Source: Sulfurospirillum oryzae (GTDB lineage Bacteria > Campylobacterota > Campylobacteria > Campylobacterales > Sulfurospirillaceae). From it: DNA of 64,000 nucleotides. The translations under genes were made by a program, and so were the position numbers. This document shows positions 1-64,000 of this stretch, piece after piece (positions within the stretch are counted from its first letter, which is position 1; every line of letters starts with the position of its first letter). The notes beneath the pieces are model-generated. The model did no database searches. It saw only the letters and a list, made by a program, of their open reading frames with translations, and was not told the origin of the DNA. Location of the stretch: assembly GCF_025770725.1 (NCBI RefSeq), contig NZ_JANZKZ010000001.1:186001-250000 (forward strand). Reading direction: 5' to 3'.

Positions 1-464
1 TTGCGTTTGTTGTTAAGATTGAGATGCCAGTTCACTTCGCCTTGCAGACACGCCCCTGAACAAATAAGACCTTCAGAATGCTCACGCAAAAGCTGTTTGT
101 TAATACGAGGATAGTAGTAAAACCCTTGAATGTAGCTCATCGATGAGAGATACATCAAGTTTTTATAGCCTATCTCATTTTTGGCGTATAAGCAGAGGTG
201 AAAACGCTGTTTGGTCGTCTTATCGCCGATGTCATCTTGGTTATGAATGTACGCTTCCATGCCAATGATGGGCTTGATGCCCTCTTTGCGCATCGTTTTG
301 TAAAAATCAATCGCGCCAAACATATTGCCATGATCCGTTATGGCAACGGAAGTAACGCCTTGGGATTTGAGTTTTTTAGCTAGTTTGCCTATTTTATTGG
401 CACCATCAAGCAGTGAGTATTCTGTGTGTAAATGTAAATGGGTGTAGGTTGTGTCGCTCATCAT
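1..464 (-). CDS. dnaE: DNA polymerase III subunit alpha, N-terminal part (runs off the window)
   Basis: This is the catalytic subunit of the replicative DNA polymerase. Only the first 154 codons are here; the gene continues beyond base 1. Translating the minus strand from the ATG at 464 gives a start like MMSDTTYTHLHLHTEYSLLDG. The HLHTEYSLLDG and ITDHGNMFGAIDFY blocks are the hallmark of the PHP domain at the N-terminus of DnaE. Two adjacent in-frame ATGs (464 and 461) are possible starts and the ribosome site is weak. Identification rests on the PHP domain alone, because polymerase motifs lie outside the window, but spacing and motifs fit DnaE rather than PolX or histidinol phosphatase. Confidence 0.9.
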   Translation of the reverse strand, partial: MMSDTTYTHLHLHTEYSLLDGANKIGKLAKKLKSQGVTSVAITDHGNMFGAIDFYKTMRKEGIKPIIGMEAYIHNQDDIGDKTTKQRFHLCLYAKNEIGYKNLMYLSSMSYIQGFYYYPRINKQLLREHSEGLICSGACLQGEVNWHLNLNNKR

Positions 465-564
465 ATCTCAATTAAATTATTTTGAGTGATTGTACCGCAT
501 ACCCACTTAAAAAGCCTTACACCTCTCTTTACATGTAAGACTTTTAGACAACGCAAACAGGGAT

Positions 565-891
565 TTAAGCCAATAGCGAAGTTGCCTTGGCAATTTGCAT
601 TTCAAGCTTAAAAAGTTCTGCTTGGTATGAAGCTAACAGAGCCTCTTTTACTTGAAGATTTTTCATACTCAGTTCATCATTTTTAGCGGCTTTCTGTTCC
701 GCCGCAATCTCTTTTTCAAGCTCGGCAATCTTTTTTTCTAATGCTTTAACTTGCGCATCGATAATGCTGCCGCTTGAGGAGGTGTCACTTGTTTCAGAAG
801 ATGCGCTCGTATTTACATTCTCTTTGCGACTACGGGCAGTATTTTGACCTGTTAGAAATGGATTAGTGTATGATGGGTTAATGGTGTTCAT
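565..891 (-). CDS. Small coiled-coil protein of unknown function (FlxA-like?)
   Basis: The product is about 108 residues, with no signal peptide or membrane segment. Roughly residues 20-45 are rich in Ser and Thr. The rest is a regular heptad-like run of Lys, Glu, Ala and Leu (for example VKALEKKIAELEKEI), predicting a long coiled coil. The shape resembles FlxA-like proteins, but I cannot assign the family by eye. The AAGGAG ribosome site at 898-903 abuts an ATG at 897 and lies 6 bases from a second ATG at 891, so the second is the better start. A TTACATGTAA palindrome lies 27 bases after the stop. Confidence 0.7.
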   Translation of the reverse strand: MNTINPSYTNPFLTGQNTARSRKENVNTSASSETSDTSSSGSIIDAQVKALEKKIAELEKEIAAEQKAAKNDELSMKNLQVKEALLASYQAELFKLEMQIAKATSLLA

Positions 892-961
892 GTCCATCTC
901 CTTTCTCTGTTTACACTACAGTTATATCGGAAAATTCGTGAAAAAATAGAGAAGAGAAAGG

Positions 962-995
962 CTTACATGTAAAGAAGTTTATCTTTACATGTAAG
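962..995 (-). terminator. Hairpin made of two TTACATGTAA palindromes after the chemoreceptor gene
   Basis: Two copies of the dispersed palindrome (963-972 and 985-994) form a perfect 13-bp inverted repeat, arms 962-974 and 983-995 with an 8-base loop. It lies 9 bases after the stop of the minus-strand chemoreceptor gene. On the minus strand it is followed by a pyrimidine-rich run, as expected of a factor-independent terminator. Termination is inferred from structure and position. Confidence 0.6.
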
Positions 996-1003
996 GTCAA
1001 ATT

Positions 1004-2707
1004 TTAGCCAAGTTTACTCATGATATTTAAGATGTCACCTGTTTTTTCTTGAATCTCTTCAACATCAGCGGTTAAGGTGTTCATCTCTTTGGCATTGGTG
1101 CTCATCTTTGCAGAGCTATCAACAATACCACCCACGATAACGCCAATGGTCGCTTGAATTTGGCTCAGAGAGTGGTTGGTTTTATCGGCGAGTTCTCGAA
1201 TGTTATCGGCAACGACGGCAAAACCTCGCCCATGTTCACCCGCACGCGCGGCTTCGATAGCGGCATTAAGCGCTAAAAGATTGGTCTGATCGGCAATGTC
1301 ACCAATCATATTTAAGATGTCATTAGCCTCTTTTGCATTTTGCGTAAGCGTACTTAGTGTTTCAGCAAGATGCTGTTGAATCGAGCCCATCTCTTGCATA
1401 GAAGCTGTGGTTTTTTTAACGATACGGTTAAGATCACTCAGTGGCTCATTTTTGATGGTTGCAACAGAGCTTGCGAGTTGTTGCGAACTTTCATTGATCT
1501 TCGCACTCTGTTCTGCATTTTCTTCAATCATTTTAGCTAATGCACTGCCAAGAGCATTGACACCCTCAACCAACTCTTTAAGCTCACCATTAGTGGAGAT
1601 CATAATCGGATGACTAAAATCGCCATTTTGAAAATTTTTAAGCGATAAAAGCGTTGCTCGCATCACTTCATTCACTTTTTCAATCATCGCATCTATCTCA
1701 TACGAGAGGCGATTGGTTAAGAAGTTGGATGAAACATACGATGTTTGATTGTTCATATAACCATTGGACATTTTAGAACAGATAATCAGCACTTCGCCGA
1801 CAACGCGAATATCATCGAGTCGCAGTTTTTCAAAATCTTTAAATGTCTTATTGATAACATTGACAGTTGTGCCTATTTCATCATTTTCATGGTCACTTAA
1901 TTGATAATCTATGAGATTCTTTTTATTGGTCACATAAAGTCCAAAATCTTCCACATATTGCTTCAAATTCGCCATACGTCGACCTATAAGTTTTTGACTT
2001 AAAAAGCGTGAAATGAAAGAGAACACCACAACAACCACCAATAAAATAACGCTATTGCGAATGACCAAGGAGACTAAGGCTTCATCAATTTTTTGTTTTT
2101 CTTTGGCAACAAGAACATCAATATCATCGGCATAAACACCTGTTCCAATAATCCATCCCCACGGTTTAAAACCCTCGACAAAAGAGATTTTGGCTTGCGG
2201 TGTGTTAAAGCCTGGCTTTTCCCATAGATAATTCACAACACCTTTACCATTTTTTGAGACCACATCGACAAATTCATTAAATAAAAATTTACCCGCAGGG
2301 TCTTTAGACTTGCTCAAATCTGCACCATCAAGAGCGGGTTTAATGGGGTGCATTATCATTTTAGGAGCAAAATCGTTAATCCAGAAGTAACCATCTTCAC
2401 CAAAACGTAACTTTTTGATTGCTGTTTTTGCTTTTTCTTGATAGGCTTTTACTACCGCAGGATCGCTCTTGTCAGGATCATTTTGCAACGCTTCATAAAA
2501 AGAGTTCACAATTTGATAGGCAATCTTAACTTTATCCGTAAGTGCCTCAACTTTTTCATGGGTCATAACAGAACGAATGCCTTCTAATCTTCCTTGTGCC
2601 TCATTATTCATCAAAATAATCACAACCAAAGTTGACACAACCGCCGTTAGCACTAAAGAGACAATCAGGAGCATCGTAACTTTAAACTGAATCGTTAGCT
2701 CTTTCAT
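1004..2707 (-). CDS. Methyl-accepting chemotaxis protein with periplasmic Cache domain
   Basis: This 567-residue chemoreceptor should sit in the inner membrane and signal to CheA/CheW. A transmembrane helix (about residues 10-32) precedes a periplasmic single-Cache domain (about 45-200) containing [14 protein letters not shown] and [12 protein letters not shown], typical of Cache_2 small-ligand sensors. A second helix follows at about 215-235, then a linker and the signalling hairpin with the conserved [20 protein letters not shown] tip. There is no C-terminal CheB/CheR-binding pentapeptide. The start codon overlaps the stop of the upstream PAS gene by one base (TAATG), so the two are translationally coupled and probably act together, as CetB and CetA do in Campylobacter energy taxis. 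The ligand is unknown. Confidence 0.95.
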
Positions 2708-3102
2708 TATCTTCCCTCACTTGCGCGCATTTGTCCATATAACTTTGTATATTTTTCAACCTCATCACGACTTGCCATTTTACGAACCGATAGATAATGA
2801 TCTTTCCCAAAAGGGAAAATGGTCGCATAAACCCAATAATATTTTCCATTCTTAGTCCGATTCTTGACAAATCCTTGCCAAACATCTCCTTTTTTGATCG
2901 TCTCCCACATCTCTTTAAATGCCACTTTAGGCATATCGGGATGCCGAATCATATTATGAGGTTTGCCAATCAGCTCATCTAGGCTGTATCCTGAGAATTT
3001 AACAAAGGTTTCATCAGCATAGACAATGATTCCCTTACTATCTGTCTCCGAAACCAGTAAAGAGGTTTCATCCAGTAAAATCTCATCACCTGCAATTTGC
3101 AT
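2707..3102 (-). CDS. Aer/CetB-like PAS domain protein
   Basis: The 131-residue protein is essentially one PAS domain. The blocks [40 protein letters not shown] and [14 protein letters not shown] match the FAD-binding PAS of Aer and CetB. There is no membrane segment. The ATG at 3102 is preceded by AAGGA. The gene overlaps the chemoreceptor start by one base. By analogy with the CetA/CetB pair it probably senses redox or energy state and passes it to the neighbouring receptor. FAD binding and the partnership are inferred. Confidence 0.85.
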
Positions 3103-3249
3103 GCGTATATCCTTAAAGTCGTCTTTACGTCGATTATAAGTTTTGTTAGATTTGAACTTTATTAAAGCTTTAGGTCAAATATGATTATTTACATACCATT
3201 AACCCCAATATGTTACAATCTCAATAATTATAATTTACAAGGAATGCTG

Positions 3250-4401
3250 ATGTTTTTACTCAACAAGAAGATTTTTCTCTTAGTCACATGTCTTGCTCTT
3301 GGCACGCAAAGCTATGCAGAAGAGGCAAAGAAACAACCAACGGCTGCTGCGACAAGCGCACCAGTTCCAGCTGTTGATGTCTATAAAATCAGTGCGGCGA
3401 AGGAAGAGGCTCTCAATTTTCAGTACCCAGGTAAGACGATTAGTTCTCAAAGTGTCACGATTAAAGCTCGTGCTAATGGTATTTTGATGAAAAAATTCTT
3501 TAATGAAGGCGATTTTGTCAAAGAGGGCGATGTACTTTATAAAATCGAACCCGATAGCTACGAAGCTGCATTCAACCTTGCCAAAGCCAATGCCAATGCG
3601 TTGGATGTTCAAATGCAAAAAGCAGGGAAAGATTGGGAGCGAATTAAAGCGCTTTTTGAATCAGGTGCTTCAAGTGAACAAGAAAAAGATGCCGCATACT
3701 GGGCGTATGAGGGGGCAAAGGCAAGTTTTGCGAGCGCAAAAGCTGCTTTACAAAGCGCAACGATTAATCTCGATCGCACAACCATTAAAGCAACCATGAG
3801 TGGTATGACAGGGATCAAACAAGTTGATGTGGGAGCACTCGTTACAGATGGCACTGCCCTTGTTGACATTACACAAGTCACTCCTTTACATGTAGAGTTT
3901 TCGATTCCTGATATTGACGTGATGAAGCAAAAATACAACATCAAAAATGGTAAATGGTCAAACCCAACTGAGGGTAAGCTCAAAGCTTCATTGCAAATTG
4001 GCGATGCAAAGTTTAAAGAGATCGGCGTAGTAGACTTTTTAGATAGCTCTCTCAATGCCAAAACAGGCTCACTCAAAGCGAGAGCTACCTTTAAAAATGA
4101 AGGTAAGGAGCTTCTTCCAAACCAATTTGTTAAAGTCAACCTTGTTGGGCTTACACGCAATAACGTCATTAAAGTTCCGCAAAAAGCCGTTCTTCAAAAT
4201 CCTCTAGGCACCGTTGTCTTTGTTGTGGAAGATGGCAAAGCAGTGGTTAAACCTGTCAAAGTAGGCGAAGCAAGTGAAAATGACTATGTCATCGAAAATG
4301 GTCTTAAAGAGGGTGACCAAGTGGTCGTTAACAACTTCTTTAGAATTAAAGCTGGTGCTCCTGTCAAAGTTGATAAAGTGACCAACGAAGAGGCAAAATA
4401 A
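3250..4401 (+). CDS. RND efflux system, periplasmic membrane fusion protein
   Basis: This is the periplasmic adaptor of a tripartite drug/solvent efflux pump (AcrA/MexA type), linking the RND permease to the outer membrane channel. The 383-residue product has a signal peptide ending near QSYAEE, a biotinyl-lipoyl half-motif (ARANGILMKKFFNEGDFVKE), an alpha-hairpin rich in Ala, Lys and Glu, and the beta-barrel region (DVGALVTDGTALVDIT). I start it at the ATG at 3250 because AAGGA lies 6 bases upstream; an open frame extends back to 3181 without a better site. Its stop overlaps the permease start by one base (TAATG). Confidence 0.93.
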   Translation: MFLLNKKIFLLVTCLALGTQSYAEEAKKQPTAAATSAPVPAVDVYKISAAKEEALNFQYPGKTISSQSVTIKARANGILMKKFFNEGDFVKEGDVLYKIEPDSYEAAFNLAKANANALDVQMQKAGKDWERIKALFESGASSEQEKDAAYWAYEGAKASFASAKAALQSATINLDRTTIKATMSGMTGIKQVDVGALVTDGTALVDITQVTPLHVEFSIPDIDVMKQKYNIKNGKWSNPTEGKLKASLQIGDAKFKEIGVVDFLDSSLNAKTGSLKARATFKNEGKELLPNQFVKVNLVGLTRNNVIKVPQKAVLQNPLGTVVFVVEDGKAVVKPVKVGEASENDYVIENGLKEGDQVVVNNFFRIKAGAPVKVDKVTNEEAK

Positions 4402-7400
4402 TGTTTTCAAAGTTTTTTATCAACCGCCCTATCTTTGCAACCGTTGTTTCGATTGTCATTATTTTGGCGGGTATTATTGCAATCAAGTCTTTGCCGGTAC
4501 AAGAGTACCCAAGCATTGCTCCTCCGCAAATCATTGTCTCGGCAACGTACCCAGGAGCAGATGCCCAGACTTTAGCCACTACCGTTGCGGCTCCCCTTGA
4601 AGAAGAGATTAACGGTGTGAGCAATATGCTTTACATGACCACCACAGCCGCACCCAGTGGAAACGTGAGCATCAATGTCTATTTTCAAATTGGAACCGAT
4701 GTTGCCCAAGCCAAAGTGGATGTCAACAACCGTGTGCAAATCGCCACAAACAGACTTCCTGATGCGGTTAGAAAACAAGGTGTTTCCACCAGAGAGCGAT
4801 CTCCTGATATTTTAAAAGTTATAGCACTCACCTCTAAAGGCAATGTCCATGACACAACCTTTATCTCCAACTACGCCCTTGTTAATATCGTCGATGATAT
4901 AAAGCGCATCCCTGGTGTTGGCGATGTTATGATTTTTGGTAACAAAAACTATGCCATTCGCGTTTGGATCAAACCTGATAAATTAGCTTCTTATGAGCTT
5001 ACAACTGCCGAAGTCATCAATGCGATTAAAAGCCAAAATGAGCAGTATGCCGCAGGTCAAATTGGTCAAGAGCCTATGGAAAAAGAGCCAACTTTCACCT
5101 ACACGGTTAAAACCAATGGCAGACTTAAAAATGCAAGTGAATTTGACAATATTATCATCAAAGCCAATAGCGATGGCTCCTCTTTGAAGCTTAAAGATGT
5201 TGCAAGAGTCGAGCTTGGCGTTGAATCTTACATTTTCAATGGTGTTTTTAACGGTAAGCCAATGATCCCAATGGGTATTTATCTAGGCTCTGGGGCTAAC
5301 GCTTTGGAAGTAGCCGCCCTTGTGGAAAAAAAGCTTGATGAAATTTCCGCTAATTTTCCAAGTGACTTAGAGATCAATACCGCGTATGATCCAACACAGT
5401 TCGTCAAAGAATCGATCCATGAAGTGGTCTTTACACTCCTCCTTTCTATTGCGCTTGTTGTAGGTATCATCTACCTCTTTTTGGGCAATCTTAGAGCGAC
5501 GTTTATCCCTGTTCTTGCCATTCCTGTCTCTATCGTTGGAACGTTTGCAGGTTTCTATGCCGCAGGCTTTTCGATCAACCTTTTAACACTCTTTGGTCTT
5601 ACCTTAGCCATTGGTCTGGTTGTTGATGATGCCATTGTTGTTATCGAAAACGTTGAACGGATTTTAAGAGAGGAAGATTTAAGCGTTAAAGATGCGACCA
5701 TTAAAGCCATGAAAGAGATCACCAATCCTGTTATCGCCATCGTGATGGTTTTATGTGCTGTGTTCATTCCTGCGGCATTTTTGGGTGGTTTTAGCGGTAT
5801 GATGTATAAACAATTTGCGATGACTGTTATCATCTCTGTTACGATCTCTGGTATTGTAGCATTGACCTTAACCCCAGCCCTTTGCGCTTTGCTTTTACGT
5901 AAGCATGAAAGTGAGCCATTTTGGTTTATTCAAAAATTCAACCAATTTTTCGATTTTAGTACAAGGCTCTTCTCAGAAGGTGTGCGTAAGACTATTCGTT
6001 TAGGATTTATCAGTGTTGCTGTTTTTGGCGTTATGATCTTTGCGATTCTTATGATTACGTCACGTATTCCAACCGGACTGGTACCCAATGAAGACAAAGG
6101 AACCATCCTTGTTATCAACAACCTTATGCCAGGAGCTTCACTGAACCGCACGCAAAAGGTAAGTCAAGAGCTAAGCGATTACGCGTTGAGTAATCCACTT
6201 GTCGAAAAAGTAGCCGCATTTTCGGGACTTGACTTTATTACAGGTGCTTATAAAACGGATTCTGGCATTAGCTTTATTCGTCTCAAACCTTGGGATGAGC
6301 GCCCTCTTCCGAATCAAACATCACAAGCCATTGCAGGTCAAATGATGGGTGGGCTTTCTCAAAATAAAGAGGCGATGCTTATTGCCGTCACCCCTCCTCC
6401 TATCATGGGTATGAGTACCACCGGTGGATTTGAGATGTACATTCAAGATAGAACGGGTTCTGATATTCAAATGCTTGATACTTACGTAAAAACGATTGTT
6501 GAAAAAGCAAGTGCGCGTAAAGAACTCGTGGCAATGCGCTCTACACTCAATACCAATGTACCGCAGTTTTTAATCAACGTAGATAACGAAAAAGCAAAAT
6601 CACTGGGCGTTGATGTAGCCGATGTCTTTACAACCATTCAAGCCACCTTTGGCAATACCTATACCAATGACTTTAACCTCTTTGGTAGAACGTACCACGT
6701 TAACGTTCAATCAGACAGTACCTTTAGAGAGGGCACTGAAAACTACAGTGACGTTTTTGTCAAATCAAGCGAAGGACGCCTTGTGCCTATTAGCTCACTC
6801 GCTTCTATTAAACGTATTGTAGGTCCTGCTGTTGTTCAAAAATTCAATATGTTCCAAGCGGCTCAGATTTCAGGGCAACCCTCCGCTGGGTACAGCTCAG
6901 GTGAAGCATTACGTGTGATTGAAGAGGTAGCTAAAGAGGTCTTACCAACGGGTTATACAATCGCGTGGGCAGGAACATCGTACCAAGAAAAGCAAATGGA
7001 AAAAAGTGGAAATACCGCCTTTATTTATGCGATTATTTTCGTTTTCTTGATTTTGGCCGCTCTTTATGAGAGTTGGACGATTCCATTTGCGATCGTACTC
7101 GCCGTTCCATTTGCGCTTTTTGGTGCAGCTTTGGCGGTTTATTTTAGAGATTTACAAAACGACATCTACTTCCAAGTAGGTCTCGTAACACTCGTTGGGC
7201 TCTCTTCAAAAAATGCGATTTTGATGGTCGAATTTGCGATGCAAAAACTGCGTGAAGGGCATAGCCTTATTGATGCAACCATTGAAGGGGCAAAGATTCG
7301 TTTCCGTCCTATCGTTATGACCTCCTTTGCATTTATCGCGGGAACACTACCTCTTGCAATTAGTACGGGAGCAGGTGCCAATAGCCGTCATATCATTGGA

Positions 7401-7526
7401 ACAACGGTTGTGGGTGGTATGATTACACTCACCGCCATCGGTACTTTCTTTGTACCGCTCTTTTTCTACCTTATTATGAAAACCAAAGAGAAATTGACTA
7501 AAAAAGGAGTCGTTCATGACTCGTAG
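4401..7526 (+). CDS. RND efflux permease, AcrB/HAE1 family
   Basis: This proton-driven inner-membrane pump exports hydrophobic and amphiphilic compounds. At 1041 residues it is full length for the HAE1 family. It opens with the FFINRPIFATVVSIVIILAG helix, carries the paired TM4 aspartates (LVVDDAIVVIENV) and the TM10 Lys (GLSSKNAILMVEFA) of the proton relay, and has two large periplasmic loops. It is the middle gene of a three-gene operon, overlapping the adaptor by 1 base and the channel gene by 11 bases. No regulator gene is adjacent, so control cannot be read from the window, and the substrate is unknown. Confidence 0.96.
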   Translation: MFSKFFINRPIFATVVSIVIILAGIIAIKSLPVQEYPSIAPPQIIVSATYPGADAQTLATTVAAPLEEEINGVSNMLYMTTTAAPSGNVSINVYFQIGTDVAQAKVDVNNRVQIATNRLPDAVRKQGVSTRERSPDILKVIALTSKGNVHDTTFISNYALVNIVDDIKRIPGVGDVMIFGNKNYAIRVWIKPDKLASYELTTAEVINAIKSQNEQYAAGQIGQEPMEKEPTFTYTVKTNGRLKNASEFDNIIIKANSDGSSLKLKDVARVELGVESYIFNGVFNGKPMIPMGIYLGSGANALEVAALVEKKLDEISANFPSDLEINTAYDPTQFVKESIHEVVFTLLLSIALVVGIIYLFLGNLRATFIPVLAIPVSIVGTFAGFYAAGFSINLLTLFGLTLAIGLVVDDAIVVIENVERILREEDLSVKDATIKAMKEITNPVIAIVMVLCAVFIPAAFLGGFSGMMYKQFAMTVIISVTISGIVALTLTPALCALLLRKHESEPFWFIQKFNQFFDFSTRLFSEGVRKTIRLGFISVAVFGVMIFAILMITSRIPTGLVPNEDKGTILVINNLMPGASLNRTQKVSQELSDYALSNPLVEKVAAFSGLDFITGAYKTDSGISFIRLKPWDERPLPNQTSQAIAGQMMGGLSQNKEAMLIAVTPPPIMGMSTTGGFEMYIQDRTGSDIQMLDTYVKTIVEKASARKELVAMRSTLNTNVPQFLINVDNEKAKSLGVDVADVFTTIQATFGNTYTNDFNLFGRTYHVNVQSDSTFREGTENYSDVFVKSSEGRLVPISSLASIKRIVGPAVVQKFNMFQAAQISGQPSAGYSSGEALRVIEEVAKEVLPTGYTIAWAGTSYQEKQMEKSGNTAFIYAIIFVFLILAALYESWTIPFAIVLAVPFALFGAALAVYFRDLQNDIYFQVGLVTLVGLSSKNAILMVEFAMQKLREGHSLIDATIEGAKIRFRPIVMTSFAFIAGTLPLAISTGAGANSRHIIGTTVVGGMITLTAIGTFFVPLFFYLIMKTKEKLTKKGVVHDS

Positions 7527-8916
7527 CCTTACCCTTTTATCCTTTGTGACGATCCTCTTTTTGGGTGGATGTTCGCTCAAGCCCGATCTCAATGTTCCAA
7601 TAGTAGAGACACCTCAAAGTAGCCAAGAGGCTTTACATGTAAACAAAGAGTGGTGGAAAGCATTTAACGATGCAAAGCTTAATGCGCTCGTTGATGAAGC
7701 ACTCCTTAGCAGTGACGACCTTAAACTTTCTGCGCTTAAAGTGCTCAAAGCGCGTCAAACGTATGGTTTGAGTGTGGATAATGAGTTTCCAACACTCAGT
7801 GCCAATGCTGGAGGCACACGTCAAAAAACAAGTAATGAAGCCTTTTCAACTAAAAATAAAAGTGCTACATACTCTGATTATTCTTTAGGATTAGGGCTTG
7901 CTTACGAGATTGATTTTTGGGGAAGACTCTCAAGTCAAAGCGAATCAAACTGGTCACTCTATCTGTCCACCCAAGCATCGCGTGAGACACTGCGCAACAG
8001 CTTGATTCACGATGTGATCAGTGCCTATTTCAACCTAGCTTCCTTGCAAGCACGTATGGCAGTTTTGGAAAAAACCGCACAGGCGTATAAAGAGAGCTAT
8101 GAATTTAGAGCTAAACAGCAAAAAGTCGGAACCATTAGCGATGTTTTAGCCAACCAAGCGCTCGCGCAGTACAACAACATCCAAGCCTCTAAAAATAGTT
8201 TGATGGAGAGCTATAAACTCCAACAAAGCGCTCTGGCTATTTTGTTAGGAAAAAGCCCGCAAGCACTTTTTGAAACTCAAAATGCAGAAGCAAGCTTACC
8301 AAGCACGCTCAATATTCCACAGGGAATCCCCTCTTCTATCATGGAAAATCGTCCTGACATCAAAGAGGCACTGGAAAATCTTAAAAGCAAAAATGCCCTT
8401 ATTGGTGTTGAAAAAGCGGCTTATTTTCCAACTTTTAGTTTGACAGGAAGTTATGGTCAGCAAAGCGATGATCTTGGTAACATTCTTAAATCAACAGCAA
8501 ATAGATGGAGTTTTGGACCAAGCCTCAGTGTGCCTATTTTTGATTTTGGGCGTATCAAGCAACGTGTTTCTATCTCGGAGACCGACTTGCAATCTTCACT
8601 GGTAAGTTACGAACAAAGTGTTAAAAAAGCCTACAAAGAAGTTCATGATGCTCTGGCAAAAGAGAACTTAGCCAAAAGCCGTCTTGCTTTCCAAGAAGAG
8701 GAGCTTAAAGCCTACCAAAAAGTGTTAGACCTCTCCGAAAAACGCTTTAACCAAGGCGTTGCCAATCAGCTCGAAGTCTTAGATGCCCAAAAAGGGGTAC
8801 TTAGTAGCACGCTCAATGTGATTGCCACCAAACAAGTTCTCTTAACCGATCAAGCAGAACTTTTTAAAGCATTGGGTGGCGGATGGAATGAGAAAAAGCT
8901 TTTAACTGAAAAATAA
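7516..8916 (+). CDS. RND efflux outer membrane lipoprotein, OprM/NodT type
   Basis: This is the outer membrane channel of the tripartite pump. The 466-residue product has a lipoprotein signal peptide with lipobox LGGC near residue 19, followed by two repeats of the outer-membrane efflux (TolC) fold, including LALAYEIDFWGR-like and VPIFDFGRIKQRV motifs. AAAGGAG lies about 7 bases before the ATG. A copy of the TTACATGTAA palindrome lies inside the gene at 7633, read as LHV. It completes the operon 3250-8916; the reductase gene follows after 12 bases and may be co-transcribed. Confidence 0.93.
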   Translation: MTRSLTLLSFVTILFLGGCSLKPDLNVPIVETPQSSQEALHVNKEWWKAFNDAKLNALVDEALLSSDDLKLSALKVLKARQTYGLSVDNEFPTLSANAGGTRQKTSNEAFSTKNKSATYSDYSLGLGLAYEIDFWGRLSSQSESNWSLYLSTQASRETLRNSLIHDVISAYFNLASLQARMAVLEKTAQAYKESYEFRAKQQKVGTISDVLANQALAQYNNIQASKNSLMESYKLQQSALAILLGKSPQALFETQNAEASLPSTLNIPQGIPSSIMENRPDIKEALENLKSKNALIGVEKAAYFPTFSLTGSYGQQSDDLGNILKSTANRWSFGPSLSVPIFDFGRIKQRVSISETDLQSSLVSYEQSVKKAYKEVHDALAKENLAKSRLAFQEEELKAYQKVLDLSEKRFNQGVANQLEVLDAQKGVLSSTLNVIATKQVLLTDQAELFKALGGGWNEKKLLTEK

Positions 8917-8928
8917 TAAGGAGTGAAG

Positions 8929-9957
8929 ATGAGCCTACTTCTAAGCCCGTACGAACAAGGAAAAATTCACCTTAAAAACAAGGTGGTTATGCCTCCCATG
9001 TGCATGTATAAAGCCAAAGAGGATGGGGAAGTGACTCCTTTTCACCTCACCCATTATACGGCACGCGCGATTGGCGGAGTAGGTCTCATTATTGTCGAAG
9101 CAACAGCAGTTGAACCTCGTGGACGCATCAGCGACAATGACATTGGTCTTTGGGACGATGCGCACATCGAGGGTCATCAAAAGCTCGTAACATTGGCTCA
9201 TTCTTATGGCACGAAAATGGCGGTGCAACTTGCCCATGCGGGGCGAAAAAGCATTTGCAAAGAGACAACACCCGTCGCTCCTAGTCCGCTTTTATTTAGT
9301 GAAACAGGAGGTTATAAACGCCCGCATGAACTGAGCCTTGAAGAGATAGCGGAGATTAAAACGCACTTTGTTGAAGCGGCAGGTCGTGCGCACCAAGCAG
9401 GATACGATATGCTTGAATTGCATGCGGCGCATGGTTATCTGCTCTGTGAATTTTTATCGCCACTAACCAATCAGCGATGTGACCGCTATGGTGGAAGTTT
9501 GGAAAACCGATGTGCCCTTGTTGTTGAAATTGCAGAAGCGATTGTCCATGCGACTCCTTTACCCCTCATTGTACGTATCAGTGCGGATGAATGGATGAGT
9601 GAGGGCTGGAATGTAACCGATTCTATTAAACTCTCCAAAGCACTTCAAAACGTAGGTGTTACCATAATCCACGTCTCAGCAGGTGGAAACCATGAAAAAC
9701 AGACGCATATACCGTCTATTGTTCCTCTTTACCAAGCAGGTTATGCCAAAACTATTCGTGAAAATGTTGGCATCCCAACGATTGCTGTGGGACTTATTAC
9801 AACAGCTAAAGAAGGCGAGAAACTTTTAAAAGAAGGATTTTGTGACCTTGTAGCGTATGGAAGAGAGCTTCTTCGAAATCCAAACTTTATCTACTATGCC
9901 GCCAAAGAACAAGGCTTAAAAGAGCTTATTGAAGTCTCATACAGTAGGGCTTTTTGA
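8929..9957 (+). CDS. NADH:flavin oxidoreductase, old yellow enzyme family (YqjM-like)
   Basis: This FMN enzyme should reduce activated double bonds (enones, possibly nitro-compounds) with NAD(P)H in the cytoplasm. The 342-residue TIM barrel shows PPMCMYKAKEDG (with the YqjM-type Cys), the QLAHAGRKS active-site block, LHAAHGYLLCEFLSPLTNQR, RYGGSLENR, and the phosphate-binding AVGLITT and AYGRELLRNPNF segments. AAGGAG at 8918-8923 sits 5 bases before the ATG at 8929, which I prefer over a GTG at 8923. Its place just after an efflux operon suggests a detoxification role, but that is inference. The TTACATGTAA palindrome begins 3 bases after the stop. Confidence 0.92.
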   Translation: MSLLLSPYEQGKIHLKNKVVMPPMCMYKAKEDGEVTPFHLTHYTARAIGGVGLIIVEATAVEPRGRISDNDIGLWDDAHIEGHQKLVTLAHSYGTKMAVQLAHAGRKSICKETTPVAPSPLLFSETGGYKRPHELSLEEIAEIKTHFVEAAGRAHQAGYDMLELHAAHGYLLCEFLSPLTNQRCDRYGGSLENRCALVVEIAEAIVHATPLPLIVRISADEWMSEGWNVTDSIKLSKALQNVGVTIIHVSAGGNHEKQTHIPSIVPLYQAGYAKTIRENVGIPTIAVGLITTAKEGEKLLKEGFCDLVAYGRELLRNPNFIYYAAKEQGLKELIEVSYSRAF

Positions 9958-10005
9958 GTTTACATGTAAAGCTAAAAATGTAACATCTTTTGAAAAACTT
10001 TGGAG

Positions 10006-10011
10006 TATAAT
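10006..10011 (+). promoter_or_regulatory. -10 box for the Host_attach-family gene
   Basis: A perfect TATAAT lies 43 bases before the ATG at 10055. No convincing -35 box is visible, which is usual for the main sigma factor of Campylobacterota. Start-site mapping is not available here. Confidence 0.5.
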
Positions 10012-10054
10012 AAAAGCATCTTAGGCGTTTAAAGACGCTTTAAAAGGAGCTAAC

Positions 10055-10489
10055 ATGTCATCCAAACTAGTTGTTGTTGCCGATTTGCAACATTTTAAAC
10101 TCTTTCGTATTAAAGCAGACCCTATGGGCAGAGAGTCGCTTGAATGTCTTTTAAGTAGTGATAGCCTTGATATTCACCTCAAACCAAGTGAAAAACTCTC
10201 CGATCGTTTAGGGCATTGTGAAACAGCATGGGGACGCCAAGGCTCAGGTGAAAATCATAACATGGCCGAAGAAGAAGAGCAAAAGCGTATTCGCGAACTG
10301 GTATTGCAAATTTCTGAAGCTCTTTTAAAATATGACCATGATGAATGGTACTTCGCAGCACCTAAGTCTATTAATCAGCCGATTGTTGGGCATTTGAATT
10401 CTGCAATTAAGACAAGTATGACGCAAAATCTAACGTTAGATTTGACCAAAACCCCAACAGATGCCATACTAGGGCATTTTGCCCAATAA
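10055..10489 (+). CDS. Host attachment family protein (Host_attach/baeRF-like)
   Basis: The 144-residue cytoplasmic protein begins LVVVADLQHFKLFRI and contains SDRLGHCETAWGRQ, LKYDHDEWYFAAPKSIN and LTLDLTKTPTDAILGHF. This pattern belongs to the 'protein required for attachment to host cells' family, which is related to release-factor-like (baeRF) folds. Family members are widespread in free-living bacteria, so the host-attachment name should not be taken literally; the molecular function is unknown. A good AAAAGGAG ribosome site precedes the ATG. It is a single-gene unit with its own promoter and a hairpin behind it. Confidence 0.75.
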   Translation: MSSKLVVVADLQHFKLFRIKADPMGRESLECLLSSDSLDIHLKPSEKLSDRLGHCETAWGRQGSGENHNMAEEEEQKRIRELVLQISEALLKYDHDEWYFAAPKSINQPIVGHLNSAIKTSMTQNLTLDLTKTPTDAILGHFAQ

Positions 10490-10504
10490 TCTTGTATACG
10501 CATG

Positions 10505-10540
10505 AATCACAATAGCAGAGGCTTCTTTGTTATTGTGATT
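10505..10540 (+). terminator. Hairpin after the Host_attach-family gene
   Basis: Perfect 10-bp arms (10505-10514 and 10531-10540) surround a 16-base loop, 15 bases after the stop at 10489. The following bases are A/T-rich but not a clean T-run, so it may be a weak terminator or an operator for the next gene. Confidence 0.4.
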
Positions 10541-10572
10541 ATTAAAGATGGCTTTTTATAAAAGGAGTCACT

Positions 10573-11598
10573 ATGTCAGCGCTCGCATGGCTTTCTCAAA
10601 AGCTAGATGATGGCAGAATTGCGTGTGAAGCATGTCATCACCATTGTAAACTTCACGAAAATGAGTATGGGCTCTGCGGTGTACGCAAAGTCGAAAATGG
10701 AGAACTTCGTCTACTTGTTTATGGCATTGCCTCAGCCATCAACATTGATCCCATTGAAAAAAAACCGATGTTTCATTTTTTGCCAGGATCAAGCATCTTT
10801 TCGTTTGGAACGGTTGGGTGTAATTTTTCCTGTAAGTTTTGTCAAAATTTTGATATTTCTCAGTACCCCCAAGAGCATCATCATGAAATTATAGGAAGTA
10901 ACCTTGCCCCCAAAGATGCGGTCTATTTAGCGCAAGAACACTACTGTGGAAGCATCGCTTACACCTACAACGAACCCACCGTCTTTTTGGAGTACTCTTA
11001 CGATACGGCAAAATTAGCCCATAAAGTAGGACTGAAAAATGTCTATGTTACCAATGGATATGAAACGCACAAAGCCATTGATACACTTGCCCCTTATGTA
11101 GAGGGTATGAATATCGACATCAAAGGCTATAGCCAGTCTTTTTACAAAGAGATTTGCGGGGCATCCGTAAAACCCGTGCTTGATACCATTGCCTATGCGC
11201 ATAAAAAAGGAATATGGATAGAGACAACAACGCTTCTTATCCCTGGACACAACGATTCAGATAAAGAAATTCGTGCCATTGCCAAATTTCAAGCCGATCT
11301 TGATCCGTCGATGCCATGGCATATCAGCGCGTTTTATCCTATGTATAAAATGCAAGATGTCCTTCCAACACCGCCTTCAACACTTAAACGTGCTTATGAG
11401 ATCGGTAAAGATGTAGGACTCAAATATGTCTATGTTGGAAATATGGATGATGAGAGCCGAGAATCGACCTATTGTCCAAAATGCAAAAAACTCGTGATAG
11501 AGAGGCATGGACACATCGGTCAATATATCACAAATCATCTGAATGATGAGGGCATCTGCCCCCATTGTCATTATAAGCTAGAAGGCATTTGGCACTAA
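10573..11598 (+). CDS. amrS: AmmeMemoRadiSam system radical SAM enzyme
   Basis: This is a radical SAM enzyme of the AmrS (PflA-related) family. The 341-residue protein has the CxxxCxxC cluster motif in VGCNFSCKFCQNFDIS (about residue 83), an N-terminal Cys/His-rich stretch (CEACHHHCKLHENEYGLCG) and a C-terminal pair of CxxC motifs (CPKC, CPHC) like a rubredoxin-type knuckle. Family partners are usually Memo and AMMECR1 proteins; neither is in the window. The substrate is unknown. AAAGGAG precedes the ATG. Its TAA overlaps the stop of the convergent metK gene, with four shared bases (11595-11598) and no space for a terminator between them. Confidence 0.88.
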   Translation: MSALAWLSQKLDDGRIACEACHHHCKLHENEYGLCGVRKVENGELRLLVYGIASAINIDPIEKKPMFHFLPGSSIFSFGTVGCNFSCKFCQNFDISQYPQEHHHEIIGSNLAPKDAVYLAQEHYCGSIAYTYNEPTVFLEYSYDTAKLAHKVGLKNVYVTNGYETHKAIDTLAPYVEGMNIDIKGYSQSFYKEICGASVKPVLDTIAYAHKKGIWIETTTLLIPGHNDSDKEIRAIAKFQADLDPSMPWHISAFYPMYKMQDVLPTPPSTLKRAYEIGKDVGLKYVYVGNMDDESRESTYCPKCKKLVIERHGHIGQYITNHLNDEGICPHCHYKLEGIWH

Positions 11599-12794
11599 GC
11601 TTTAAGCTTTTGAAACCAAGAGAGAGCGTCAAGCTGTTCCCATGGATATTCATCATAACCGACCTGCCCACGTGCTGCGACATCGGCGTACAAAAAGGTC
11701 TCTTTAGAGGGTTTATCAAGACCAAAATGGTTGGTTATCCATGCGGGGGTGAGTGGGAATTGTGCTTGAATTTTCTCTGAAAGAAGCTCATCGCTTAACG
11801 TAGTCGTTGCCGTTGCAAGTGTATCTATCGTAACACTAATGGGTTTGGCTCTGCCTATCACATAGGCAATTTCAACCAGTGCCTTATGCGCCAAACCTGC
11901 GGCAACAATGTGTTTAGCAATCCAGCGCGCAACGTACAGTCCTGAGCGATCGACTTTCGTGTAATCTTTCGAACTTTGAGATCCCCCTCCAATAGGAGCG
12001 TAGCCGCCATACGTATCGCATACTACTTTACGCCCACTCAGTCCAGAATCTGCGATAAAACTGTGCATCACAAATCGCCCCGTATGGTCGATAAAAAACT
12101 CTATGCTCTCAGGATGAAATAAAGGATCATCTTTAAGTGTTTCGCCAATCACGCGCTTGATGGTTTTACGCACCTCATCAATACTAAGATGACTAACATG
12201 AGGGATGGCAGCAACAATCGTCACGATCTTTTGAACTTTTCCCAGCATAAAATTCTCTTTACTTCCATAATCAAGCGTCACCTGCGTTTTAATATCAACC
12301 CCGAACTGTTCAGGATGGGCTTTGGCATAAGCATACAAGGCATCACGAATCTTTCTTGAGTAAACAATGGCTGCGGGCATAAGCTCTTTGGTCTCATTAG
12401 TGGCATAGCCAAACATCATGCCTTGATCCCCTGCACCCAATTCGCCACCTTTTTGGTCTACCCCAATACTAATGTCTGCTGATTGTTGCGAGACAATCAC
12501 TTTAATCTCAGCCTCTTTAGGATCAATGGTTTCTCCATGAGAAAACCCTTTTTCAGGATAACCAATCAAACGAAGAGCATCCAAAGCGGCGTCTTGGTAA
12601 AATTTTTCTCCAACCAAAGCAGTCGTTTTGACCTCACCACCAATGATGATATGCTTTCCACTGAGAAAAACTTCTGTTGCAACTCTGGCATTGGAGTCTT
12701 GCTGAAGCAGTCTGTCAACAATGGTATCAGCGATAATGTCAGCGCATTTGTCAGGATGTCCTGCGGAAACAGATTCAGATGTAAAAAGATACAT
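11595..12794 (-). CDS. metK: S-adenosylmethionine synthetase
   Basis: MetK makes S-adenosylmethionine from methionine and ATP. The 399-residue protein starts MYLFTSESVSAGHPDKCADI and contains GAGDQGMMFGYA, the family signature hexapeptide region, plus GGGSQSSKDYTKVDRSGLY and ARWIAKHIVAAGLAHKA. It has the usual length of the family. It is convergent with, and overlaps by four bases, the radical SAM gene, which consumes its product; that may be coincidence. It is transcribed divergently from pcm, another SAM-dependent enzyme. Confidence 0.97.
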   Translation of the reverse strand: MYLFTSESVSAGHPDKCADIIADTIVDRLLQQDSNARVATEVFLSGKHIIIGGEVKTTALVGEKFYQDAALDALRLIGYPEKGFSHGETIDPKEAEIKVIVSQQSADISIGVDQKGGELGAGDQGMMFGYATNETKELMPAAIVYSRKIRDALYAYAKAHPEQFGVDIKTQVTLDYGSKENFMLGKVQKIVTIVAAIPHVSHLSIDEVRKTIKRVIGETLKDDPLFHPESIEFFIDHTGRFVMHSFIADSGLSGRKVVCDTYGGYAPIGGGSQSSKDYTKVDRSGLYVARWIAKHIVAAGLAHKALVEIAYVIGRAKPISVTIDTLATATTTLSDELLSEKIQAQFPLTPAWITNHFGLDKPSKETFLYADVAARGQVGYDEYPWEQLDALSWFQKLKA

Positions 12795-12898
12795 GATTGC
12801 CCCTCTTTGAACATTTTTTTGTTATTAGACTTTTTTCATAACCCATTGAAAAAAGAGTATTATTCATCATAGCAAAAATGCGTTAAAAAGGAGAAAAA

Positions 12899-13522
12899 AT
12901 GCCTGAAAATCAACATTTAATTGACCATTTAATCACCACAGGCGCCTTGCATACAACCGCACTCATCCAAGCTTTCAAGCAGTGTGACCGAAGACTTTTT
13001 GTTCCTGATAAATTAGCGGAATTTGCTTATGCCGACCATGCTCTTCCCATCGGTGAAGGTCAAACGATCTCCCAACCCTACACCGTTGCTATCATGTTAG
13101 AACTTTTGCAGCCGCAAAAAGGAGAACACATCTTAGATATTGGCTCAGGCTCAGGCTGGACAACCGCTCTTTTAGCAACCATTGTAGGCAAAAAAGGATT
13201 TGTCGAAGGAGTTGAGCGCGTCCCCTTTCTCATCGACTACAGTCGCCAAAAATTACAAAAAGCCCATATTACCAACTGTTCTATTGAGCTTGCAGATGAT
13301 TCATCTCTTGGAAAACCAGGCTGCTTATACGACCGTATTTTGGTCTCTGCAAGTGCTTCTAAAATGCCAACTGAGCTCTTGAGCCAACTTAGCCATGGAG
13401 GCATCTTAGTCATTCCTATTGAAAACAGCATCTGGCGCATTACAAAACAAGAAGATGGAACGATCGATACGTATGAACTTCCAGGCTTTGCATTTGTTCC
13501 GCTTATTGAACCCTCTTCATAA
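12899..13522 (+). CDS. pcm: Protein-L-isoaspartate O-methyltransferase
   Basis: Pcm uses S-adenosylmethionine to methylate isoaspartyl residues in damaged proteins so they can be repaired. The 207-residue protein has the family-specific GEGQTISQPYTVAIMLELL block and SAM motif I (ILDIGSGSGWTTALLA), followed by RILVSASASKMPTELLSQL and GGILVIPI. AAAAGGAG lies just upstream of the ATG at 12899. It is divergent from metK across a 104-base gap. Confidence 0.93.
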   Translation: MPENQHLIDHLITTGALHTTALIQAFKQCDRRLFVPDKLAEFAYADHALPIGEGQTISQPYTVAIMLELLQPQKGEHILDIGSGSGWTTALLATIVGKKGFVEGVERVPFLIDYSRQKLQKAHITNCSIELADDSSLGKPGCLYDRILVSASASKMPTELLSQLSHGGILVIPIENSIWRITKQEDGTIDTYELPGFAFVPLIEPSS

Positions 13523-13593
13523 AAAATACCTTACACCAGAAGTAAAACCTTGTGTGACAAATTGCTTCTATTTTGCAAGAAGCTTTATGAGAG

Positions 13594-13599
13594 TATAAT
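13594..13599 (+). promoter_or_regulatory. -10 box for the GGDEF-EAL gene
   Basis: A perfect TATAAT lies 49 bases before the ATG at 13649, within the 126-base gap after pcm. It is the only good -10 in the gap. Confidence 0.5.
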
Positions 13600-13648
13600 A
13601 GCGATCCAATTGATAGGATTATTTCAAAAAAATAAGGCTTAAGCATTT

Positions 13649-14890
13649 ATGAGAAAAGAGCTTAAATACGAATTGCGTTATGGTAGAATTCACCCACTTA
13701 CCAAACTGCCCGATCGTCAACGTTTTATGAACACGCTTGCGAATTCTACTGCCAACAAACTTGCCCTTTTAAATGTCAACGGATTTTGGAACTTCAACCA
13801 CTCTTTTGGCTATACCGTAGGTGATCAAATTCTCAAAATCATCTCTCAAAGACTTATCCGACGCTTTGCACACGCCGTTGTTTTTCATTTAGGAGGCGAT
13901 GATTTTGCCATTTTGGCAGGCAAAGAGGTAGCCCATGAACACTTTTTGCAAAACATAGAATCATGCCTTTGGTACTTTGGCTATTCTCCCATCGAAATTG
14001 CCAATGAAAAAATCTATACGCCGCTTCGTATCGGTGTTGCCATAGGCTATGATGACCTCTTTCTCAATGCCGAATTTGCCATTAAACAAGCCAAACGTAT
14101 CGGAAAAGATCTCATGATTTACGATGCGCAAACTCCTTCTTTGTGCAATCCTCAGTCCAATGCTAAAGCCGATCTCACATGGGAAAACATCATTCGTGAA
14201 GCTTTGAAAAAAGATCGTTTTGAAGTTTTTGCGCAAAGTATTGAAGGTGGTAAAATCCAAAAATTTGAGTGCTTAGTCCGCCTTCGTCATGAGGGTCGTA
14301 TGATCTCACCGTATCTTTTTTTAAACCATGCCAAGCGCGCTAACTTGTATGGAGCGATCACTAAAGTTGTCATTCAAAAATCGTTTGCTTTTTTTGCTGA
14401 CAAAAACGCTGAGTTTTCCATCAACCTCTCACTCAGTGACATCCTAGATCAAAGCAGGGTCGATTTTTTGCTTGAAAAAATGTATGAGTATAATGTCAAT
14501 GAACGCCTTACTATCGAAGTTACAGAGGGAGAAGGCATCGAAAATCACCCAGAAGTGCTCTCTTTTTTAAGCTTGCTAAAAAGTCAAGGGGTCAAAATCG
14601 CCATTGACGATTTTGGAACAGGATACTCCAACTTCGAGTACCTCGTCAAACTCCAAGCAGACTTTATCAAAATAGACGGAAGCCTCATTAAAAACATCCA
14701 CAAAAATGCTATCCATCGAGCCGTTGTCGAAGCCATTGTGACATTTGCACAAAAAGTAGGAATGCAAACCGTGGCAGAATTTGTGGCAAATGAAGAAATT
14801 TATCTTACATGTAAAGCATTAGAGATCGACTATTTTCAAGGCTATTTATGGAGCGAACCAACGCCTTTTGAGAGCTTAGTGCTTCACTAA
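13649..14890 (+). CDS. GGDEF and EAL domain protein (c-di-GMP turnover)
   Basis: This 413-residue cytoplasmic protein has both c-di-GMP synthesis and breakdown domains and no sensory or membrane segment. The GGDEF domain (about residues 15-155) opens HPLTKLPDRQRF and has an intact GGDDF active loop but no RxxD inhibitory site. The EAL domain (about 180-410) has ECL in place of EAL, retaining the catalytic Glu. It also keeps the other metal and catalytic residues: Asn in INLS, IEVTE, the IDDFGTGYSNFEYL aspartates, Lys in FIKIDGSL, VAEFV and FQGY. It may be bifunctional. A TTACATGTAA copy lies near the 3' end (14805, read as LTCK) and another starts 6 bases after the stop (14896). Confidence 0.93.
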   Translation: MRKELKYELRYGRIHPLTKLPDRQRFMNTLANSTANKLALLNVNGFWNFNHSFGYTVGDQILKIISQRLIRRFAHAVVFHLGGDDFAILAGKEVAHEHFLQNIESCLWYFGYSPIEIANEKIYTPLRIGVAIGYDDLFLNAEFAIKQAKRIGKDLMIYDAQTPSLCNPQSNAKADLTWENIIREALKKDRFEVFAQSIEGGKIQKFECLVRLRHEGRMISPYLFLNHAKRANLYGAITKVVIQKSFAFFADKNAEFSINLSLSDILDQSRVDFLLEKMYEYNVNERLTIEVTEGEGIENHPEVLSFLSLLKSQGVKIAIDDFGTGYSNFEYLVKLQADFIKIDGSLIKNIHKNAIHRAVVEAIVTFAQKVGMQTVAEFVANEEIYLTCKALEIDYFQGYLWSEPTPFESLVLH

Positions 14891-14895
14891 AATAT

Positions 14896-14905
14896 TTACA
14901 TGTAA
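14896..14905. repeat. TTACATGTAA palindrome after the GGDEF-EAL gene
   Basis: An exact intergenic copy of the dispersed palindrome, 6 bases after the stop at 14890. The partner copy at 14805-14814 lies inside the gene. Confidence 0.9.
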
Positions 14906-15040
14906 AGAAATTGGAGAATAATTTAAAGTAGCCTCGTATCACCTTTATCTTTAAAGAAAAGGGTCAAAAAGCTTTGATTGAGCCTTCGTACGTAAGAGCC
15001 CTTTTAGTTTTACATATAAAGCATTTATAAGGAGTTTTCC

Positions 15041-15925
15041 ATGCTTCAAAAAATCTTTTTAGTCCTTTTTTCACTTACACTGTTTCAAAGTTTGCAGGCA
15101 GGAATTTTGCGTGATCGCTTGGGGTTGGGAGACGAAGAAGAGGAAAAAGAGGCAACGTTTTCTAAAGAGGTGCAACTTATTGCTAATGTCAGTTATGGAA
15201 ACAACGCTAAAGAACGTTTTGATGTCTACACCCCTTTACATGTAAACGCTCAAAGCCTCACATCTGTCATCTTTATGGTACATGGAGGTGCGTGGAGAAC
15301 AGGCGATAAAAAGATGCAAAATGTGGTTGAAAATAAAGTCAACTACTGGGTCGCTAAAGGCTACATTGTCATTTCAACCAACTACAAACTCCTCCCAGAT
15401 GCTTCCGTGAGTGAACAACTCAACGATGTTGCCAAAGCATTGGGTGTCGCGCAAGCCAAAAGCGCATCGTGGGGTGGCGATAAGGCTAAATTTATCGTGA
15501 TGGGACACTCTGCGGGTGCTCATCTTATTGCACTTCTTGCTTCTTCGCAAACCTTGTATGCCTCAAACGCTATCACCCCTCCTATGGCTGCGGTTTTACT
15601 GGATAGTGCGGTTATGGATACACCAATGCTCATGAGTGCTAAACACATGCGTCTGTATGACCAAGCCTTTGGAAACGATCCTGCTTATTGGCAAAGCCTT
15701 TCACCGTACCACCAACTCACAACAAAGCGTATGCCACTTCTTGCTGTTTGTTCAACCAAGCGTGATGACTCATGCCCCCAAGCAGAAAAATTTTTAAACA
15801 AAGCCTCAACATTTGGAACAAAAACAGTGCTCCTTAAAGAGAATATGACCCACAAAGAGATCAACCAACTTTTAGGCAAAGATCCTGCCTACACAAAAGC
15901 GGTGGATGATTTCTTAACCCAATAG
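15041..15925 (+). CDS. Secreted alpha/beta hydrolase (esterase/lipase)
   Basis: This 294-residue protein begins with a signal peptide ending near SLQAG, so it is probably periplasmic. It has the HGGAWRTGDKK oxyanion-hole motif of the hormone-sensitive-lipase/carboxylesterase group, the nucleophile elbow GHSAGAHL, and late Asp (STKRDDSCP) and His (NMTHKEI) residues that could complete the triad. The substrate is unknown. AAGGAG precedes the ATG. A TTACATGTAA copy at 15236 is read as LHV, and another lies 16 bases after the stop. Confidence 0.87.
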   Translation: MLQKIFLVLFSLTLFQSLQAGILRDRLGLGDEEEEKEATFSKEVQLIANVSYGNNAKERFDVYTPLHVNAQSLTSVIFMVHGGAWRTGDKKMQNVVENKVNYWVAKGYIVISTNYKLLPDASVSEQLNDVAKALGVAQAKSASWGGDKAKFIVMGHSAGAHLIALLASSQTLYASNAITPPMAAVLLDSAVMDTPMLMSAKHMRLYDQAFGNDPAYWQSLSPYHQLTTKRMPLLAVCSTKRDDSCPQAEKFLNKASTFGTKTVLLKENMTHKEINQLLGKDPAYTKAVDDFLTQ

Positions 15926-15995
15926 AGGCAAAGCAACTTTTTACATGTAAAGCGTGGAACACAACGTGCATACGCGTGCCAAAAAGGCTGTTTAA

Positions 15996-16298
15996 ATGGA
16001 AGAAGTACGCGATCGTTATGTGAGTTTTCACAACATCGACTGCTATGAAAATGCAACACACGTTTTAGATGCTATGTATGAACTTTTTGTTCTGCACCCT
16101 GAAGCTAAAGATAGTTTATGGATTCGTTTTGAAACGCTTATTCCAAATGACTACAAAGCTGTTTTTGCAAAACACGACTCGAAGGACATTTTGTACCACA
16201 TCTGCTCGCATGTTTTTTACCTTTCTGCGCTGTTTGAAGAGTACGAGTTTGAAAAAGGCATTGAATTGATGGAAAAAGCTGAAATGGAGTGTTGTTAA
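15996..16298 (+). CDS. cowN: CowN homologue (CO protection of nitrogenase)
   Basis: The 100-residue protein reads RYVSFHNIDCYENATHVLD near its start and ends FEEYEFEKG...MEKAEMECC. The opening (D)RYVSF..IDC and the terminal ECC are, to my recollection, the distinctive ends of CowN, a small protein that sustains N2 fixation when carbon monoxide is present. An AAGG site lies about 9 bases before the ATG. No nif gene is in the window, so the assignment implies nitrogenase genes elsewhere. It lies in the same direction as hemJ, 62 bases upstream of it. The family call rests on pattern memory. Confidence 0.78.
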   Translation: MEEVRDRYVSFHNIDCYENATHVLDAMYELFVLHPEAKDSLWIRFETLIPNDYKAVFAKHDSKDILYHICSHVFYLSALFEEYEFEKGIELMEKAEMECC

Positions 16299-16327
16299 AA
16301 ATCCCTTAAAAAACCTCTCACACTTGT

Positions 16328-16333
16328 TATAAT
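16328..16333 (+). promoter_or_regulatory. -10 box for hemJ
   Basis: A perfect TATAAT lies 28 bases before the chosen hemJ ATG at 16361, after the cowN stop. This suggests hemJ has its own promoter. Confidence 0.5.
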
Positions 16334-16360
16334 GCGCACATATTTTTGCAGGAGCGAAAA

Positions 16361-16876
16361 ATGGAGTATTATAGTTGGATTTTAACGTTTCACGTTATGG
16401 CGTTTATGTCATGGATGGCGATGCTTTTTTACCTACCGCGTCTTTTTGTTTATCATGTGGAACACGCTCACAAAAGTGAATTTGTCGAAGTCGTTAAAAT
16501 ACAAGAATACAAAGTCTACAAATACATCGGACTTCCTGCATTTTGGGGAACGCTTTTAAGCGGCTCAGCCATGCTCATTATCAACCCTATTTTATTTGAA
16601 ACAGGCGAATGGCTCTATGCAAAATTAGTCGTGGTTGCCTTAATGACAGTCTATTCGTTTTCACTCGAATATTATAGAGTACAACTCGAAAATGATGAAT
16701 GCACTCATAGTGGTAAATTCTTCCGTGCTTACAATGAAGTACCAACCCTACTTTCGATTTTAATCGTAGCCTATGTCGTAGTTAAGACCTTTTCACTGCT
16801 TTTCACAACCATTACCATCGCATTTTTTGCGTTTGTTATCTATATGATTTTTCAACAGCCTGAACATAAAGGGTAA
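16361..16876 (+). CDS. hemJ: Protoporphyrinogen IX oxidase HemJ family
   Basis: HemJ is an inner-membrane enzyme that oxidises protoporphyrinogen IX late in heme synthesis. The 171-residue protein has four or five hydrophobic helices. The N-terminal WILTFHVMAFMSWMAMLFYL and PRLFVYHVEH segments carry the conserved His, and EVPTLLSILIVAYVVVK follows near the C-terminus. GGAG at 16351-16354 selects the ATG at 16361 over an upstream TTG. HemD, another heme pathway enzyme, is at the far end of the window. A TTACATGTAA copy lies 13 bases after the stop, midway to the convergent cyclase gene. Confidence 0.88.
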   Translation: MEYYSWILTFHVMAFMSWMAMLFYLPRLFVYHVEHAHKSEFVEVVKIQEYKVYKYIGLPAFWGTLLSGSAMLIINPILFETGEWLYAKLVVVALMTVYSFSLEYYRVQLENDECTHSGKFFRAYNEVPTLLSILIVAYVVVKTFSLLFTTITIAFFAFVIYMIFQQPEHKG

Positions 16877-16911
16877 TTTTCCCTTTATTTACATGTAAAA
16901 AAGTAGGACTC

Positions 16912-18618
16912 TTAGCTTTGTGGTTGCGATGAAGATATAGCCATTTCATCTTCATTAACCCTGAGAGTTGTCTTATTTTTAATTTGATACATTTTAGTAT
17001 CTGCCTCAAGCATCAACGCATCAATCGAACTCCCTTTCTGTCCCATGGCAATACCGATAGACACCCCTAATGTTTTGACATTGCCTTGCAGTATCAAGGG
17101 TTCTTTTAGAGCTTCAATGCACTTTGACGCAACCAAATGAGCTGCATTTGTCGCATGCGATAGATCCCAATCAAGATCACTGAGCAAAATCACAAACTCG
17201 TCTCCGCCAACCCTTGCTAAGGTATCGCTTGCGCGTATCAGTGTTGAAAAACGCTTCGCAACAACAATGAGTGCTTCATCACCTGCACTATGCCCAAGCG
17301 TGTCATTAATAGACTTAAATCCATCCAAGTCCATAAAAAGCAGTGCCAGTCGTGTGTTGTTGCGGGCACATCTTGCCAAAGCTTGATCCAATCGATCGAC
17401 CATCAAAAAACGATTGGGAAGATTGGTCAGATAGTCATAGTGCGCTATCTCTTTAAGTTCTTTTTGAGTAGCAAGCAACATCGCCATCAGTCGGTTGAAT
17501 GCCGCTGTTAAATGCCCCACTTCATCCATACGTTTAATCGGTAATGGTTTAAGCCCAGTCTTTCCCAAAGACATTTTATCCGCCAATGAAGCAGACGTTC
17601 GCAATGGTTTAAAAAGCAGAAATAAAAAAGTGAATAACAAGGCAGGGATGATCATTAAACTAATAACATGTGCCTTGATAAGAATTTTTTTAATATTATC
17701 TTCCATCACAAAAGCTTCTTTAGTGAGGATACGAGAAACAACGAACCAATCGGTATTGGGAACAGATGCCATGGCAGATAGCTCTTCTAGTCCATTCGCA
17801 TTGACTGTAATTCCACTGCCTCTAAATCCCGCTAACGCTTTGTCGTGTAAAAGATTTACGCCCCTTTTGGGTGTGGGCTTTAGGATAAGTTCTTTTTTGG
17901 TGGCTGCAACAAAGATTTGTTTCTTTGCATCAATGAGTAAAAAATCACCCGTATCACCAATATGCCCATTAATGACCGCATCAAGAAAATCCGAGCTGTA
18001 CAACTGTGTCACCCCTACGAGTATGGCATAGACAGACCCAGAATCGTCTTTGATAGGTACTGCAATAGGAAGAATAGGCTCTTGTAATATCTTGCCCAAA
18101 GTGGGTTCACCCATGACATATTCTTGTGTAAAAGCGCTTTTAAAAAAATCATCCTTGGCATACGCGTTTTCGCCTTCAACGATTTCAGCACCATTCCCCG
18201 CAATCACGGTACCATTTCTGTTCAATACCAACAATGCCCCCGAAAAAACTGGATTGAGTTCATGTCGTTCCGTAAGCCATTTTTTGAGTTTATTGGGATC
18301 TTCTAACAACTTTAAAGGCAAGGAAGAGGAAAGTTGAATCAAAAATTTTTTCCGAACGTCCAAATCATGACTAATGTCTTTAGCGACCTCATTGGCAAGT
18401 GCTTCTTGATGAACAGAAACTATTTTGAAAAGATTTGTATGAATGGTGTCGGCAGAAAGATAATAACGCATCGTGCCGCCTACAATCACAATGGCAAACG
18501 CAAATACAATAACGCGCGTCACAATACTATTTTGGATTGTTTCAAAACTAACTTTGGAAAGTTTAGATAGAAAACTATTGTGTTTTAATGGAAACAAAAT
18601 ACCTCTTTTTTGCATCAT
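16912..18618 (-). CDS. Membrane diguanylate cyclase with Cache sensor and HAMP
   Basis: This inner-membrane sensor makes c-di-GMP. The roughly 568-residue protein has a transmembrane helix (about residues 30-55), a double-Cache-like periplasmic domain (about 60-320), a second helix (AHVISLMIIPALLFTFLFLL), a HAMP-type linker and a GGDEF domain. The active loop ARVGGDEFVILL is intact, and a product-inhibition site RASD lies five residues before it, so it should be an active, feedback-controlled cyclase. The ligand is unknown. Two adjacent ATGs (18618, 18615) are possible starts, and neither has a strong ribosome site. A TTACATGTAA copy lies 14 bases after the stop. Confidence 0.93.
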   Translation of the reverse strand: MMQKRGILFPLKHNSFLSKLSKVSFETIQNSIVTRVIVFAFAIVIVGGTMRYYLSADTIHTNLFKIVSVHQEALANEVAKDISHDLDVRKKFLIQLSSSLPLKLLEDPNKLKKWLTERHELNPVFSGALLVLNRNGTVIAGNGAEIVEGENAYAKDDFFKSAFTQEYVMGEPTLGKILQEPILPIAVPIKDDSGSVYAILVGVTQLYSSDFLDAVINGHIGDTGDFLLIDAKKQIFVAATKKELILKPTPKRGVNLLHDKALAGFRGSGITVNANGLEELSAMASVPNTDWFVVSRILTKEAFVMEDNIKKILIKAHVISLMIIPALLFTFLFLLFKPLRTSASLADKMSLGKTGLKPLPIKRMDEVGHLTAAFNRLMAMLLATQKELKEIAHYDYLTNLPNRFLMVDRLDQALARCARNNTRLALLFMDLDGFKSINDTLGHSAGDEALIVVAKRFSTLIRASDTLARVGGDEFVILLSDLDWDLSHATNAAHLVASKCIEALKEPLILQGNVKTLGVSIGIAMGQKGSSIDALMLEADTKMYQIKNKTTLRVNEDEMAISSSQPQS

Positions 18619-18700
18619 CTGCAAGCGTTAACTTTAATACTCACTAAAATATCATTTGAATAGATATTGTACTTTTTTGAGCCTTAATGTGTAAAGAAGT

Positions 18701-19915
18701 TTACAGATTTTGTCCCACTAAAAAACCTGATGCCCAAGCAAAATGAAGGTTAAAGCCGCCACAATCGCCATCAATATCTAAAACTTCCCCACAAAAATAG
18801 AGATTTTTTACTTTTGATGACATCATACTTTTAGCATCCAATTCTCTAACATCCACACCACCCGCGCACACTTCAGCACTTTCAAACCCTTTGGTCGCTT
18901 TTACATGTAAAGGTAGCGACTTTAAAGCAAAGACAAGTTTTTTCATCTCTTTAGCACCTAGAGTTGATGCCTCTTTGATAGGGGTTAATTTTGTATTTTC
19001 GACGATGAAATGTGCTAACTTTTTGGGGATGATCCCCTCAAGCCACAAAGAGAGAGATTTACCCTTCGCACAAGTGAGTCGTTTTTGAAGGAGTGAGGAG
19101 AGTGCTTCACGCGAAAGATTGGGCAAAAGATCAACGACAACGTGTACAGATTCACCCTCAACAAAGGCTTTGGAAGCGGTACGGCTGATGTCTAAAATGG
19201 CACTACCAGAGAGTCCGTATGCCGTAAACAGCAGATCGCCTTGCACGCTTTGGCGTTTTTGGTTGGCGATGTAAAGCTCCACACCCGCATCCACCTTCAC
19301 GCCACTGACCTCTTTAAGGTGCGGCTCATCGCAGATAAACTGCACTAAAGAAGGATACGGTTCAATGACGCAATGCCCCAAAGCTTTCGCAAACGCATAA
19401 CCGCTGCCAGAACTTCCAAGGGTGGGCATAGCAACACTTCCTGAGGCAATTACGCACGCATCAAAAGTCTGTTTTGCATCTTTTACATGTAAAACAAATT
19501 CGGTGCTATTTTTCTCGATTTTGAGTACTTCACTCTCCAGTAAAAAACTCACACCCAAACTTCGTGCTTCGTGTAAAAGCATATCGACAACACTGGAAGC
19601 TTGGTGGCTCATCGGGTAAAGTCTACCCTCTTCGCCCTCGCGCATTTCCAGCCCTAAAGAGCGAAAATACGCTTTACATGTAAAGGTATCAAACCGTCTG
19701 AGTGCCTCTTTGGCAAAGCTAGGCGCTTCGCCATGATAACGCGATATGTTGATCTTTTCATTGGAGATATTGCATCTGCCATTGCCTGTGGCGAGAATCT
19801 TTCGACCCACTTTACTGTTTTTTTCAAAAACACTCACCACATGCCCTTTACGAGAAGCTTCGATGGCACATACAAGCCCTGAGGCTCCCGCTCCGATAAT
19901 GGCAATACGACTCAT
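18701..19915 (-). CDS. FAD-dependent oxidoreductase, HI0933/BaiN family
   Basis: The 404-residue flavoprotein begins RIAIIGAGASGLVCAIEASR (the Rossmann dinucleotide motif), then GRKILATGNGRCNISN, which marks the HI0933/YhiN/BaiN group. The C-terminal FCGEVLDIDGDCGGFNLHFA block binds FAD. Cellular function is poorly known in this family. Three TTACATGTAA copies lie inside it (18901, 19483, 19674), read as LHV or FTCK, the densest intragenic set in the window. The start overlaps the end of the cvfB gene by four bases, so they form an operon. Confidence 0.9.
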   Translation of the reverse strand: MSRIAIIGAGASGLVCAIEASRKGHVVSVFEKNSKVGRKILATGNGRCNISNEKINISRYHGEAPSFAKEALRRFDTFTCKAYFRSLGLEMREGEEGRLYPMSHQASSVVDMLLHEARSLGVSFLLESEVLKIEKNSTEFVLHVKDAKQTFDACVIASGSVAMPTLGSSGSGYAFAKALGHCVIEPYPSLVQFICDEPHLKEVSGVKVDAGVELYIANQKRQSVQGDLLFTAYGLSGSAILDISRTASKAFVEGESVHVVVDLLPNLSREALSSLLQKRLTCAKGKSLSLWLEGIIPKKLAHFIVENTKLTPIKEASTLGAKEMKKLVFALKSLPLHVKATKGFESAEVCAGGVDVRELDAKSMMSSKVKNLYFCGEVLDIDGDCGGFNLHFAWASGFLVGQNL

Positions 19916-20751
19916 AAAAGCTTCATGCCTTCATCGTTTAGTTCAAGTTTTTTCGCATCAATGAGTTTGGTAAGTGCTCGCTTATACGCTTTGCGACTGA
20001 GCCCAAAACGCTGCATAATAAGCTCAGGTGTACTTTTGTAATTCATCTCACAAACCCCACCCGTCAAGCTTAAAATCTCTACGATTTTTGAAGCCGCCAC
20101 TTCATCGCTCTTATCGCCGATGGGTTGTAAAATGATGTCGAGTTTGCCATCTTTGCGAAGGGTTTTGATGTACCCTACTTTTTCATCGCCCACTTCGATA
20201 TTTTCAAAAATTTCATTGTGAAAAATCATGCCATCGTACAAGTTATTGACGATCACTTTAAAGCCAAGAGGCGTTTTCTCTCGCACCAAAAGTTTGACTT
20301 CTTGATTGACTTTGAGCTTTGTTAGGTCTTTGCTTAAAAGATCATTGTACTTTTGACTGCCAATAATGCGCCCCGTCTCATCGTCCAAACAGACACGCAC
20401 GATGACTTTCATCCCCACATAAAAAGGGAATTTTTGAAGTGCTTTAGGGACAAGAAGGTCTTTAGGTAAACCCCAGTCTAAAAATGCTCCAAAGGGCGTT
20501 ACATCAACCACTTCAAAACAACCAAATTCATCCAGCATCGCCTTCGGAAAAACCGTGGATGCTACGATGCGGTCTTCCGAATCAAAATAGACAAAAACAT
20601 CGATTTCATCGCCCTCTTTCATCGCATAAGTGACGTATTGATTGGGCATGAGAACTTCGTCTTGATCTTCGCAGATCAGGTAAACACCATTATCGGTATA
20701 ACGGTTGATTTTGAGACGATTTTTCTCGCCTACAAGGAGGTATTGATTCAT
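19912..20751 (-). CDS. cvfB: S1-like RNA-binding protein, CvfB family
   Basis: The 279-residue protein matches the CvfB/YitL family of predicted RNA-binding regulators. It has tandem S1-like barrels (VVDVTPFGAFLDWGLPKDLLVPKALQ is the clearest) and a C-terminal winged-helix segment (TPELIMQRFGLSRKAYKRAL). It is cytoplasmic. It overlaps the flavoprotein gene by four bases and follows the DUF2721 gene by 10 bases on the same strand, giving a three-gene operon. The regulatory target cannot be inferred here. Confidence 0.85.
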   Translation of the reverse strand: MNQYLLVGEKNRLKINRYTDNGVYLICEDQDEVLMPNQYVTYAMKEGDEIDVFVYFDSEDRIVASTVFPKAMLDEFGCFEVVDVTPFGAFLDWGLPKDLLVPKALQKFPFYVGMKVIVRVCLDDETGRIIGSQKYNDLLSKDLTKLKVNQEVKLLVREKTPLGFKVIVNNLYDGMIFHNEIFENIEVGDEKVGYIKTLRKDGKLDIILQPIGDKSDEVAASKIVEILSLTGGVCEMNYKSTPELIMQRFGLSRKAYKRALTKLIDAKKLELNDEGMKLL

Positions 20752-20761
20752 TATTACTTCT

Positions 20762-21166
20762 TTATTTTATTTTACATTTATCGTGCATATCACTGAGTTC
20801 CATATTGAGAGCATGCGTCGAAATCATTACTTCCCACAAAGAGATACAAAGAGAGATACACATCGCGATGAGGCTTAGTCCAAATATTTGCTTACCGATG
20901 CCTAATACGCCTAAAAAAAGCTCAAACATAGAGAGGGTACAAAGCAAGATGGAGAGCACTCCAAAAAATTGCATCCATTTGGTGAGTTCGAGTCGGTGTT
21001 TGAGGTTATTGATCTGCTTGTACTCCTCACAGTTGTCACGCTCCGTTGATTGACGATGCAACATCCGAATCAGTTGTGCCACTGCCAAGAAACGGTTAGT
21101 ATACGCAAGTAACAGTAATGAAACCGCTGGGAACAAAAGGGCTGGGGTTGAAATTTCAATCTCCAT
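20762..21166 (-). CDS. DUF2721 membrane protein
   Basis: The 134-residue protein has an N-terminal hydrophobic stretch (ALLFPAVSLLLLAYTNRFL) followed by an amphipathic linker and two helices (WMQFFGVLSILLCTLSMFEL and GLSLIAMCISLCISLWEVM). The arrangement and the TPALLFPAVSLLLLAYTNRF start match DUF2721 inner-membrane proteins of unknown function. It is the first gene of the operon with cvfB and the flavoprotein gene. It is divergent from mutS. Confidence 0.78.
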   Translation of the reverse strand: MEIEISTPALLFPAVSLLLLAYTNRFLAVAQLIRMLHRQSTERDNCEEYKQINNLKHRLELTKWMQFFGVLSILLCTLSMFELFLGVLGIGKQIFGLSLIAMCISLCISLWEVMISTHALNMELSDMHDKCKIK

Positions 21167-21231
21167 GATAATCCTTTAAGAATAGTCTCTTTATTGTACC
21201 AAACAACCCCTTTCTTTATGCTTCCTTTGTG

Positions 21232-21237
21232 TATAAT
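21232..21237 (+). promoter_or_regulatory. -10 box for the MutS-HNH gene
   Basis: A perfect TATAAT lies 34 bases before the ATG at 21271, in the gap between the divergent DUF2721 gene and mutS. Confidence 0.55.
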
Positions 21238-21270
21238 TGAATCTATTTTTTAAAGGTGGTACTGGTTTTA

Positions 21271-24204
21271 ATGCTTGAAAATATTGCGCAAATGCTCTGC
21301 TCAAAAGAGAGATTACTCACTGAAATCTATTTCGACCTTCAGCTCTTTTTTGAAGCAAAATATGGCAAAAATACGATTGTGTTTATGGAAATAGGCTCTT
21401 TTTTTGAAACCTACGAAGTGAACAATGAAACGCATCAAATCGGTAAAGCTAAAGAAGTTTCAGAGCTACTGAATATCCAACTCACCCGTAAAAACAAATC
21501 CATTTTAGAAAATTCACTCCAAAATCCTTTGCTTGCAGGCATTCCCTCTGTTTCGTTAGATCGCTATCTAGCACGTCTGGTTCAGAGTAAAAAATACACC
21601 ATCGTTTTAGTGCGCCAAAAAGGTGAGCCACCGCATGTGAAGCGCTACATCTCAAACATTATAAGCCCTGGCACAAACTTTGACTACCTCATTGAATCGA
21701 GCGAAAACTACCTTGTTTCTTTGCTTGTGGACTGCAACCACCAGATCTATTCTGTTGGGTACAGTGCGATTGATGTAACGACAGGTAAAACCATTATCAA
21801 CGAAGTGCATGGCACCAGAGAAGATAAAACGTATGCACTTGATGAGATTTTCAACCTTTTACAAACCTATAAAACCAGTGAAATCGTTCTGACGTTTAAT
21901 ACCGAAAGCATCGATAAAGAGTGGGTGCAAAACTACCTTGAGATTACACCAAGCGTCGCGCATAGCATCAACAAAGAGCGTCTTAAAGTGGCGTATCAAA
22001 ATGAACTTTTTGGACGCATTTACGCGATTCGATCCCTGCTCTCGCCCATCGAATACCTTGACATCGAACGCTACCCTTACGCAAGTGAATCACTCGCCAT
22101 TCTTTGCGATTTTATCATCGAGCATGATGCCAACATCATCGAAAAGATGAGCCGCCCTATTTTACTCGGCAACAGTCGCTATCTTTACATCGGCAACAAT
22201 GCCCTTGAACAGCTTGACATCATCTCTAAAAATCCTTCCGAGATGACACTGTTAAATCTCATCGATCAAACGTCAACCGCGATTGGAAAGCGCCTTTTAA
22301 AAGAGCGGTTGCTCAATCCTATCTGCGATCTCAAAACACTCAATGAACGTTTTGATCTCAGCACCCAACTGATCAAAGACTATAAAAAATTTGAAATTGC
22401 TTTAAAACAAGTCTATGATTTGGAGCGTATTTTAAGGCGTATTGCCCTTAAAAAATTGCACCCTTTAGAGCTTGATTACCTCAGCACTTCGCTTGAAGCC
22501 ATTTTAGGCATCTTGAGAGAGGCAGAACTTAAAAAAGTTCCAACGCCCAAAGATCTTTTCGATGAAAGCGAAGCTCTTTTAGAGATGCTTAAAAGTACAT
22601 TTGTGCTGGATGTCTGCGCCAAGTTTCGCAAAGATCAGATCAGCGAAAATCTTTTTGTTAAAGGTATTTACCCGCAAATTGATAAGATCGAACAGAGTAA
22701 AGAAGAGCGTTTTAGTGCGCTTGAGCATATCTCACACCACATTGAAGCACTTTTTGAAGAGAGCAATCGCACGACGCTGAGCATCGAGTGGTTGGAGAGT
22801 GAGGGGCATTACATATCCATCAGCAAAAACCGTTTTGCGCTGATTGAAGAGAAGCTTATGCAGAGCTTCATCACCATCGGAGAGAAGCACTACTTCTTCA
22901 AAGACTTTACCTTTAGGCATCTTAAAAACAGCGTGAAGATTTCAGCATCCTTGATTGAAGAAATTTCCCAAGAGATCACACTCAGCAACCTGCAAATGAT
23001 CGCTTTGGTGAAACAGCGTTACGATGAGATGCTAGAGAAAATCGAAACGCATTACGCCCTCACGTTAGAGCATCTTATCTCCTTTGTTGGCACACTGGAT
23101 GTTGCCCTTAGCAATGCCAAATGTGCTGTCCTTTACAACTACACGCGCCCTGAACTTTTACCGATGCAAGAAGAAAAGCGTTTTATCGAAGCGATTGGAC
23201 TTCGCCATCCACTCATTGAATCACGCGAAGAAAATGGCATCTATATTCCTAACGATATTTTCCTAGGTCATTGCTCACCAGAAATTACCCACGATCATGT
23301 CACGCTCGAAGCGTGCAGTGCCAATGAAGTGCAAGGCATTTTGCTTTACGGCATCAACTCAAGTGGTAAATCTTCGTTGATGAAAAGCCTTGGCATTGCG
23401 GTCATCATGGCACAAGCGGGCTTTTTTGTACCATGTGCTTCCATGCGTTTTAACCTGTTTGATAAAATCTTCACACGCATCATCAGCCATGATAATCTCT
23501 ACAAAGGGCTTTCGACCTTCACGGTCGAGATGTTGGAGCTCAAAAATATCTTCAACCGCACCACAGAGTTTTCACTCGTACTGGGTGATGAGATCAGTCA
23601 TGGAACAGAGACCGAATCCGCTCTTGCCATTGTGGCAAGTGCCATTACGAAGATGCACTCCTTAGGCTCTTTCTTTGTCTTTGCAACGCACTTACATCAA
23701 CTCAGCCACTTGCCTCTCATTAGCGAACTTAAAAAGGTGATTTATCTGCATCTAGGGGTCAGTTACGATGAAGAAAATGACAAACTGCTTTACAATAGAA
23801 AATTAGAGCTTGGCAGTGGCAGTTCGCTGTATGGTTTAGAGTTTGCCAAGTCTTTACACATGGACAAAGAGTTTATTAAAACGGCTTATGACATTAGAAG
23901 AAGTCTTGCAGGGGAACTCGGTGAAGTAGAGCTTTTAAAGCAGAAAAAACGAAGCAAATACAACAAAAACCTCTACCTCTCTAAATGCGCGCTCTGCGAT
24001 GAATACGTCGATGAAGTGCATCACATCAAAGCACAAGAGAGTGCCGATGCCAACGGTAACATCGACCACTTCCATCAAAACCACCGTTACAATTTGATTC
24101 CATTGTGTGCGAAACACCATAAAATGGTGCATGAGGGTAAGATTACGATTAATGGTTTTGTGATGAGTAGCGAAGGCTTAAAACTTCACTATGAAGAGAA
24201 GTAA
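21271..24204 (+). CDS. MutS-family mismatch repair protein with C-terminal HNH nuclease (MutS7 type)
   Basis: The 977-residue protein has an N-terminal mismatch-recognition domain with the Phe-x-Glu reader ([11 protein letters not shown], about residue 40), connector and lever domains, and a MutS ATPase with Walker [10 protein letters not shown] (about 690) and Walker [16 protein letters not shown] (about 770). After the ATPase, residues about 900-975 form an HNH endonuclease domain: two CxxC pairs (CALC and a later C..HH), VHHIKAQE, and [14 protein letters not shown]. To my knowledge this ATPase-nuclease fusion is the MutS7 subfamily reported from Campylobacterota and octocoral mitochondria, which could recognise and nick without MutL. 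I chose the ATG at 21271, behind an AAAGGTGG site, over an in-frame GTG at 21256. The stop lies inside a terminator hairpin. Confidence 0.93.
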
Positions 24205-24225
24205 GAAGTGGCTTTCACTTCTTAC
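24201..24225. terminator. Bidirectional hairpin between MutS-HNH and the chemoreceptor
   Basis: Perfect 10-bp arms (24201-24210 and 24216-24225) with a 5-base loop. The mutS stop codon (24202-24204) is inside the first arm, and a TTACATGTAA copy (24222-24231) overlaps the second. It can serve both convergent genes. Confidence 0.65.
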
Positions 24226-24236
24226 ATGTAAAAGAT

Positions 24237-25850
24237 TTACGCGGTTTTGAATTGTGCGAGTGTAGCACTAAGACTTTCGGATAAACGTGCCAAATGTTCT
24301 GCTGCTGCAGCGATCTCTTCGACACTTCTAGCGTTTGAACATGAAAGAGTGTCTATCTCTTCGATTTTATGAATAACAGCGGTATTAATGCGATTGACAT
24401 TATCGGCGGCTTTAAGGACCACTTCATCCGTTGCACTCACACTTTCATCGAGCAAGTTCACCGCATCAGTTGTTTGAGTACTCACTTTGGTTGAAAACTC
24501 TGAGAGTTCGGTAATGCGTTTTGCATTTTCATTCATCTCACCACTAATATCACCAATACTTTGAACAATGACATTAATGGTGGCATTGGTTTCAATCAAA
24601 CTCTTTTGAGTACGTTCAGCCAATTTGCGTACCTCATCGGCAACAACAGCAAAACCACGTCCATGCTCACCTGCACGTGCGGCTTCTATGGCGGCATTGA
24701 GCGCTAAAAGGTTCGTTTGGTCGGCAATGTCACTAATGACATCCAAAACGTTCTTAACTTGATCGGCATCACTTGAGAGGTGATTGAGTCTATCATTGAT
24801 CCCAGCTTCTGCTTGTGCTGTATTGGCAAGTTGAGAGATGGTTTCATTGAGCAGATCTTGTGCCATCAAAAGACTTTTTTGTGCCGTATGAATCGTCTCT
24901 TTAACATGTTTGACATGATCGCTTGTATGTTCGATTTCAGAAGCGACCAAAGAGGATTCATGCGTGGTTTGCTGTACCACACGAGACTCTTCTTCTGCGC
25001 GTTTACCTATCTCTAAACTCGTACTAGAGAGCTCTTCTGCCACAGAAGCATTTTCAAGTGCATTGCCTTTCGCTTCGCCAATCGCGCGTGAAATTTCTTC
25101 TAAAAGAGCATTAACCGTACGCATCGTTTCGCTGATCTCATCGTGATTGCTGGTACGAAGTAGCGTGTGTAAGTCTTTGTTTTGACGTACTCTTTCACAC
25201 TCTTCTTTTGAACTAGAAACCGATGATCTAATCGAATTGGTTATCAAAAAGAAGATCCCCAATACAGCCACACTCACCACGCCTAGCGTAATTTCAGAGG
25301 TTAATTTATTGCCATCAAGTCTATTGAAATTCGTTTTTTTAACGCTAGCGGCAAGGCTTTTCATCTCTTCAGCAACACGATCAAAAAGTTCACCACTTTT
25401 TTGAGAAACATCACTCAATATTTTGTCCTCATCGGGATGTTCTGCTTTAAAAGAAGGCTCAGAAACCGCTTTACCATATTTGATCCAAAGTTCTATTCTG
25501 GGTTCATTCAGCAAAAACATCGTTTCAATATTTTTACGAAGTTCTGCTATTTTGTCTTGATTGACTTTAGAGAGAAAAATTCCCGCTAAAATATCCATCT
25601 GTTTAAGGGCTTGTTGATAGTGTTCCTTGTAGGCATCGACATTTTTTTGCTGATAATAAATCTGAACATTACGTTGTTCCAAGCGCATCGTTAGGACATG
25701 TGATTCTAACTCTTGAATCGCTAAGAAACGAACAGCAATACCTTTTCCATTATCACTGAGTGTCATCACCTGATACCCCAAAGCAATAAAACCTAATGCT
25801 AGTAAACCCAAAAGCAAACTCAATTTTCCTTTAATGGTTGCCAATATCAT
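24237..25850 (-). CDS. Methyl-accepting chemotaxis protein with helical sensor domain
   Basis: This 537-residue chemoreceptor has transmembrane helices at about residues 9-30 and 187-205, enclosing an all-helical periplasmic region (about 35-180) of the four-helix-bundle or HBM kind. A cytoplasmic signalling domain with the conserved [20 protein letters not shown] tip follows. The ligand is unknown. GGA sits about 9 bases before the ATG at 25850. The tip sequence is nearly identical to that of the chemoreceptor at 1004-2707, but the sensor domains are unrelated. No CheR-binding pentapeptide is seen at the C-terminus. Confidence 0.93.
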
Positions 25851-25886
25851 CTATTTTTCCTAAACTAAATTTTTAACACTCTCATC

Positions 25887-26435
25887 TTAAACAAGCAACA
25901 AATCTTTTGCTAAATTCTCTTTAACCTCACGTGAACAGAGTTGTTCTACAAGACTGAGTGCAAAGAGAATTGCCGTACTTGGTCCTTGTGATGTCGTGAT
26001 GTTTTCATCTATGACCACTTTTTCATTTGCTTTGTAGCCAGATTGAGCAATTTTTTGCTGAAATGAGGGATAACAGGTATAACTGTTTTTGAGTACTCCC
26101 GCACATTTGAGGGCATAAGGAGCGGCGCAAATAGCAGCAATCGCTTTGCCCTTGGCATCAAAATCTTTAAGCAATGTTTGAACAGTCGTATCAGCGGCTA
26201 AGTTGGTAGCACCAGGAACTCCACCAGGAAGAGCTATCATATCAAAGACATTGCCATCTAGCTCTTTGATAAGAGCATCTGCAACCACAACAATATTGTG
26301 CGCTCCTTTGACATGTAAAGACTCTAAAGCTACTGTAACAACTTCAACATGAGCTCGCCTTAAAATATCCACAATGGTGAGTGCTTCGATCTCTTCAAAT
26401 CCCTCCGCCAAAGGGACAATGACTTTTTTACTCAT
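25887..26435 (-). CDS. DJ-1/PfpI family protein (YajL-like)
   Basis: The 182-residue cytoplasmic protein has the DJ-1 fold signature: VPLAEGFEEIEALTIVDILRRA at the start and the nucleophile elbow AAICAAPYAL with its conserved Cys. ITSQGPSTAILFALSLVE lies near the end. It belongs with the YajL/ThiJ group proposed to act as a redox-sensing chaperone or glyoxalase/deglycase; the exact activity is disputed for the family. AAGGAG 6-7 bases before the ATG at 26435 selects this start over an upstream in-frame one. A degenerate palindrome copy (TGACATGTAA) is in frame as LHV near 26310. Confidence 0.9.
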   Translation of the reverse strand: MSKKVIVPLAEGFEEIEALTIVDILRRAHVEVVTVALESLHVKGAHNIVVVADALIKELDGNVFDMIALPGGVPGATNLAADTTVQTLLKDFDAKGKAIAAICAAPYALKCAGVLKNSYTCYPSFQQKIAQSGYKANEKVVIDENITTSQGPSTAILFALSLVEQLCSREVKENLAKDLLLV

Positions 26436-26482
26436 GAAAACTCCTTGCAAAATATTGTTGCATGACAAATGTATCGTAAATT

Positions 26483-26488
26483 ATTATA
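26483..26488 (-). promoter_or_regulatory. -10 box for the DJ-1 family gene
   Basis: TATAAT on the minus strand, 48 bases before the ATG at 26435, and downstream of the efp terminator hairpin. Confidence 0.5.
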
Positions 26489-26514
26489 GCACTAAAGAGG
26501 GAAAGAAGAGGAGG

Positions 26515-26544
26515 AAACATAGCGCATAGAGTTGCGCTATGTTT
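26515..26544 (-). terminator. efp terminator hairpin
   Basis: Perfect 12-bp arms (26515-26526 and 26533-26544) with a 6-base loop, 12 bases after the efp stop. On the minus strand it is followed by a T/C-rich run. The palindrome TTACATGTAA (26545-26554) fills the space between stop and hairpin. Confidence 0.7.
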
Positions 26545-26556
26545 TTACATGTAAGA

Positions 26557-27120
26557 CTATTTTACTTTTTCGAGATATTCGCCACGTACGGTGTCAACTT
26601 TAATGACATCACCTTCAACAACGTGGAAAGGGACTTGAACGACTGCACCGCTTTCAAGCGTTGCTGGTTTTTTGCCACCTTGTGTATCACCTTTAAAGTT
26701 AGGTGGTGTCTCAACGATTTTGAGTTGAACAAACTGAGGTGCTTCAACACTGATAGGTTTACCATTGTGGTAAAGCATATCAACATTCATACCATCAATA
26801 ATCCAATCTGCCGCCTCGCCCACTTGGTCGTGTGTTAATGCGATTTGCTCATAAGTTGCACTGTCCATAAATTGTAAGAATTCACCATCATCATATAAAA
26901 ACTGCATGATTTTATCTTCGAGTTGAGGCGTTTCACATTTATCACCCGCATGGAACGTTTTTTCGATCACTTTACCATCAACAAAAGATTTGATTTTACA
27001 GCGAACAAATGCCGCACCCTTACCAGGTTTAACGTGTTGGTATTCTACGATTTTATAAGGGGTACCATTAATTTCGATCTTTAACCCTTTTTTTAAGTCG
27101 CCCATTCCTATAGAGGCCAT
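26557..27120 (-). CDS. efp: Elongation factor P
   Basis: EF-P binds ribosomes stalled on polyproline stretches and restores peptide bond formation. The 187-residue protein has the usual three-barrel length. The loop [16 protein letters not shown] carries the conserved Lys that is modified in many bacteria, and [21 protein letters not shown]-like sequence lies at the end. AGGAG precedes the ATG at 27120. It is a single-gene unit with promoter and terminator visible on either side. Confidence 0.97.
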
Positions 27121-27147
27121 AAATTCTCCTAAATTTTAGTTTTCGTC

Positions 27148-27153
27148 ATTATA
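27148..27153 (-). promoter_or_regulatory. -10 box for efp
   Basis: A perfect TATAAT on the minus strand, about 28 bases before the efp ATG at 27120. Confidence 0.55.
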
Positions 27154-27188
27154 GCGAAAAAAACCACGACAACAAAATAGCCTATTTT

Positions 27189-27206
27189 TATACAATATAT
27201 TGTATA
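27189..27206. promoter_or_regulatory. 18-bp perfect palindrome, candidate operator
   Basis: TATACAATATATTGTATA is a perfect palindrome in the 220-base A/T-rich gap between divergent efp and the HTH gene. A half-site, TATACAA, recurs at 27294-27300, nearer the HTH gene. It looks like a dimeric repressor site, plausibly for the HTH protein encoded downstream. There is no direct evidence. Confidence 0.4.
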
Positions 27207-27340
27207 TTTCAATCAATTAAAAGCATAATAAAATCAATAAAAAAGATATAATATCTGTTATAAAGTTTAAATTATAAATTAATTAGTATGTTTTATACAA
27301 TTTAATTTATGTTTAATACATTTTTAAGTACAATCATACG

Positions 27341-27589
27341 ATGAAAACAAGCGACATCATCAATCTTTTGCACAATGCCATTGAAGCTGAAAATATGGGA
27401 AAGAAAATTTCTCAAAAGAAGATGGCAGAAACTTTTGGAATATCCATGCGCACCTATCAAGAGTGGAGACTTGGAAGTAGCGCGCCTATGGGAATTCCAG
27501 TGGTTTTTAATATGCTTGGTATGTTAAAAGATGAAGATATTGTGCGTTTGGTACGTAAGATAAATGACGGGCAAAAAGGAACGGTATGA
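27341..27589 (+). CDS. Small helix-turn-helix protein
   Basis: The 82-residue protein contains KISQKKMAETFGISMRTYQE (about residues 23-42), a helix-turn-helix of the Cro/XRE or phage-regulator kind, followed by WRLGSSAPMGIPVVFNMLGM. No other domain is visible. The upstream region is very A/T-rich and contains an 18-bp palindrome. It overlaps the next small gene by four bases (ATGA). It could be an autoregulated repressor; function is unknown. Confidence 0.7.
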   Translation: MKTSDIINLLHNAIEAENMGKKISQKKMAETFGISMRTYQEWRLGSSAPMGIPVVFNMLGMLKDEDIVRLVRKINDGQKGTV

Positions 27590-27753
27590 CAAACTTATCC
27601 GTAAGTGAGAAATTGGCGTTAGAAGAAGTATTTGAGTGTTTAAAAGATGAGAATTGCCGTAAGATTAGTGTGATAAACAAACGTCTTTTTGTCTATCGCA
27701 TGATGCGTTTACTGGTATCGACGCGTCGAAAACTTTTACATGTAAAAAGATAA
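27586..27753 (+). CDS. Small basic protein coupled to the HTH gene
   Basis: A 55-codon frame starts at the ATG overlapping the HTH gene's stop (ATGA). The product begins MTNLSVSEKLALEEVFECLK and ends with a basic tail (RRKLLHVKR), with FVYRMMRLLVSTRR as a positively charged helix. The last codons are made by a TTACATGTAA copy (27736-27745). The tight overlap is the main evidence that it is translated. It has no recognisable family. Confidence 0.55.
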   Translation: MTNLSVSEKLALEEVFECLKDENCRKISVINKRLFVYRMMRLLVSTRRKLLHVKR

Positions 27754-27776
27754 GTTGCCCTATCCTTTACATGTAA
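27736..27776. repeat. Pair of TTACATGTAA palindromes between convergent genes
   Basis: Copies at 27736-27745 (end of the 55-codon gene) and 27767-27776 (10 bases after the stop of the minus-strand permease gene) can pair with each other across a 21-base loop. They occupy the place of a terminator for both convergent units. Confidence 0.8.
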
Positions 27777-27785
27777 GAAATGCTT

Positions 27786-29441
27786 TTAGATCGCTTTGGT
27801 GTTGTCCATCAAAACAGGGACAACAATCAAAGAAACGATCACCGCAGCAATCGTTCCAAAGATTAACGCAACACCAAGCCCCCCAAAAATAGGATCAGTC
27901 GCAAGAAGTGTACTGGCTAAGATAATCGCTGCTGCCGTCAATACAATAGGCTTCGCCCGCGTCGCACTCGCACGTGCAATCGCCTCTTTTTTCGAAACGC
28001 CTTGTTTGATCAAAGTCTGTGCAAAATCAATCAATAAAAGTGCATTTCGTGAGCTAATACCCATCAGTGAAATAAAACCAATCAATGACGTAGCTGTGAG
28101 AAAGAACGTTGTTGATGTAAACAGATCCATAATCCAATGCCCTACAATAACGCCAATGATGGAGAGGAAACTACCAAGAAGCACAATGCCAGAAAGGGCA
28201 AAGCTTTTGTAATAAACGACCATCAATAAAAAGATCAAAATAAGAGCTGCGATAAAAGCTCCGCCAAGATCACGAAATGTATCCATCGTGACTTTCATCT
28301 CACCATCCCAAGCCAGTTCAAACACCTCGCCGCTCTTTTTATCTTTGAGTGTAAGATCAAACAGGTGGCTGTTACTGACATCGAATTCACCACTCAGTGC
28401 CTCTTTGATGCGACTGCGTGCGTCTAAAAGGGGATAGACCTGAGAGACAAGGTCTGCCTCGGCGACAATGCTCACCATCTTCTGCAAATTCTTAGACATA
28501 ATTGTCGGCGAAGAGGTCACTTTCTCCACACGCACCACTTCGGAGAGCGGTACCATCATTCCTTGTGCATTTTGAAGCTGTAACGAAGAGAGTTTAGCGC
28601 GAAGCTCCTCTTTAGAAGCGTGCGCAAGTGACTTTGAAGGAGAGCTCAAAACCACATAAAGAGGAATTTGAGAAGGCGAGCTCTCGCTATTTTTATGCGC
28701 AACGTGCATGCCCTCAAAGCTTAAATACAACAACTCATTGATCTTCGCAATACTGAGCGCGGAACGCGTTACTCTCTCTTTATCGAGCACAAGGGCGTAT
28801 TTTTCATAAAGCTCATCTGCCATAATGTCCACATCAACCAAATCTTTCGTTTGCACAAGAATCTGTTTGATCTTCTCAGAAAGTACGCCAAGTTCAGCCG
28901 CATTGTTGCCATAAAGCTCCACGACCAAAGCTGCCATCGTTGGAGGTCCTGCTGGTTGTTCAACCATCTTGATCGAAGTCTGAGGAATCAATGTCTCACA
29001 GCTTTTTTGAATGAGCGGACGTAAGCGATGTACTATCGCAAAAGAGCGTTCAGGTCTTTCATGAATGCCACTTAGATTGACCACGATCTCACTCACATGC
29101 TCTCCACTTTTAAAGCCAGAACCTTTAACAAGCCCTGCATAATCAAGAGGCGAGCCCATACCATTAAACACTTCAATATTTTGAATCTCTTTCTCTTTTT
29201 GCAATATGTTAACCACACACGCATTGATGGTATTGGTCTCTTGATACGAGCTTCCGTTGGGTAAATCAACATAGACAGAGAAAGTATTTGTACTTTTACC
29301 CGGTAACATTTTGGCTAAAACGATTTTGGTCGGAAACATCATGACTGCCGCTAGAAATGCCAAAAGTGTAAAAAGCAATACCCGCCTTTTTTTACGATCT
29401 TCCACCAAGATAGAGTGAATAAACTGCTCAAATTTTTGCAT
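27786..29441 (-). CDS. RND efflux permease, C-terminal half (split gene)
   Basis: The 551-residue product corresponds to the second half of an RND pump: one helix (about residues 18-38), a large periplasmic region, then five helices. These include IALILIFLLMVVYYKSFALS, TSLIGFISLMGISSRNALLL (the TM10 equivalent of the proton path) and the last helices near GLGVALIFGTIAAVIVSLIV. It begins at the central cytoplasmic loop where full-length RND proteins join their repeats. The ATG at 29441 has a strong AAAGGAG site (29448-29454) 6 bases upstream, and it overlaps the N-half gene by 14 bases in another frame. It is probably made as a separate subunit. Confidence 0.88.
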   Translation of the reverse strand: MQKFEQFIHSILVEDRKKRRVLLFTLLAFLAAVMMFPTKIVLAKMLPGKSTNTFSVYVDLPNGSSYQETNTINACVVNILQKEKEIQNIEVFNGMGSPLDYAGLVKGSGFKSGEHVSEIVVNLSGIHERPERSFAIVHRLRPLIQKSCETLIPQTSIKMVEQPAGPPTMAALVVELYGNNAAELGVLSEKIKQILVQTKDLVDVDIMADELYEKYALVLDKERVTRSALSIAKINELLYLSFEGMHVAHKNSESSPSQIPLYVVLSSPSKSLAHASKEELRAKLSSLQLQNAQGMMVPLSEVVRVEKVTSSPTIMSKNLQKMVSIVAEADLVSQVYPLLDARSRIKEALSGEFDVSNSHLFDLTLKDKKSGEVFELAWDGEMKVTMDTFRDLGGAFIAALILIFLLMVVYYKSFALSGIVLLGSFLSIIGVIVGHWIMDLFTSTTFFLTATSLIGFISLMGISSRNALLLIDFAQTLIKQGVSKKEAIARASATRAKPIVLTAAAIILASTLLATDPIFGGLGVALIFGTIAAVIVSLIVVPVLMDNTKAI

Positions 29442-31020
29442 GACTCTCTCCTTTGGTGTGGGTTGGCTTTTTTAATAATCTACGTGCTAAGAATGGGGTA
29501 AAAATATACGCTATCAACAGTGATGCCATCATCGCCACAGGAACATTCAGAGGTATAGGCTTCATAAACTCACCCATCATCTGCCCCACAAACGCCATAG
29601 GAACCATCGTTAAAATAATCGCAATGGTCGCAAGATTGGTTGGAGCGCCTATCTCATCGGTTGCTTCAATAAGCAACTCATCCATCTCTTTTTCTTCGGC
29701 GTCTTTCGCATGCAAATGGCGATGGATATTTTCAATCACAACAATCACGTCATCGACTAAAAGTCCAAGACTGAGTAAAAAGGCAAAAAGTGTAATGCGG
29801 TTGATCGTCTGATCGCTGATATAGGCTATAAAAATGGTAATGGCTAAAATAGCAGGAACGGTCAATGTCACAATCAACCCCTCTCGCCATCCTAAAATAA
29901 AAATAAGAAGCAACGCAATAATCACAATGGAAATCAAAAGGTGAAACACCAGTTCATTGACCGCTTCATTGGCACGTTCGCCGTAGTTTCGTGTCACGAT
30001 ATAGCCTATTCCCTCGCTCTCCCAAGCAGCTTTTGATGCTTCAAGACGTTTTAGTACATCACCTGCGATCACAACCGCATTGGAGCCTTTCAGCTTTGAA
30101 ACACTGAGTGTCACTTGATCTTGCAATGGGGTAAACTGATCCCCTTGTTTATAGCTGATCTGCGCACTTTTTTTGTTTTGAATGTCATCGCCCAAATGAA
30201 CAGCGGCAATATCTTTAAGATAAACCATTGAGCCGCCATAGTTTGCAACAATAAGATTTTGAATATCTTCCACGCGTTCCAACGCATTTTTAACACCAAA
30301 AATAACAAGCTTACCCTCTTGAGTACGGTTTTTGACCTCAGGCGATGAGGCGGTGAGTGATTTTAAGGCACCAACGATCTGCTCTAAAGAGAGATGATAA
30401 CCTGTGAGCCTTGAGAGATCTATCTCGATGTTAAACTGCTCCTTATGCTCACCCTTAATCTCTGTTTTTGCTACATTATGGACATTGCCAAGGGAATTAC
30501 GAAATGTCTCTACGCGCTTGTAAAGTGTCACATTATCAACATTTTGCGCTGTTTTAGCATAAAAGGCAACGGAGAGAATCGGTATATCGATGTCAATGTC
30601 AAACGGACGAACCAATGGCGTTGATGCACCCTCAGGTAATTGATCCATATTCTGCATGACTTTATCGTAAAGCTTCAAATTCGATGCTTCGCGATTTTCA
30701 CCGATGTAATACATGACGTTAACAATGCCTACATTATCGCTCGCCACGCCATAAATATGCTCAACACCTTTGATCTCTTTGATGCGTCTCTCAAGAGGGC
30801 GAACGATCATCTGCTCGATCTCAGCCGCACTCGCTCCTGGCATAGAGACAATGACAACACCACCACTAATAGAGATTTGAGGGTCTTCTTCACGAGGCAT
30901 CATAGAGAGGGCAACCACACCTAGCATAATCAGTGTCGCCCCTAAAATCATCGTAAGAGGGTTACGTAAAAAAAGGCGTGCTAAATAGCCCGCTAAATAT
31001 TTTTCTTTGTATTTCTTCAT
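29428..31020 (-). CDS. RND efflux permease, N-terminal half (split gene)
   Basis: The 530-residue product is the first half of an RND pump. It has TM1 (NPLTMILGATLIMLGVVALS), the porter region, and TM2-TM6 with the paired aspartates LGLLVDDVIVVIENIH and NLATIAIILTMVPMAFVGQM. It ends after TM6 (TPFLARRLLKKPTH), where the second half begins in an overlapping gene. In the porter region PREEDPQISISGGVVIVSMPGA resembles the heavy-metal/HAE2-like acriflavin group. With the C-half it sums to 1081 residues, normal for one RND permease. The adaptor gene ends 5 bases upstream. Confidence 0.88.
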   Translation of the reverse strand: MKKYKEKYLAGYLARLFLRNPLTMILGATLIMLGVVALSMMPREEDPQISISGGVVIVSMPGASAAEIEQMIVRPLERRIKEIKGVEHIYGVASDNVGIVNVMYYIGENREASNLKLYDKVMQNMDQLPEGASTPLVRPFDIDIDIPILSVAFYAKTAQNVDNVTLYKRVETFRNSLGNVHNVAKTEIKGEHKEQFNIEIDLSRLTGYHLSLEQIVGALKSLTASSPEVKNRTQEGKLVIFGVKNALERVEDIQNLIVANYGGSMVYLKDIAAVHLGDDIQNKKSAQISYKQGDQFTPLQDQVTLSVSKLKGSNAVVIAGDVLKRLEASKAAWESEGIGYIVTRNYGERANEAVNELVFHLLISIVIIALLLIFILGWREGLIVTLTVPAILAITIFIAYISDQTINRITLFAFLLSLGLLVDDVIVVIENIHRHLHAKDAEEKEMDELLIEATDEIGAPTNLATIAIILTMVPMAFVGQMMGEFMKPIPLNVPVAMMASLLIAYIFTPFLARRLLKKPTHTKGESHAKI

Positions 31021-31025
31021 GTTAG

Positions 31026-31832
31026 TTACTCACCTACAACCACCACAGCATACATACCAGGGTAGGCTTTAACATCTTTACATGTAAAAGAGATTTTCAG
31101 CTTAAAGGTATGCGCCATAGGGTTAGAACTAGGAATAATCGCATCAATTTTCCCTTCGCTAATACAGCCAATGGAAGGCACTTCCACACGCGCACGATCT
31201 CCCACTTTGACACTTCCTAAATAACTCTCCGCAATCTCCGTGCTAATTTTAAGTGTACTTAAATCAGCCAGTACCAAAGCAGGAACACCCGAAAGTGCCA
31301 TTTCGCCCGCTTTAATATGTTTTTCAATCACAACGCTCTCATTAGGAGCTTTAACTTTGAGGTACTGGTACTGATTTTGAACCTCTTGACGTTTTTGCTT
31401 GGCGGATGCTACCTGCTTTTGCGCAATTTCAACCATTGCTTTAAGATTGTTTGTAGAAAGCTCCAAGTTTTCAACCTCATATTTTGAGACCATGTCTTTT
31501 GCCAATAAACGCTGATAACGCTCTAAATTAAGCTTGGCATTGACGTATTGGTTCTCATTCATGGACAAGGAGAGTTCTGCTTGAGAAATAGCAAGATCAC
31601 TCTGTGCGAGTGCCGTATCAATCTCTTTTGAGTCAATCGTGTAAAGCAAATCGCCTTTTTTCACAACATCGCCCTCATTCACATAAACAGCTTGAATATA
31701 ACCCATATAGCGGCTTGCAATGCTTTTTTGATTGTCTGAAATGACACTACCACTCAAATTGAGACTTGCCGCACTAAGCGTTGCGCCTACTAGAGAGCAT
31801 GCGATAGCAAGTTTTACATGTAAACGTTTCAC
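31026..31832 (-). CDS. RND efflux membrane fusion protein
   Basis: This 268-residue periplasmic adaptor is short for its family. It has a signal peptide (ending near TLSAAS), a lipoyl half-motif (IQAVYVNEGDVVKKGDLLYT), an alpha-hairpin and a barrel segment, and lacks a long C-terminal domain. The start overlaps the end of the channel gene by four bases. Palindrome copies lie at both ends of the gene, at 31814 (LHV, residues 4-6) and 31078 (FTCK). It should link the split permease to the outer membrane protein encoded upstream. Confidence 0.88.
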   Translation of the reverse strand: MKRLHVKLAIACSLVGATLSAASLNLSGSVISDNQKSIASRYMGYIQAVYVNEGDVVKKGDLLYTIDSKEIDTALAQSDLAISQAELSLSMNENQYVNAKLNLERYQRLLAKDMVSKYEVENLELSTNNLKAMVEIAQKQVASAKQKRQEVQNQYQYLKVKAPNESVVIEKHIKAGEMALSGVPALVLADLSTLKISTEIAESYLGSVKVGDRARVEVPSIGCISEGKIDAIIPSSNPMAHTFKLKISFTCKDVKAYPGMYAVVVVGE

Positions 31833-33166
31833 TTAACTTCCTTACTGGCTAATTTTTGGAGTTCAAAGATCTTTTCATTGCGCGCATTTTGCACCTCTTT
31901 GAGCTTGAGGACTTTGGTGAGTTCTTCAGATTGTTTCATCATAACATCATTAATGGAGACAATTTTTTCAGCATATCTTCCTGCATAATTCTCATAAATA
32001 AGATGGGCTAATTCCACCTCTTTTTTAAGGCTTGCAATCTCGTATTCATGGCTTTTGATCTGTGTTTGAATCTGCTTCACATTCAAAGCGACACTGTTTT
32101 TTGCAAGGATAAGTTGCTGAGACGCTTTGAGGTTTTCGACACGCGCTTTTTCTAGGTTGTTTTTATCTGTTCCACCATTAAAAATATTCCATTTGACTTG
32201 AAGCCCAACGGTATACGCATCGTTTTTAGAAAAGTCATTCATGAGCTTTTCATCACTACTACCATAGTTAGCAAAAGCTCCCACTTGAGGCAAAAAAGTA
32301 CTCTGTTGCAATGCAATGTTCATCTTGGAGATTTCAACACCCTGCTCTGCTTTTTTGATGTCAAGGTTTTGAGCCAAAATGCGCTCATCTTCATCCAACG
32401 CCAACTCCGCCTCTTCGTAATTACCTGCAATAGAAGCAATAGGCTCATCCACTAAAAATGAGATGTAGTAATACAACAGTGACTTATTTGCTTCCGCTTG
32501 GTTAATGAGACGCTCAACATCGGCTTGTTTACTTTGAATTTCTAAAAGATCCACTTTTTTGACGTAGCCTTCTTGCATCATCGCTTCGGTTGTTTTTTCA
32601 AGTTTGGTTGTATTGGTGGCAATGATATGCAAATTGTAAAGATAATTGTTTAAGAGTGAAATAGCAAAAAAACTTTTTTTCAGCTCATAAATTTTGGTAG
32701 CGGTGAGTTGTTCACGCTCTAAAGTGCTCATAGCTTGAAGCGCTTGAGTGATTTTACCATAGTGTTCTAATTTGCCACCGGTATAAATAGGAAGCGTGTA
32801 TTCGATCTTTGTTTGAAAATGGTTACGATCTTTTGGGTTGTTGAGATCCTCTGGAGCTAACATGTAATTAGAGCCGTTGAACTGCTTGAAGCCAAAATCA
32901 GCAAAAGTCGCTTGGCGTGATTGTAGTTTGTATCCAAAAATATTCAATGCATCGTTGCTACGCAGTGCTGCTTGAGAAAGGTCTACACTTCCATAGTTTT
33001 GCCCGAGAGCTGCTTGATGCTCTAATGCTCTTATCTGCTCATCAAACTTTGCAATCACAATCTCTTTGTTATTTGCTTTCACTTTTGCGATGGCACTTTC
33101 TAAACTGAGCCCTTCTTGTGCAAAGCAGATACTAAAGGTTATCAAGGCCAAAAAAAAGATTTTCAT
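31829..33166 (-). CDS. TolC-family outer membrane efflux protein
   Basis: The 445-residue protein has a cleavable signal peptide (ending near ICFAQ) and no lipobox. It contains two outer-membrane efflux repeats, each starting with a helix of the LSLESAIAKVKANNKEIVIA kind and including GLQVKWNIFNGGTDKNN. It is the first gene of a four-gene operon (channel, adaptor, permease N-half, permease C-half), with overlaps or gaps of -4, +5 and -14 bases. The substrate is unknown. An inverted repeat lies just upstream at 33187-33219. Confidence 0.9.
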   Translation of the reverse strand: MKIFFLALITFSICFAQEGLSLESAIAKVKANNKEIVIAKFDEQIRALEHQAALGQNYGSVDLSQAALRSNDALNIFGYKLQSRQATFADFGFKQFNGSNYMLAPEDLNNPKDRNHFQTKIEYTLPIYTGGKLEHYGKITQALQAMSTLEREQLTATKIYELKKSFFAISLLNNYLYNLHIIATNTTKLEKTTEAMMQEGYVKKVDLLEIQSKQADVERLINQAEANKSLLYYYISFLVDEPIASIAGNYEEAELALDEDERILAQNLDIKKAEQGVEISKMNIALQQSTFLPQVGAFANYGSSDEKLMNDFSKNDAYTVGLQVKWNIFNGGTDKNNLEKARVENLKASQQLILAKNSVALNVKQIQTQIKSHEYEIASLKKEVELAHLIYENYAGRYAEKIVSINDVMMKQSEELTKVLKLKEVQNARNEKIFELQKLASKEVK

Positions 33167-33186
33167 CCCAAAACCCCTATCTTATT

Positions 33187-33219
33187 TTATAAATTGTACC
33201 AATATTATCAAATTTATAA
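33187..33219. promoter_or_regulatory. Inverted repeat upstream of the second efflux operon
   Basis: Nine-base arms TTATAAATT (33187-33195) and AATTTATAA (33211-33219), separated by 15 bases, lie 20-53 bases before the channel gene start. The spacing suits a dimeric repressor, but A/T-rich DNA makes chance repeats likely. No regulator gene is adjacent. Confidence 0.3.
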
Positions 33220-33361
33220 TATTTATTTATTTATCGAAAATAATTAAGCATGGCGTTTTAGCTAAAGATAATAAAATTTTACTTTTATAATGTTAGTCAA
33301 AGTCTTTAATTTGGGGAGAGTGCCTAGAGTAAGTCAATTTAATTTAAACAATATAAGAGAA

Positions 33362-33398
33362 AAAGAGGGTGCACCCAAAGATTAGGTGTACCCTCTTT
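33362..33398 (-). terminator. serA terminator hairpin
   Basis: Fourteen-base arms (33362-33375 and 33385-33398) with one mismatch and a 9-base loop, 13 bases after the serA stop. A T-rich run follows on the minus strand. This is the strongest terminator in the window and closes the long operon 33412-42682. Confidence 0.8.
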
Positions 33399-33411
33399 CT
33401 AGAAGTTGGTA

Positions 33412-34998
33412 TTATAAAACAGCGTACTCTACCCAAACACATGTTTCAAGTTGATTGAGTTCTGAAATGATTTTTTTGTCGATGTCTGTATCGACCAAGA
33501 TCACAGCCATCGCAAACTGATGCGCTCCACGACCCAATCTAAAGTCAGCAATATTAATGCCCTCTTTCGCCAAGATAGAAGCAATATGTGCAATAACCCC
33601 TGGTACGTCATGGTTTTTAAAGATAATCATTTTGCCTTTTGGTTTAAAGTCAAATTTAAAACCATTAATGCCGACAATGCGTTGTTCATCTTCACCAAAA
33701 ACAGTTCCACTAATGCTGACAACATCTTTTTCAGTTGTTAAAATTAATGTTACTTTGTTTTTGTAACCGCTCGTACTATTGGCTACTTCAAATTTACTCT
33801 CAATGCCTTTTTCTTTTGCCACAAATTCAGCATTGACATAATTAATTTTATTCTCATTGGCTTCTTTGAGCGAACCTACAATACCAAAAGTTAAAAGTGA
33901 TTTTGCGTAAGAGCCAATTTCACCTTCGAGTTCAAGTTTGATAGATTTAATAGCTGAACGATTAAGCTGCGCTGCCAAAAAGCCCATTTTTTGAACAAGT
34001 TCTAAGTATGGTTCAACAAAAGATGGAATATCTTCCGCTTTAATAGGGAGATTAAGTGCATTAGGGTAGCTAATGCCACGTGCTGCGCTAATCGCATTTT
34101 CAGCTGCTTGAATTGCAATTTTTTCTTGAGACTCTAACGTATTTGCGCCAAGGTGAGGTGTCACACAGATATGCTCAAGGTCGAGTAAAGGATGACTTGT
34201 TGCTGGCTCTTTTGAGAAAACATCAATACCTGCAAAAGCAATTTTACCGCTTTTGATACCTTCATATAGCGCATCTTCATTGTAAAGACCACCACGCGCA
34301 CAGTTTATAAGTCTAACGCCATCTTTCATTTTTGCGATCTCATCGTGTGAGATCATGTTGACGGTTTCTTTATTTTTTGGTGTATGGATCGTAATAAAAT
34401 CACATGCCAAGATATCATCAAAATTTTCAGTGTATGTCATACCAAGATCGGTTACTTTTGAAGCTGAGATGTATGGGTCATAAGCAATAACTTCCATGCC
34501 AAATGCTTTGGCACGAATGGCGACACGGCTGCCGATATTACCAAAACCGATAACACCTAGACGTTTTTCACAAAGCTCGACACCATACCATTTTTCACGA
34601 TTCCAAACACGCTCAATTTTAAGATGGTTATTGGCATTCACAAAACTTCTCGCGCATCCTAAAAGATGTGCCATTGTGAGCTCTACTGCTGCAATGGTAT
34701 TGGCAGTTGGTACGTTCATCGCGATGATACCGCGTCTACTACAACCATCTTGGTCTACGTTATCCACACCCACACCGGCTCTTACAATCGCTTTTAAGTT
34801 TGTAGCTGCATTGAGGAACTTTTCATCAACATCGGTTGAACTACGTGTAATAGCAACATCACAATCGCCCATAATTTTTAAGAGTTCATCTTTTGACACA
34901 TGAACAGCATCAACAACTTCAATGTCTTTCTCAGCACGTAAGATTTCAAAACCTTTTTCATGGATTGCATCGCATACAATGATTTTTTTCTGTTTCAT
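33412..34998 (-). CDS. serA: D-3-phosphoglycerate dehydrogenase
   Basis: SerA catalyses the first step of serine synthesis from 3-phosphoglycerate. The 528-residue protein is the long form. It has a catalytic/NAD domain with LGVIGFGNIGSRVAIRAKAF, CARGGLYNEDAL and VTPHLGANTLESQEKIA (catalytic His), then an ASB-type intervening domain (about 310-450) and a C-terminal ACT domain (DVPGVIAHIASILAKEGINI) for serine feedback. The ATG at 34998 overlaps the upstream gene's TGA by four bases and has GAGG 7 bases before it, so it is preferred over a TTG at 35004. Confidence 0.96.
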   Translation of the reverse strand: MKQKKIIVCDAIHEKGFEILRAEKDIEVVDAVHVSKDELLKIMGDCDVAITRSSTDVDEKFLNAATNLKAIVRAGVGVDNVDQDGCSRRGIIAMNVPTANTIAAVELTMAHLLGCARSFVNANNHLKIERVWNREKWYGVELCEKRLGVIGFGNIGSRVAIRAKAFGMEVIAYDPYISASKVTDLGMTYTENFDDILACDFITIHTPKNKETVNMISHDEIAKMKDGVRLINCARGGLYNEDALYEGIKSGKIAFAGIDVFSKEPATSHPLLDLEHICVTPHLGANTLESQEKIAIQAAENAISAARGISYPNALNLPIKAEDIPSFVEPYLELVQKMGFLAAQLNRSAIKSIKLELEGEIGSYAKSLLTFGIVGSLKEANENKINYVNAEFVAKEKGIESKFEVANSTSGYKNKVTLILTTEKDVVSISGTVFGEDEQRIVGINGFKFDFKPKGKMIIFKNHDVPGVIAHIASILAKEGINIADFRLGRGAHQFAMAVILVDTDIDKKIISELNQLETCVWVEYAVL

Positions 34999-35483
34999 AA
35001 CCAAACCTCGACAATTTTTGATTTTATATCGTATTTTTCAAGCTCTAAAACAACTTTGTCCAGTTGTTTTTCGCTTTTTTCTTCTATATAAATGAGCGGG
35101 ATTTTATCTTCCTTAACCACCATATAGGGTAGGTGCAAAGAGGTAAGTGTTTGAATGATGCAAAAAAGAGAGTAGCGATCCGCTCGATCAATCACCAAGC
35201 GGAAAGACTTTAATTTGCCACCACTACCACTTTTTTGTCCATACGCATCAATTTGCATAAAGAGCTCATTCACAGGAAATACAAACTCCCTAGCGTCTTG
35301 ATGCGCCATCTCTTTGATCCAAACTTTTTCTTGTGTTTCTTGTTTGATTTCTTGTTTTTTAGGAGATTCGTACTTGGCGACCTCTACATTCACTTCCACT
35401 TCTTGATGTAAGAGTTTCGTGAGAAAAAATCCTACACCTACAAAGAGAAGTAAAAAAATTGCGCCAAGTACTTTTTTTTGCAT
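34995..35483 (-). CDS. Conserved membrane-anchored protein between rpsA and serA
   Basis: The 162-residue protein has one N-terminal membrane helix (VLGAIFLLLFVGVGFFLTKL). A Lys/Glu-rich linker follows, then a soluble domain, presumably periplasmic, with FRLVIDRADRYSLFCIIQTL and IPLIYIEEKSEKQLDKVVLE. I recognise no family. A gene of similar size occupies the same place in Campylobacter as I remember it, so it is likely a conserved Campylobacterota protein. It follows rpsA by three bases and overlaps serA by four. Confidence 0.75.
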   Translation of the reverse strand: MQKKVLGAIFLLLFVGVGFFLTKLLHQEVEVNVEVAKYESPKKQEIKQETQEKVWIKEMAHQDAREFVFPVNELFMQIDAYGQKSGSGGKLKSFRLVIDRADRYSLFCIIQTLTSLHLPYMVVKEDKIPLIYIEEKSEKQLDKVVLELEKYDIKSKIVEVWL

Positions 35484-35486
35484 CGA

Positions 35487-37163
35487 TTATTTCAATTGAT
35501 CTTTTAAGATGTCTCCGAGCGTCATTTTCTCTTCTTTATTGATCTCTTTTAACGCTTCTCTCTCTTTAAGTTTTGAAAGACGTCTAACAGAAAGACGAAT
35601 GCGATTTTTTTTGTCATCAATAAAAGTAATAGCCGCTTCGATTTCATCACCAATTTTAAGATCAGCCTCATTCACTTGACCTAAGTCTTCTTTACGAATG
35701 AGTGCATCTACATTGTCTTCAAGCTCAACAAAGATACCAAATTCTTTGATGTCTCTGATTTTACCATGAACAATATCACCATTCTCATGTGATTTTGCAT
35801 ATTTTTGGATTGGGCTATCTTCAAGCTCTTTTTTACTTAAAGAGACTTTTTCGCTCTCTACATCAATTTTAACGATTTTAACTTCTACAACATCGCCAAC
35901 AGCAAAAAGTTCTTTACATTTATTGTTACGATCCCAAGAAGCATCTTCATTGTGTAAAAGACCTTCAATACCACCAATTTTCACAAATGCACCAAAGTTT
36001 GTAATGGTCGTGATTTCACCTTTAACAACATCACCTACTTTGAATTTTTTCATGAAATCATCAAATGGTTTTGGAAGAACATTTTTAAGAGACACCCGTA
36101 GACGTCTCTCTTTTGCATCAATTTCAATCACTTCAACATCAACCACTTGACCCTCTTCGATGTAATCGCGTGGGTGTTTTATGTTTTTATCCCAAGAAAT
36201 TTCAGAGATGTGAAGGAAACCTTCGATGTCATTACCAAGATCAACAAACGCACCATAAGGCTCAATATTGCTGATGGTAACTTGGATAGAATCGCCTGTC
36301 TCTAATTCATCTTTGATCTCATCCCAAGGATCAGGCATAGCCGCTTTAACTGAAAGTGAAAGATGACGTTTGTCTTTATCATATTTGATTGCTTTAACGG
36401 GAATCACTTCACCCTCTTGGTAAAGTGTACCTGGATTTACTGGGCCCTTGTAGCTGATTTCACTGTAGTGAACCAATCCATCAATGCCACCCACGTCAAC
36501 AAACATACCATAGGTTGTAATTTTTTTGATGGTTCCCTCAACCACTTCGTCACGGTCAATCAACTCTTGAACGATCTCTTTGCGTTTTTTACGCTCATCG
36601 TCTAAGAATTTTTTGCGAGAAACAATGATCGATTCTGTATCAGTGTCAATTTTAATGATTTTAACTTTGAGTGATTTACCCATAAGTCCGTTCATGTCTT
36701 TAACAGCAGCTTGTGAACGTGGAAGGAAGAATTCAATACCCTCTTTGTTCTCAGCAATAAATCCACCTTTGTTCTTGCCAGTGATTTTAACATCAAGAAC
36801 AACATCGTCTTCTTCTTTAAACTCAGCGATAAATGATTTAATACGATCCTTACGAAGGGCCTTTTTGTGCGAAACAGCTGGTCTTTCGTTTCTGAATCCT
36901 GTAATCACTACAGGGATGACATCTCCCACTTTGCATGTTATGTTGCCATTTTCATCTGTAACCTCAGATGCGTTCAATCGTCCCTCAGACTTCTTGCCCA
37001 CATCAACTAAGATAACATCTTCTTTGATCGCTACAACAACACCATTGATGAGTGCATCTCTCTCAGAATCTTTGAAAGACTCTTCCAACATAGCCGCAAA
37101 ATCCATCTCCTCATGCTCGTCTACGGCGTCAGTATGAACAGTTTTGTTCGCCTCATTTACCAT
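35487..37163 (-). CDS. rpsA: 30S ribosomal protein S1
   Basis: S1 binds mRNA leaders on the small ribosomal subunit. The 558-residue protein has six S1 domains. Clear repeats include TTYGMFVDVGGIDGLVHYSE, IEPYGAFVDLGNDIEGFLHI and ITNFGAFVKIGGIEGLLHNE; the first two domains are the divergent ribosome-binding pair. GGG about 7 bases before the ATG at 37163 (start MVNEANK) selects it over an upstream extension. A -10 box and two overlapping palindrome-like words lie in its leader. Confidence 0.96.
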   Translation of the reverse strand: MVNEANKTVHTDAVDEHEEMDFAAMLEESFKDSERDALINGVVVAIKEDVILVDVGKKSEGRLNASEVTDENGNITCKVGDVIPVVITGFRNERPAVSHKKALRKDRIKSFIAEFKEEDDVVLDVKITGKNKGGFIAENKEGIEFFLPRSQAAVKDMNGLMGKSLKVKIIKIDTDTESIIVSRKKFLDDERKKRKEIVQELIDRDEVVEGTIKKITTYGMFVDVGGIDGLVHYSEISYKGPVNPGTLYQEGEVIPVKAIKYDKDKRHLSLSVKAAMPDPWDEIKDELETGDSIQVTISNIEPYGAFVDLGNDIEGFLHISEISWDKNIKHPRDYIEEGQVVDVEVIEIDAKERRLRVSLKNVLPKPFDDFMKKFKVGDVVKGEITTITNFGAFVKIGGIEGLLHNEDASWDRNNKCKELFAVGDVVEVKIVKIDVESEKVSLSKKELEDSPIQKYAKSHENGDIVHGKIRDIKEFGIFVELEDNVDALIRKEDLGQVNEADLKIGDEIEAAITFIDDKKNRIRLSVRRLSKLKEREALKEINKEEKMTLGDILKDQLK

Positions 37164-37201
37164 TTTTATACCCTTTTTGATTGATTTTTGACACATTTAG
37201 C

Positions 37202-37218
37202 TACATGTAAACATGTAA
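37202..37218. repeat. Overlapping palindrome-like words in the rpsA leader
   Basis: TACATGTAA at 37202-37210 and ACATGTAAA at 37211-37219 form a tandem of two one-mismatch copies of the dispersed palindrome. They lie 11-28 bases after the ispH stop and within the leader of rpsA. Confidence 0.6.
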
Positions 37219-37227
37219 AAGTTGTTT

Positions 37228-37233
37228 ATTATA
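37228..37233 (-). promoter_or_regulatory. -10 box for rpsA
   Basis: TATAAT on the minus strand, overlapping the ispH stop and 65 bases before the rpsA ATG. It gives ribosomal protein S1 a promoter of its own inside the longer gene cluster. Confidence 0.5.
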
Positions 37234-38062
37234 CTTTAATTTCGCTGATTTTTCCAACTATTTTTTCGATAATCCAATCAGGCGTTGAAGCGCCCGCAGT
37301 CACGCCACAAAGCGTTTTCCCCGTAAACCAGCTCGGATCTAAATCTTTCTCACTCTCAACCAAAAAGCTATCCGCACAATACTCTTTGCAAATGCTGTGT
37401 AATTGCTTTGTATTGGAAGAATTTTTACCGCCAATAACGATTACGACATCGGCTTCTTTCGCAAGCTCACGCGCTGCATCTTGGTTTTCAAAAGTCGCAT
37501 TACAAATCGTATTAAAAACACGTACCTCTTTGTAGCGTGTCTCTAAATAATTGGTAATTTGCAAAAATTCATTGATTTTACGTGTCGTTTGTGAAACCAC
37601 TGCAATTTTATTGCCTTTAAACTTTACTTTTTCAAGTTCACCTACACTTTGAACCACGTGTGCGCCGTGAATGGCATAACTCTCAACCCCTTTGACTTCA
37701 GGATGATCAGCATCACCAAAGATGACGATTTCATACCCTTCCATACTCATTTTCTCACAAATTTCTTGGGGTTTTGTTACATAAGGGCAGGTCGCATTGA
37801 TGACTTGAACATCACTTTTCATCAAAGTTTCCAAATCTTTTTTAGGAATGCCATGGGTTCTAATAATGGCTTTATCAACACCTTTAGCTTCAGAGATGTC
37901 ATGCAGCGTTTTGACGTTAAAATTCTCACTCAAACGATTAATCTCTTCGTTGTTATGAATGAGCGGTCCAATGGTTGAGGCATTTTTTGTATTTTCAGCA
38001 ATTTTGATAGCCCGTTTTACACCAAAACAGAAGCCATAACTCGTTGCTAGTTTAATAGTCAT
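37229..38062 (-). CDS. ispH: 4-hydroxy-3-methylbut-2-enyl diphosphate reductase
   Basis: IspH (LytB) is the [4Fe-4S] enzyme that ends the MEP isoprenoid pathway, giving IPP and DMAPP. The 277-residue protein has the three cluster cysteines in [25 protein letters not shown] and [14 protein letters not shown], plus the conserved TTRKINEF and [11 protein letters not shown] blocks. The start overlaps the end of aroA by four bases. Cysteine placement leaves little doubt about the family. Confidence 0.97.
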
Positions 38063-39342
38063 AATTGCACATTTCCTATTTGAGAAAGCAGCTCAATAAA
38101 ATTGGGAAAAGAGGTGTTAATGCAGTCAATATCTTCAATACTCATCGCTGTTCGTGTACCTGCTATCGCAAAACTCATCGCAATTCTATGGTCGCCAAAA
38201 CTGTTAATTGTAGCGCGGTTAAGCTCTCCGCCCGTTACTTCGTAACCATCGTCAAACTCTTCCACTTCAATACCACATAAACGAAGATTTTTCACAACGC
38301 TTGAAATACGATCACTCTCTTTGACACGCAGTTCCTGTGCGTTTTTAACAAGGCTTTTACCTTTTGCGCAGGCAAATGCAATGGAAAGAGCTGGCAATTC
38401 ATCAATGAGCCATGAAATGTTTTCACTCACTTCAACACCATGTAACGCTTTACCGGTGATGACAATATCACCGACACTTTCGTATAAGCTCTCTTTCTCA
38501 ATAAACAAAACCTCAGCCCCCATGCGTTCAAGCACCTTATAGGCTTCAATGCGCGTAGGATTGAGAAGCATATTGTGCAGTGTGACTTTACTTCCTTCGT
38601 TAATCGCAGCAGCAACGGCAAAGAAAAAGCCACTTGAAGGGTCACTTGGCACGGTTATATGAAGGGGACTCAGCGGTTTTGTCTGAGGATGAATCGTTAC
38701 ATGTAAACCTTCCGATACCACGTTAGCACCCATACCTCGAAGCATGCGTTCACTATGGTCACGGCTTAGTTCTGGCTCGCTAAAGGTAGAAATGCCATCA
38801 GCTTGAAGCGCCGCTAGAATCAGCGCGCTTTTCACCTGTGCTGAGGCGATTTTACTCTCGTAATGAAAAGCTTTAAGTCTCTCACCTCGAATGCCAAGCG
38901 GTGCATAATTACCACTGTTTCTGCCATCAATTTGAGCGCCAATCTCACGGAGTGGGTCTGCGACACGGCGCATCGGGCGAGAGCACAAGTACTTGTCGCC
39001 ATACAACACAAAAAAGCCTTTACATGAAGACAAAAAGCCCATTAAAAGGCGAATAGCCGTCCCCGAATTTCCACAATCAAGAATAAGCGGAGGCTCCACA
39101 ATGCTAAGAGGTGGCGTAATGGTGAGTGTTCCATCTTCTGCTTTGGAAACATGCGCACCCAATGACTGCACGATACTCAAAGTACAGAGTGTATCTTCGG
39201 CGGGTAGATAGTTTTTAACGATGGAGGGGTGATCGCTCAGGAGTGAAAAAATCGCACAGCGATGCGAAATTGACTTATCGCTGGCGATTTTATCGGTTGT
39301 AAACTCAAAAGAGGCTTTGGGGTTTACATGTAAGGTTTTCAT
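38059..39342 (-). CDS. aroA: 3-phosphoshikimate 1-carboxyvinyltransferase (EPSP synthase)
   Basis: AroA joins phosphoenolpyruvate to shikimate 3-phosphate in aromatic amino acid synthesis. The 427-residue protein has [63 protein letters not shown] and [15 protein letters not shown], all standard substrate-site blocks. It overlaps ispH and pheT by four bases each. Palindrome copies lie at 39323 (residues 4-6, LHV) and 38697 (LHV). Confidence 0.97.
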
Positions 39343-41678
39343 CGGATGGTAATTCCAAATTTTTCTTGAATTTTAGCAAGCAATGCTTCGACCATAGAGG
39401 CAATCTCCTCTTCTTCAAACGTTTTTTCCATAGACTGGAATTGAAGTTTCAGTGTGAGGCTCACTTTATCACCAAGGCTTTCATGCACATAGCGATCAAT
39501 CACTGCAAATTTGACCAAAGCCTTTGGGGCAATGGAAGCAATGAAACTCTCTAACTCAGAATACTGCATCTTCGCATCAACCAAAAGACTCAAATCTCGT
39601 GAAGAAGATGGCAATTTAGAGTACTCTTTTGCAATTTTTCTTCCATACGAAAGAGCATCAAAATCAAGCTCGCAGATGTATGTACGTGCCAAATCAAGCT
39701 CTTTTTCCACTTGAACATTCACACGTGCCATATACCCTGCTTCCACACCATCAATCATTACAATGGCTGCCTCATAAGGGCTGCAAAGTCCATTGACTTC
39801 TTTAAGTGGAAGGAGTGTGAAATTGCCTAAAATACTCTGAATTTTACTCGCAAACGCAAAAAAGTCAATCTCTGTTGGCTTGCCATGATTTGCAATCTCA
39901 GGAATACCATTTTCGCCACTAAAGACAAACGCCATTTTTTTACTTTCGTTTCTCTCTGAGTCAAAAACACTGCCAACTTCAAAGAGGGCAACACGTTTTT
40001 TGCCAAACTTGAGGTTATTGGAAACGGCACTTAGGATATTTGGCAAAAGTGAACTACGAAGTGTATTAAGCTCACTTGTAATAGGATTTGCCACTTCGAG
40101 TGCTTCATTTAAGAGAGGAAGATTAAATTTCTTCGCATTTTCTGCATCATCAAACACAAAATGCAATGTCTCAAAAAAGCCAGATGCCACAGCACGATGA
40201 CGATACATCTGTCGCTTTTTAAAATTCAAGTAAGATTGATTTATTTTCAGTTGTTCCGCAAACATAAAAGGTTTAGAGGTGATATTGTCAATGCCAACAA
40301 TACGAACGATCTCTTCACAAATATCTTGCACATTGAGAACATCGGATCTAAATTGAGGAATCTTGACATTAATGACATCTTGTTCAAATGCAAAATTGAC
40401 CCCAAATCCTAGATGTTTTAAAATCTTGATAATTTTATTTTTAGGAATTTCTTCACCGATCATTTCTGTTAATTCACTTTGATGAATATTGATGATTTTC
40501 GGCTCAAAATCTTGTGTAATTTGTTGAGAATCCGCATAAGGCATCACTTTTGAACGCTTGCCCAGCATTTTGAAAAAGTAACTTAGACCAAAAACAAGTT
40601 GCGGCTCACTGCCTCTGGATGAACGGTAAAGATGCTTATCTCCACCCAATTTTTTATTGGCACTGCGTGATGCAATAATCTCAGGGTGTGTATAATTTGC
40701 TTCAACAATGATGCGATCATCCAAGGCTGTCGCTTTGCATTCACTCATCTGCGCAATGCCTGTAATAGCTACTTTTTGACCATTTAAGCCATAGATTGCA
40801 TCCAAACCATTTTCATCTTTGGCAATTGTAATTTTTGCCTTATCATCTTTGGAGCCAAAACAAGTTTGACTGTATGCACGAAGAAGAACTCCTGTCACAT
40901 AGGTCGAATAATCCACTAATTTGCCAAGCAAACAGCTATTTTCAACCTCGGCAAAGCCTAAACGCAGTTGAATAAGGAGGGGGACTTCAATCTCTTTATT
41001 GTCAAATACTTTGTACATGTAAGAACCAGAGAGTGCTTCACTACCATGCAAATGCAGTACACGACCAACACCTGGTTGATTTTCCTCTTCCTCTTTTTGT
41101 CCCAGTGTTTTGACTTCCAAATCAAAATAAACACTTAAATCTCGTGCTACACCATAGACACTTTGGCAATCTCCACGATTAGGAGTCAATCCAATTTCAA
41201 TCACATCATCATTGATAAGAGGGTACTCACATAAAGGCTTACCAAGTTCTAGTTTTCCAATGCTATCGTCTAAAATCATAATGCCATCGTTGATCTTAGG
41301 AAGACCAAGCTCAGTAGAAGAGCAGATCATACCGCATGATTCAACATCGCGTAGTTTTGCTTTTTTAATTTTTAGACCACCGGGAAGTTCTGCACCGATG
41401 AGAGCAACGGCAACCATTTGTCCTGCTGCGACATTTTTAGCACCACAGACAATCTGCTGAATACTCTCTCCAACATCAACTTGACAGAGATTGAGTTTAT
41501 CAGCGTTAGGGTGCTTCTCACAAGAGACAACTTTACCAACCACAACATGCGCGGGAATTCGGATTTTTGTAAGCCCATCGACTTCAAGACCAATGGCATT
41601 AAGCGCTATAGAAATTTTATCGGTATCAATCGCACTTACATCGATCCATTCATTTAACCACTGTTTTGTTACTATCAT
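39339..41678 (-). CDS. pheT: Phenylalanine-tRNA ligase beta subunit
   Basis: The beta subunit of PheRS binds tRNA and carries the editing domain. The 779-residue protein has the EMAP-type tRNA-binding domain (about residues 40-150), a B3/B4 region (about 210-400), B5 (about 405-475), the catalytic-like core, and the C-terminal FDX-ACB domain ([20 protein letters not shown] onwards). The B3/B4 region is unusual: the usual G-P-LHAFD block reads [12 protein letters not shown], so the editing His is replaced by Arg. The downstream R-TEASYRFERG block reads [12 protein letters not shown]. It overlaps pheS and aroA by four bases each. Confidence 0.96.
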
Positions 41679-42682
41679 CTAAATTGCTCCAATAATCTCA
41701 AATCACCCTCAAACAAAGACCTTAAATCTGGAATTTGATGCAGTAGCATTGCAAAGCGTTCAACACCGAGTCCAAACGCGTAACCACTCACATCTTTATA
41801 CCCTACGGCCTTAAAGACATTCGGATCAACCACACCACAACCAAGGACTTCTAACCAACCTGTATGCGAACAGACACGACAGCCTTCACCTTTGCAGAAA
41901 ATACAGCTAATATCAGCTTCTGCACTTGGCTCCGTAAAAGGGAAAAAGCTCGGACGGAAACGCACTTTAACATCACCAAACATGTATTTCAAAAAGTCTT
42001 CAAGAATAAATTTTAGATTGGCAAAAGAGACTTTCCCAGCTTTATCGACCACAAGACCTTCAACTTGGTGAAACATAGGTGTATGTGTTATATCAAAATC
42101 ACGTCTAAATACAGCACCTGGGCAAATCATACGAATCGGTGCTTTTTGCTTCAACATCGTTCTAATTTGTACAGGAGACGTATGCGTACGAAGAAGCATC
42201 GAATCTTTAAAATAAAAAGTATCTTGCATATCGCGAGCGGGATGATACTTTGGAAGATTAAGCGCTTCAAAGTTATGAAAGTCATCTTCAACCAGTGGAC
42301 CTTCTTCAATGGAGAAGTTCATACTTACAAAATATTCAATAATTTTATCCATCGTATCCATAACAGGATGAAGCGCACCTGCGGCACTTTCTTGGTTAAA
42401 CAGTGTCACATCAACACTGCTTTTTCGCATTTGCGCTTCAATCATGATGGCATCAAGTGCGCTCTTTTTTTGATTGAGCAGGTCTAAAAAATTCTCTTTG
42501 TTTATATTTAGATTTTGAGCAAACTCTTTTTTAGCATCACCATCGAGCTTTTTGAGCTCTTCAAATTGCGCTGCAAAATATCCTTTTTTACCAAAAAGAG
42601 AGACTCGCATCTTTTCTAATTCTACAAGCGATGTACACGAAGCTATCGCATTTTCTATATCTTTCAAAGGGTTGCCTTTCAT
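41675..42682 (-). CDS. pheS: Phenylalanine-tRNA ligase alpha subunit
   Basis: This is the catalytic subunit of PheRS, which charges tRNA-Phe. The 335-residue class II synthetase has motif 2 ([20 protein letters not shown]) and motif 3 ([19 protein letters not shown]), with [17 protein letters not shown] near the start of the core. I use the ATG at 42682, where homology begins. A hairpin lies directly upstream and no clear ribosome site is visible; an in-frame TTG 15 bases earlier is an alternative start. It is first in a coupled run pheS-pheT-aroA-ispH. Confidence 0.96.
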
Positions 42683-42683
42683 G

Positions 42684-42706
42684 TAAGAGCACCACAACGG
42701 CTCTTA
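42684..42706 (-). promoter_or_regulatory. Hairpin immediately before pheS
   Basis: Perfect 7-bp arms TAAGAGC (42684-42690) and GCTCTTA (42700-42706) with a 9-base loop end two bases before the pheS ATG. The stem would cover the normal ribosome-binding region. It may modulate pheS translation or be chance. Confidence 0.35.
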
Positions 42707-42782
42707 AGTCTATTCAGAAGCTCATTTTAGTGAAACTTTAATTATAAAAGGTTAAAATCGTCCTAAAAAAGAGGAGAAGGCG

Positions 42783-43139
42783 ATGACTATCTTTAGTAAA
42801 ATTGTAAGTGGCGAAATTCCTTGTAATAAAGTACTTGAAAATGAGGAGTTTTTAGCGTTCCATGACATTAACCCAAAAGCGCCTATTCATATCTTGATTA
42901 TTCCCAAAAAAGAGTATAAAAACTTTCAAGAAGTTGATCCAAAAGTTATGGTAGGTTTGACTAAATTCACCCATCAAGTAGCGAAACTTTTAGGATTGGA
43001 TGTAAGCGGATATCGTTTGATTACCAATAATGGAAGTGATGGCGGACAAGAGGTGATGCATCTGCATTTTCACCTTTTAGGTGGGGCAAAACTAACATGG
43101 AGTCATCTCAGCGACAGTGACTCTCACAAATTTCTTTAA
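42783..43139 (+). CDS. HIT family purine nucleoside phosphoramidase (HinT)
   Basis: The 118-residue protein has the histidine triad HLHFHLLGG near its C-terminus and the N-terminal FSKIVSGEIPCNKVLENEEF block of HinT proteins. These hydrolyse adenosine phosphoramidates in the cytoplasm. GGAG precedes the ATG. It is divergent from pheS and sits beside it, as I recall for the HIT gene in Campylobacter. A strong hairpin follows its stop. Confidence 0.93.
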   Translation: MTIFSKIVSGEIPCNKVLENEEFLAFHDINPKAPIHILIIPKKEYKNFQEVDPKVMVGLTKFTHQVAKLLGLDVSGYRLITNNGSDGGQEVMHLHFHLLGGAKLTWSHLSDSDSHKFL

Positions 43140-43145
43140 ACACAA

Positions 43146-43169
43146 TTGAAGAGGTAAAAACCTCTTCAA
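43146..43169. terminator. Bidirectional hairpin between the HIT gene and argH
   Basis: Perfect 10-bp arms (43146-43155 and 43160-43169) with an AAAA loop, 6 bases after the HIT stop and 8 bases after the argH stop. No palindrome copy is present here, showing that the repeat is not obligatory at terminators. Confidence 0.75.
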
Positions 43170-43176
43170 CCTACTT

Positions 43177-44562
43177 TTATTGACGCGATTTTATCCATGT
43201 TTCAAAAATTTCAATCTGTTTACATGTAGAAGAGACTGCCGTTCCACCTTGTGACGTACGGGCATTCATAGAGTGAACAAGACTTAAATATTCGCTGACG
43301 TCTTCACCAATGCGTGCATCGACTTTTTGAAGCTCAGACACACTCATCACACTGAGATCAATCCCTAAACTCTCTGCATGTGCCACAGCACGTCCTGTTA
43401 TGAAATGTGCTTCACGGAAAGGGATATTGCATTTTTGAACCAAATAATCGGCTAAATCGGTGGCACTTAAATGCCCAACTTCACACGCTTGTTTCATACG
43501 ACCTACATTAATGGTCATTGTACGTACTGCTTCTTTAAGAATATTGAGTGACATGTAAACCGTTTCAACACTGTCAAACACACCCTCTTTATCTTCTTGC
43601 ATATCTTTGTTGTACGCTAAAGGAAGCCCTTTTAGTACGGTTAGGAGCGAGATAAGATTGCCATTCACACGTCCTGTTTTACCGCGTAAAAGCTCAGGAA
43701 CATCGGGATTTTTCTTCTGTGGCATAATGGAGCTGCCCGTAGAGTACTCATCACTGAGCGTGATAAATTTAAACTCATAGCTTGACCACAAAATGAGCTC
43801 TTCCGCAAAACGTGAAACGTGCATCATAATGGTTGAAATATTAAAAAGAATTTCTAACGCAAAGTCACGATCACTCACCGTATCAAGACAATTCACACTC
43901 ACGCTATCAAAACCCAAAAGTTTTGCCACATACTCTCTATCAATATTATGCGGTGTTCCTGCAAGTGCGGCACAACCAAGTGGTAAGACATTGTTGCGTT
44001 GGTATGAGCTCTCTAAGCGTTCAATATCACGCTTGAACATCGAAACATACGCTAAAAGGTGAAACGCCAGATTGATCGGTTGAGCATGTTGAAGATGTGT
44101 CATACCGGGGAGCAACGTGTTGGTATGCTCTTTTGAAATGCTCATCAATACTTCAATCACCTCTTCTAAAACATGCACAATCACTAACGTCTGCTTTTGC
44201 ACGTATTGTCTAAAGTCAACCGCAACTTGGTCATTGCGACTGCGCGCTGTATGAAGACGTTTTCCCGCTTCTCCAATGAGATCAATAAGTCTCGTCTCCA
44301 CAGACATGTGAATATCTTCATGGGCAATATCAAAAACAAAGGTACCAGCTTCAATTTCTTGTTTGATTTGCAACAATCCTGTCGCGATTTGATCCGCTTC
44401 ATCTTGTGTTAAAATACCCTGCTTTGCAAGCATCGTTGCATGCGCAATTGAGCCTTTAATATCCTCTTCGTACAATTTTTTATCGAAAGGTAATGAAGCG
44501 TTAAATTCGTCAAGCAGTGCGGCTCCGCTTGCGGCAAATCTGCCAGACCATAGTTTTGACAT
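43177..44562 (-). CDS. argH: Argininosuccinate lyase
   Basis: ArgH makes arginine and fumarate from argininosuccinate. The 461-residue protein has the fumarase/aspartase superfamily signature [19 protein letters not shown], the substrate-binding [14 protein letters not shown] block, and [18 protein letters not shown] with the catalytic His. AAGGAG lies 8 bases before the ATG at 44562 (start MSKLWSGRF), so I reject a 14-codon upstream extension. The 173 bases between pckA and argH hold several hairpins. Confidence 0.96.
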
Positions 44563-44616
44563 TGAAAAATCTCCTTGGATAATAAACTTCTTACAATGGT
44601 GCAAGAAAATTTTGCT

Positions 44617-44681
44617 GCCTCAAAAGAGGCTAGCTTTAGCGCCATAGTGGCTAACGCAGTCTTCTAAACTTTGATTAGAAG
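44617..44681 (-). promoter_or_regulatory. Tandem hairpins in the argH leader
   Basis: In the pckA-argH gap, GCCTC-AAAA-GAGGC (44617-44630) and CTTCTAA-7 bases-TTAGAAG (44661-44681) form perfect stems. Between them TTAG..GCC-ATAGT-GGC..TAA forms a bulged stem. If pckA transcription ends at 44698-44719, these would be the argH 5' leader. I recognise no known riboswitch. Confidence 0.35.
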
Positions 44682-44697
44682 GCGTTGTTACATAGGC

Positions 44698-44719
44698 AAA
44701 GGAGTTAAAAAACTCCTTT
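44698..44719 (-). terminator. pckA terminator hairpin
   Basis: Perfect 9-bp arms (44698-44706 and 44711-44719) with an AAAA loop. The palindrome TTACATGTAA (44718-44727) sits between it and the pckA stop at 44736. No long T-run follows on the minus strand, so termination may be partial. Confidence 0.55.
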
Positions 44720-44735
44720 ACATGTAAAGTTTAAA

Positions 44736-46313
44736 TTAGTGTTTTGGACCTGCACTTGAGAAATCAGAATCAGCTGTAATATACTTTTTGAAGTTTTCAA
44801 TAAACATATCAGCAAGCTCGTTTCTGGTTGCATCGTACTGAGTTTTATTTTCCCATGTATTTTTAGGGTTTAGAATGTCAGTTGGTACACCTGCAAGTGC
44901 TTTTGGTACTTGAATGTTAAAGACAGGAATACTCTCAAATTCACACTCGTTAATACTACCATCTAAGATCGCGTTGATACATGCACGGGTTGCTTTAATG
45001 CTCATACGTTTACCAACACCATAGCTTCCGCCTGTCCAGCCTGTATTGACCAAATAAACATCAACATTATGTTTAGCGATTTTTTCACCTAAAAGTTTTG
45101 CATAAACTGTTGGATGTAATGGCAAGAATGCTTCACCAAAACATGCACTGAAAGTCGCTACTGGCTCTGTAATTCCACGCTCAGTTCCTGCAACTTTAGC
45201 CGTATAACCACTTAGAAAGTAGTACATTGCTTGCTCATTTGTCAATTTTGCAACAGGAGGTAAAACACCAAATGCGTCTGCGCTAAGGAAAATAATTTTT
45301 TTAGGATGTCCTGCTTGTAGGCTTGCTTCGTGATTATCAATATGATAGATTGGGTAAGAAACGCGTGTATTTTCTGTCTTTGAAGCATCAGAATAATCAA
45401 CTTCATGGTTGTCGTTAATGACAACATTCTCTAACAGTGCATCTTGACGAATAGCCCCAAAAATTTCAGGTTCACTGCTTGGATCAAGGTTGATACATTT
45501 TGCGTAACAACCGCCTTCGAAGTTAAACACACCTTCATCATCCCAACCATGCTCATCATCACCAATGAGTTTGCGTTTAGGATCTGTTGAAAGAGTCGTT
45601 TTACCTGTACCAGAAAGACCAAAGAAAAGAGCCGTATCTCCTTTTTCTCCCACATTGGCAGAGCAGTGCATGGAGAGTTTTCCCTCTAATGGTAACCAGT
45701 AGTTCATCATTGAGAAGATACCTTTTTTAATCTCACCACCATACCATGTACCACCAATAATAGCGATATTCTCTTCTACGTTGAAGACAACAAATACATC
45801 TGAATTTAATCCATGTTTTTTATAGTCATCATTCACCATTTTGCATGCGTTATAAAGGACGAAGTCTGGCTTAAAATGGGCTAATTCTTCTTCGTTTGGA
45901 CGAATAAACATATTTTTAACAAAATGCGCTTGCCAAGCAATCTCCGTCACCACGCGAATGCTTTTTCGACTTGCCAAACTACCACCACTGAAAGCATCTT
46001 GAATGTAAATATCTTTACCTGAAAGTTGTTTTTTAACTTTTTCAAAAAGCTCATTAAAGATCTCTTCACTCACCTTATGGTTCATTTTTCCCCATGAGAT
46101 ATATTTATTAGAAGGTTCTTGATCTACAAAATATTTATCTTTTGGGCTGCGTCCAGTAAAAATTCCTGTATCAACACTAAATGTACCATTACTTGTAACA
46201 CGACCTTCATTATTGGCAATCTCGTGTTTCAACAATTCATCGTAACTTAGATTATAGTGAACCTTCCCAACATTGGCTAACCCTAACTTTTCTATTTCAT
46301 TAATCTTCGACAT
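44736..46313 (-). CDS. pckA: Phosphoenolpyruvate carboxykinase (ATP)
   Basis: PckA converts oxaloacetate and ATP to phosphoenolpyruvate, the gluconeogenic exit from the TCA cycle. The 525-residue protein has the P-loop [16 protein letters not shown], the metal site [20 protein letters not shown], and the oxaloacetate-binding [10 protein letters not shown] near the start. With pycB upstream it forms a pyruvate-to-PEP module. A GGA site precedes the ATG; the 216-base leader holds an 11-bp hairpin. Confidence 0.97.
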
Positions 46314-46402
46314 AGTGTTTATATCCTCAAAAACATTTTATTTAAAATATCGATAACAGAATATCTTCCACACATATCGTGCTTATGATATCTGCTCGCT
46401 TG

Positions 46403-46428
46403 GGTCTCAAAGCATAAGCTTTGAGACC
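46403..46428. promoter_or_regulatory. Strong hairpin in the pckA leader
   Basis: Perfect 11-bp arms (46403-46413 and 46418-46428) with an ATAA loop lie 90 bases before the pckA start and 102 bases after the pycB stop. On the minus strand there is no T-run, so this is more likely a processing or regulatory stem than a terminator. Confidence 0.4.
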
Positions 46429-46529
46429 TCCTCTCTTCTTCCGAAATTTCAATCACTTCCAATACTTCAATGCCCAAAGTTGAAGCATCAGACGTGCAGT
46501 GATGAACTTCTTTAAGAATTTCTCAACTA

Positions 46530-48335
46530 TTATAAAGTAACGAGTAATTGATTATTAACGATAATATCGCCAACATTAACTCTTACACTACTAACCACAC
46601 CATCAGCAGGAGCAGCTACTTCAATTTCCATTTTCATCGCTTCAATGACAACAACAGGCTGTCCTTTAGCCACTTTATCACCTACATTGACAAGTACTTT
46701 AAAGATAGAACCAGGAACCCCTGCTCTGATCTCCCCAGCGTTGTTTGGAATAAGTGCGGCATTGCTGTTATCTTCTGCACAACCTTCTTCGATTTCAACA
46801 AAGTATTCTTGTCCATTAATAACAAAAGCATCTTGTTTATCCGAAGATTTAACATTGTATTTTTGACCATTAACAATTACGGTATAGTCTTCTGAAGCAT
46901 TACAAAGTACTTTTTCTTTATCGGCTTTACCAATTTTACGAACATTGACTTTGGATTCACCTTTTAAGAAAGCAATACCTTTTTCTTTACATGAAGCGGC
47001 AATAAAAAGATTTTCTTCTGTTGTTTTAAGCCCCTCTTTTTCTAAAATTTGCTTAACATTTGAAAGAGATTTACTCGCATCTGCATCCGCAAGATCAAGA
47101 GCATTTTTAGTCGTAGGATCAAGCTTGAGTTGTTCACTCGCAAGTGCAACAATTTTTGAATCAGGTGTCACTGGAGTTTTACCAAAGTAACCTAAAACCA
47201 TTTTGCCATACCCTTCAGCAATTTTTGTCCATGGTCCAAACATAACGTTGTTAAATGCTTGTTGGAAATAAAACTGTGAAACAGGTGTAACACTCGTGCC
47301 ATATCCACCTTTTTCAACCACTTCGCGCATCGCCTTAATGATTTCAGGGAATTTATGGAGAATGTTATTATCGCGAAGCATTTGAGTATTGGCAGTCAAA
47401 GCACCACCAGGCATCGGAGAGAAAGGGATCAGTGGAGAAACTTGCACCGCTTCTGGTGGCATAAAATAGTCTTTTAAACAGTCTTGTAAAACATCTTCAT
47501 ACGTGAGAATTTTTTCAAGCTCTAGGCCGCCAAGATCATAGTCTTTGCCTTTAACAGCATGAAGCATCGTGAGGATATCTGGCTGAGAAGTACCACCACT
47601 CACTGGAGAAGCTGCTAGATCAATACCATCAACACCTGCTTCAAGCGCTGCGAGATAACAAGCAACACTGACACCAGCTGTTTCATGAGTATGCAATCTT
47701 ACATGCATGCCTTCAGGAAGAAGTTTTTTAGCCATTTTAATGGTTTCATATACTTTTTGCGGACTTGATGTTCCACTTGCATCTTTAAAACAGACACTGT
47801 GATAGGGGATACCTGAATTTAAAATATCTCTGAGTGTTTTTTCATAAAAGGCTACATCATGCGCTCCAACACATCCCGGAGGCAAATCCATCATTGTAAC
47901 AACAATCTCATGTTTAAGTCCATGATGAACAATACGTTCACCACTGTACTTGAGGTTTTCAATATCATTGAGCGCATCAAAGTTACGAATGGTTGTTGTA
48001 CCATGTTTTCTAAACATTTTAGCATGAAGGTCAATGAGTTCGCGATTGCCGGTATCGAGCATAACTGTGTTCACACCACGAGCAAGTGTTTGAAGATTAG
48101 CATCGGGTCCTGCAATGGAGCGAAATCTGTCCATCATTTCAAAGGCATCTTCATTAAGGTAGAAGTAAAGACTTTGGAAACGTGCTCCACCGCCAAATTC
48201 AAAATGGTTAATACCCGCATCTCTTGCTGCAGCTACTGCAGGAAGAAAGTCATCCATAAGTACACGTCCACCAAAAACTGACTGGAACCCATCTCTAAAC
48301 GTCGTATCCATCACATCGATGTATTTTTTCGCCAT
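46530..48335 (-). CDS. pycB: Pyruvate carboxylase subunit B / oxaloacetate decarboxylase alpha-type carboxyltransferase
   Basis: The 601-residue protein has an HMGL-type carboxyltransferase barrel (VMDTTFRDGFQSVFGGR, FKDASGTSSPQKVYE, LHTHETAGVSVACYLAALEA, metal-binding) and a conserved carboxylase region. A C-terminal biotinyl domain carries the biotin Lys in VVIEAMKMEIEVAAP. It transfers carboxyl between biotin and pyruvate/oxaloacetate. In Campylobacter the orthologue is subunit B of pyruvate carboxylase, and pckA downstream supports an anaplerotic/gluconeogenic role. An OadG-like gene 35 bases upstream leaves open a membrane decarboxylase. Confidence 0.93.
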   Translation of the reverse strand: MAKKYIDVMDTTFRDGFQSVFGGRVLMDDFLPAVAAARDAGINHFEFGGGARFQSLYFYLNEDAFEMMDRFRSIAGPDANLQTLARGVNTVMLDTGNRELIDLHAKMFRKHGTTTIRNFDALNDIENLKYSGERIVHHGLKHEIVVTMMDLPPGCVGAHDVAFYEKTLRDILNSGIPYHSVCFKDASGTSSPQKVYETIKMAKKLLPEGMHVRLHTHETAGVSVACYLAALEAGVDGIDLAASPVSGGTSQPDILTMLHAVKGKDYDLGGLELEKILTYEDVLQDCLKDYFMPPEAVQVSPLIPFSPMPGGALTANTQMLRDNNILHKFPEIIKAMREVVEKGGYGTSVTPVSQFYFQQAFNNVMFGPWTKIAEGYGKMVLGYFGKTPVTPDSKIVALASEQLKLDPTTKNALDLADADASKSLSNVKQILEKEGLKTTEENLFIAASCKEKGIAFLKGESKVNVRKIGKADKEKVLCNASEDYTVIVNGQKYNVKSSDKQDAFVINGQEYFVEIEEGCAEDNSNAALIPNNAGEIRAGVPGSIFKVLVNVGDKVAKGQPVVVIEAMKMEIEVAAPADGVVSSVRVNVGDIIVNNQLLVTL

Positions 48336-48370
48336 CTTCGTTTTGCCCTTTTACTGTTTTGTTTTTTGTT

Positions 48371-48589
48371 TTAAGACTTGATAGAAGCAGCACCCGCTGC
48401 GACAACTGCAAAGTTACCGTTTTGCAATAATCCTAAAGTAGAATTATTGATATGAATACTCCCTAGGTATTTCATAATGATTTTAGCCTGAACGTTGAAT
48501 AGAACGATCATTAAGGCACAAACCACAAAGAATGTAGATAGGCTAAGAACTAAAAATCTTAAACTCTCTACAAACAGATTAACTTCCAT
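48371..48589 (-). CDS. Small membrane protein, OadG-like (sodium pump decarboxylase gamma subunit family)
   Basis: The 72-residue protein has one N-terminal transmembrane helix (FLVLSLSTFFVVCALMIVLF) followed by a short soluble tail. The ESLRFLVLSLSTFFVVCALMI pattern resembles the gamma subunit of Na+-pumping oxaloacetate decarboxylase, which anchors the biotin-carrying alpha subunit. It lies 35 bases before pycB on the same strand. The beta subunit is not in the window. The family call is tentative, as single-helix proteins are easy to mis-assign. Confidence 0.5.
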   Translation of the reverse strand: MEVNLFVESLRFLVLSLSTFFVVCALMIVLFNVQAKIIMKYLGSIHINNSTLGLLQNGNFAVVAAGAASIKS

Positions 48590-48707
48590 AGATGTAACCC
48601 TTTTTGTTTAAATTTAACTAAAAACCATAGTCAAAATTTTGGTATTTTATCATTTTATTTATTAAATCAAACCAATAGAGTAGTGTCAAGTAAGGGATAT
48701 AAAACAA

Positions 48708-48742
48708 GGTAAATCCATCAAAATAATAGAGATGAATTTACC
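48708..48742 (-). terminator. dld terminator hairpin
   Basis: Twelve-base arms (48708-48719 and 48731-48742) with one non-Watson-Crick pair and an 11-base loop, followed on the minus strand by a T-rich run. A palindrome copy (48747-48756) lies between the hairpin and the stop at 48766. Confidence 0.65.
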
Positions 48743-48765
48743 ACTTTTACATGTAAAGAAGAAGA

Positions 48766-51591
48766 CTAAGAGATGACGCGTTCGACCAGATAGAAAATAG
48801 AGCGATAATCCAAACCACTCTCTTCACTTAGTCCTATTTCACACGTTTTACTGGTTGAAAATGCCAATTTTGTATCTTCTGGGATGGAAGCTTTTAGATG
48901 GCGAAGTGCCGATTTGTTAAGCTCTGGAAACGTAAAACCACGATCTCCTGCAAACCCACAACAACCAACCTCAGCAGGAATAGTTACTTTGGTACTACAC
49001 ATACGTGCAATTTTTTCAAATTTTTCAGCAAGCCCTGTTTTGCGCGTACTACATGTTGTATGAATGACAATAGGCTCATCAATTGGGGTAAACGTTACAC
49101 GCCCAACCAAATACTCTAAGATAAACTCTACGGTATCGTGAACCTTTAACTCATCGCCAAAATTTTGTGCCATGGTTTTACTGCAAGGACTCATATCACA
49201 TAAAATAGGGTATTTGCCTTGAGCACTAGCATTGATCAATGCTTTTTTCAACTCATCAGACTTTTGTTTTCCCTCTTGCTGATACCCTTTACTGGAAAAT
49301 GGCATACCGCAACAGAGTCCACTGATAGCATTGGGGATAATCACATCGTATCCCGCTTTTTCCAAAATGCCAATAATGACACGATCAAGCGATTTTTCAT
49401 CCGGTTTTTCATTTGGATTTGCCATTGTGCGATTGATACAAGAAGAAAAATAGACTACTTTATCAGCTTTGCCTGTACGTTTGATACTTGGATTGAAGCT
49501 ATGACCTGATGGCAAACTTGCTGACCAAAGAGGCAGTTTATTAGCCGTAAGTGATCTTAGCCCCTCACTCATTCCTCTCATAATGCTATTAGGAATAAGT
49601 GCATTCACACCCTTAACCGCACTTAGTGCAACACTTCCCGTCCTTAAAATACCACCGTAATGATCTGCCATAAATCCAGCAATGGAGTGACCTAAAGAGC
49701 CAATTTGATGCGTTCTTAATTTCTTAGTAAGTGCTCCTGTATCAATGCCCACAGGACAGGTCAAAGAACAAAGTGAACATGTTGCACACGTTTCAATACC
49801 ATCATACTGATACAACGCACGAAATGCCTCAAGTGCTTCTTCTTCACCTTCATTTTTTAGGGTTGTCATATAGCGGTTAGAAACAATACGCTGACGTGGC
49901 GTCAGTGTCAGAAAATTGGATGGGCACGTTGGTTCACAAAAGCCACATTCAATACACTTGTCGATATATTCATCCGTTGCTGGCATCGACTTGAAGTTTT
50001 TAAGATGTGCTTTAGGGTCGGCATTGATAATAACACCTGGGTTGATAAGCCCTTTCGGATCAAAAATGGCTTTGATCTCTTTCATCAAGATGTAGGCGTC
50101 ACTTCCCCACTCTAACTCTACAAATGGCGCCATATTACGTCCCGTTCCATGCTCCGCTTTAAGGCTTCCTTGATACTTTGTCGCGACTTGTTCCGCAACC
50201 TCTTGCATAAACGCTTCATAACGTTTGACTTCTGCTTCATCATCAAAAGATTGGGTAAAGACAAAGTGAAGATTGCCATCAAGCGCATGCCCGAAAATAA
50301 TCGCTTCGTTATAGCCATATTTTTTAAACAACTCTTGAAGCTCTAAGGTTGCATCAGCAAGTGATTCGATTGGGTACGCCACATCTTCGATAATAACGGT
50401 TGTTCCACTCTCACGTACTGCTCCAACTGCTGGGAAAAGCCCCTTTCGAATTTTCCAGTACTTCGTATACTCATAGACATCTTTCGTAAAGTGCAATGGC
50501 ATCTCAGGCTCAATGTGAGCAAGTTTTTCCAAGATAATTGCAATATTTTCATCCAATTTTGCATCATTTTCGGCACGGCTTTCTACAAGTACTGCCGTAG
50601 CTGTTGGGCTAAGTGTTTTAAGAAAACTTGGCATGCCTTCTTTATTTTCCACGCTGGCGAGCCCTGCTCTATCCATCATTTCAGCCGCTGCAACATTTTC
50701 TTTGCATTGTGTTTTAAGCACAATGACCGCATCACAAGCGTCTTTAATATTTTTAAAAATCATCAAAGCACTGGCTTTGTCTTTGTACTCAGGAACGGTT
50801 TTAAAGGTAATCTCTTTAATAAACCCTAGTGTTCCTTCGCTACCGATCATAAGATGCGCAATAATATCAATTGGGTCTTCATAATCCACGAGCGCATTAA
50901 GGCTATAGCCACAGGTGTTTTTGATTTTAAATTTGCGTACAATTTTCTCATGCAACTCAGGATTGGCTTTAATCTCAGAAGAAAGTACGCTAATGCGCTC
51001 TACCAAAGCGTGATGGTATTGTTTAAAAGCCTTAATACTCTCAGACGATGCGGTATCAAGTTCACTTCCATCATGAAAAATAATCTTCATAGACTCTAAA
51101 GTTTTATAGGAGTTATCAGTTGTTCCACAACACATACCACTGGCATTATTCGCCGCAATACCACCAATCATTGCAGCCCCAATGCTAGCAGGATCAGGCC
51201 CTATTTTCTTACCATAAGGAAGCAAATACGCGTTAGCATCTGCCCCAATGACGGAAGGCTGAAGTGTAATGGAGCTCACCTCTTTATTAACCTTAATCCC
51301 TTTCCAATCACGTGATGTCACAAGCAAAATAGAATCGGTAATGGCTTGACCTGAAAGGCTTGTGCCCGCTGCTCTAAAAACAACCGGTAAAGAAAGTGAA
51401 GAGGTAATTTTAAGAATTTGACTTACTTCATCGGCATTATTAACCCAGACAACTACTTTAGGGATAAGCCTATAAAATGAAGCATCAGTACCATACGCGA
51501 TTGTATGAAGGGGGTCTGTAAAGATTCTCTTCTCAGGAATAAACGTAACGATTTCATTGTAGAAATCAAGGTAATTTCCGCTTAATGGCAT
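48766..51591 (-). CDS. dld: D-lactate dehydrogenase, FAD and 4Fe-4S (Dld-II type)
   Basis: The 941-residue protein fuses a flavin domain and an iron-sulfur domain. Its N-terminal half is a GlcD-like FAD_binding_4/FAD_oxidase_C unit (VVFRAAGTSLSGQAITDSIL, GPDPASIGAAMIGGIAANNA). Two ferredoxin clusters follow (CIECGFCEPTCPSN and CATCSLCSLTCPVG), then two CCG domains (SGLCCGMPFSS and VGCCGFAGDRGF). This layout matches the quinone-linked D-lactate dehydrogenases of Shewanella and Campylobacter/Helicobacter; glycolate oxidation is an alternative. AAGGA lies 8 bases before the ATG at 51591, so I drop a 22-codon extension. Confidence 0.88.
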   Translation of the reverse strand: MPLSGNYLDFYNEIVTFIPEKRIFTDPLHTIAYGTDASFYRLIPKVVVWVNNADEVSQILKITSSLSLPVVFRAAGTSLSGQAITDSILLVTSRDWKGIKVNKEVSSITLQPSVIGADANAYLLPYGKKIGPDPASIGAAMIGGIAANNASGMCCGTTDNSYKTLESMKIIFHDGSELDTASSESIKAFKQYHHALVERISVLSSEIKANPELHEKIVRKFKIKNTCGYSLNALVDYEDPIDIIAHLMIGSEGTLGFIKEITFKTVPEYKDKASALMIFKNIKDACDAVIVLKTQCKENVAAAEMMDRAGLASVENKEGMPSFLKTLSPTATAVLVESRAENDAKLDENIAIILEKLAHIEPEMPLHFTKDVYEYTKYWKIRKGLFPAVGAVRESGTTVIIEDVAYPIESLADATLELQELFKKYGYNEAIIFGHALDGNLHFVFTQSFDDEAEVKRYEAFMQEVAEQVATKYQGSLKAEHGTGRNMAPFVELEWGSDAYILMKEIKAIFDPKGLINPGVIINADPKAHLKNFKSMPATDEYIDKCIECGFCEPTCPSNFLTLTPRQRIVSNRYMTTLKNEGEEEALEAFRALYQYDGIETCATCSLCSLTCPVGIDTGALTKKLRTHQIGSLGHSIAGFMADHYGGILRTGSVALSAVKGVNALIPNSIMRGMSEGLRSLTANKLPLWSASLPSGHSFNPSIKRTGKADKVVYFSSCINRTMANPNEKPDEKSLDRVIIGILEKAGYDVIIPNAISGLCCGMPFSSKGYQQEGKQKSDELKKALINASAQGKYPILCDMSPCSKTMAQNFGDELKVHDTVEFILEYLVGRVTFTPIDEPIVIHTTCSTRKTGLAEKFEKIARMCSTKVTIPAEVGCCGFAGDRGFTFPELNKSALRHLKASIPEDTKLAFSTSKTCEIGLSEESGLDYRSIFYLVERVIS

Positions 51592-51663
51592 CAACACATC
51601 CTTATGATTTTTATTCAGTGTAGCAATTTGGTATAAAAAACACATGATATTTGTCAAAAATCT

Positions 51664-51711
51664 TTACATGTAAAACCTCAAAAGAAGAAAGGTGACACAC
51701 CTTACATGTAA
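51664..51711. repeat. Pair of TTACATGTAA palindromes after the response regulator gene
   Basis: Copies at 51664-51673 and 51702-51711 flank 28 bases that contain a small hairpin (AAGGTG-ACA-CACCTT, 51689-51703). They lie between the response regulator stop (51726) and the dld start, where a terminator is expected. Confidence 0.85.
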
Positions 51712-51725
51712 AGTTTAACATAGCA

Positions 51726-52367
51726 TTAATAGCGCAAAATATACCCTACATCAACAACCGTTTCAATACATTCAAAAGGAATTTTTTTTCTCAGTCTTCG
51801 CATTAAGGAGCGAATCGAATCAAGACTTGCAAAATTTCCTTCCCATACCATCGCTTGAATTTTATCAAACGAAACGACTTTACCTTTTTCGCTGATCAAA
51901 ACATTGAGCAAAAGTTTTTCTTTACGTGAAAGATGCTCCTCATCGTCATTAATACGCAACAAGCTTGTTTGAAAATCAAATTGACAACCATGTCCTAAAT
52001 CGATAATGTCATGACGAATATTACAAAGCTTTTCAATTTTTATCTCTAATTCATCAATGAAAAAAGGCTTTTTTAGAAAATCATTACAGCCATAACTGTA
52101 TGCGTCTTTGATAACTTCGAGCTCCACGCTGGAACTGATGATAATAACAGGCGTTTCATGGTAAAAATCACGCACATTTTTAAGAATTTCAATGCCATCG
52201 AGACTGGGAACATTGATATCTAAAATATAACAGCCATAGCCATTATCCATCGCGTCATACGCCTCTTTGCCATCTGTAAAAGAATCAATTATATAGCCTT
52301 TCGCTTCCAGACGTTTTGTAATGGTTGCATTCAGACGGGCATTATCTTCTAAAAGTAAAATTTTCAT
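51726..52367 (-). CDS. OmpR-family response regulator
   Basis: The 213-residue regulator has a receiver domain with phosphoacceptor Asp50 (GCYILDINVPSLDG), the acidic pair in LLLEDNARL and the Lys of LKKPFF. A C-terminal winged helix follows (HLSRKEKLLLNVLISEKGKV, SIRSLMRRLRKKIPFECIET). It overlaps the sensor kinase gene by four bases and is its evident partner. The target genes are not shown by the sequence; dld lies downstream on the same strand but is separated by palindrome repeats. Confidence 0.93.
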   Translation of the reverse strand: MKILLLEDNARLNATITKRLEAKGYIIDSFTDGKEAYDAMDNGYGCYILDINVPSLDGIEILKNVRDFYHETPVIIISSSVELEVIKDAYSYGCNDFLKKPFFIDELEIKIEKLCNIRHDIIDLGHGCQFDFQTSLLRINDDEEHLSRKEKLLLNVLISEKGKVVSFDKIQAMVWEGNFASLDSIRSLMRRLRKKIPFECIETVVDVGYILRY

Positions 52368-54547
52368 TCTCCACCTTTCATTGCATTGGGAACTAGAATG
52401 GTAAATTCTACCGTACTATTTCCATAATTTTGTACACGAATATTTCCACCCATTTTATCTTCAATAATCATTTTTGCCATGTATAACCCAAGGCCAGTTC
52501 CATTTTTACTTGTCGTAAAATAAGGATCAAAAATAAAGCCAATAATTTTCTCTGAAATAAGTCCTCCATCATCGCTAATCACAATTTTCGTATGGATAAT
52601 TTCACGATCCACTTCAATCATGATTTTTGAACCTTTACGGGTCTTGACAATCTTATTTTTAGCATTGTTGATAACGTTAAGCAAAACCTGCTTAAATTCA
52701 TTTTCATAGCCATAAACAGGGAACGTCCCTTCTTCTTTGAGGTAGCTTACGGATAGATCAATATGCGCATAAAAAATTTGCCTACCGATAATCTCAAGGA
52801 CTTCGGTAAGTGCCTTTTTAGCACAAAAGAGCGTTTTTTTAGTCGATGGTTTTAGGAAATTACGAAAATCTTTGAGTGTTTGAGACATATACTGTATCTG
52901 AATGATTGAATCACGTACAAACTCTTTCATTTTTACGCGATCCATTTCACCGCTATTGAAACAAAACTCCATATCTTGCATAATTGCGGAAAGTTCCACC
53001 AGAGGTTCATTCCATTGATGGGCTACACCTGCGATCATCTCGCCCATTTCTGTTAATTTAGATTGCTGAATTAAAAATTGTTGATGTTGCATTCGCTCTG
53101 TCATATCATCCATCACGCACACAATACCACCGACACTTCCATCAATATTCGTATAAACCGCTTTACTTAAGGTAAAAAGCCGCGCTCTTTTTTTAGGAAG
53201 ATGCAGCATTAATTCAAGAGTATCTGATCCTTTTTTTTCAAGTAATTCAATATCGCTCTTACGTCTCTCCTGCGCCCACTCTTTTGGGAAGAAATCAAAA
53301 ATAGTTTTTCCAATCATTTCATCTTTTGTACGATCGTAAAGTTTAGCAAATGCCATATTGCTTCCCATATACTCACCTGCTACATTGGTATAATAAATAG
53401 GATTGGGAATGGTATCGAGTAAAACTTTGATAAACTCCAACTGGTTTTTCAGTGCCAATTCACTCTGTTTTCGAATACGAACATTTTGCATTAAAAACAA
53501 TACAATCATAATAATAGCACTAAAGATAGCAACAAAAAGCCAAATATATTGTTTATATTCATCATAGAAAGAGAAAGGCTTATTGATTACTTCATAATTT
53601 CGCACAACGTTAGAAGGATCAATATGGTGTAACTCTAACTCTTTATAATCAAAAAGATAGCGATTAGGACTTTTTTCAACAATGGGGATGTGACTAGGGT
53701 TTTTCCCTGCTAAAACCTGCTCAACAATTTTCGAAGCAGCTTCAGCTTGAGAAATAGCACTTGTTAAGAATCCTCCAACAATGCCATAATCCAGATAAAA
53801 ATCCCATAGTCCATAAATAGGAATATTGGTAATTTTGCGAATTTCTTGCAAGTTTTCTTTATAAGTAAAAAAACGTCCTGTTTTATCTTTAAAGAGTAAA
53901 ACCCACAAAATAACACTATTTTTACCTAGTTGCTTTGTTTTTTGGGAAATTTCTTCCATATCCATACTATCAACATGTTCAAGTTCAATACGATCTTTAT
54001 ATTTTGGAGTAACGGCATCGATCTCTTTGCGAATAGCATCTCCTGTAATAGATTGCTCGTTAATAATTAGTATCTTATCTAGCATGGGATGCAACGCAAG
54101 GATTAAATCAATATTTTTTTCAATATCAACATCTTCAACAACCCCGCTAATATGTTTAATGCCTTTAATTAAAGAGGTTTCAAAATTATTAATGCCTAAA
54201 AAAACAATGGGAGTATTGGCAAAGAGCTCTTCATAATGTTCTTGAACAAACGCTAATGCGCTATTGTCAGCAACCATAACAACATCAAAAGAATAGTGTT
54301 TAAAGCGCTCTTTGTAGTAGTGGTAAAACTCTTCTAAATATTCTGGAGTATCAACACGCTTAGTATCCATATAGACCGTTGATAAAAAAACATTCTCTTT
54401 ATCCGCAAAATTTTTCTCTATCACCTTGGAAATTTCGTCACTCCATTTGTATCCTTTATGGTATGAATGAATCAACAGGATATCTTTTGTATTTTGGGCT
54501 AGCAGTATCCCAAAACTCAAAAAAAGAAGTAAGAGAATCTTTTTCAT
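52364..54547 (-). CDS. Sensor histidine kinase with ABC-type substrate-binding sensor and PAS domain
   Basis: The 727-residue kinase has a signal or first helix (residues 1-17), then a periplasmic ABC-transporter substrate-binding-like domain (about 20-320: ILLIHSYHKGYKWSDEISKV, VVMVADNSALAFVQEHYEEL). A membrane helix (IWLFVAIFSAIIMIVLFLM), a PAS domain (about 360-480), the H-box VAHQWNEPLVELSAIMQD and a HATPase with INNAKNK and GTGLGLYMAK complete it. The Trp after the HQ of the H-box is common in Campylobacterota kinases. It likely senses a small solute captured in the periplasm. It is the first gene of the pair with the response regulator. Confidence 0.92.
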   Translation of the reverse strand: MKKILLLLFLSFGILLAQNTKDILLIHSYHKGYKWSDEISKVIEKNFADKENVFLSTVYMDTKRVDTPEYLEEFYHYYKERFKHYSFDVVMVADNSALAFVQEHYEELFANTPIVFLGINNFETSLIKGIKHISGVVEDVDIEKNIDLILALHPMLDKILIINEQSITGDAIRKEIDAVTPKYKDRIELEHVDSMDMEEISQKTKQLGKNSVILWVLLFKDKTGRFFTYKENLQEIRKITNIPIYGLWDFYLDYGIVGGFLTSAISQAEAASKIVEQVLAGKNPSHIPIVEKSPNRYLFDYKELELHHIDPSNVVRNYEVINKPFSFYDEYKQYIWLFVAIFSAIIMIVLFLMQNVRIRKQSELALKNQLEFIKVLLDTIPNPIYYTNVAGEYMGSNMAFAKLYDRTKDEMIGKTIFDFFPKEWAQERRKSDIELLEKKGSDTLELMLHLPKKRARLFTLSKAVYTNIDGSVGGIVCVMDDMTERMQHQQFLIQQSKLTEMGEMIAGVAHQWNEPLVELSAIMQDMEFCFNSGEMDRVKMKEFVRDSIIQIQYMSQTLKDFRNFLKPSTKKTLFCAKKALTEVLEIIGRQIFYAHIDLSVSYLKEEGTFPVYGYENEFKQVLLNVINNAKNKIVKTRKGSKIMIEVDREIIHTKIVISDDGGLISEKIIGFIFDPYFTTSKNGTGLGLYMAKMIIEDKMGGNIRVQNYGNSTVEFTILVPNAMKGGE

Positions 54548-54564
54548 GCGTGAAAAGAATGAAA

Positions 54565-54828
54565 TTAGATTATAAAAAAGTTTTCAGGATGTTTAATAAT
54601 AGCGCCATGTTCTGCTATAGCCTCATCCGCCATATTGTAGCGCTCATTGAAGATAGGGTGGTGAAACTGCACTTCATCGTTAATAATTTCAAAAACCATA
54701 GTCTCATACACAATTTTCTTTGAATCGCCCTCAAAAAATGAGTGCCTCACATGCATACTAATTGTTGAAATTAAAAACTCTCTGCCATCTAGCTTGATAA
54801 CATTTTTTAGCTCTAACTCTCTCATCAA
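54565..54828 (-). CDS. Small protein of unknown function upstream of the sensor kinase
   Basis: The 87-residue protein (start MRELELKNVIKLDGREFLIS) has no signal peptide, helix or motif I recognise. It reads as a compact mixed alpha/beta domain with several acidic and aromatic residues (VRHSFFEGDSKKIVYETMVF). It ends 17 bases before the kinase ATG on the same strand, so it may be co-transcribed. Two adjacent ATGs are possible starts. Confidence 0.6.
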   Translation of the reverse strand: MMRELELKNVIKLDGREFLISTISMHVRHSFFEGDSKKIVYETMVFEIINDEVQFHHPIFNERYNMADEAIAEHGAIIKHPENFFII

Positions 54829-54925
54829 TAACCTTTCGAGATTTAAAAAGTAAGAGCGATGGTAACATAATTCAACATTGAATTTACTAAAAAAAGAAGT
54901 TTAAAAAAAAGAAGAGAAAAAAGAA

Positions 54926-55010
54926 TGGTGCGGACGGGGGGATTTGAACCCCCACACACGTAGTGCGCTACCACCTCAAGGTAGTGTGTCTACCGTTCCA
55001 CCACGTCCGC
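54926..55010 (-). tRNA. tRNA-Leu (GAG)
   Basis: The 85-base gene folds as a class II tRNA with a long variable arm. The acceptor stem pairs GCGGACG with CGTCCGC, and the 3' CCA is encoded. The anticodon stem CTACC/GGTAG encloses the seven-base loop TTGAGGT, giving anticodon GAG for leucine CUC/CUU codons. The T-arm contains GGTTCAAATCC. A T-rich run follows the CCA on the minus strand. Confidence 0.96.
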
Positions 55011-55021
55011 ATAAAAGAAGG

Positions 55022-55046
55022 ATGAGACCTTCTTAAAAGGTCTCAT
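55022..55046 (-). terminator. atpE terminator hairpin
   Basis: Perfect 10-bp arms (55022-55031 and 55037-55046) with a 5-base loop, 16 bases after the atpE stop. A pyrimidine-rich run follows on the minus strand, then the tRNA-Leu gene. Confidence 0.65.
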
Positions 55047-55061
55047 TTGTTTGTTCGTTAA

Positions 55062-55364
55062 TTAACCAAGAAATGGGTTTTTGTAAAGAAGGATCAAAGA
55101 AATAACAAGTGCATAAATAACTTGTGCTTCGATCATCGCAAGTGCAATAAACATTGTTGTTACAAGTTTACCACCAAGACCAGGATTTCTTGCTGTTCCA
55201 GAAATTGCTGAAGATGCAGTGTTACCCATACCGATTGCGCCACCAAGTGCAGCAAGACCAAGTACGATACCTACAGCAAGTGCTGAGTAAGCTTTAACTG
55301 TTTCACCCTCACCTGCAAACGCTAATGTTGCAAATGCTACCATTAAAAAAAGAATCTTTTTCAA
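55062..55364 (-). CDS. atpE: ATP synthase F0 subunit c
   Basis: Subunit c forms the rotor ring of the F0 motor. The 100-residue protein has a signal-like N-terminal extension (MKKILFLMVAFATLAFAGEG) before two helices (ALAVGIVLGLAALGGAIGMG and FIALAMIEAQVIYALVISLI). The essential carboxylate is the Glu of AMIEAQ. The residue after it is Ala rather than Ser or Thr, which argues for H+ over Na+. The rest of the ATP synthase genes are not adjacent. Confidence 0.96.
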   Translation of the reverse strand: MKKILFLMVAFATLAFAGEGETVKAYSALAVGIVLGLAALGGAIGMGNTASSAISGTARNPGLGGKLVTTMFIALAMIEAQVIYALVISLILLYKNPFLG

Positions 55365-55430
55365 AGATTGCTCCTATTTGTTTTTCAAAGTCTGTTCGGA
55401 TAAACCCCTACTTGCCACTTTGTGAGCGAG

Positions 55431-55436
55431 ATTATA
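55431..55436 (-). promoter_or_regulatory. -10 box for atpE
   Basis: TATAAT on the minus strand about 67 bases before the atpE ATG, in the 101-base gap after pnp. Confidence 0.45.
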
Positions 55437-55465
55437 TCCATCTAATTGTTAAAAACCCTTTAAAG

Positions 55466-57712
55466 TTAGCGCTCTAGCCCTAACTCAATCTTATTCCCTG
55501 TTTGCTTCAAGATTTTTACACGTACTTTTTGCTCAAGTGCTAGATAATCACTGACTTTATCCACACGATGATCGGCAATTTTTGACACATGTAAAAGACC
55601 ATCAATACCACCAGGAAGTTCAATAAACGCACCAAAATCAACAATACGTTTTACGACACCATCCACTACTTCATCTTGAACAAATGTAGGAACTGGTTTC
55701 TCTTCTCTTGGCGCACCATGTCTGTCACCTCTATCACGTCCATGTCCGCCACCTCGTCCACCAAATGAAGGTTTATTGGTAATCTGAATAATATGCTCTT
55801 TAGCCGCTTCAACTTTTTCTTTGTTCTCACCAGCGATTTTTACTTCACCTTTTTCACGATCAAGATCAATAGAAACTTCAAATTTTTCAATAATTTCTCT
55901 GATTGTTTTACCCGCTTGTCCAATAATATCTACAATTTTTGACGGATCAACACTGAAAAGTTCAAGTTTTGGCAAAATAGCATTGTTGATGACAATCTCC
56001 TTGCTAGCAGCTTCCATCAACCCTAAGATATGTGCTCTTCCCTCTTTCGCTTGGTACAATGCTTCTTTAAGTACGTCGCGTGAAATACCGCCTAATTTAA
56101 TATCCATTTGAAGTGCTGTGATGCCTTCTCGTGTACCGGCTACTTTAAAGTCCATATCGCCATCGTGATCTTCGAGCCCCATAATATCGCTAAGAACGGC
56201 ATGTTTATCACCTTCAAAAACTAATCCCATAGCAATACCCGCAACGAGTTTTTCAAGATTAATTCCTGCAGCTTTAAGGGCAAGTGCACCACCACAAATA
56301 GTAGCCATCGAAGAAGAACCATTGGACTCTAAAATTTCAGAGACCAAACGAATCGTTTGGAGGCGGTTCATATCAACAACTGGCTCTAATGCACGACGCG
56401 CAAGGTTGCCATGTCCTAACTCTCTACGTCCTGGCGCACGAAGCGGTGAAGCCTCGCCGACAGAGAAGCCCGGGAAGTTATAATTCACCATAAAGGTATC
56501 ATTGATTGTATTCTTTTCTGTTAAAAGATCATACATTTGTGCGTCTTTATCATTACCCAGTGTCACTACCGCTAATGCCTGTGTTTGCCCACGCGTAAAG
56601 AGACATGAACCGTGCGCAAGTGGTAAGATATTGGTTTCAATACTAATAGGCCTAATCTCATTAAGCTTTCTACCATCAGCACGAACACGTTTTTCAATAA
56701 TCATTTCTCTTACGATTTTCTTTTTATACGCATTCACAACGCTATTAACAAGCTCTTTGCTCCATGCTTCAAGAATAGCAACTTCATCTTTTAAAATTTT
56801 ATCAACAATTTTGCCAAGCTCACTCGCACGTTCACTTTTTGCCATTTGATTAATTGCATTATAAACTTCTTCTTTATAAAACTCATCTACGTAAGCGAAA
56901 ATTGAATCATTGGCTAAATCTTGTTTATAGTCAAGAATTGCATCGTCTTTTTTCAACGGTTTAAATGTACTTTCATAAGCGGTTGTCGCTTCAGTAATAG
57001 CACTTTGCGCTTTATCAATCGCCGTAACAATAGCATCTTCATCAAACTCATTGACTGATTGCTTTGCAATAACGCTCTCAGCTAATGTTGGATCTAACAT
57101 CGGATCAATTGCCATTACGGGAAGAGTCATTGTCTCCATTGAAGCAATAGAGCGCATTTCAATCATCAAAAGCTCTTCTTTGGTACCAGCAACATAAAGA
57201 TCTAAAGTACTTTTTTTAAGAGCTGAATTGGAAGGGTTGACAACGTATTCGCCATCAATATAACCAATACGCACACCTGCAACAGCTTTATTCACTGGAA
57301 TATCAGAGAGATAAAGAGCTGCACTTGCGGCATTAAGCGCTGCAACTTGGAGATCAACTTCAGAATCACAACTGAGTACAAAAACAGTGATTTGTGTTGG
57401 GTAGGCATACCCTTTTGGGAAAAGTGGTCTAAGGCTTCTATCAATAATACGTGATGTAAGTGTTTCAAAATCACCTGGTTTTGTCTCTCGTTTAAAATAC
57501 CCCCCAGGGATTTTTCCAACGGCATACGTTTTTTCAATATACTGTACCGTTAAAGGTACAAAGTTTTCTGCAACCTGTGAATCATCTCTTGCAACTGTTG
57601 CCAAAATGACAGTATTTTTAATTTTTAAAAGTGCAGCCCCTGCTGCTTGTTTAGCAACCTTGTCTAAATCATAAATCTCTTCTTGATTGTTAACGGTAAT
57701 CTTATATTCCAC
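55466..57712 (-). CDS. pnp: Polyribonucleotide nucleotidyltransferase
   Basis: PNPase degrades RNA phosphorolytically from the 3' end. The 748-residue protein has two RNase PH domains ([20 protein letters not shown] in the first, [11 protein letters not shown]-like and [12 protein letters not shown] in the second), a KH domain ([20 protein letters not shown]) and an S1 domain ([20 protein letters not shown]). A Gly/Arg/His-rich linker (about 635-655) separates KH and S1. AAGGAG sits 5 bases before a GTG at 57712, so the start is GTG rather than an upstream TTG. Confidence 0.95.
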
Positions 57713-57744
57713 TGTTTTCTCCTTCAATTATTAACTAAATATCT

Positions 57745-59859
57745 TTATAACTTTTGTTCTGTCTCTTTAGAAAAATCATATCCAACACTACCCACTGGAT
57801 AAAGATTAAACATGAACATAATTCCAGATCTATTGACTGAATCTATACTTGTGCTGGTTAATTTTGGTGTTATTTTATCTCTGTATTGGATAGAATAATC
57901 CCAACATTTCAAACTCTTTTTAAACCCTATATTCCATGATCTAAACTGATCGTCTTGGACATCATAATCAACGCTTGTAAAAATATTATAATGTGTAAAA
58001 TATTTACTATCGGCATACAAAGTCACAAAGCTATAATCCTTGTTAGATGAAATATCTTGACTTACTTTATAAATTGTGTTTTCTCTATACGTTTTATCTT
58101 GGTAGGTATATCGTAATGAAGGTGAATAAATATCATCTGCATAATTAATAGAAACTTGATTACGTGATACCTTACTAAATTCATGTGAATAATGAAGGTT
58201 ATGACCTAAATAAATTTTATCTGTCATATGGTATTTGAGATCATTTTCTAAATCACCATATTTATAATCATAGTCACTGTAATAAATCTGCTTCACTTTA
58301 TGACTAATTTTTTTATCACCATCTTCGTTATAAAAAAACTCTTTTAGTGTTAAAGATGTACTTTTTGTAAGCGTGTTAAGTGCAATAAAATCTGCTATAT
58401 AACCATTTTCATCCTCTTTGCTTGGAAGAATCTGATCAATGCCTAGATACATTGTATGGTAAAAATTATCATACGGTTTTGAAAGTTCTGTATAAAGTGC
58501 AATTTTATGGTAATTTCTCCAATATTTTCCTTCACTTTCTTGCGTATCATCATTACCATAAGCAATATGTGATGCATAAATATTTTCTGAAACACTTACA
58601 TGTAAATAATCTTCCAAAAGCGAAAAATATAATGTAAAAGGGGCATTTAATTCATTTTGGAATGCAGTAATACCCTCTTTGCGTTCATAATTTTTTGCTT
58701 GGTAATCAACAGAATAAAGTAAATTATCCAATAAAAGAGAGTTAGTAAAATGATGATAATGCAGCGTTGGCAACTCTTGCAAAGTTGTATCATTTGAAGT
58801 TTTAGAAGTATCAATATAATACTTTGCATACAATCCAACATAATCTTGATCGTGCTTAACATAATAATTTAAACGTGAAGTCGCTAACTTGTCATAACTA
58901 AAAGTATCATTCCTCATTGTATTATAGTAATCTATATCATTGAGGTAATTAATATCAAACCATAATCCATCTTCTAAATTATTATATTTTGTACTGAGTA
59001 ATGCACTTCGATCATAAGTCATTTTGAGACCATAGTGACTATCATTTTTCAAATTTTCTGATTCAGCATAGCTTTTATGCTCGCTAAAATAACCTGTTGT
59101 AATTGAACCATGTGAATAAGGAGAATCTACAAAACGGTACGTCCCATGCAAGCCTTCGCCTCGATCGGTACGAATTTGAGGACGCAATTCTAAATCCCAA
59201 TCCACATCAGGAGCAAAATAGATTGGTTGTAAATAATGAAAACCCTCTTTCCCACCAAATCCTAATTCTGGCTTTAGAAGTCCCGTTCTACGTGATGTAT
59301 CCGTTGTAAATGAAAAATAAGGAAGGTAAAAAACAGGAACATCGCTAGCATAAAAAACAGGGTTATAAAGATGTAACCATTTATTTTCTTTATCAAATTC
59401 ACCTGATGTAAATGCAATTTTCCAGTCAGGATCTTGTGTATTACAGCTAGAGACGATTGATTTTTGAGTGATATAGGTATCAGGATTTAAAATGGCATTT
59501 TCGCATTTAATCCACACATTAGAGCTCTCATCAAAAAAGAAGAGTGGGTCTGAAACGCCTTTATCGGTATTTAGATTGATCTTTGTATGTCCACTCCTGC
59601 TTGCATAGCTTACCCCTTCAAGCATCGTAATATTACCAAAAAGCTCTAAATCACCATTGGCTTGATCATAGTAAGCCTCATCGGCCGTAATAAGATACTT
59701 AGGGCTGTAAAGAACCACGTTGCCAACAGCATGCACTAGCGTTCCATCTTTGCTGACGGTATTGGCTAAGACCTCAACATCCTCAGGTGCTTTTTGTGCT
59801 GTAGCTGCCCATAAGCTTCCCAAAGAAAGCACCAGTAGGAAAAAAATTCTAATTCGCAT
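57745..59859 (-). CDS. lptD: LPS-assembly protein LptD
   Basis: LptD is the outer membrane barrel that inserts lipopolysaccharide. The roughly 704-residue protein has a signal peptide (ending near SLWAAT) and an N-terminal OstA/LptA-like domain (TLVHAVGNVVLYSPKYLITA, DLELFGNITMLEG). A long barrel rich in Tyr/Asp beta strands follows (YLPYFSFTTDTSRRTGLLKP). Cys pairs near CENAILNP/SSCNTQ and KCWDYS could form disulfides. The ATG at 59859 overlaps the RDD gene by 11 bases; an ATG at 59889 is an alternative. A palindrome copy is at 58596 (LHV). Confidence 0.9.
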   Translation of the reverse strand: MRIRIFFLLVLSLGSLWAATAQKAPEDVEVLANTVSKDGTLVHAVGNVVLYSPKYLITADEAYYDQANGDLELFGNITMLEGVSYASRSGHTKINLNTDKGVSDPLFFFDESSNVWIKCENAILNPDTYITQKSIVSSCNTQDPDWKIAFTSGEFDKENKWLHLYNPVFYASDVPVFYLPYFSFTTDTSRRTGLLKPELGFGGKEGFHYLQPIYFAPDVDWDLELRPQIRTDRGEGLHGTYRFVDSPYSHGSITTGYFSEHKSYAESENLKNDSHYGLKMTYDRSALLSTKYNNLEDGLWFDINYLNDIDYYNTMRNDTFSYDKLATSRLNYYVKHDQDYVGLYAKYYIDTSKTSNDTTLQELPTLHYHHFTNSLLLDNLLYSVDYQAKNYERKEGITAFQNELNAPFTLYFSLLEDYLHVSVSENIYASHIAYGNDDTQESEGKYWRNYHKIALYTELSKPYDNFYHTMYLGIDQILPSKEDENGYIADFIALNTLTKSTSLTLKEFFYNEDGDKKISHKVKQIYYSDYDYKYGDLENDLKYHMTDKIYLGHNLHYSHEFSKVSRNQVSINYADDIYSPSLRYTYQDKTYRENTIYKVSQDISSNKDYSFVTLYADSKYFTHYNIFTSVDYDVQDDQFRSWNIGFKKSLKCWDYSIQYRDKITPKLTSTSIDSVNRSGIMFMFNLYPVGSVGYDFSKETEQKL

Positions 59860-60304
59860 TGACAACCAATGTATTGGCAACTCTATCATGCCATGTCTCT
59901 CTTTTTGGATTTAAAAATGCCCATATAAAACCTAGGTAAAATAAAGACTCACTTATGATTCTAAAAGCTGAACGGCTTAATGCTAAAAGAAGAGATGGAT
60001 TTTCCAAATCAGCGGTTGAAATCACCCTGATCTTCACTGCAATTCTTCCCAATGTTGCACCATACATCCAGACAAAGAATGTTTGATACATCACTTTTAG
60101 CAAAACCACATACATAAAAAGACTATTAATGGTTCCTATTAACTCTTCAGTACTTACATTTTCAGGAATTTGATCAAGATAAATAAGTGCAAACAATACA
60201 GAAATCAAAAGCTCATCGATCAAATAGGCAAGCCCTCGTTTTTGTAAGGGTGCTAATGTAATATTTTCACTCTCAAACTTTTCAATCAACTCTTCGTTTG
60301 TCAT
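59849..60304 (-). CDS. RDD family membrane protein
   Basis: The 151-residue inner-membrane protein has the RDD pattern: [20 protein letters not shown] with Arg and Asp residues in the first helix, [20 protein letters not shown], and a last helix before [17 protein letters not shown]. Function is unknown for most RDD proteins; some are linked to ion exchange. It lies between purD and lptD and overlaps purD by four bases and lptD by 11, so it belongs to one operon with them. Confidence 0.87.
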
Positions 60305-61569
60305 GCTTGAAGTGCCTGATATGCAATATCATTCCTAAACTGTTTTCCTGCAAAGTGAACTTGCCCACACAGTAAATAGGCAAAATCTCTTGCTTCTTTA
60401 ATACTGTCGCCTACACCTACGCACAAAAGTACGCGCCCGCCTGTAGCATACAATTTGTCATCCACAAGACTTACACCTGCATAGGATATATGGGTGTTTT
60501 CTAAACCTTCATGTACATTTTTATCAATAATAATTTCTGCAGGTTTTGAATCACCATACGGATAATTTTCACTTGCCATAACCACTGCAATGGCATATTT
60601 ATTAAAAAATTCAATATTCAAGTTTTTAAGATTACCCGTAGCAGCTTTATAAAAAAGCTCACTTGCCGGTGTTTTTAAAAGTGGCATTAAAATTTCGCAC
60701 TCTGGATCACCAAAACGAACGTTATACTCTAAAACGATTGGCTCATTTTTGACAATCATCAAACCAATAAACAAAACGCCCTCAAACGGAGCATTCTCTT
60801 TTTGCATACCTGCCAAAGTAGGCTTAACAACTCTCTCTTCTACTTTTTTATACAATTCTTCATCAATCAGTGGTGTTGGAGCATAAGCACCCATACCGCC
60901 TGTATTTGGTCCAATATCCTCATCTTTTAAACGTTTGTGGTCTTGTGCCGCTGGAAGAATTTTATAATCCACTCCATCACATACAACAAATAAAGAAAGC
61001 TCATACCCATCCAAGAACTCTTCAACAACAACACCAAGTCCCGCTTCACCGAAACTTTTACCACTGAGCATATCAGCAACTGCCTCTTTAGCTTCATCTT
61101 TGCTTTGCGCGATGATAACACCTTTGCCTGCACATAACCCATCCGCTTTGACAACAATAGGAAGTTCTAATGTTTCGATAAAATCATTCGCTTTTTGTGC
61201 ATCGCTGGTTTCGATAAATTTTGCAGTAGGGATGTTGTAACGTAAGAGGAAATTTTTCATAAAAATTTTTGAGCCCTCTAAACGAGCTGCTGCTTTGGAA
61301 GCGCCAAAAATGACCAGACCTTTTGCTTTGAAAATATCAACAATACCTGCAACAAGTGCTGTTTCAGGACCTACAACCGTTAAATCAATACCATTTTCTT
61401 TGGCAAAATCAGCTAATGCTTCATAATCCTTACAGGTAACATTTTGTCCAAGTTGTGGGGTTGCACCATTTCCGGGTGCGAAAAAAAGTTCGGATACATT
61501 AGGATCACGTTTAAGTGCCAAACCTATAGAATACTCTCTACCACCACTTCCAACAACCATTACTTTCAT
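60301..61569 (-). CDS. purD: Phosphoribosylamine-glycine ligase
   Basis: PurD makes glycinamide ribonucleotide in purine synthesis. The 422-residue ATP-grasp enzyme has [19 protein letters not shown], the ATP-grasp lid region [20 protein letters not shown], and [19 protein letters not shown] with metal-binding residues. It starts 42 bases downstream of the candidate 6S RNA on the same strand and is followed by the RDD and lptD genes with overlapping ends. Confidence 0.96.
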
Positions 61570-61601
61570 TGACTAACTCTCCAAAAAAAATCTTGTTTCG
61601 T

Positions 61602-61611
61602 TTACATGTAA
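61602..61611. repeat. TTACATGTAA palindrome at the 3' end of the candidate 6S RNA
   Basis: Here the palindrome extends to 16 bases (GTTTTACATGTAAAAC). On the minus strand a run of eight T follows about 10 bases later. The position suggests the end of a transcription unit between the RNA and purD. Confidence 0.8.
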
Positions 61612-61819
61612 AACCCAAGTGAGCGTTCCGAGATTGAAGCGGCCCTAATAAGCCAACTTCTGGGAGTCGACCTTTTCTTTAGGCTGCAATCTCTCGCTTT
61701 GAAACAAAGCTCAAACGAGACCACAGGCACACCAAAAATGTACGCATTCCCTTATACTAATTGTTGGACCCTCATGAAAACGGTTGTCGCTTCACCCAGG
61801 CGAGGCAAACTACTAAACT
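61612..61819 (-). ncRNA. ssrS: Candidate 6S RNA upstream of purD
   Basis: The 276-base gap between hemD and purD has no reading frame but has the marks of a structured RNA on the minus strand. It has a TATAAT at 61826-61831 and a closing stem between 61788-61800 and 61614-61625 (12 pairs including wobbles, one bulge). Inside lie a long rod (GGGA/TCCC and CCAAC/GTTGG pairings) and a terminal hairpin GCTTTG-TTT-CAAAGC. A largely unpaired central region separates closing stem and rod, as in 6S RNA, which binds RNA polymerase. As I recall, 6S lies beside purD in Helicobacter and Campylobacter. Ends are approximate. It lacks the landmarks of RNase P RNA and tmRNA. Confidence 0.6.
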
Positions 61820-61825
61820 TCTTCA

Positions 61826-61831
61826 ATTATA
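61826..61831 (-). promoter_or_regulatory. -10 box for the candidate 6S RNA
   Basis: TATAAT on the minus strand, about 7 bases before the predicted 5' end of the RNA and 15 bases beyond the hemD stop. Confidence 0.55.
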
Positions 61832-61845
61832 AATGAATTTAGCTT

Positions 61846-62472
61846 CTAAAGAGCTTTTGCCAAGCTAACGCACGCCTCAATACTTTGTATTTTAGAGACC
61901 GAAATCTTTACATGTAAAGGCAAAGCGGCAGCTGTTTTTTCACCGATGGCAATGGCACGATAGCTCTTATCCCATGCAAAATTTTCTAAAAAACAGTGCA
62001 CCGTCGAAGGCGAAGTAAAAATGAGTTTTGAATCTTTGGGAGGTGCTTCGCACGTAGAATAATGCTTGCATTTTGTCTCATAAACAATACGTTGTTCTAT
62101 GTCAATATGATGGGTCCGTAAGATTTCAAACAAGGAAGAAACGACCTCTTTAGCACGAGGGAAAAAGACTTTTTTGTTTTGAAGCAAAGGAATCAAGGCT
62201 TGAGCAAAAACATCACCATAAGAATCTTTACATGTAAAGACCACATTGCCACCGCCACGCTCTATGAATGAGGCTGTTCCTTCGCCAATGGCATAAGCTT
62301 CTTTATCTTTCCATGCAGTTCCACTTTGTTCAAGTGCTTTCACGCTGTTTTTAGAGGTAAAAATGATCGCGTCAAACCCTTCCAAATCAAGTTTAAAAGG
62401 ATCAAACACAATCTCAAAAAGTGGTAGATGTACTACCCCCTCATACGCTTTATCGCTGAAGAGGTAGATCAT
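61846..62472 (-). CDS. hemD: Uroporphyrinogen-III synthase
   Basis: HemD cyclises hydroxymethylbilane to uroporphyrinogen III for heme, siroheme and cobalamin. The 208-residue protein is divergent, as usual for the family. It shows FDAIIFTSKNSVKALEQSG, the central VFFPRAKEVVSSLFEILR, and LIFTSPSTVHCFLENFAWDK with AIGEKTAAAL, matching the two-lobed fold. Palindrome copies lie at 61908 (LHV) and 62228 (FTCK). It follows guaA by 6 bases. Confidence 0.85.
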   Translation of the reverse strand: MIYLFSDKAYEGVVHLPLFEIVFDPFKLDLEGFDAIIFTSKNSVKALEQSGTAWKDKEAYAIGEGTASFIERGGGNVVFTCKDSYGDVFAQALIPLLQNKKVFFPRAKEVVSSLFEILRTHHIDIEQRIVYETKCKHYSTCEAPPKDSKLIFTSPSTVHCFLENFAWDKSYRAIAIGEKTAAALPLHVKISVSKIQSIEACVSLAKAL

Positions 62473-62478
62473 TATTTG

Positions 62479-64000
62479 TTATTCCCATTCAATCGTTGCA
62501 GGTGGTTTAGAAGAGATGTCATACACCACGCGGTTAATGCCATTGACCTCATTGATAATACGTCTAGAGATATTCTCCAAAATCGTATGAGGAATGTGTG
62601 CAAAGGTTGCCGTCATACCATCCGTTGCATCAACGATTCTCACGCATATTGTATTATCATACGTTCGATTATCACCCATAACGCCAACACTTTTGACATT
62701 TAAAAGCACCGTAAAAGCTTGCCATGTTTTTTCATAATAACCCGTTGAGCGAAGTTCCTCTAACATAATGACATCAGCTGCTCGTAACAGTTTTAAATCC
62801 TCTTTCGTGACTTCACCCATGATGCGAATAGCAAGACCAGGTCCTGGGAAAGGATGGCGAGAAAGCATATCTTTTGGAAGCCCTAATTCTGCTCCTAAAA
62901 TTCTTACCTCATCTTTAAAGATTTCACGCAATGGCTCAATCAGCTCAAAGGTCATCCAATCTGGCAGCCCGCCAACGTTATGATGTGATTTGATGGTTTT
63001 AGAAGGACCTTTAACCGAAACAGATTCGATGACATCGGTGTAAAGCGTGCCTTGCGCCAAAAACTGAATGCCATTGTGCTTTTTCGCCTCTTCATCAAAC
63101 ACTTCGATGAAAGTCTCTCCAATGATTTTACGTTTTTTCTCAGGATCGCTGACACCCGCAAGTCTGCTTAAAAATTTCTCGCTGGCATCCACCGTAATAA
63201 GTGGTACATTGCGACTTCTAAACATCGCTTCGACTTGTTCACGCTCATTGGCACGAAGAAGTCCATTGTCAACAAAAACAGAAACCAGTTGATCGCCAAT
63301 AGCTTCGGCTAAAAGAGTGGCTACAACTGAGCTATCAACACCGCCACTCACGCCACAAAGTACTTTTTTTGAGCCCACTTTTTCGCGAATTTTAGCAATT
63401 TGCTCTTTTGCAAACGAGCCCATGTTCCATGTACTTTCACAACCACAAATATGTTTTGCAAAGTTTTTTAAAAGCTTACTTCCTTGCTCAGAGTGAAATA
63501 CTTCTGGGTGAAATTGAAACGCGTACATATTGCGTTTTTCATCGGCAATTGCCGCATAAGGAGAGTTTTCACTGTACCCAATTTTTTCAAATCCAGTAGG
63601 TAACGCTTCAACCCTATCACCATGGCTCATCCAAACAATTTGTCCACAGGTTGTATCTTTGAAAATTTTATGATCACTCTCAAATTTAAGCTCAGCCTTA
63701 CCATACTCTTGGTGTGTTGCAGGAATAACACTACCACCAAAATGCTGTGTTAAAAGCTGCATACCATAACAGATACCAAGAAGAGGCAATCCTAATGCAT
63801 AAACAGCAGGATCAGGATGATACGAATCTTTAGCATAAACAGACGCTGGACCACCACTTAAAATAATACCCTTAGGGTTACGTTTTTTAATATCTTCAAT
63901 CTTCTCATTGTAAGGGACGATCTCACAGTAAACACCGCTCTCACGGAGCTTACGTGCAATCAACTGAGTGTATTGTGAACCAAAATCTAAGACTAAGATA
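62479..64000 (-). CDS. guaA: GMP synthase (glutamine-hydrolysing), 5' end outside the window
   Basis: GuaA aminates XMP to GMP. About 507 codons are present; the frame is open at base 64000, and the first visible residues ([20 protein letters not shown]) show only a few N-terminal residues are missing. The class I glutamine amidotransferase domain has the Cys in [11 protein letters not shown] and the His-Glu in [12 protein letters not shown]. The ATP-pyrophosphatase has [17 protein letters not shown], and the dimerisation domain ends [17 protein letters not shown]. An ATG at 63963 is internal. Confidence 0.97.

Follow-up and report, generated by a model that had tools for sequence, protein, structure and literature searches.

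Close pairs of an iterated palindromic word as probable intrinsic terminators in Sulfurospirillum oryzae

Close pairs of the ten-base palindrome TTACATGTAA probably act as intrinsic transcription terminators, often bidirectional, that co-opt two copies of a word iterated throughout the genome of Sulfurospirillum oryzae; we put the probability of this reading at about three in four (0.77). It draws on the spacing of the pairs, the complementarity of their arms, their placement, the T-tracts that accompany them, their conservation despite changes in the arms, and the retention of pairs where single words are missing. Because TTACATGTAA is its own reverse complement, two copies 18–25 bases apart give a stem of 10–12 bp in the RNA of either strand. 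We propose that the two transcribed words would form this stem, that selection would add pairing bases inside and outside the words together with a T-rich tract 4–11 bases past the second word, and that the T-rich bases past the stem would serve as a U-tract at which RNA polymerase is released. The stem is symmetric, so that one element could serve both genes of a convergent pair.

The 2.63-Mb genome has 1056 copies of the word, about 400 per Mb, where the reversed control has 3, and no other 10-mer is as over-represented (z about 414). Its extended consensus, CTTTACATGTAAAG, is itself palindromic, and the word is a perfect dyad. The window, by which we mean the whole 64,000-nucleotide stretch of DNA that was analyzed, holds 29 exact copies, and 40 sites with at most one mismatch where shuffled sequence predicts 3.7. 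It also holds three pairs, which are unequal: pairs 1 and 2 are conserved, while pair 3 is long-spaced and weaker.

Three hairpins in the window and their orthologues

Pair 1 (962–995, minus strand) lies 8 bases past the stop codon of a chemoreceptor gene with Pfam matches to dCache/sCache_2 and MCPsignal (1004–2707, minus strand). An earlier note on this DNA had placed a hairpin behind that gene, built from word copies at 963 and 985, and its description is exact: the words occupy 963–972 and 985–994, and the arms CTTACATGTAAAG (962–974) and CTTTACATGTAAG (983–995) are perfect reverse complements over 13 bp around an 8-base loop, AAGTTTAT. Folded as minus-strand RNA, the element forms 14 pairs, one of them an added G-U, with a 6-nt loop at -18.1 kcal/mol (z -7.7); the stem is poorer in G-C than usual (4 of the 14 pairs) and nonetheless stable. 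A T-rich tract on the transcribed strand, GCCTTTCTCTTCTCTATTTTTT (940–961, minus strand), lies past the hairpin and contains no immediate uninterrupted T-run. A simple generic terminator scan passes the site as terminator-like, with CCTTTCTCTT as its tail. The next gene on the same strand (565–897) has no Pfam match, encodes 110 aa from an ATG at 897 or 108 aa from 891, and is matched by a divergent orthologue in each of 15 congeners out of 23.

Thirteen loci, that of S. oryzae included, carry an orthologue of the chemoreceptor gene. Pair 1 is present as an exact pair of words at eight of these; two have one exact word with a degenerate partner, and two have nothing. In genome G011 both words are altered, to TAACATGTAA and TTACATGTTA, and the stem is still perfect. 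The pair 1 spacer of G008 folds no better than shuffled spacers.

Further pairs had been reported at 27736/27767 and 51664/51702, and both are present. Pair 2 (27736–27776; words at 27736–27745 and 27767–27776, spacer of 21 bases) lies between convergent genes and folds at -17.9 kcal/mol with a 1-nt bulge. On one side, 9 bases before the pair, is the stop codon of a gene for part of an RND transporter (ACR_tran by Pfam; 27786–29441, minus strand). On the other is a small ORF of 55 aa that runs from ATG to TAA and ends in KLLHVKR (27587–27753, plus strand), the C-terminal codons of which hold the first word of the pair. The earlier claim that such pairs always follow stop codons fails for the word at 27736; since that word falls within the last codons of the ORF on the opposite strand, the pair 2 hairpin straddles two convergent 3' ends.

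Pair 2 is the most conserved of the three. Of 23 loci with an orthologue of the RND gene (that of S. oryzae included), 20 keep it as an exact pair of words in the same place, and the remaining 3 have a hairpin with poorer word content at that site. The orthologous spacers measure 16–25 bases, and their arms differ yet pair (AGC/GCT, AACG/CGTT, GAAG/CTTC, and GATAG/CTTATC). Fifteen of 18 spacers fold more than 3 kcal/mol better than the mean of their shuffled versions; those of G006 and G019 fold no better than shuffled.

Pair 3 (51664–51711, minus strand; words at 51664–51673 and 51702–51711, spacer of 28 bases) follows a response regulator gene (Response_reg and Trans_reg_C by Pfam; 51726–52367, minus strand). 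Its hairpin is branched and weaker, at -14.4 kcal/mol, and among 16 orthologous loci the pair is found only in S. oryzae and its near relative G012.

Close pairs across genomes

The genome-wide scan for close pairs that the earlier note had proposed returned 35 pairs with a spacer of 0–30 bases in the S. oryzae genome, against 0 for the reversed pattern. Analysis of gene context covered 47% of this genome (1.24 Mb) and 720 kb of genome G015. Start-to-start spacing of tight TTACATGTAA pairs peaks at 20–24 bases; close pairs in the analyzed 47% of the S. oryzae genome cluster at 20–25 bases, and 28 of the 49 pairs listed for G015 (50 in the genome) have spacers of 8–13 bases, whereas the spacings of pairs inside genes are scattered. 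The bases within the spacers also tend to pair with one another, at 0.76 against 0.49 after permutation in S. oryzae (permutation p below 0.002) and at 0.71 against 0.47 for G015 spacers of 8–14 bases (p below 0.002). Compared with shuffled spacers, 46 intergenic pairs fold with a mean z of -2.9 and 19 pairs in genes with one of -1.0 (p = 3e-5); shuffling a spacer loses the word's own flank preference, for which the permuted-flank test and the in-gene pairs serve as controls. At other orthologous pairs, changes in the outer arms are matched, as in GTCT/AGAC against CTCT/AGAG and CCTT/AAGG against ATGT/ACAT, and the flanks at orthologous loci in named Sulfurospirillum records are about 74–85% identical.

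Placement and tails point the same way as spacing and arms. Pairs spaced 18–25 bases apart number 23 in convergent gaps, 12 in codirectional gaps, 1 in a divergent gap, and 5 in genes, and convergent gaps make up 0.6% of the sequence. The fraction of T reaches 47–60% at positions +4 to +9 past the second word in gene direction and is weak at individual sites. Over positions +4 to +11, pairs are followed by 3.9 T in 8 bases and single post-stop words by 2.6 (p = 2e-7), and at convergent genes the enrichment after pairs runs in both directions. The T-tract often begins a few bases late and is interrupted, and the stems are A+T-rich. In the unbiased S. oryzae sample, 5 convergent gaps contained a pair where words scattered at random with the density observed would give 2.9 ± 1.4, a difference that is not significant; the G015 sample had been chosen around pairs, and its region-level pair count was excluded. 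Spacing, arms, tails, and conservation carry the argument, and the S. oryzae convergent-gap count does not.

In the 1.24 Mb of the S. oryzae genome, two thirds of the copies of the word lie in genes and yet amount there to only 0.29 per kb; intergenic densities per kb are 6.7 in convergent gaps, 2.2 in codirectional gaps, and 1.2 in divergent gaps. Copies are most frequent 0–20 bases after stop codons. Only 6% of single post-stop words carry at least 5 extra palindromic bases, against 1.3% after permutation, and most of them are not longer hairpins. Tight pairs are a separate, shaped feature, distinct from single words.

Some stems recur. One 30-mer, TTACATGTAAGGATTTTTCCTTACATGTAA, is found without change, in one orientation or the other, at unrelated loci, in S. 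oryzae at C1:513215, C1:747650, C2:578880, C3:12792, and C3:46712 and further at L086, L094, L100 (in G015), L117, and L143, and GGA...TCC arms dominate among spacers of 10–11 bases. An origin of the recurrent GGATTTTTCC pairs in a mobile element was considered and rejected, as the sequences on either side of the 30-base element show no relation among the loci compared; judging by these sequences, the 30-mer looks like a favoured stem and not a mobile element. At L143:5350–5559, two pair hairpins lie 180 bases apart with similar flanks (agacgacta...cataagctacatcaaatctcc), suggesting local duplication of a putative terminator together with its flank. An apparent absence of other terminators at pairs (4% against about 45%) was discarded as a masking artefact: when an equivalent footprint was masked in gaps that have no pair, the value fell to the same near-zero level, and unmasked, gaps with and without pairs score about equally.

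The complete 2.6-Mb genome of G009 offers a further comparison, as it contains 49 words and four pairs where most congeners have about a thousand words. Two of its four pairs are orthologues of pairs 1 and 2 of the window. In the 20 kb compared from the syntenic stretch that separates these two, the 11 single words that the window has there are all missing, and all 7 alignable single-word sites are changed. Retention of 2 of 2 pairs against 0 of 11 singles, though a small sample, separates the function of the pairs from that of the word. The direction of this change (loss of words in G009 as opposed to gain in the others) is one that we infer.

Termination and competing explanations

From these comparative signatures we infer that RNA polymerase would stop at the pairs. 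A stable hairpin shortly past a stop codon and a U-rich tract after the stem are the features of an intrinsic terminator, and both are found here. A G+C-rich stem is usual in intrinsic terminators and is not strictly required. The same hairpins could arise with no function at all if single words simply pile up in the loosely constrained bases past stop codons. Single words are indeed dense there and in convergent gaps (6.7 against 0.29 per kb in genes), and convergent pairs in S. oryzae occur near random expectation; accumulation of this kind would, however, leave no sharp spacing peak, no complementarity of arms beyond the flanks of the words, and no excess of T past pairs over that past single words. 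Since changes in the arms also preserve pairing, and pairs survive where singles are gone, we regard such a by-product as improbable.

Another explanation accepts that the hairpins work in RNA and assigns them a role after transcription, in protecting 3' ends or stopping nuclease trimming, or else a part in Rho-dependent termination. The A+T-rich stems and the late, broken T-tracts would suit such roles, and a site just past a stop codon fits 3'-end protection equally well. The enrichment of T is nevertheless specific to the position past pairs and extends in both directions at convergent genes, and the gap between convergent genes is where terminators are needed, so that this explanation, too, appears unlikely. 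That the paired palindromes form a double site for a DNA-binding protein (a nucleoid or segregation protein, or a regulator) is very improbable. The perfect dyad with its palindromic extended consensus would be a natural protein site, and a peak at 20–24 bases sets the copies about two helical turns apart, but protein binding requires neither complementary spacers nor paired changes in the arms, and it would not account for word-poor hairpins in the same place or for a T-tract on the downstream side.

Intrinsic termination at iterated words has precedent. Paired DUS/USS words act as Rho-independent terminators in Neisseria and the Pasteurellaceae (PMC1852404, PMC3630211, PMC2397512), and the same set of signatures was described for uptake-word terminators of Neisseria (N. 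meningitidis) and the Pasteurellaceae (Kingsford et al., 2007; PMC1852404). As in the DUS/USS systems, TTACATGTAA is iterated about a thousand-fold across the genome, its close pairs form hairpins with T-tails that lie mostly between convergent genes, and many copies lie outside the putative terminators; the enrichment of hairpin-spaced pairs between convergent genes holds with the qualification that the S. oryzae count alone is not significant. Unlike DUS/USS, TTACATGTAA is A+T-rich and palindromic, so that the orientation of a copy is irrelevant, it supplies no T-tail itself, it occurs in a different phylum, and its uptake role is that of a candidate. It is also unrelated to the known uptake words GCCGTCTGAA and AAGTGCGGT (as given in PMC1852404), as the earlier note had supposed. 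The note's comparison with paired uptake words is well chosen, and the comparative signatures support the proposed terminator role, with the reservation that the three window pairs are unequal and pair 3 is weak. Canonical intrinsic terminators share with the pairs a stem-loop just past a stop codon and T-rich sequence after it, and differ in that here one A+T-rich word provides the stem at many loci and the T-tract begins about 3 bases past the second word. The kind of element is already known, and what is new is most likely its construction from a palindromic word in Campylobacterota. If the terminator reading is true, a lineage other than Neisseria and the Pasteurellaceae has independently come to build terminators from an iterated word.

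The single word and its possible role

The terminator role of the pairs and the main role of the single words are separate questions. TTACATGTAA is confined to its own family: it is present in all 23 congeners examined (49–1496 copies each) and in other genera of the family (6–733 copies), and reaches 0–6 copies in 16 other families of the order. Where relatives with TTACATGTAA pairs are named, they belong mostly to Sulfurospirillum and Sulfurospirillaceae. In cyanobacteria, HIP1 and other highly iterated palindromes occur at hundreds to thousands of copies per Mb (PMC4390886), and TTACATGTAA resembles HIP1 in being a short, lineage-specific palindrome at hundreds of copies per Mb, sometimes with a conserved palindromic extension and rare in some members of the lineage. 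The HIP1 sequence is GCGATCGC, of which TTACATGTAA is not a derivative, and a text search of the HIP1 paper found no mention of termination (PMC4390886).

Tentatively, TTACATGTAA may be a palindromic uptake (self-recognition) word of Sulfurospirillaceae, which would be the first reported in Campylobacterota, with paired terminators persisting as fossils once a species no longer uses the word, as in G009; we consider this possible, if somewhat doubtful. Of 44 genomes of the family, 41 have ComEC and 42 a platform gene of T2SS/T4P type, in both cases regardless of word number, and among these 44 genomes the copy number of TTACATGTAA follows neither gene. A search of the S. oryzae genome found no small ComEA-type protein, the HHH_3 matches falling in frames of 730 and 434 aa; G015 has one such small protein. 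We found no paper on TTACATGTAA or on a Sulfurospirillum uptake word in the open-access literature, and the word is an obvious starting point in the search for a self-recognition signal among bacteria for which the literature searched reports none. Congeners with 49 to 1496 copies form a natural series in which to ask which copies stay when the main role of a word fades. The low-copy genomes G042 (L105–L108) and G009 (L247–L266) are good outgroups for gain and loss of the word, and no comparable replacement word was found in 80 kb of the former or 400 kb of the latter.

Several minor observations concern the word itself. In genes, genome-wide and at 27736–27745 in the window, it is mostly read as Leu-His-Val (227 copies) or with Thr-Cys (103), and in 12 cases a gene takes its TAA stop codon from the word. 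A Prevotellaceae MAG (L112, L187) carries the same 10-mer within the 21-base unit of a tandem array (TTACATGTAACGGAAGATTGG), which looks unrelated to the Sulfurospirillum pairs. Outside the window, a stretch of 29.8 kb (G000:C1:12248–42026) is without any copy of TTACATGTAA and has a G+C content of 34.8% against 38.9% for its contig; it is probably a recently acquired island.
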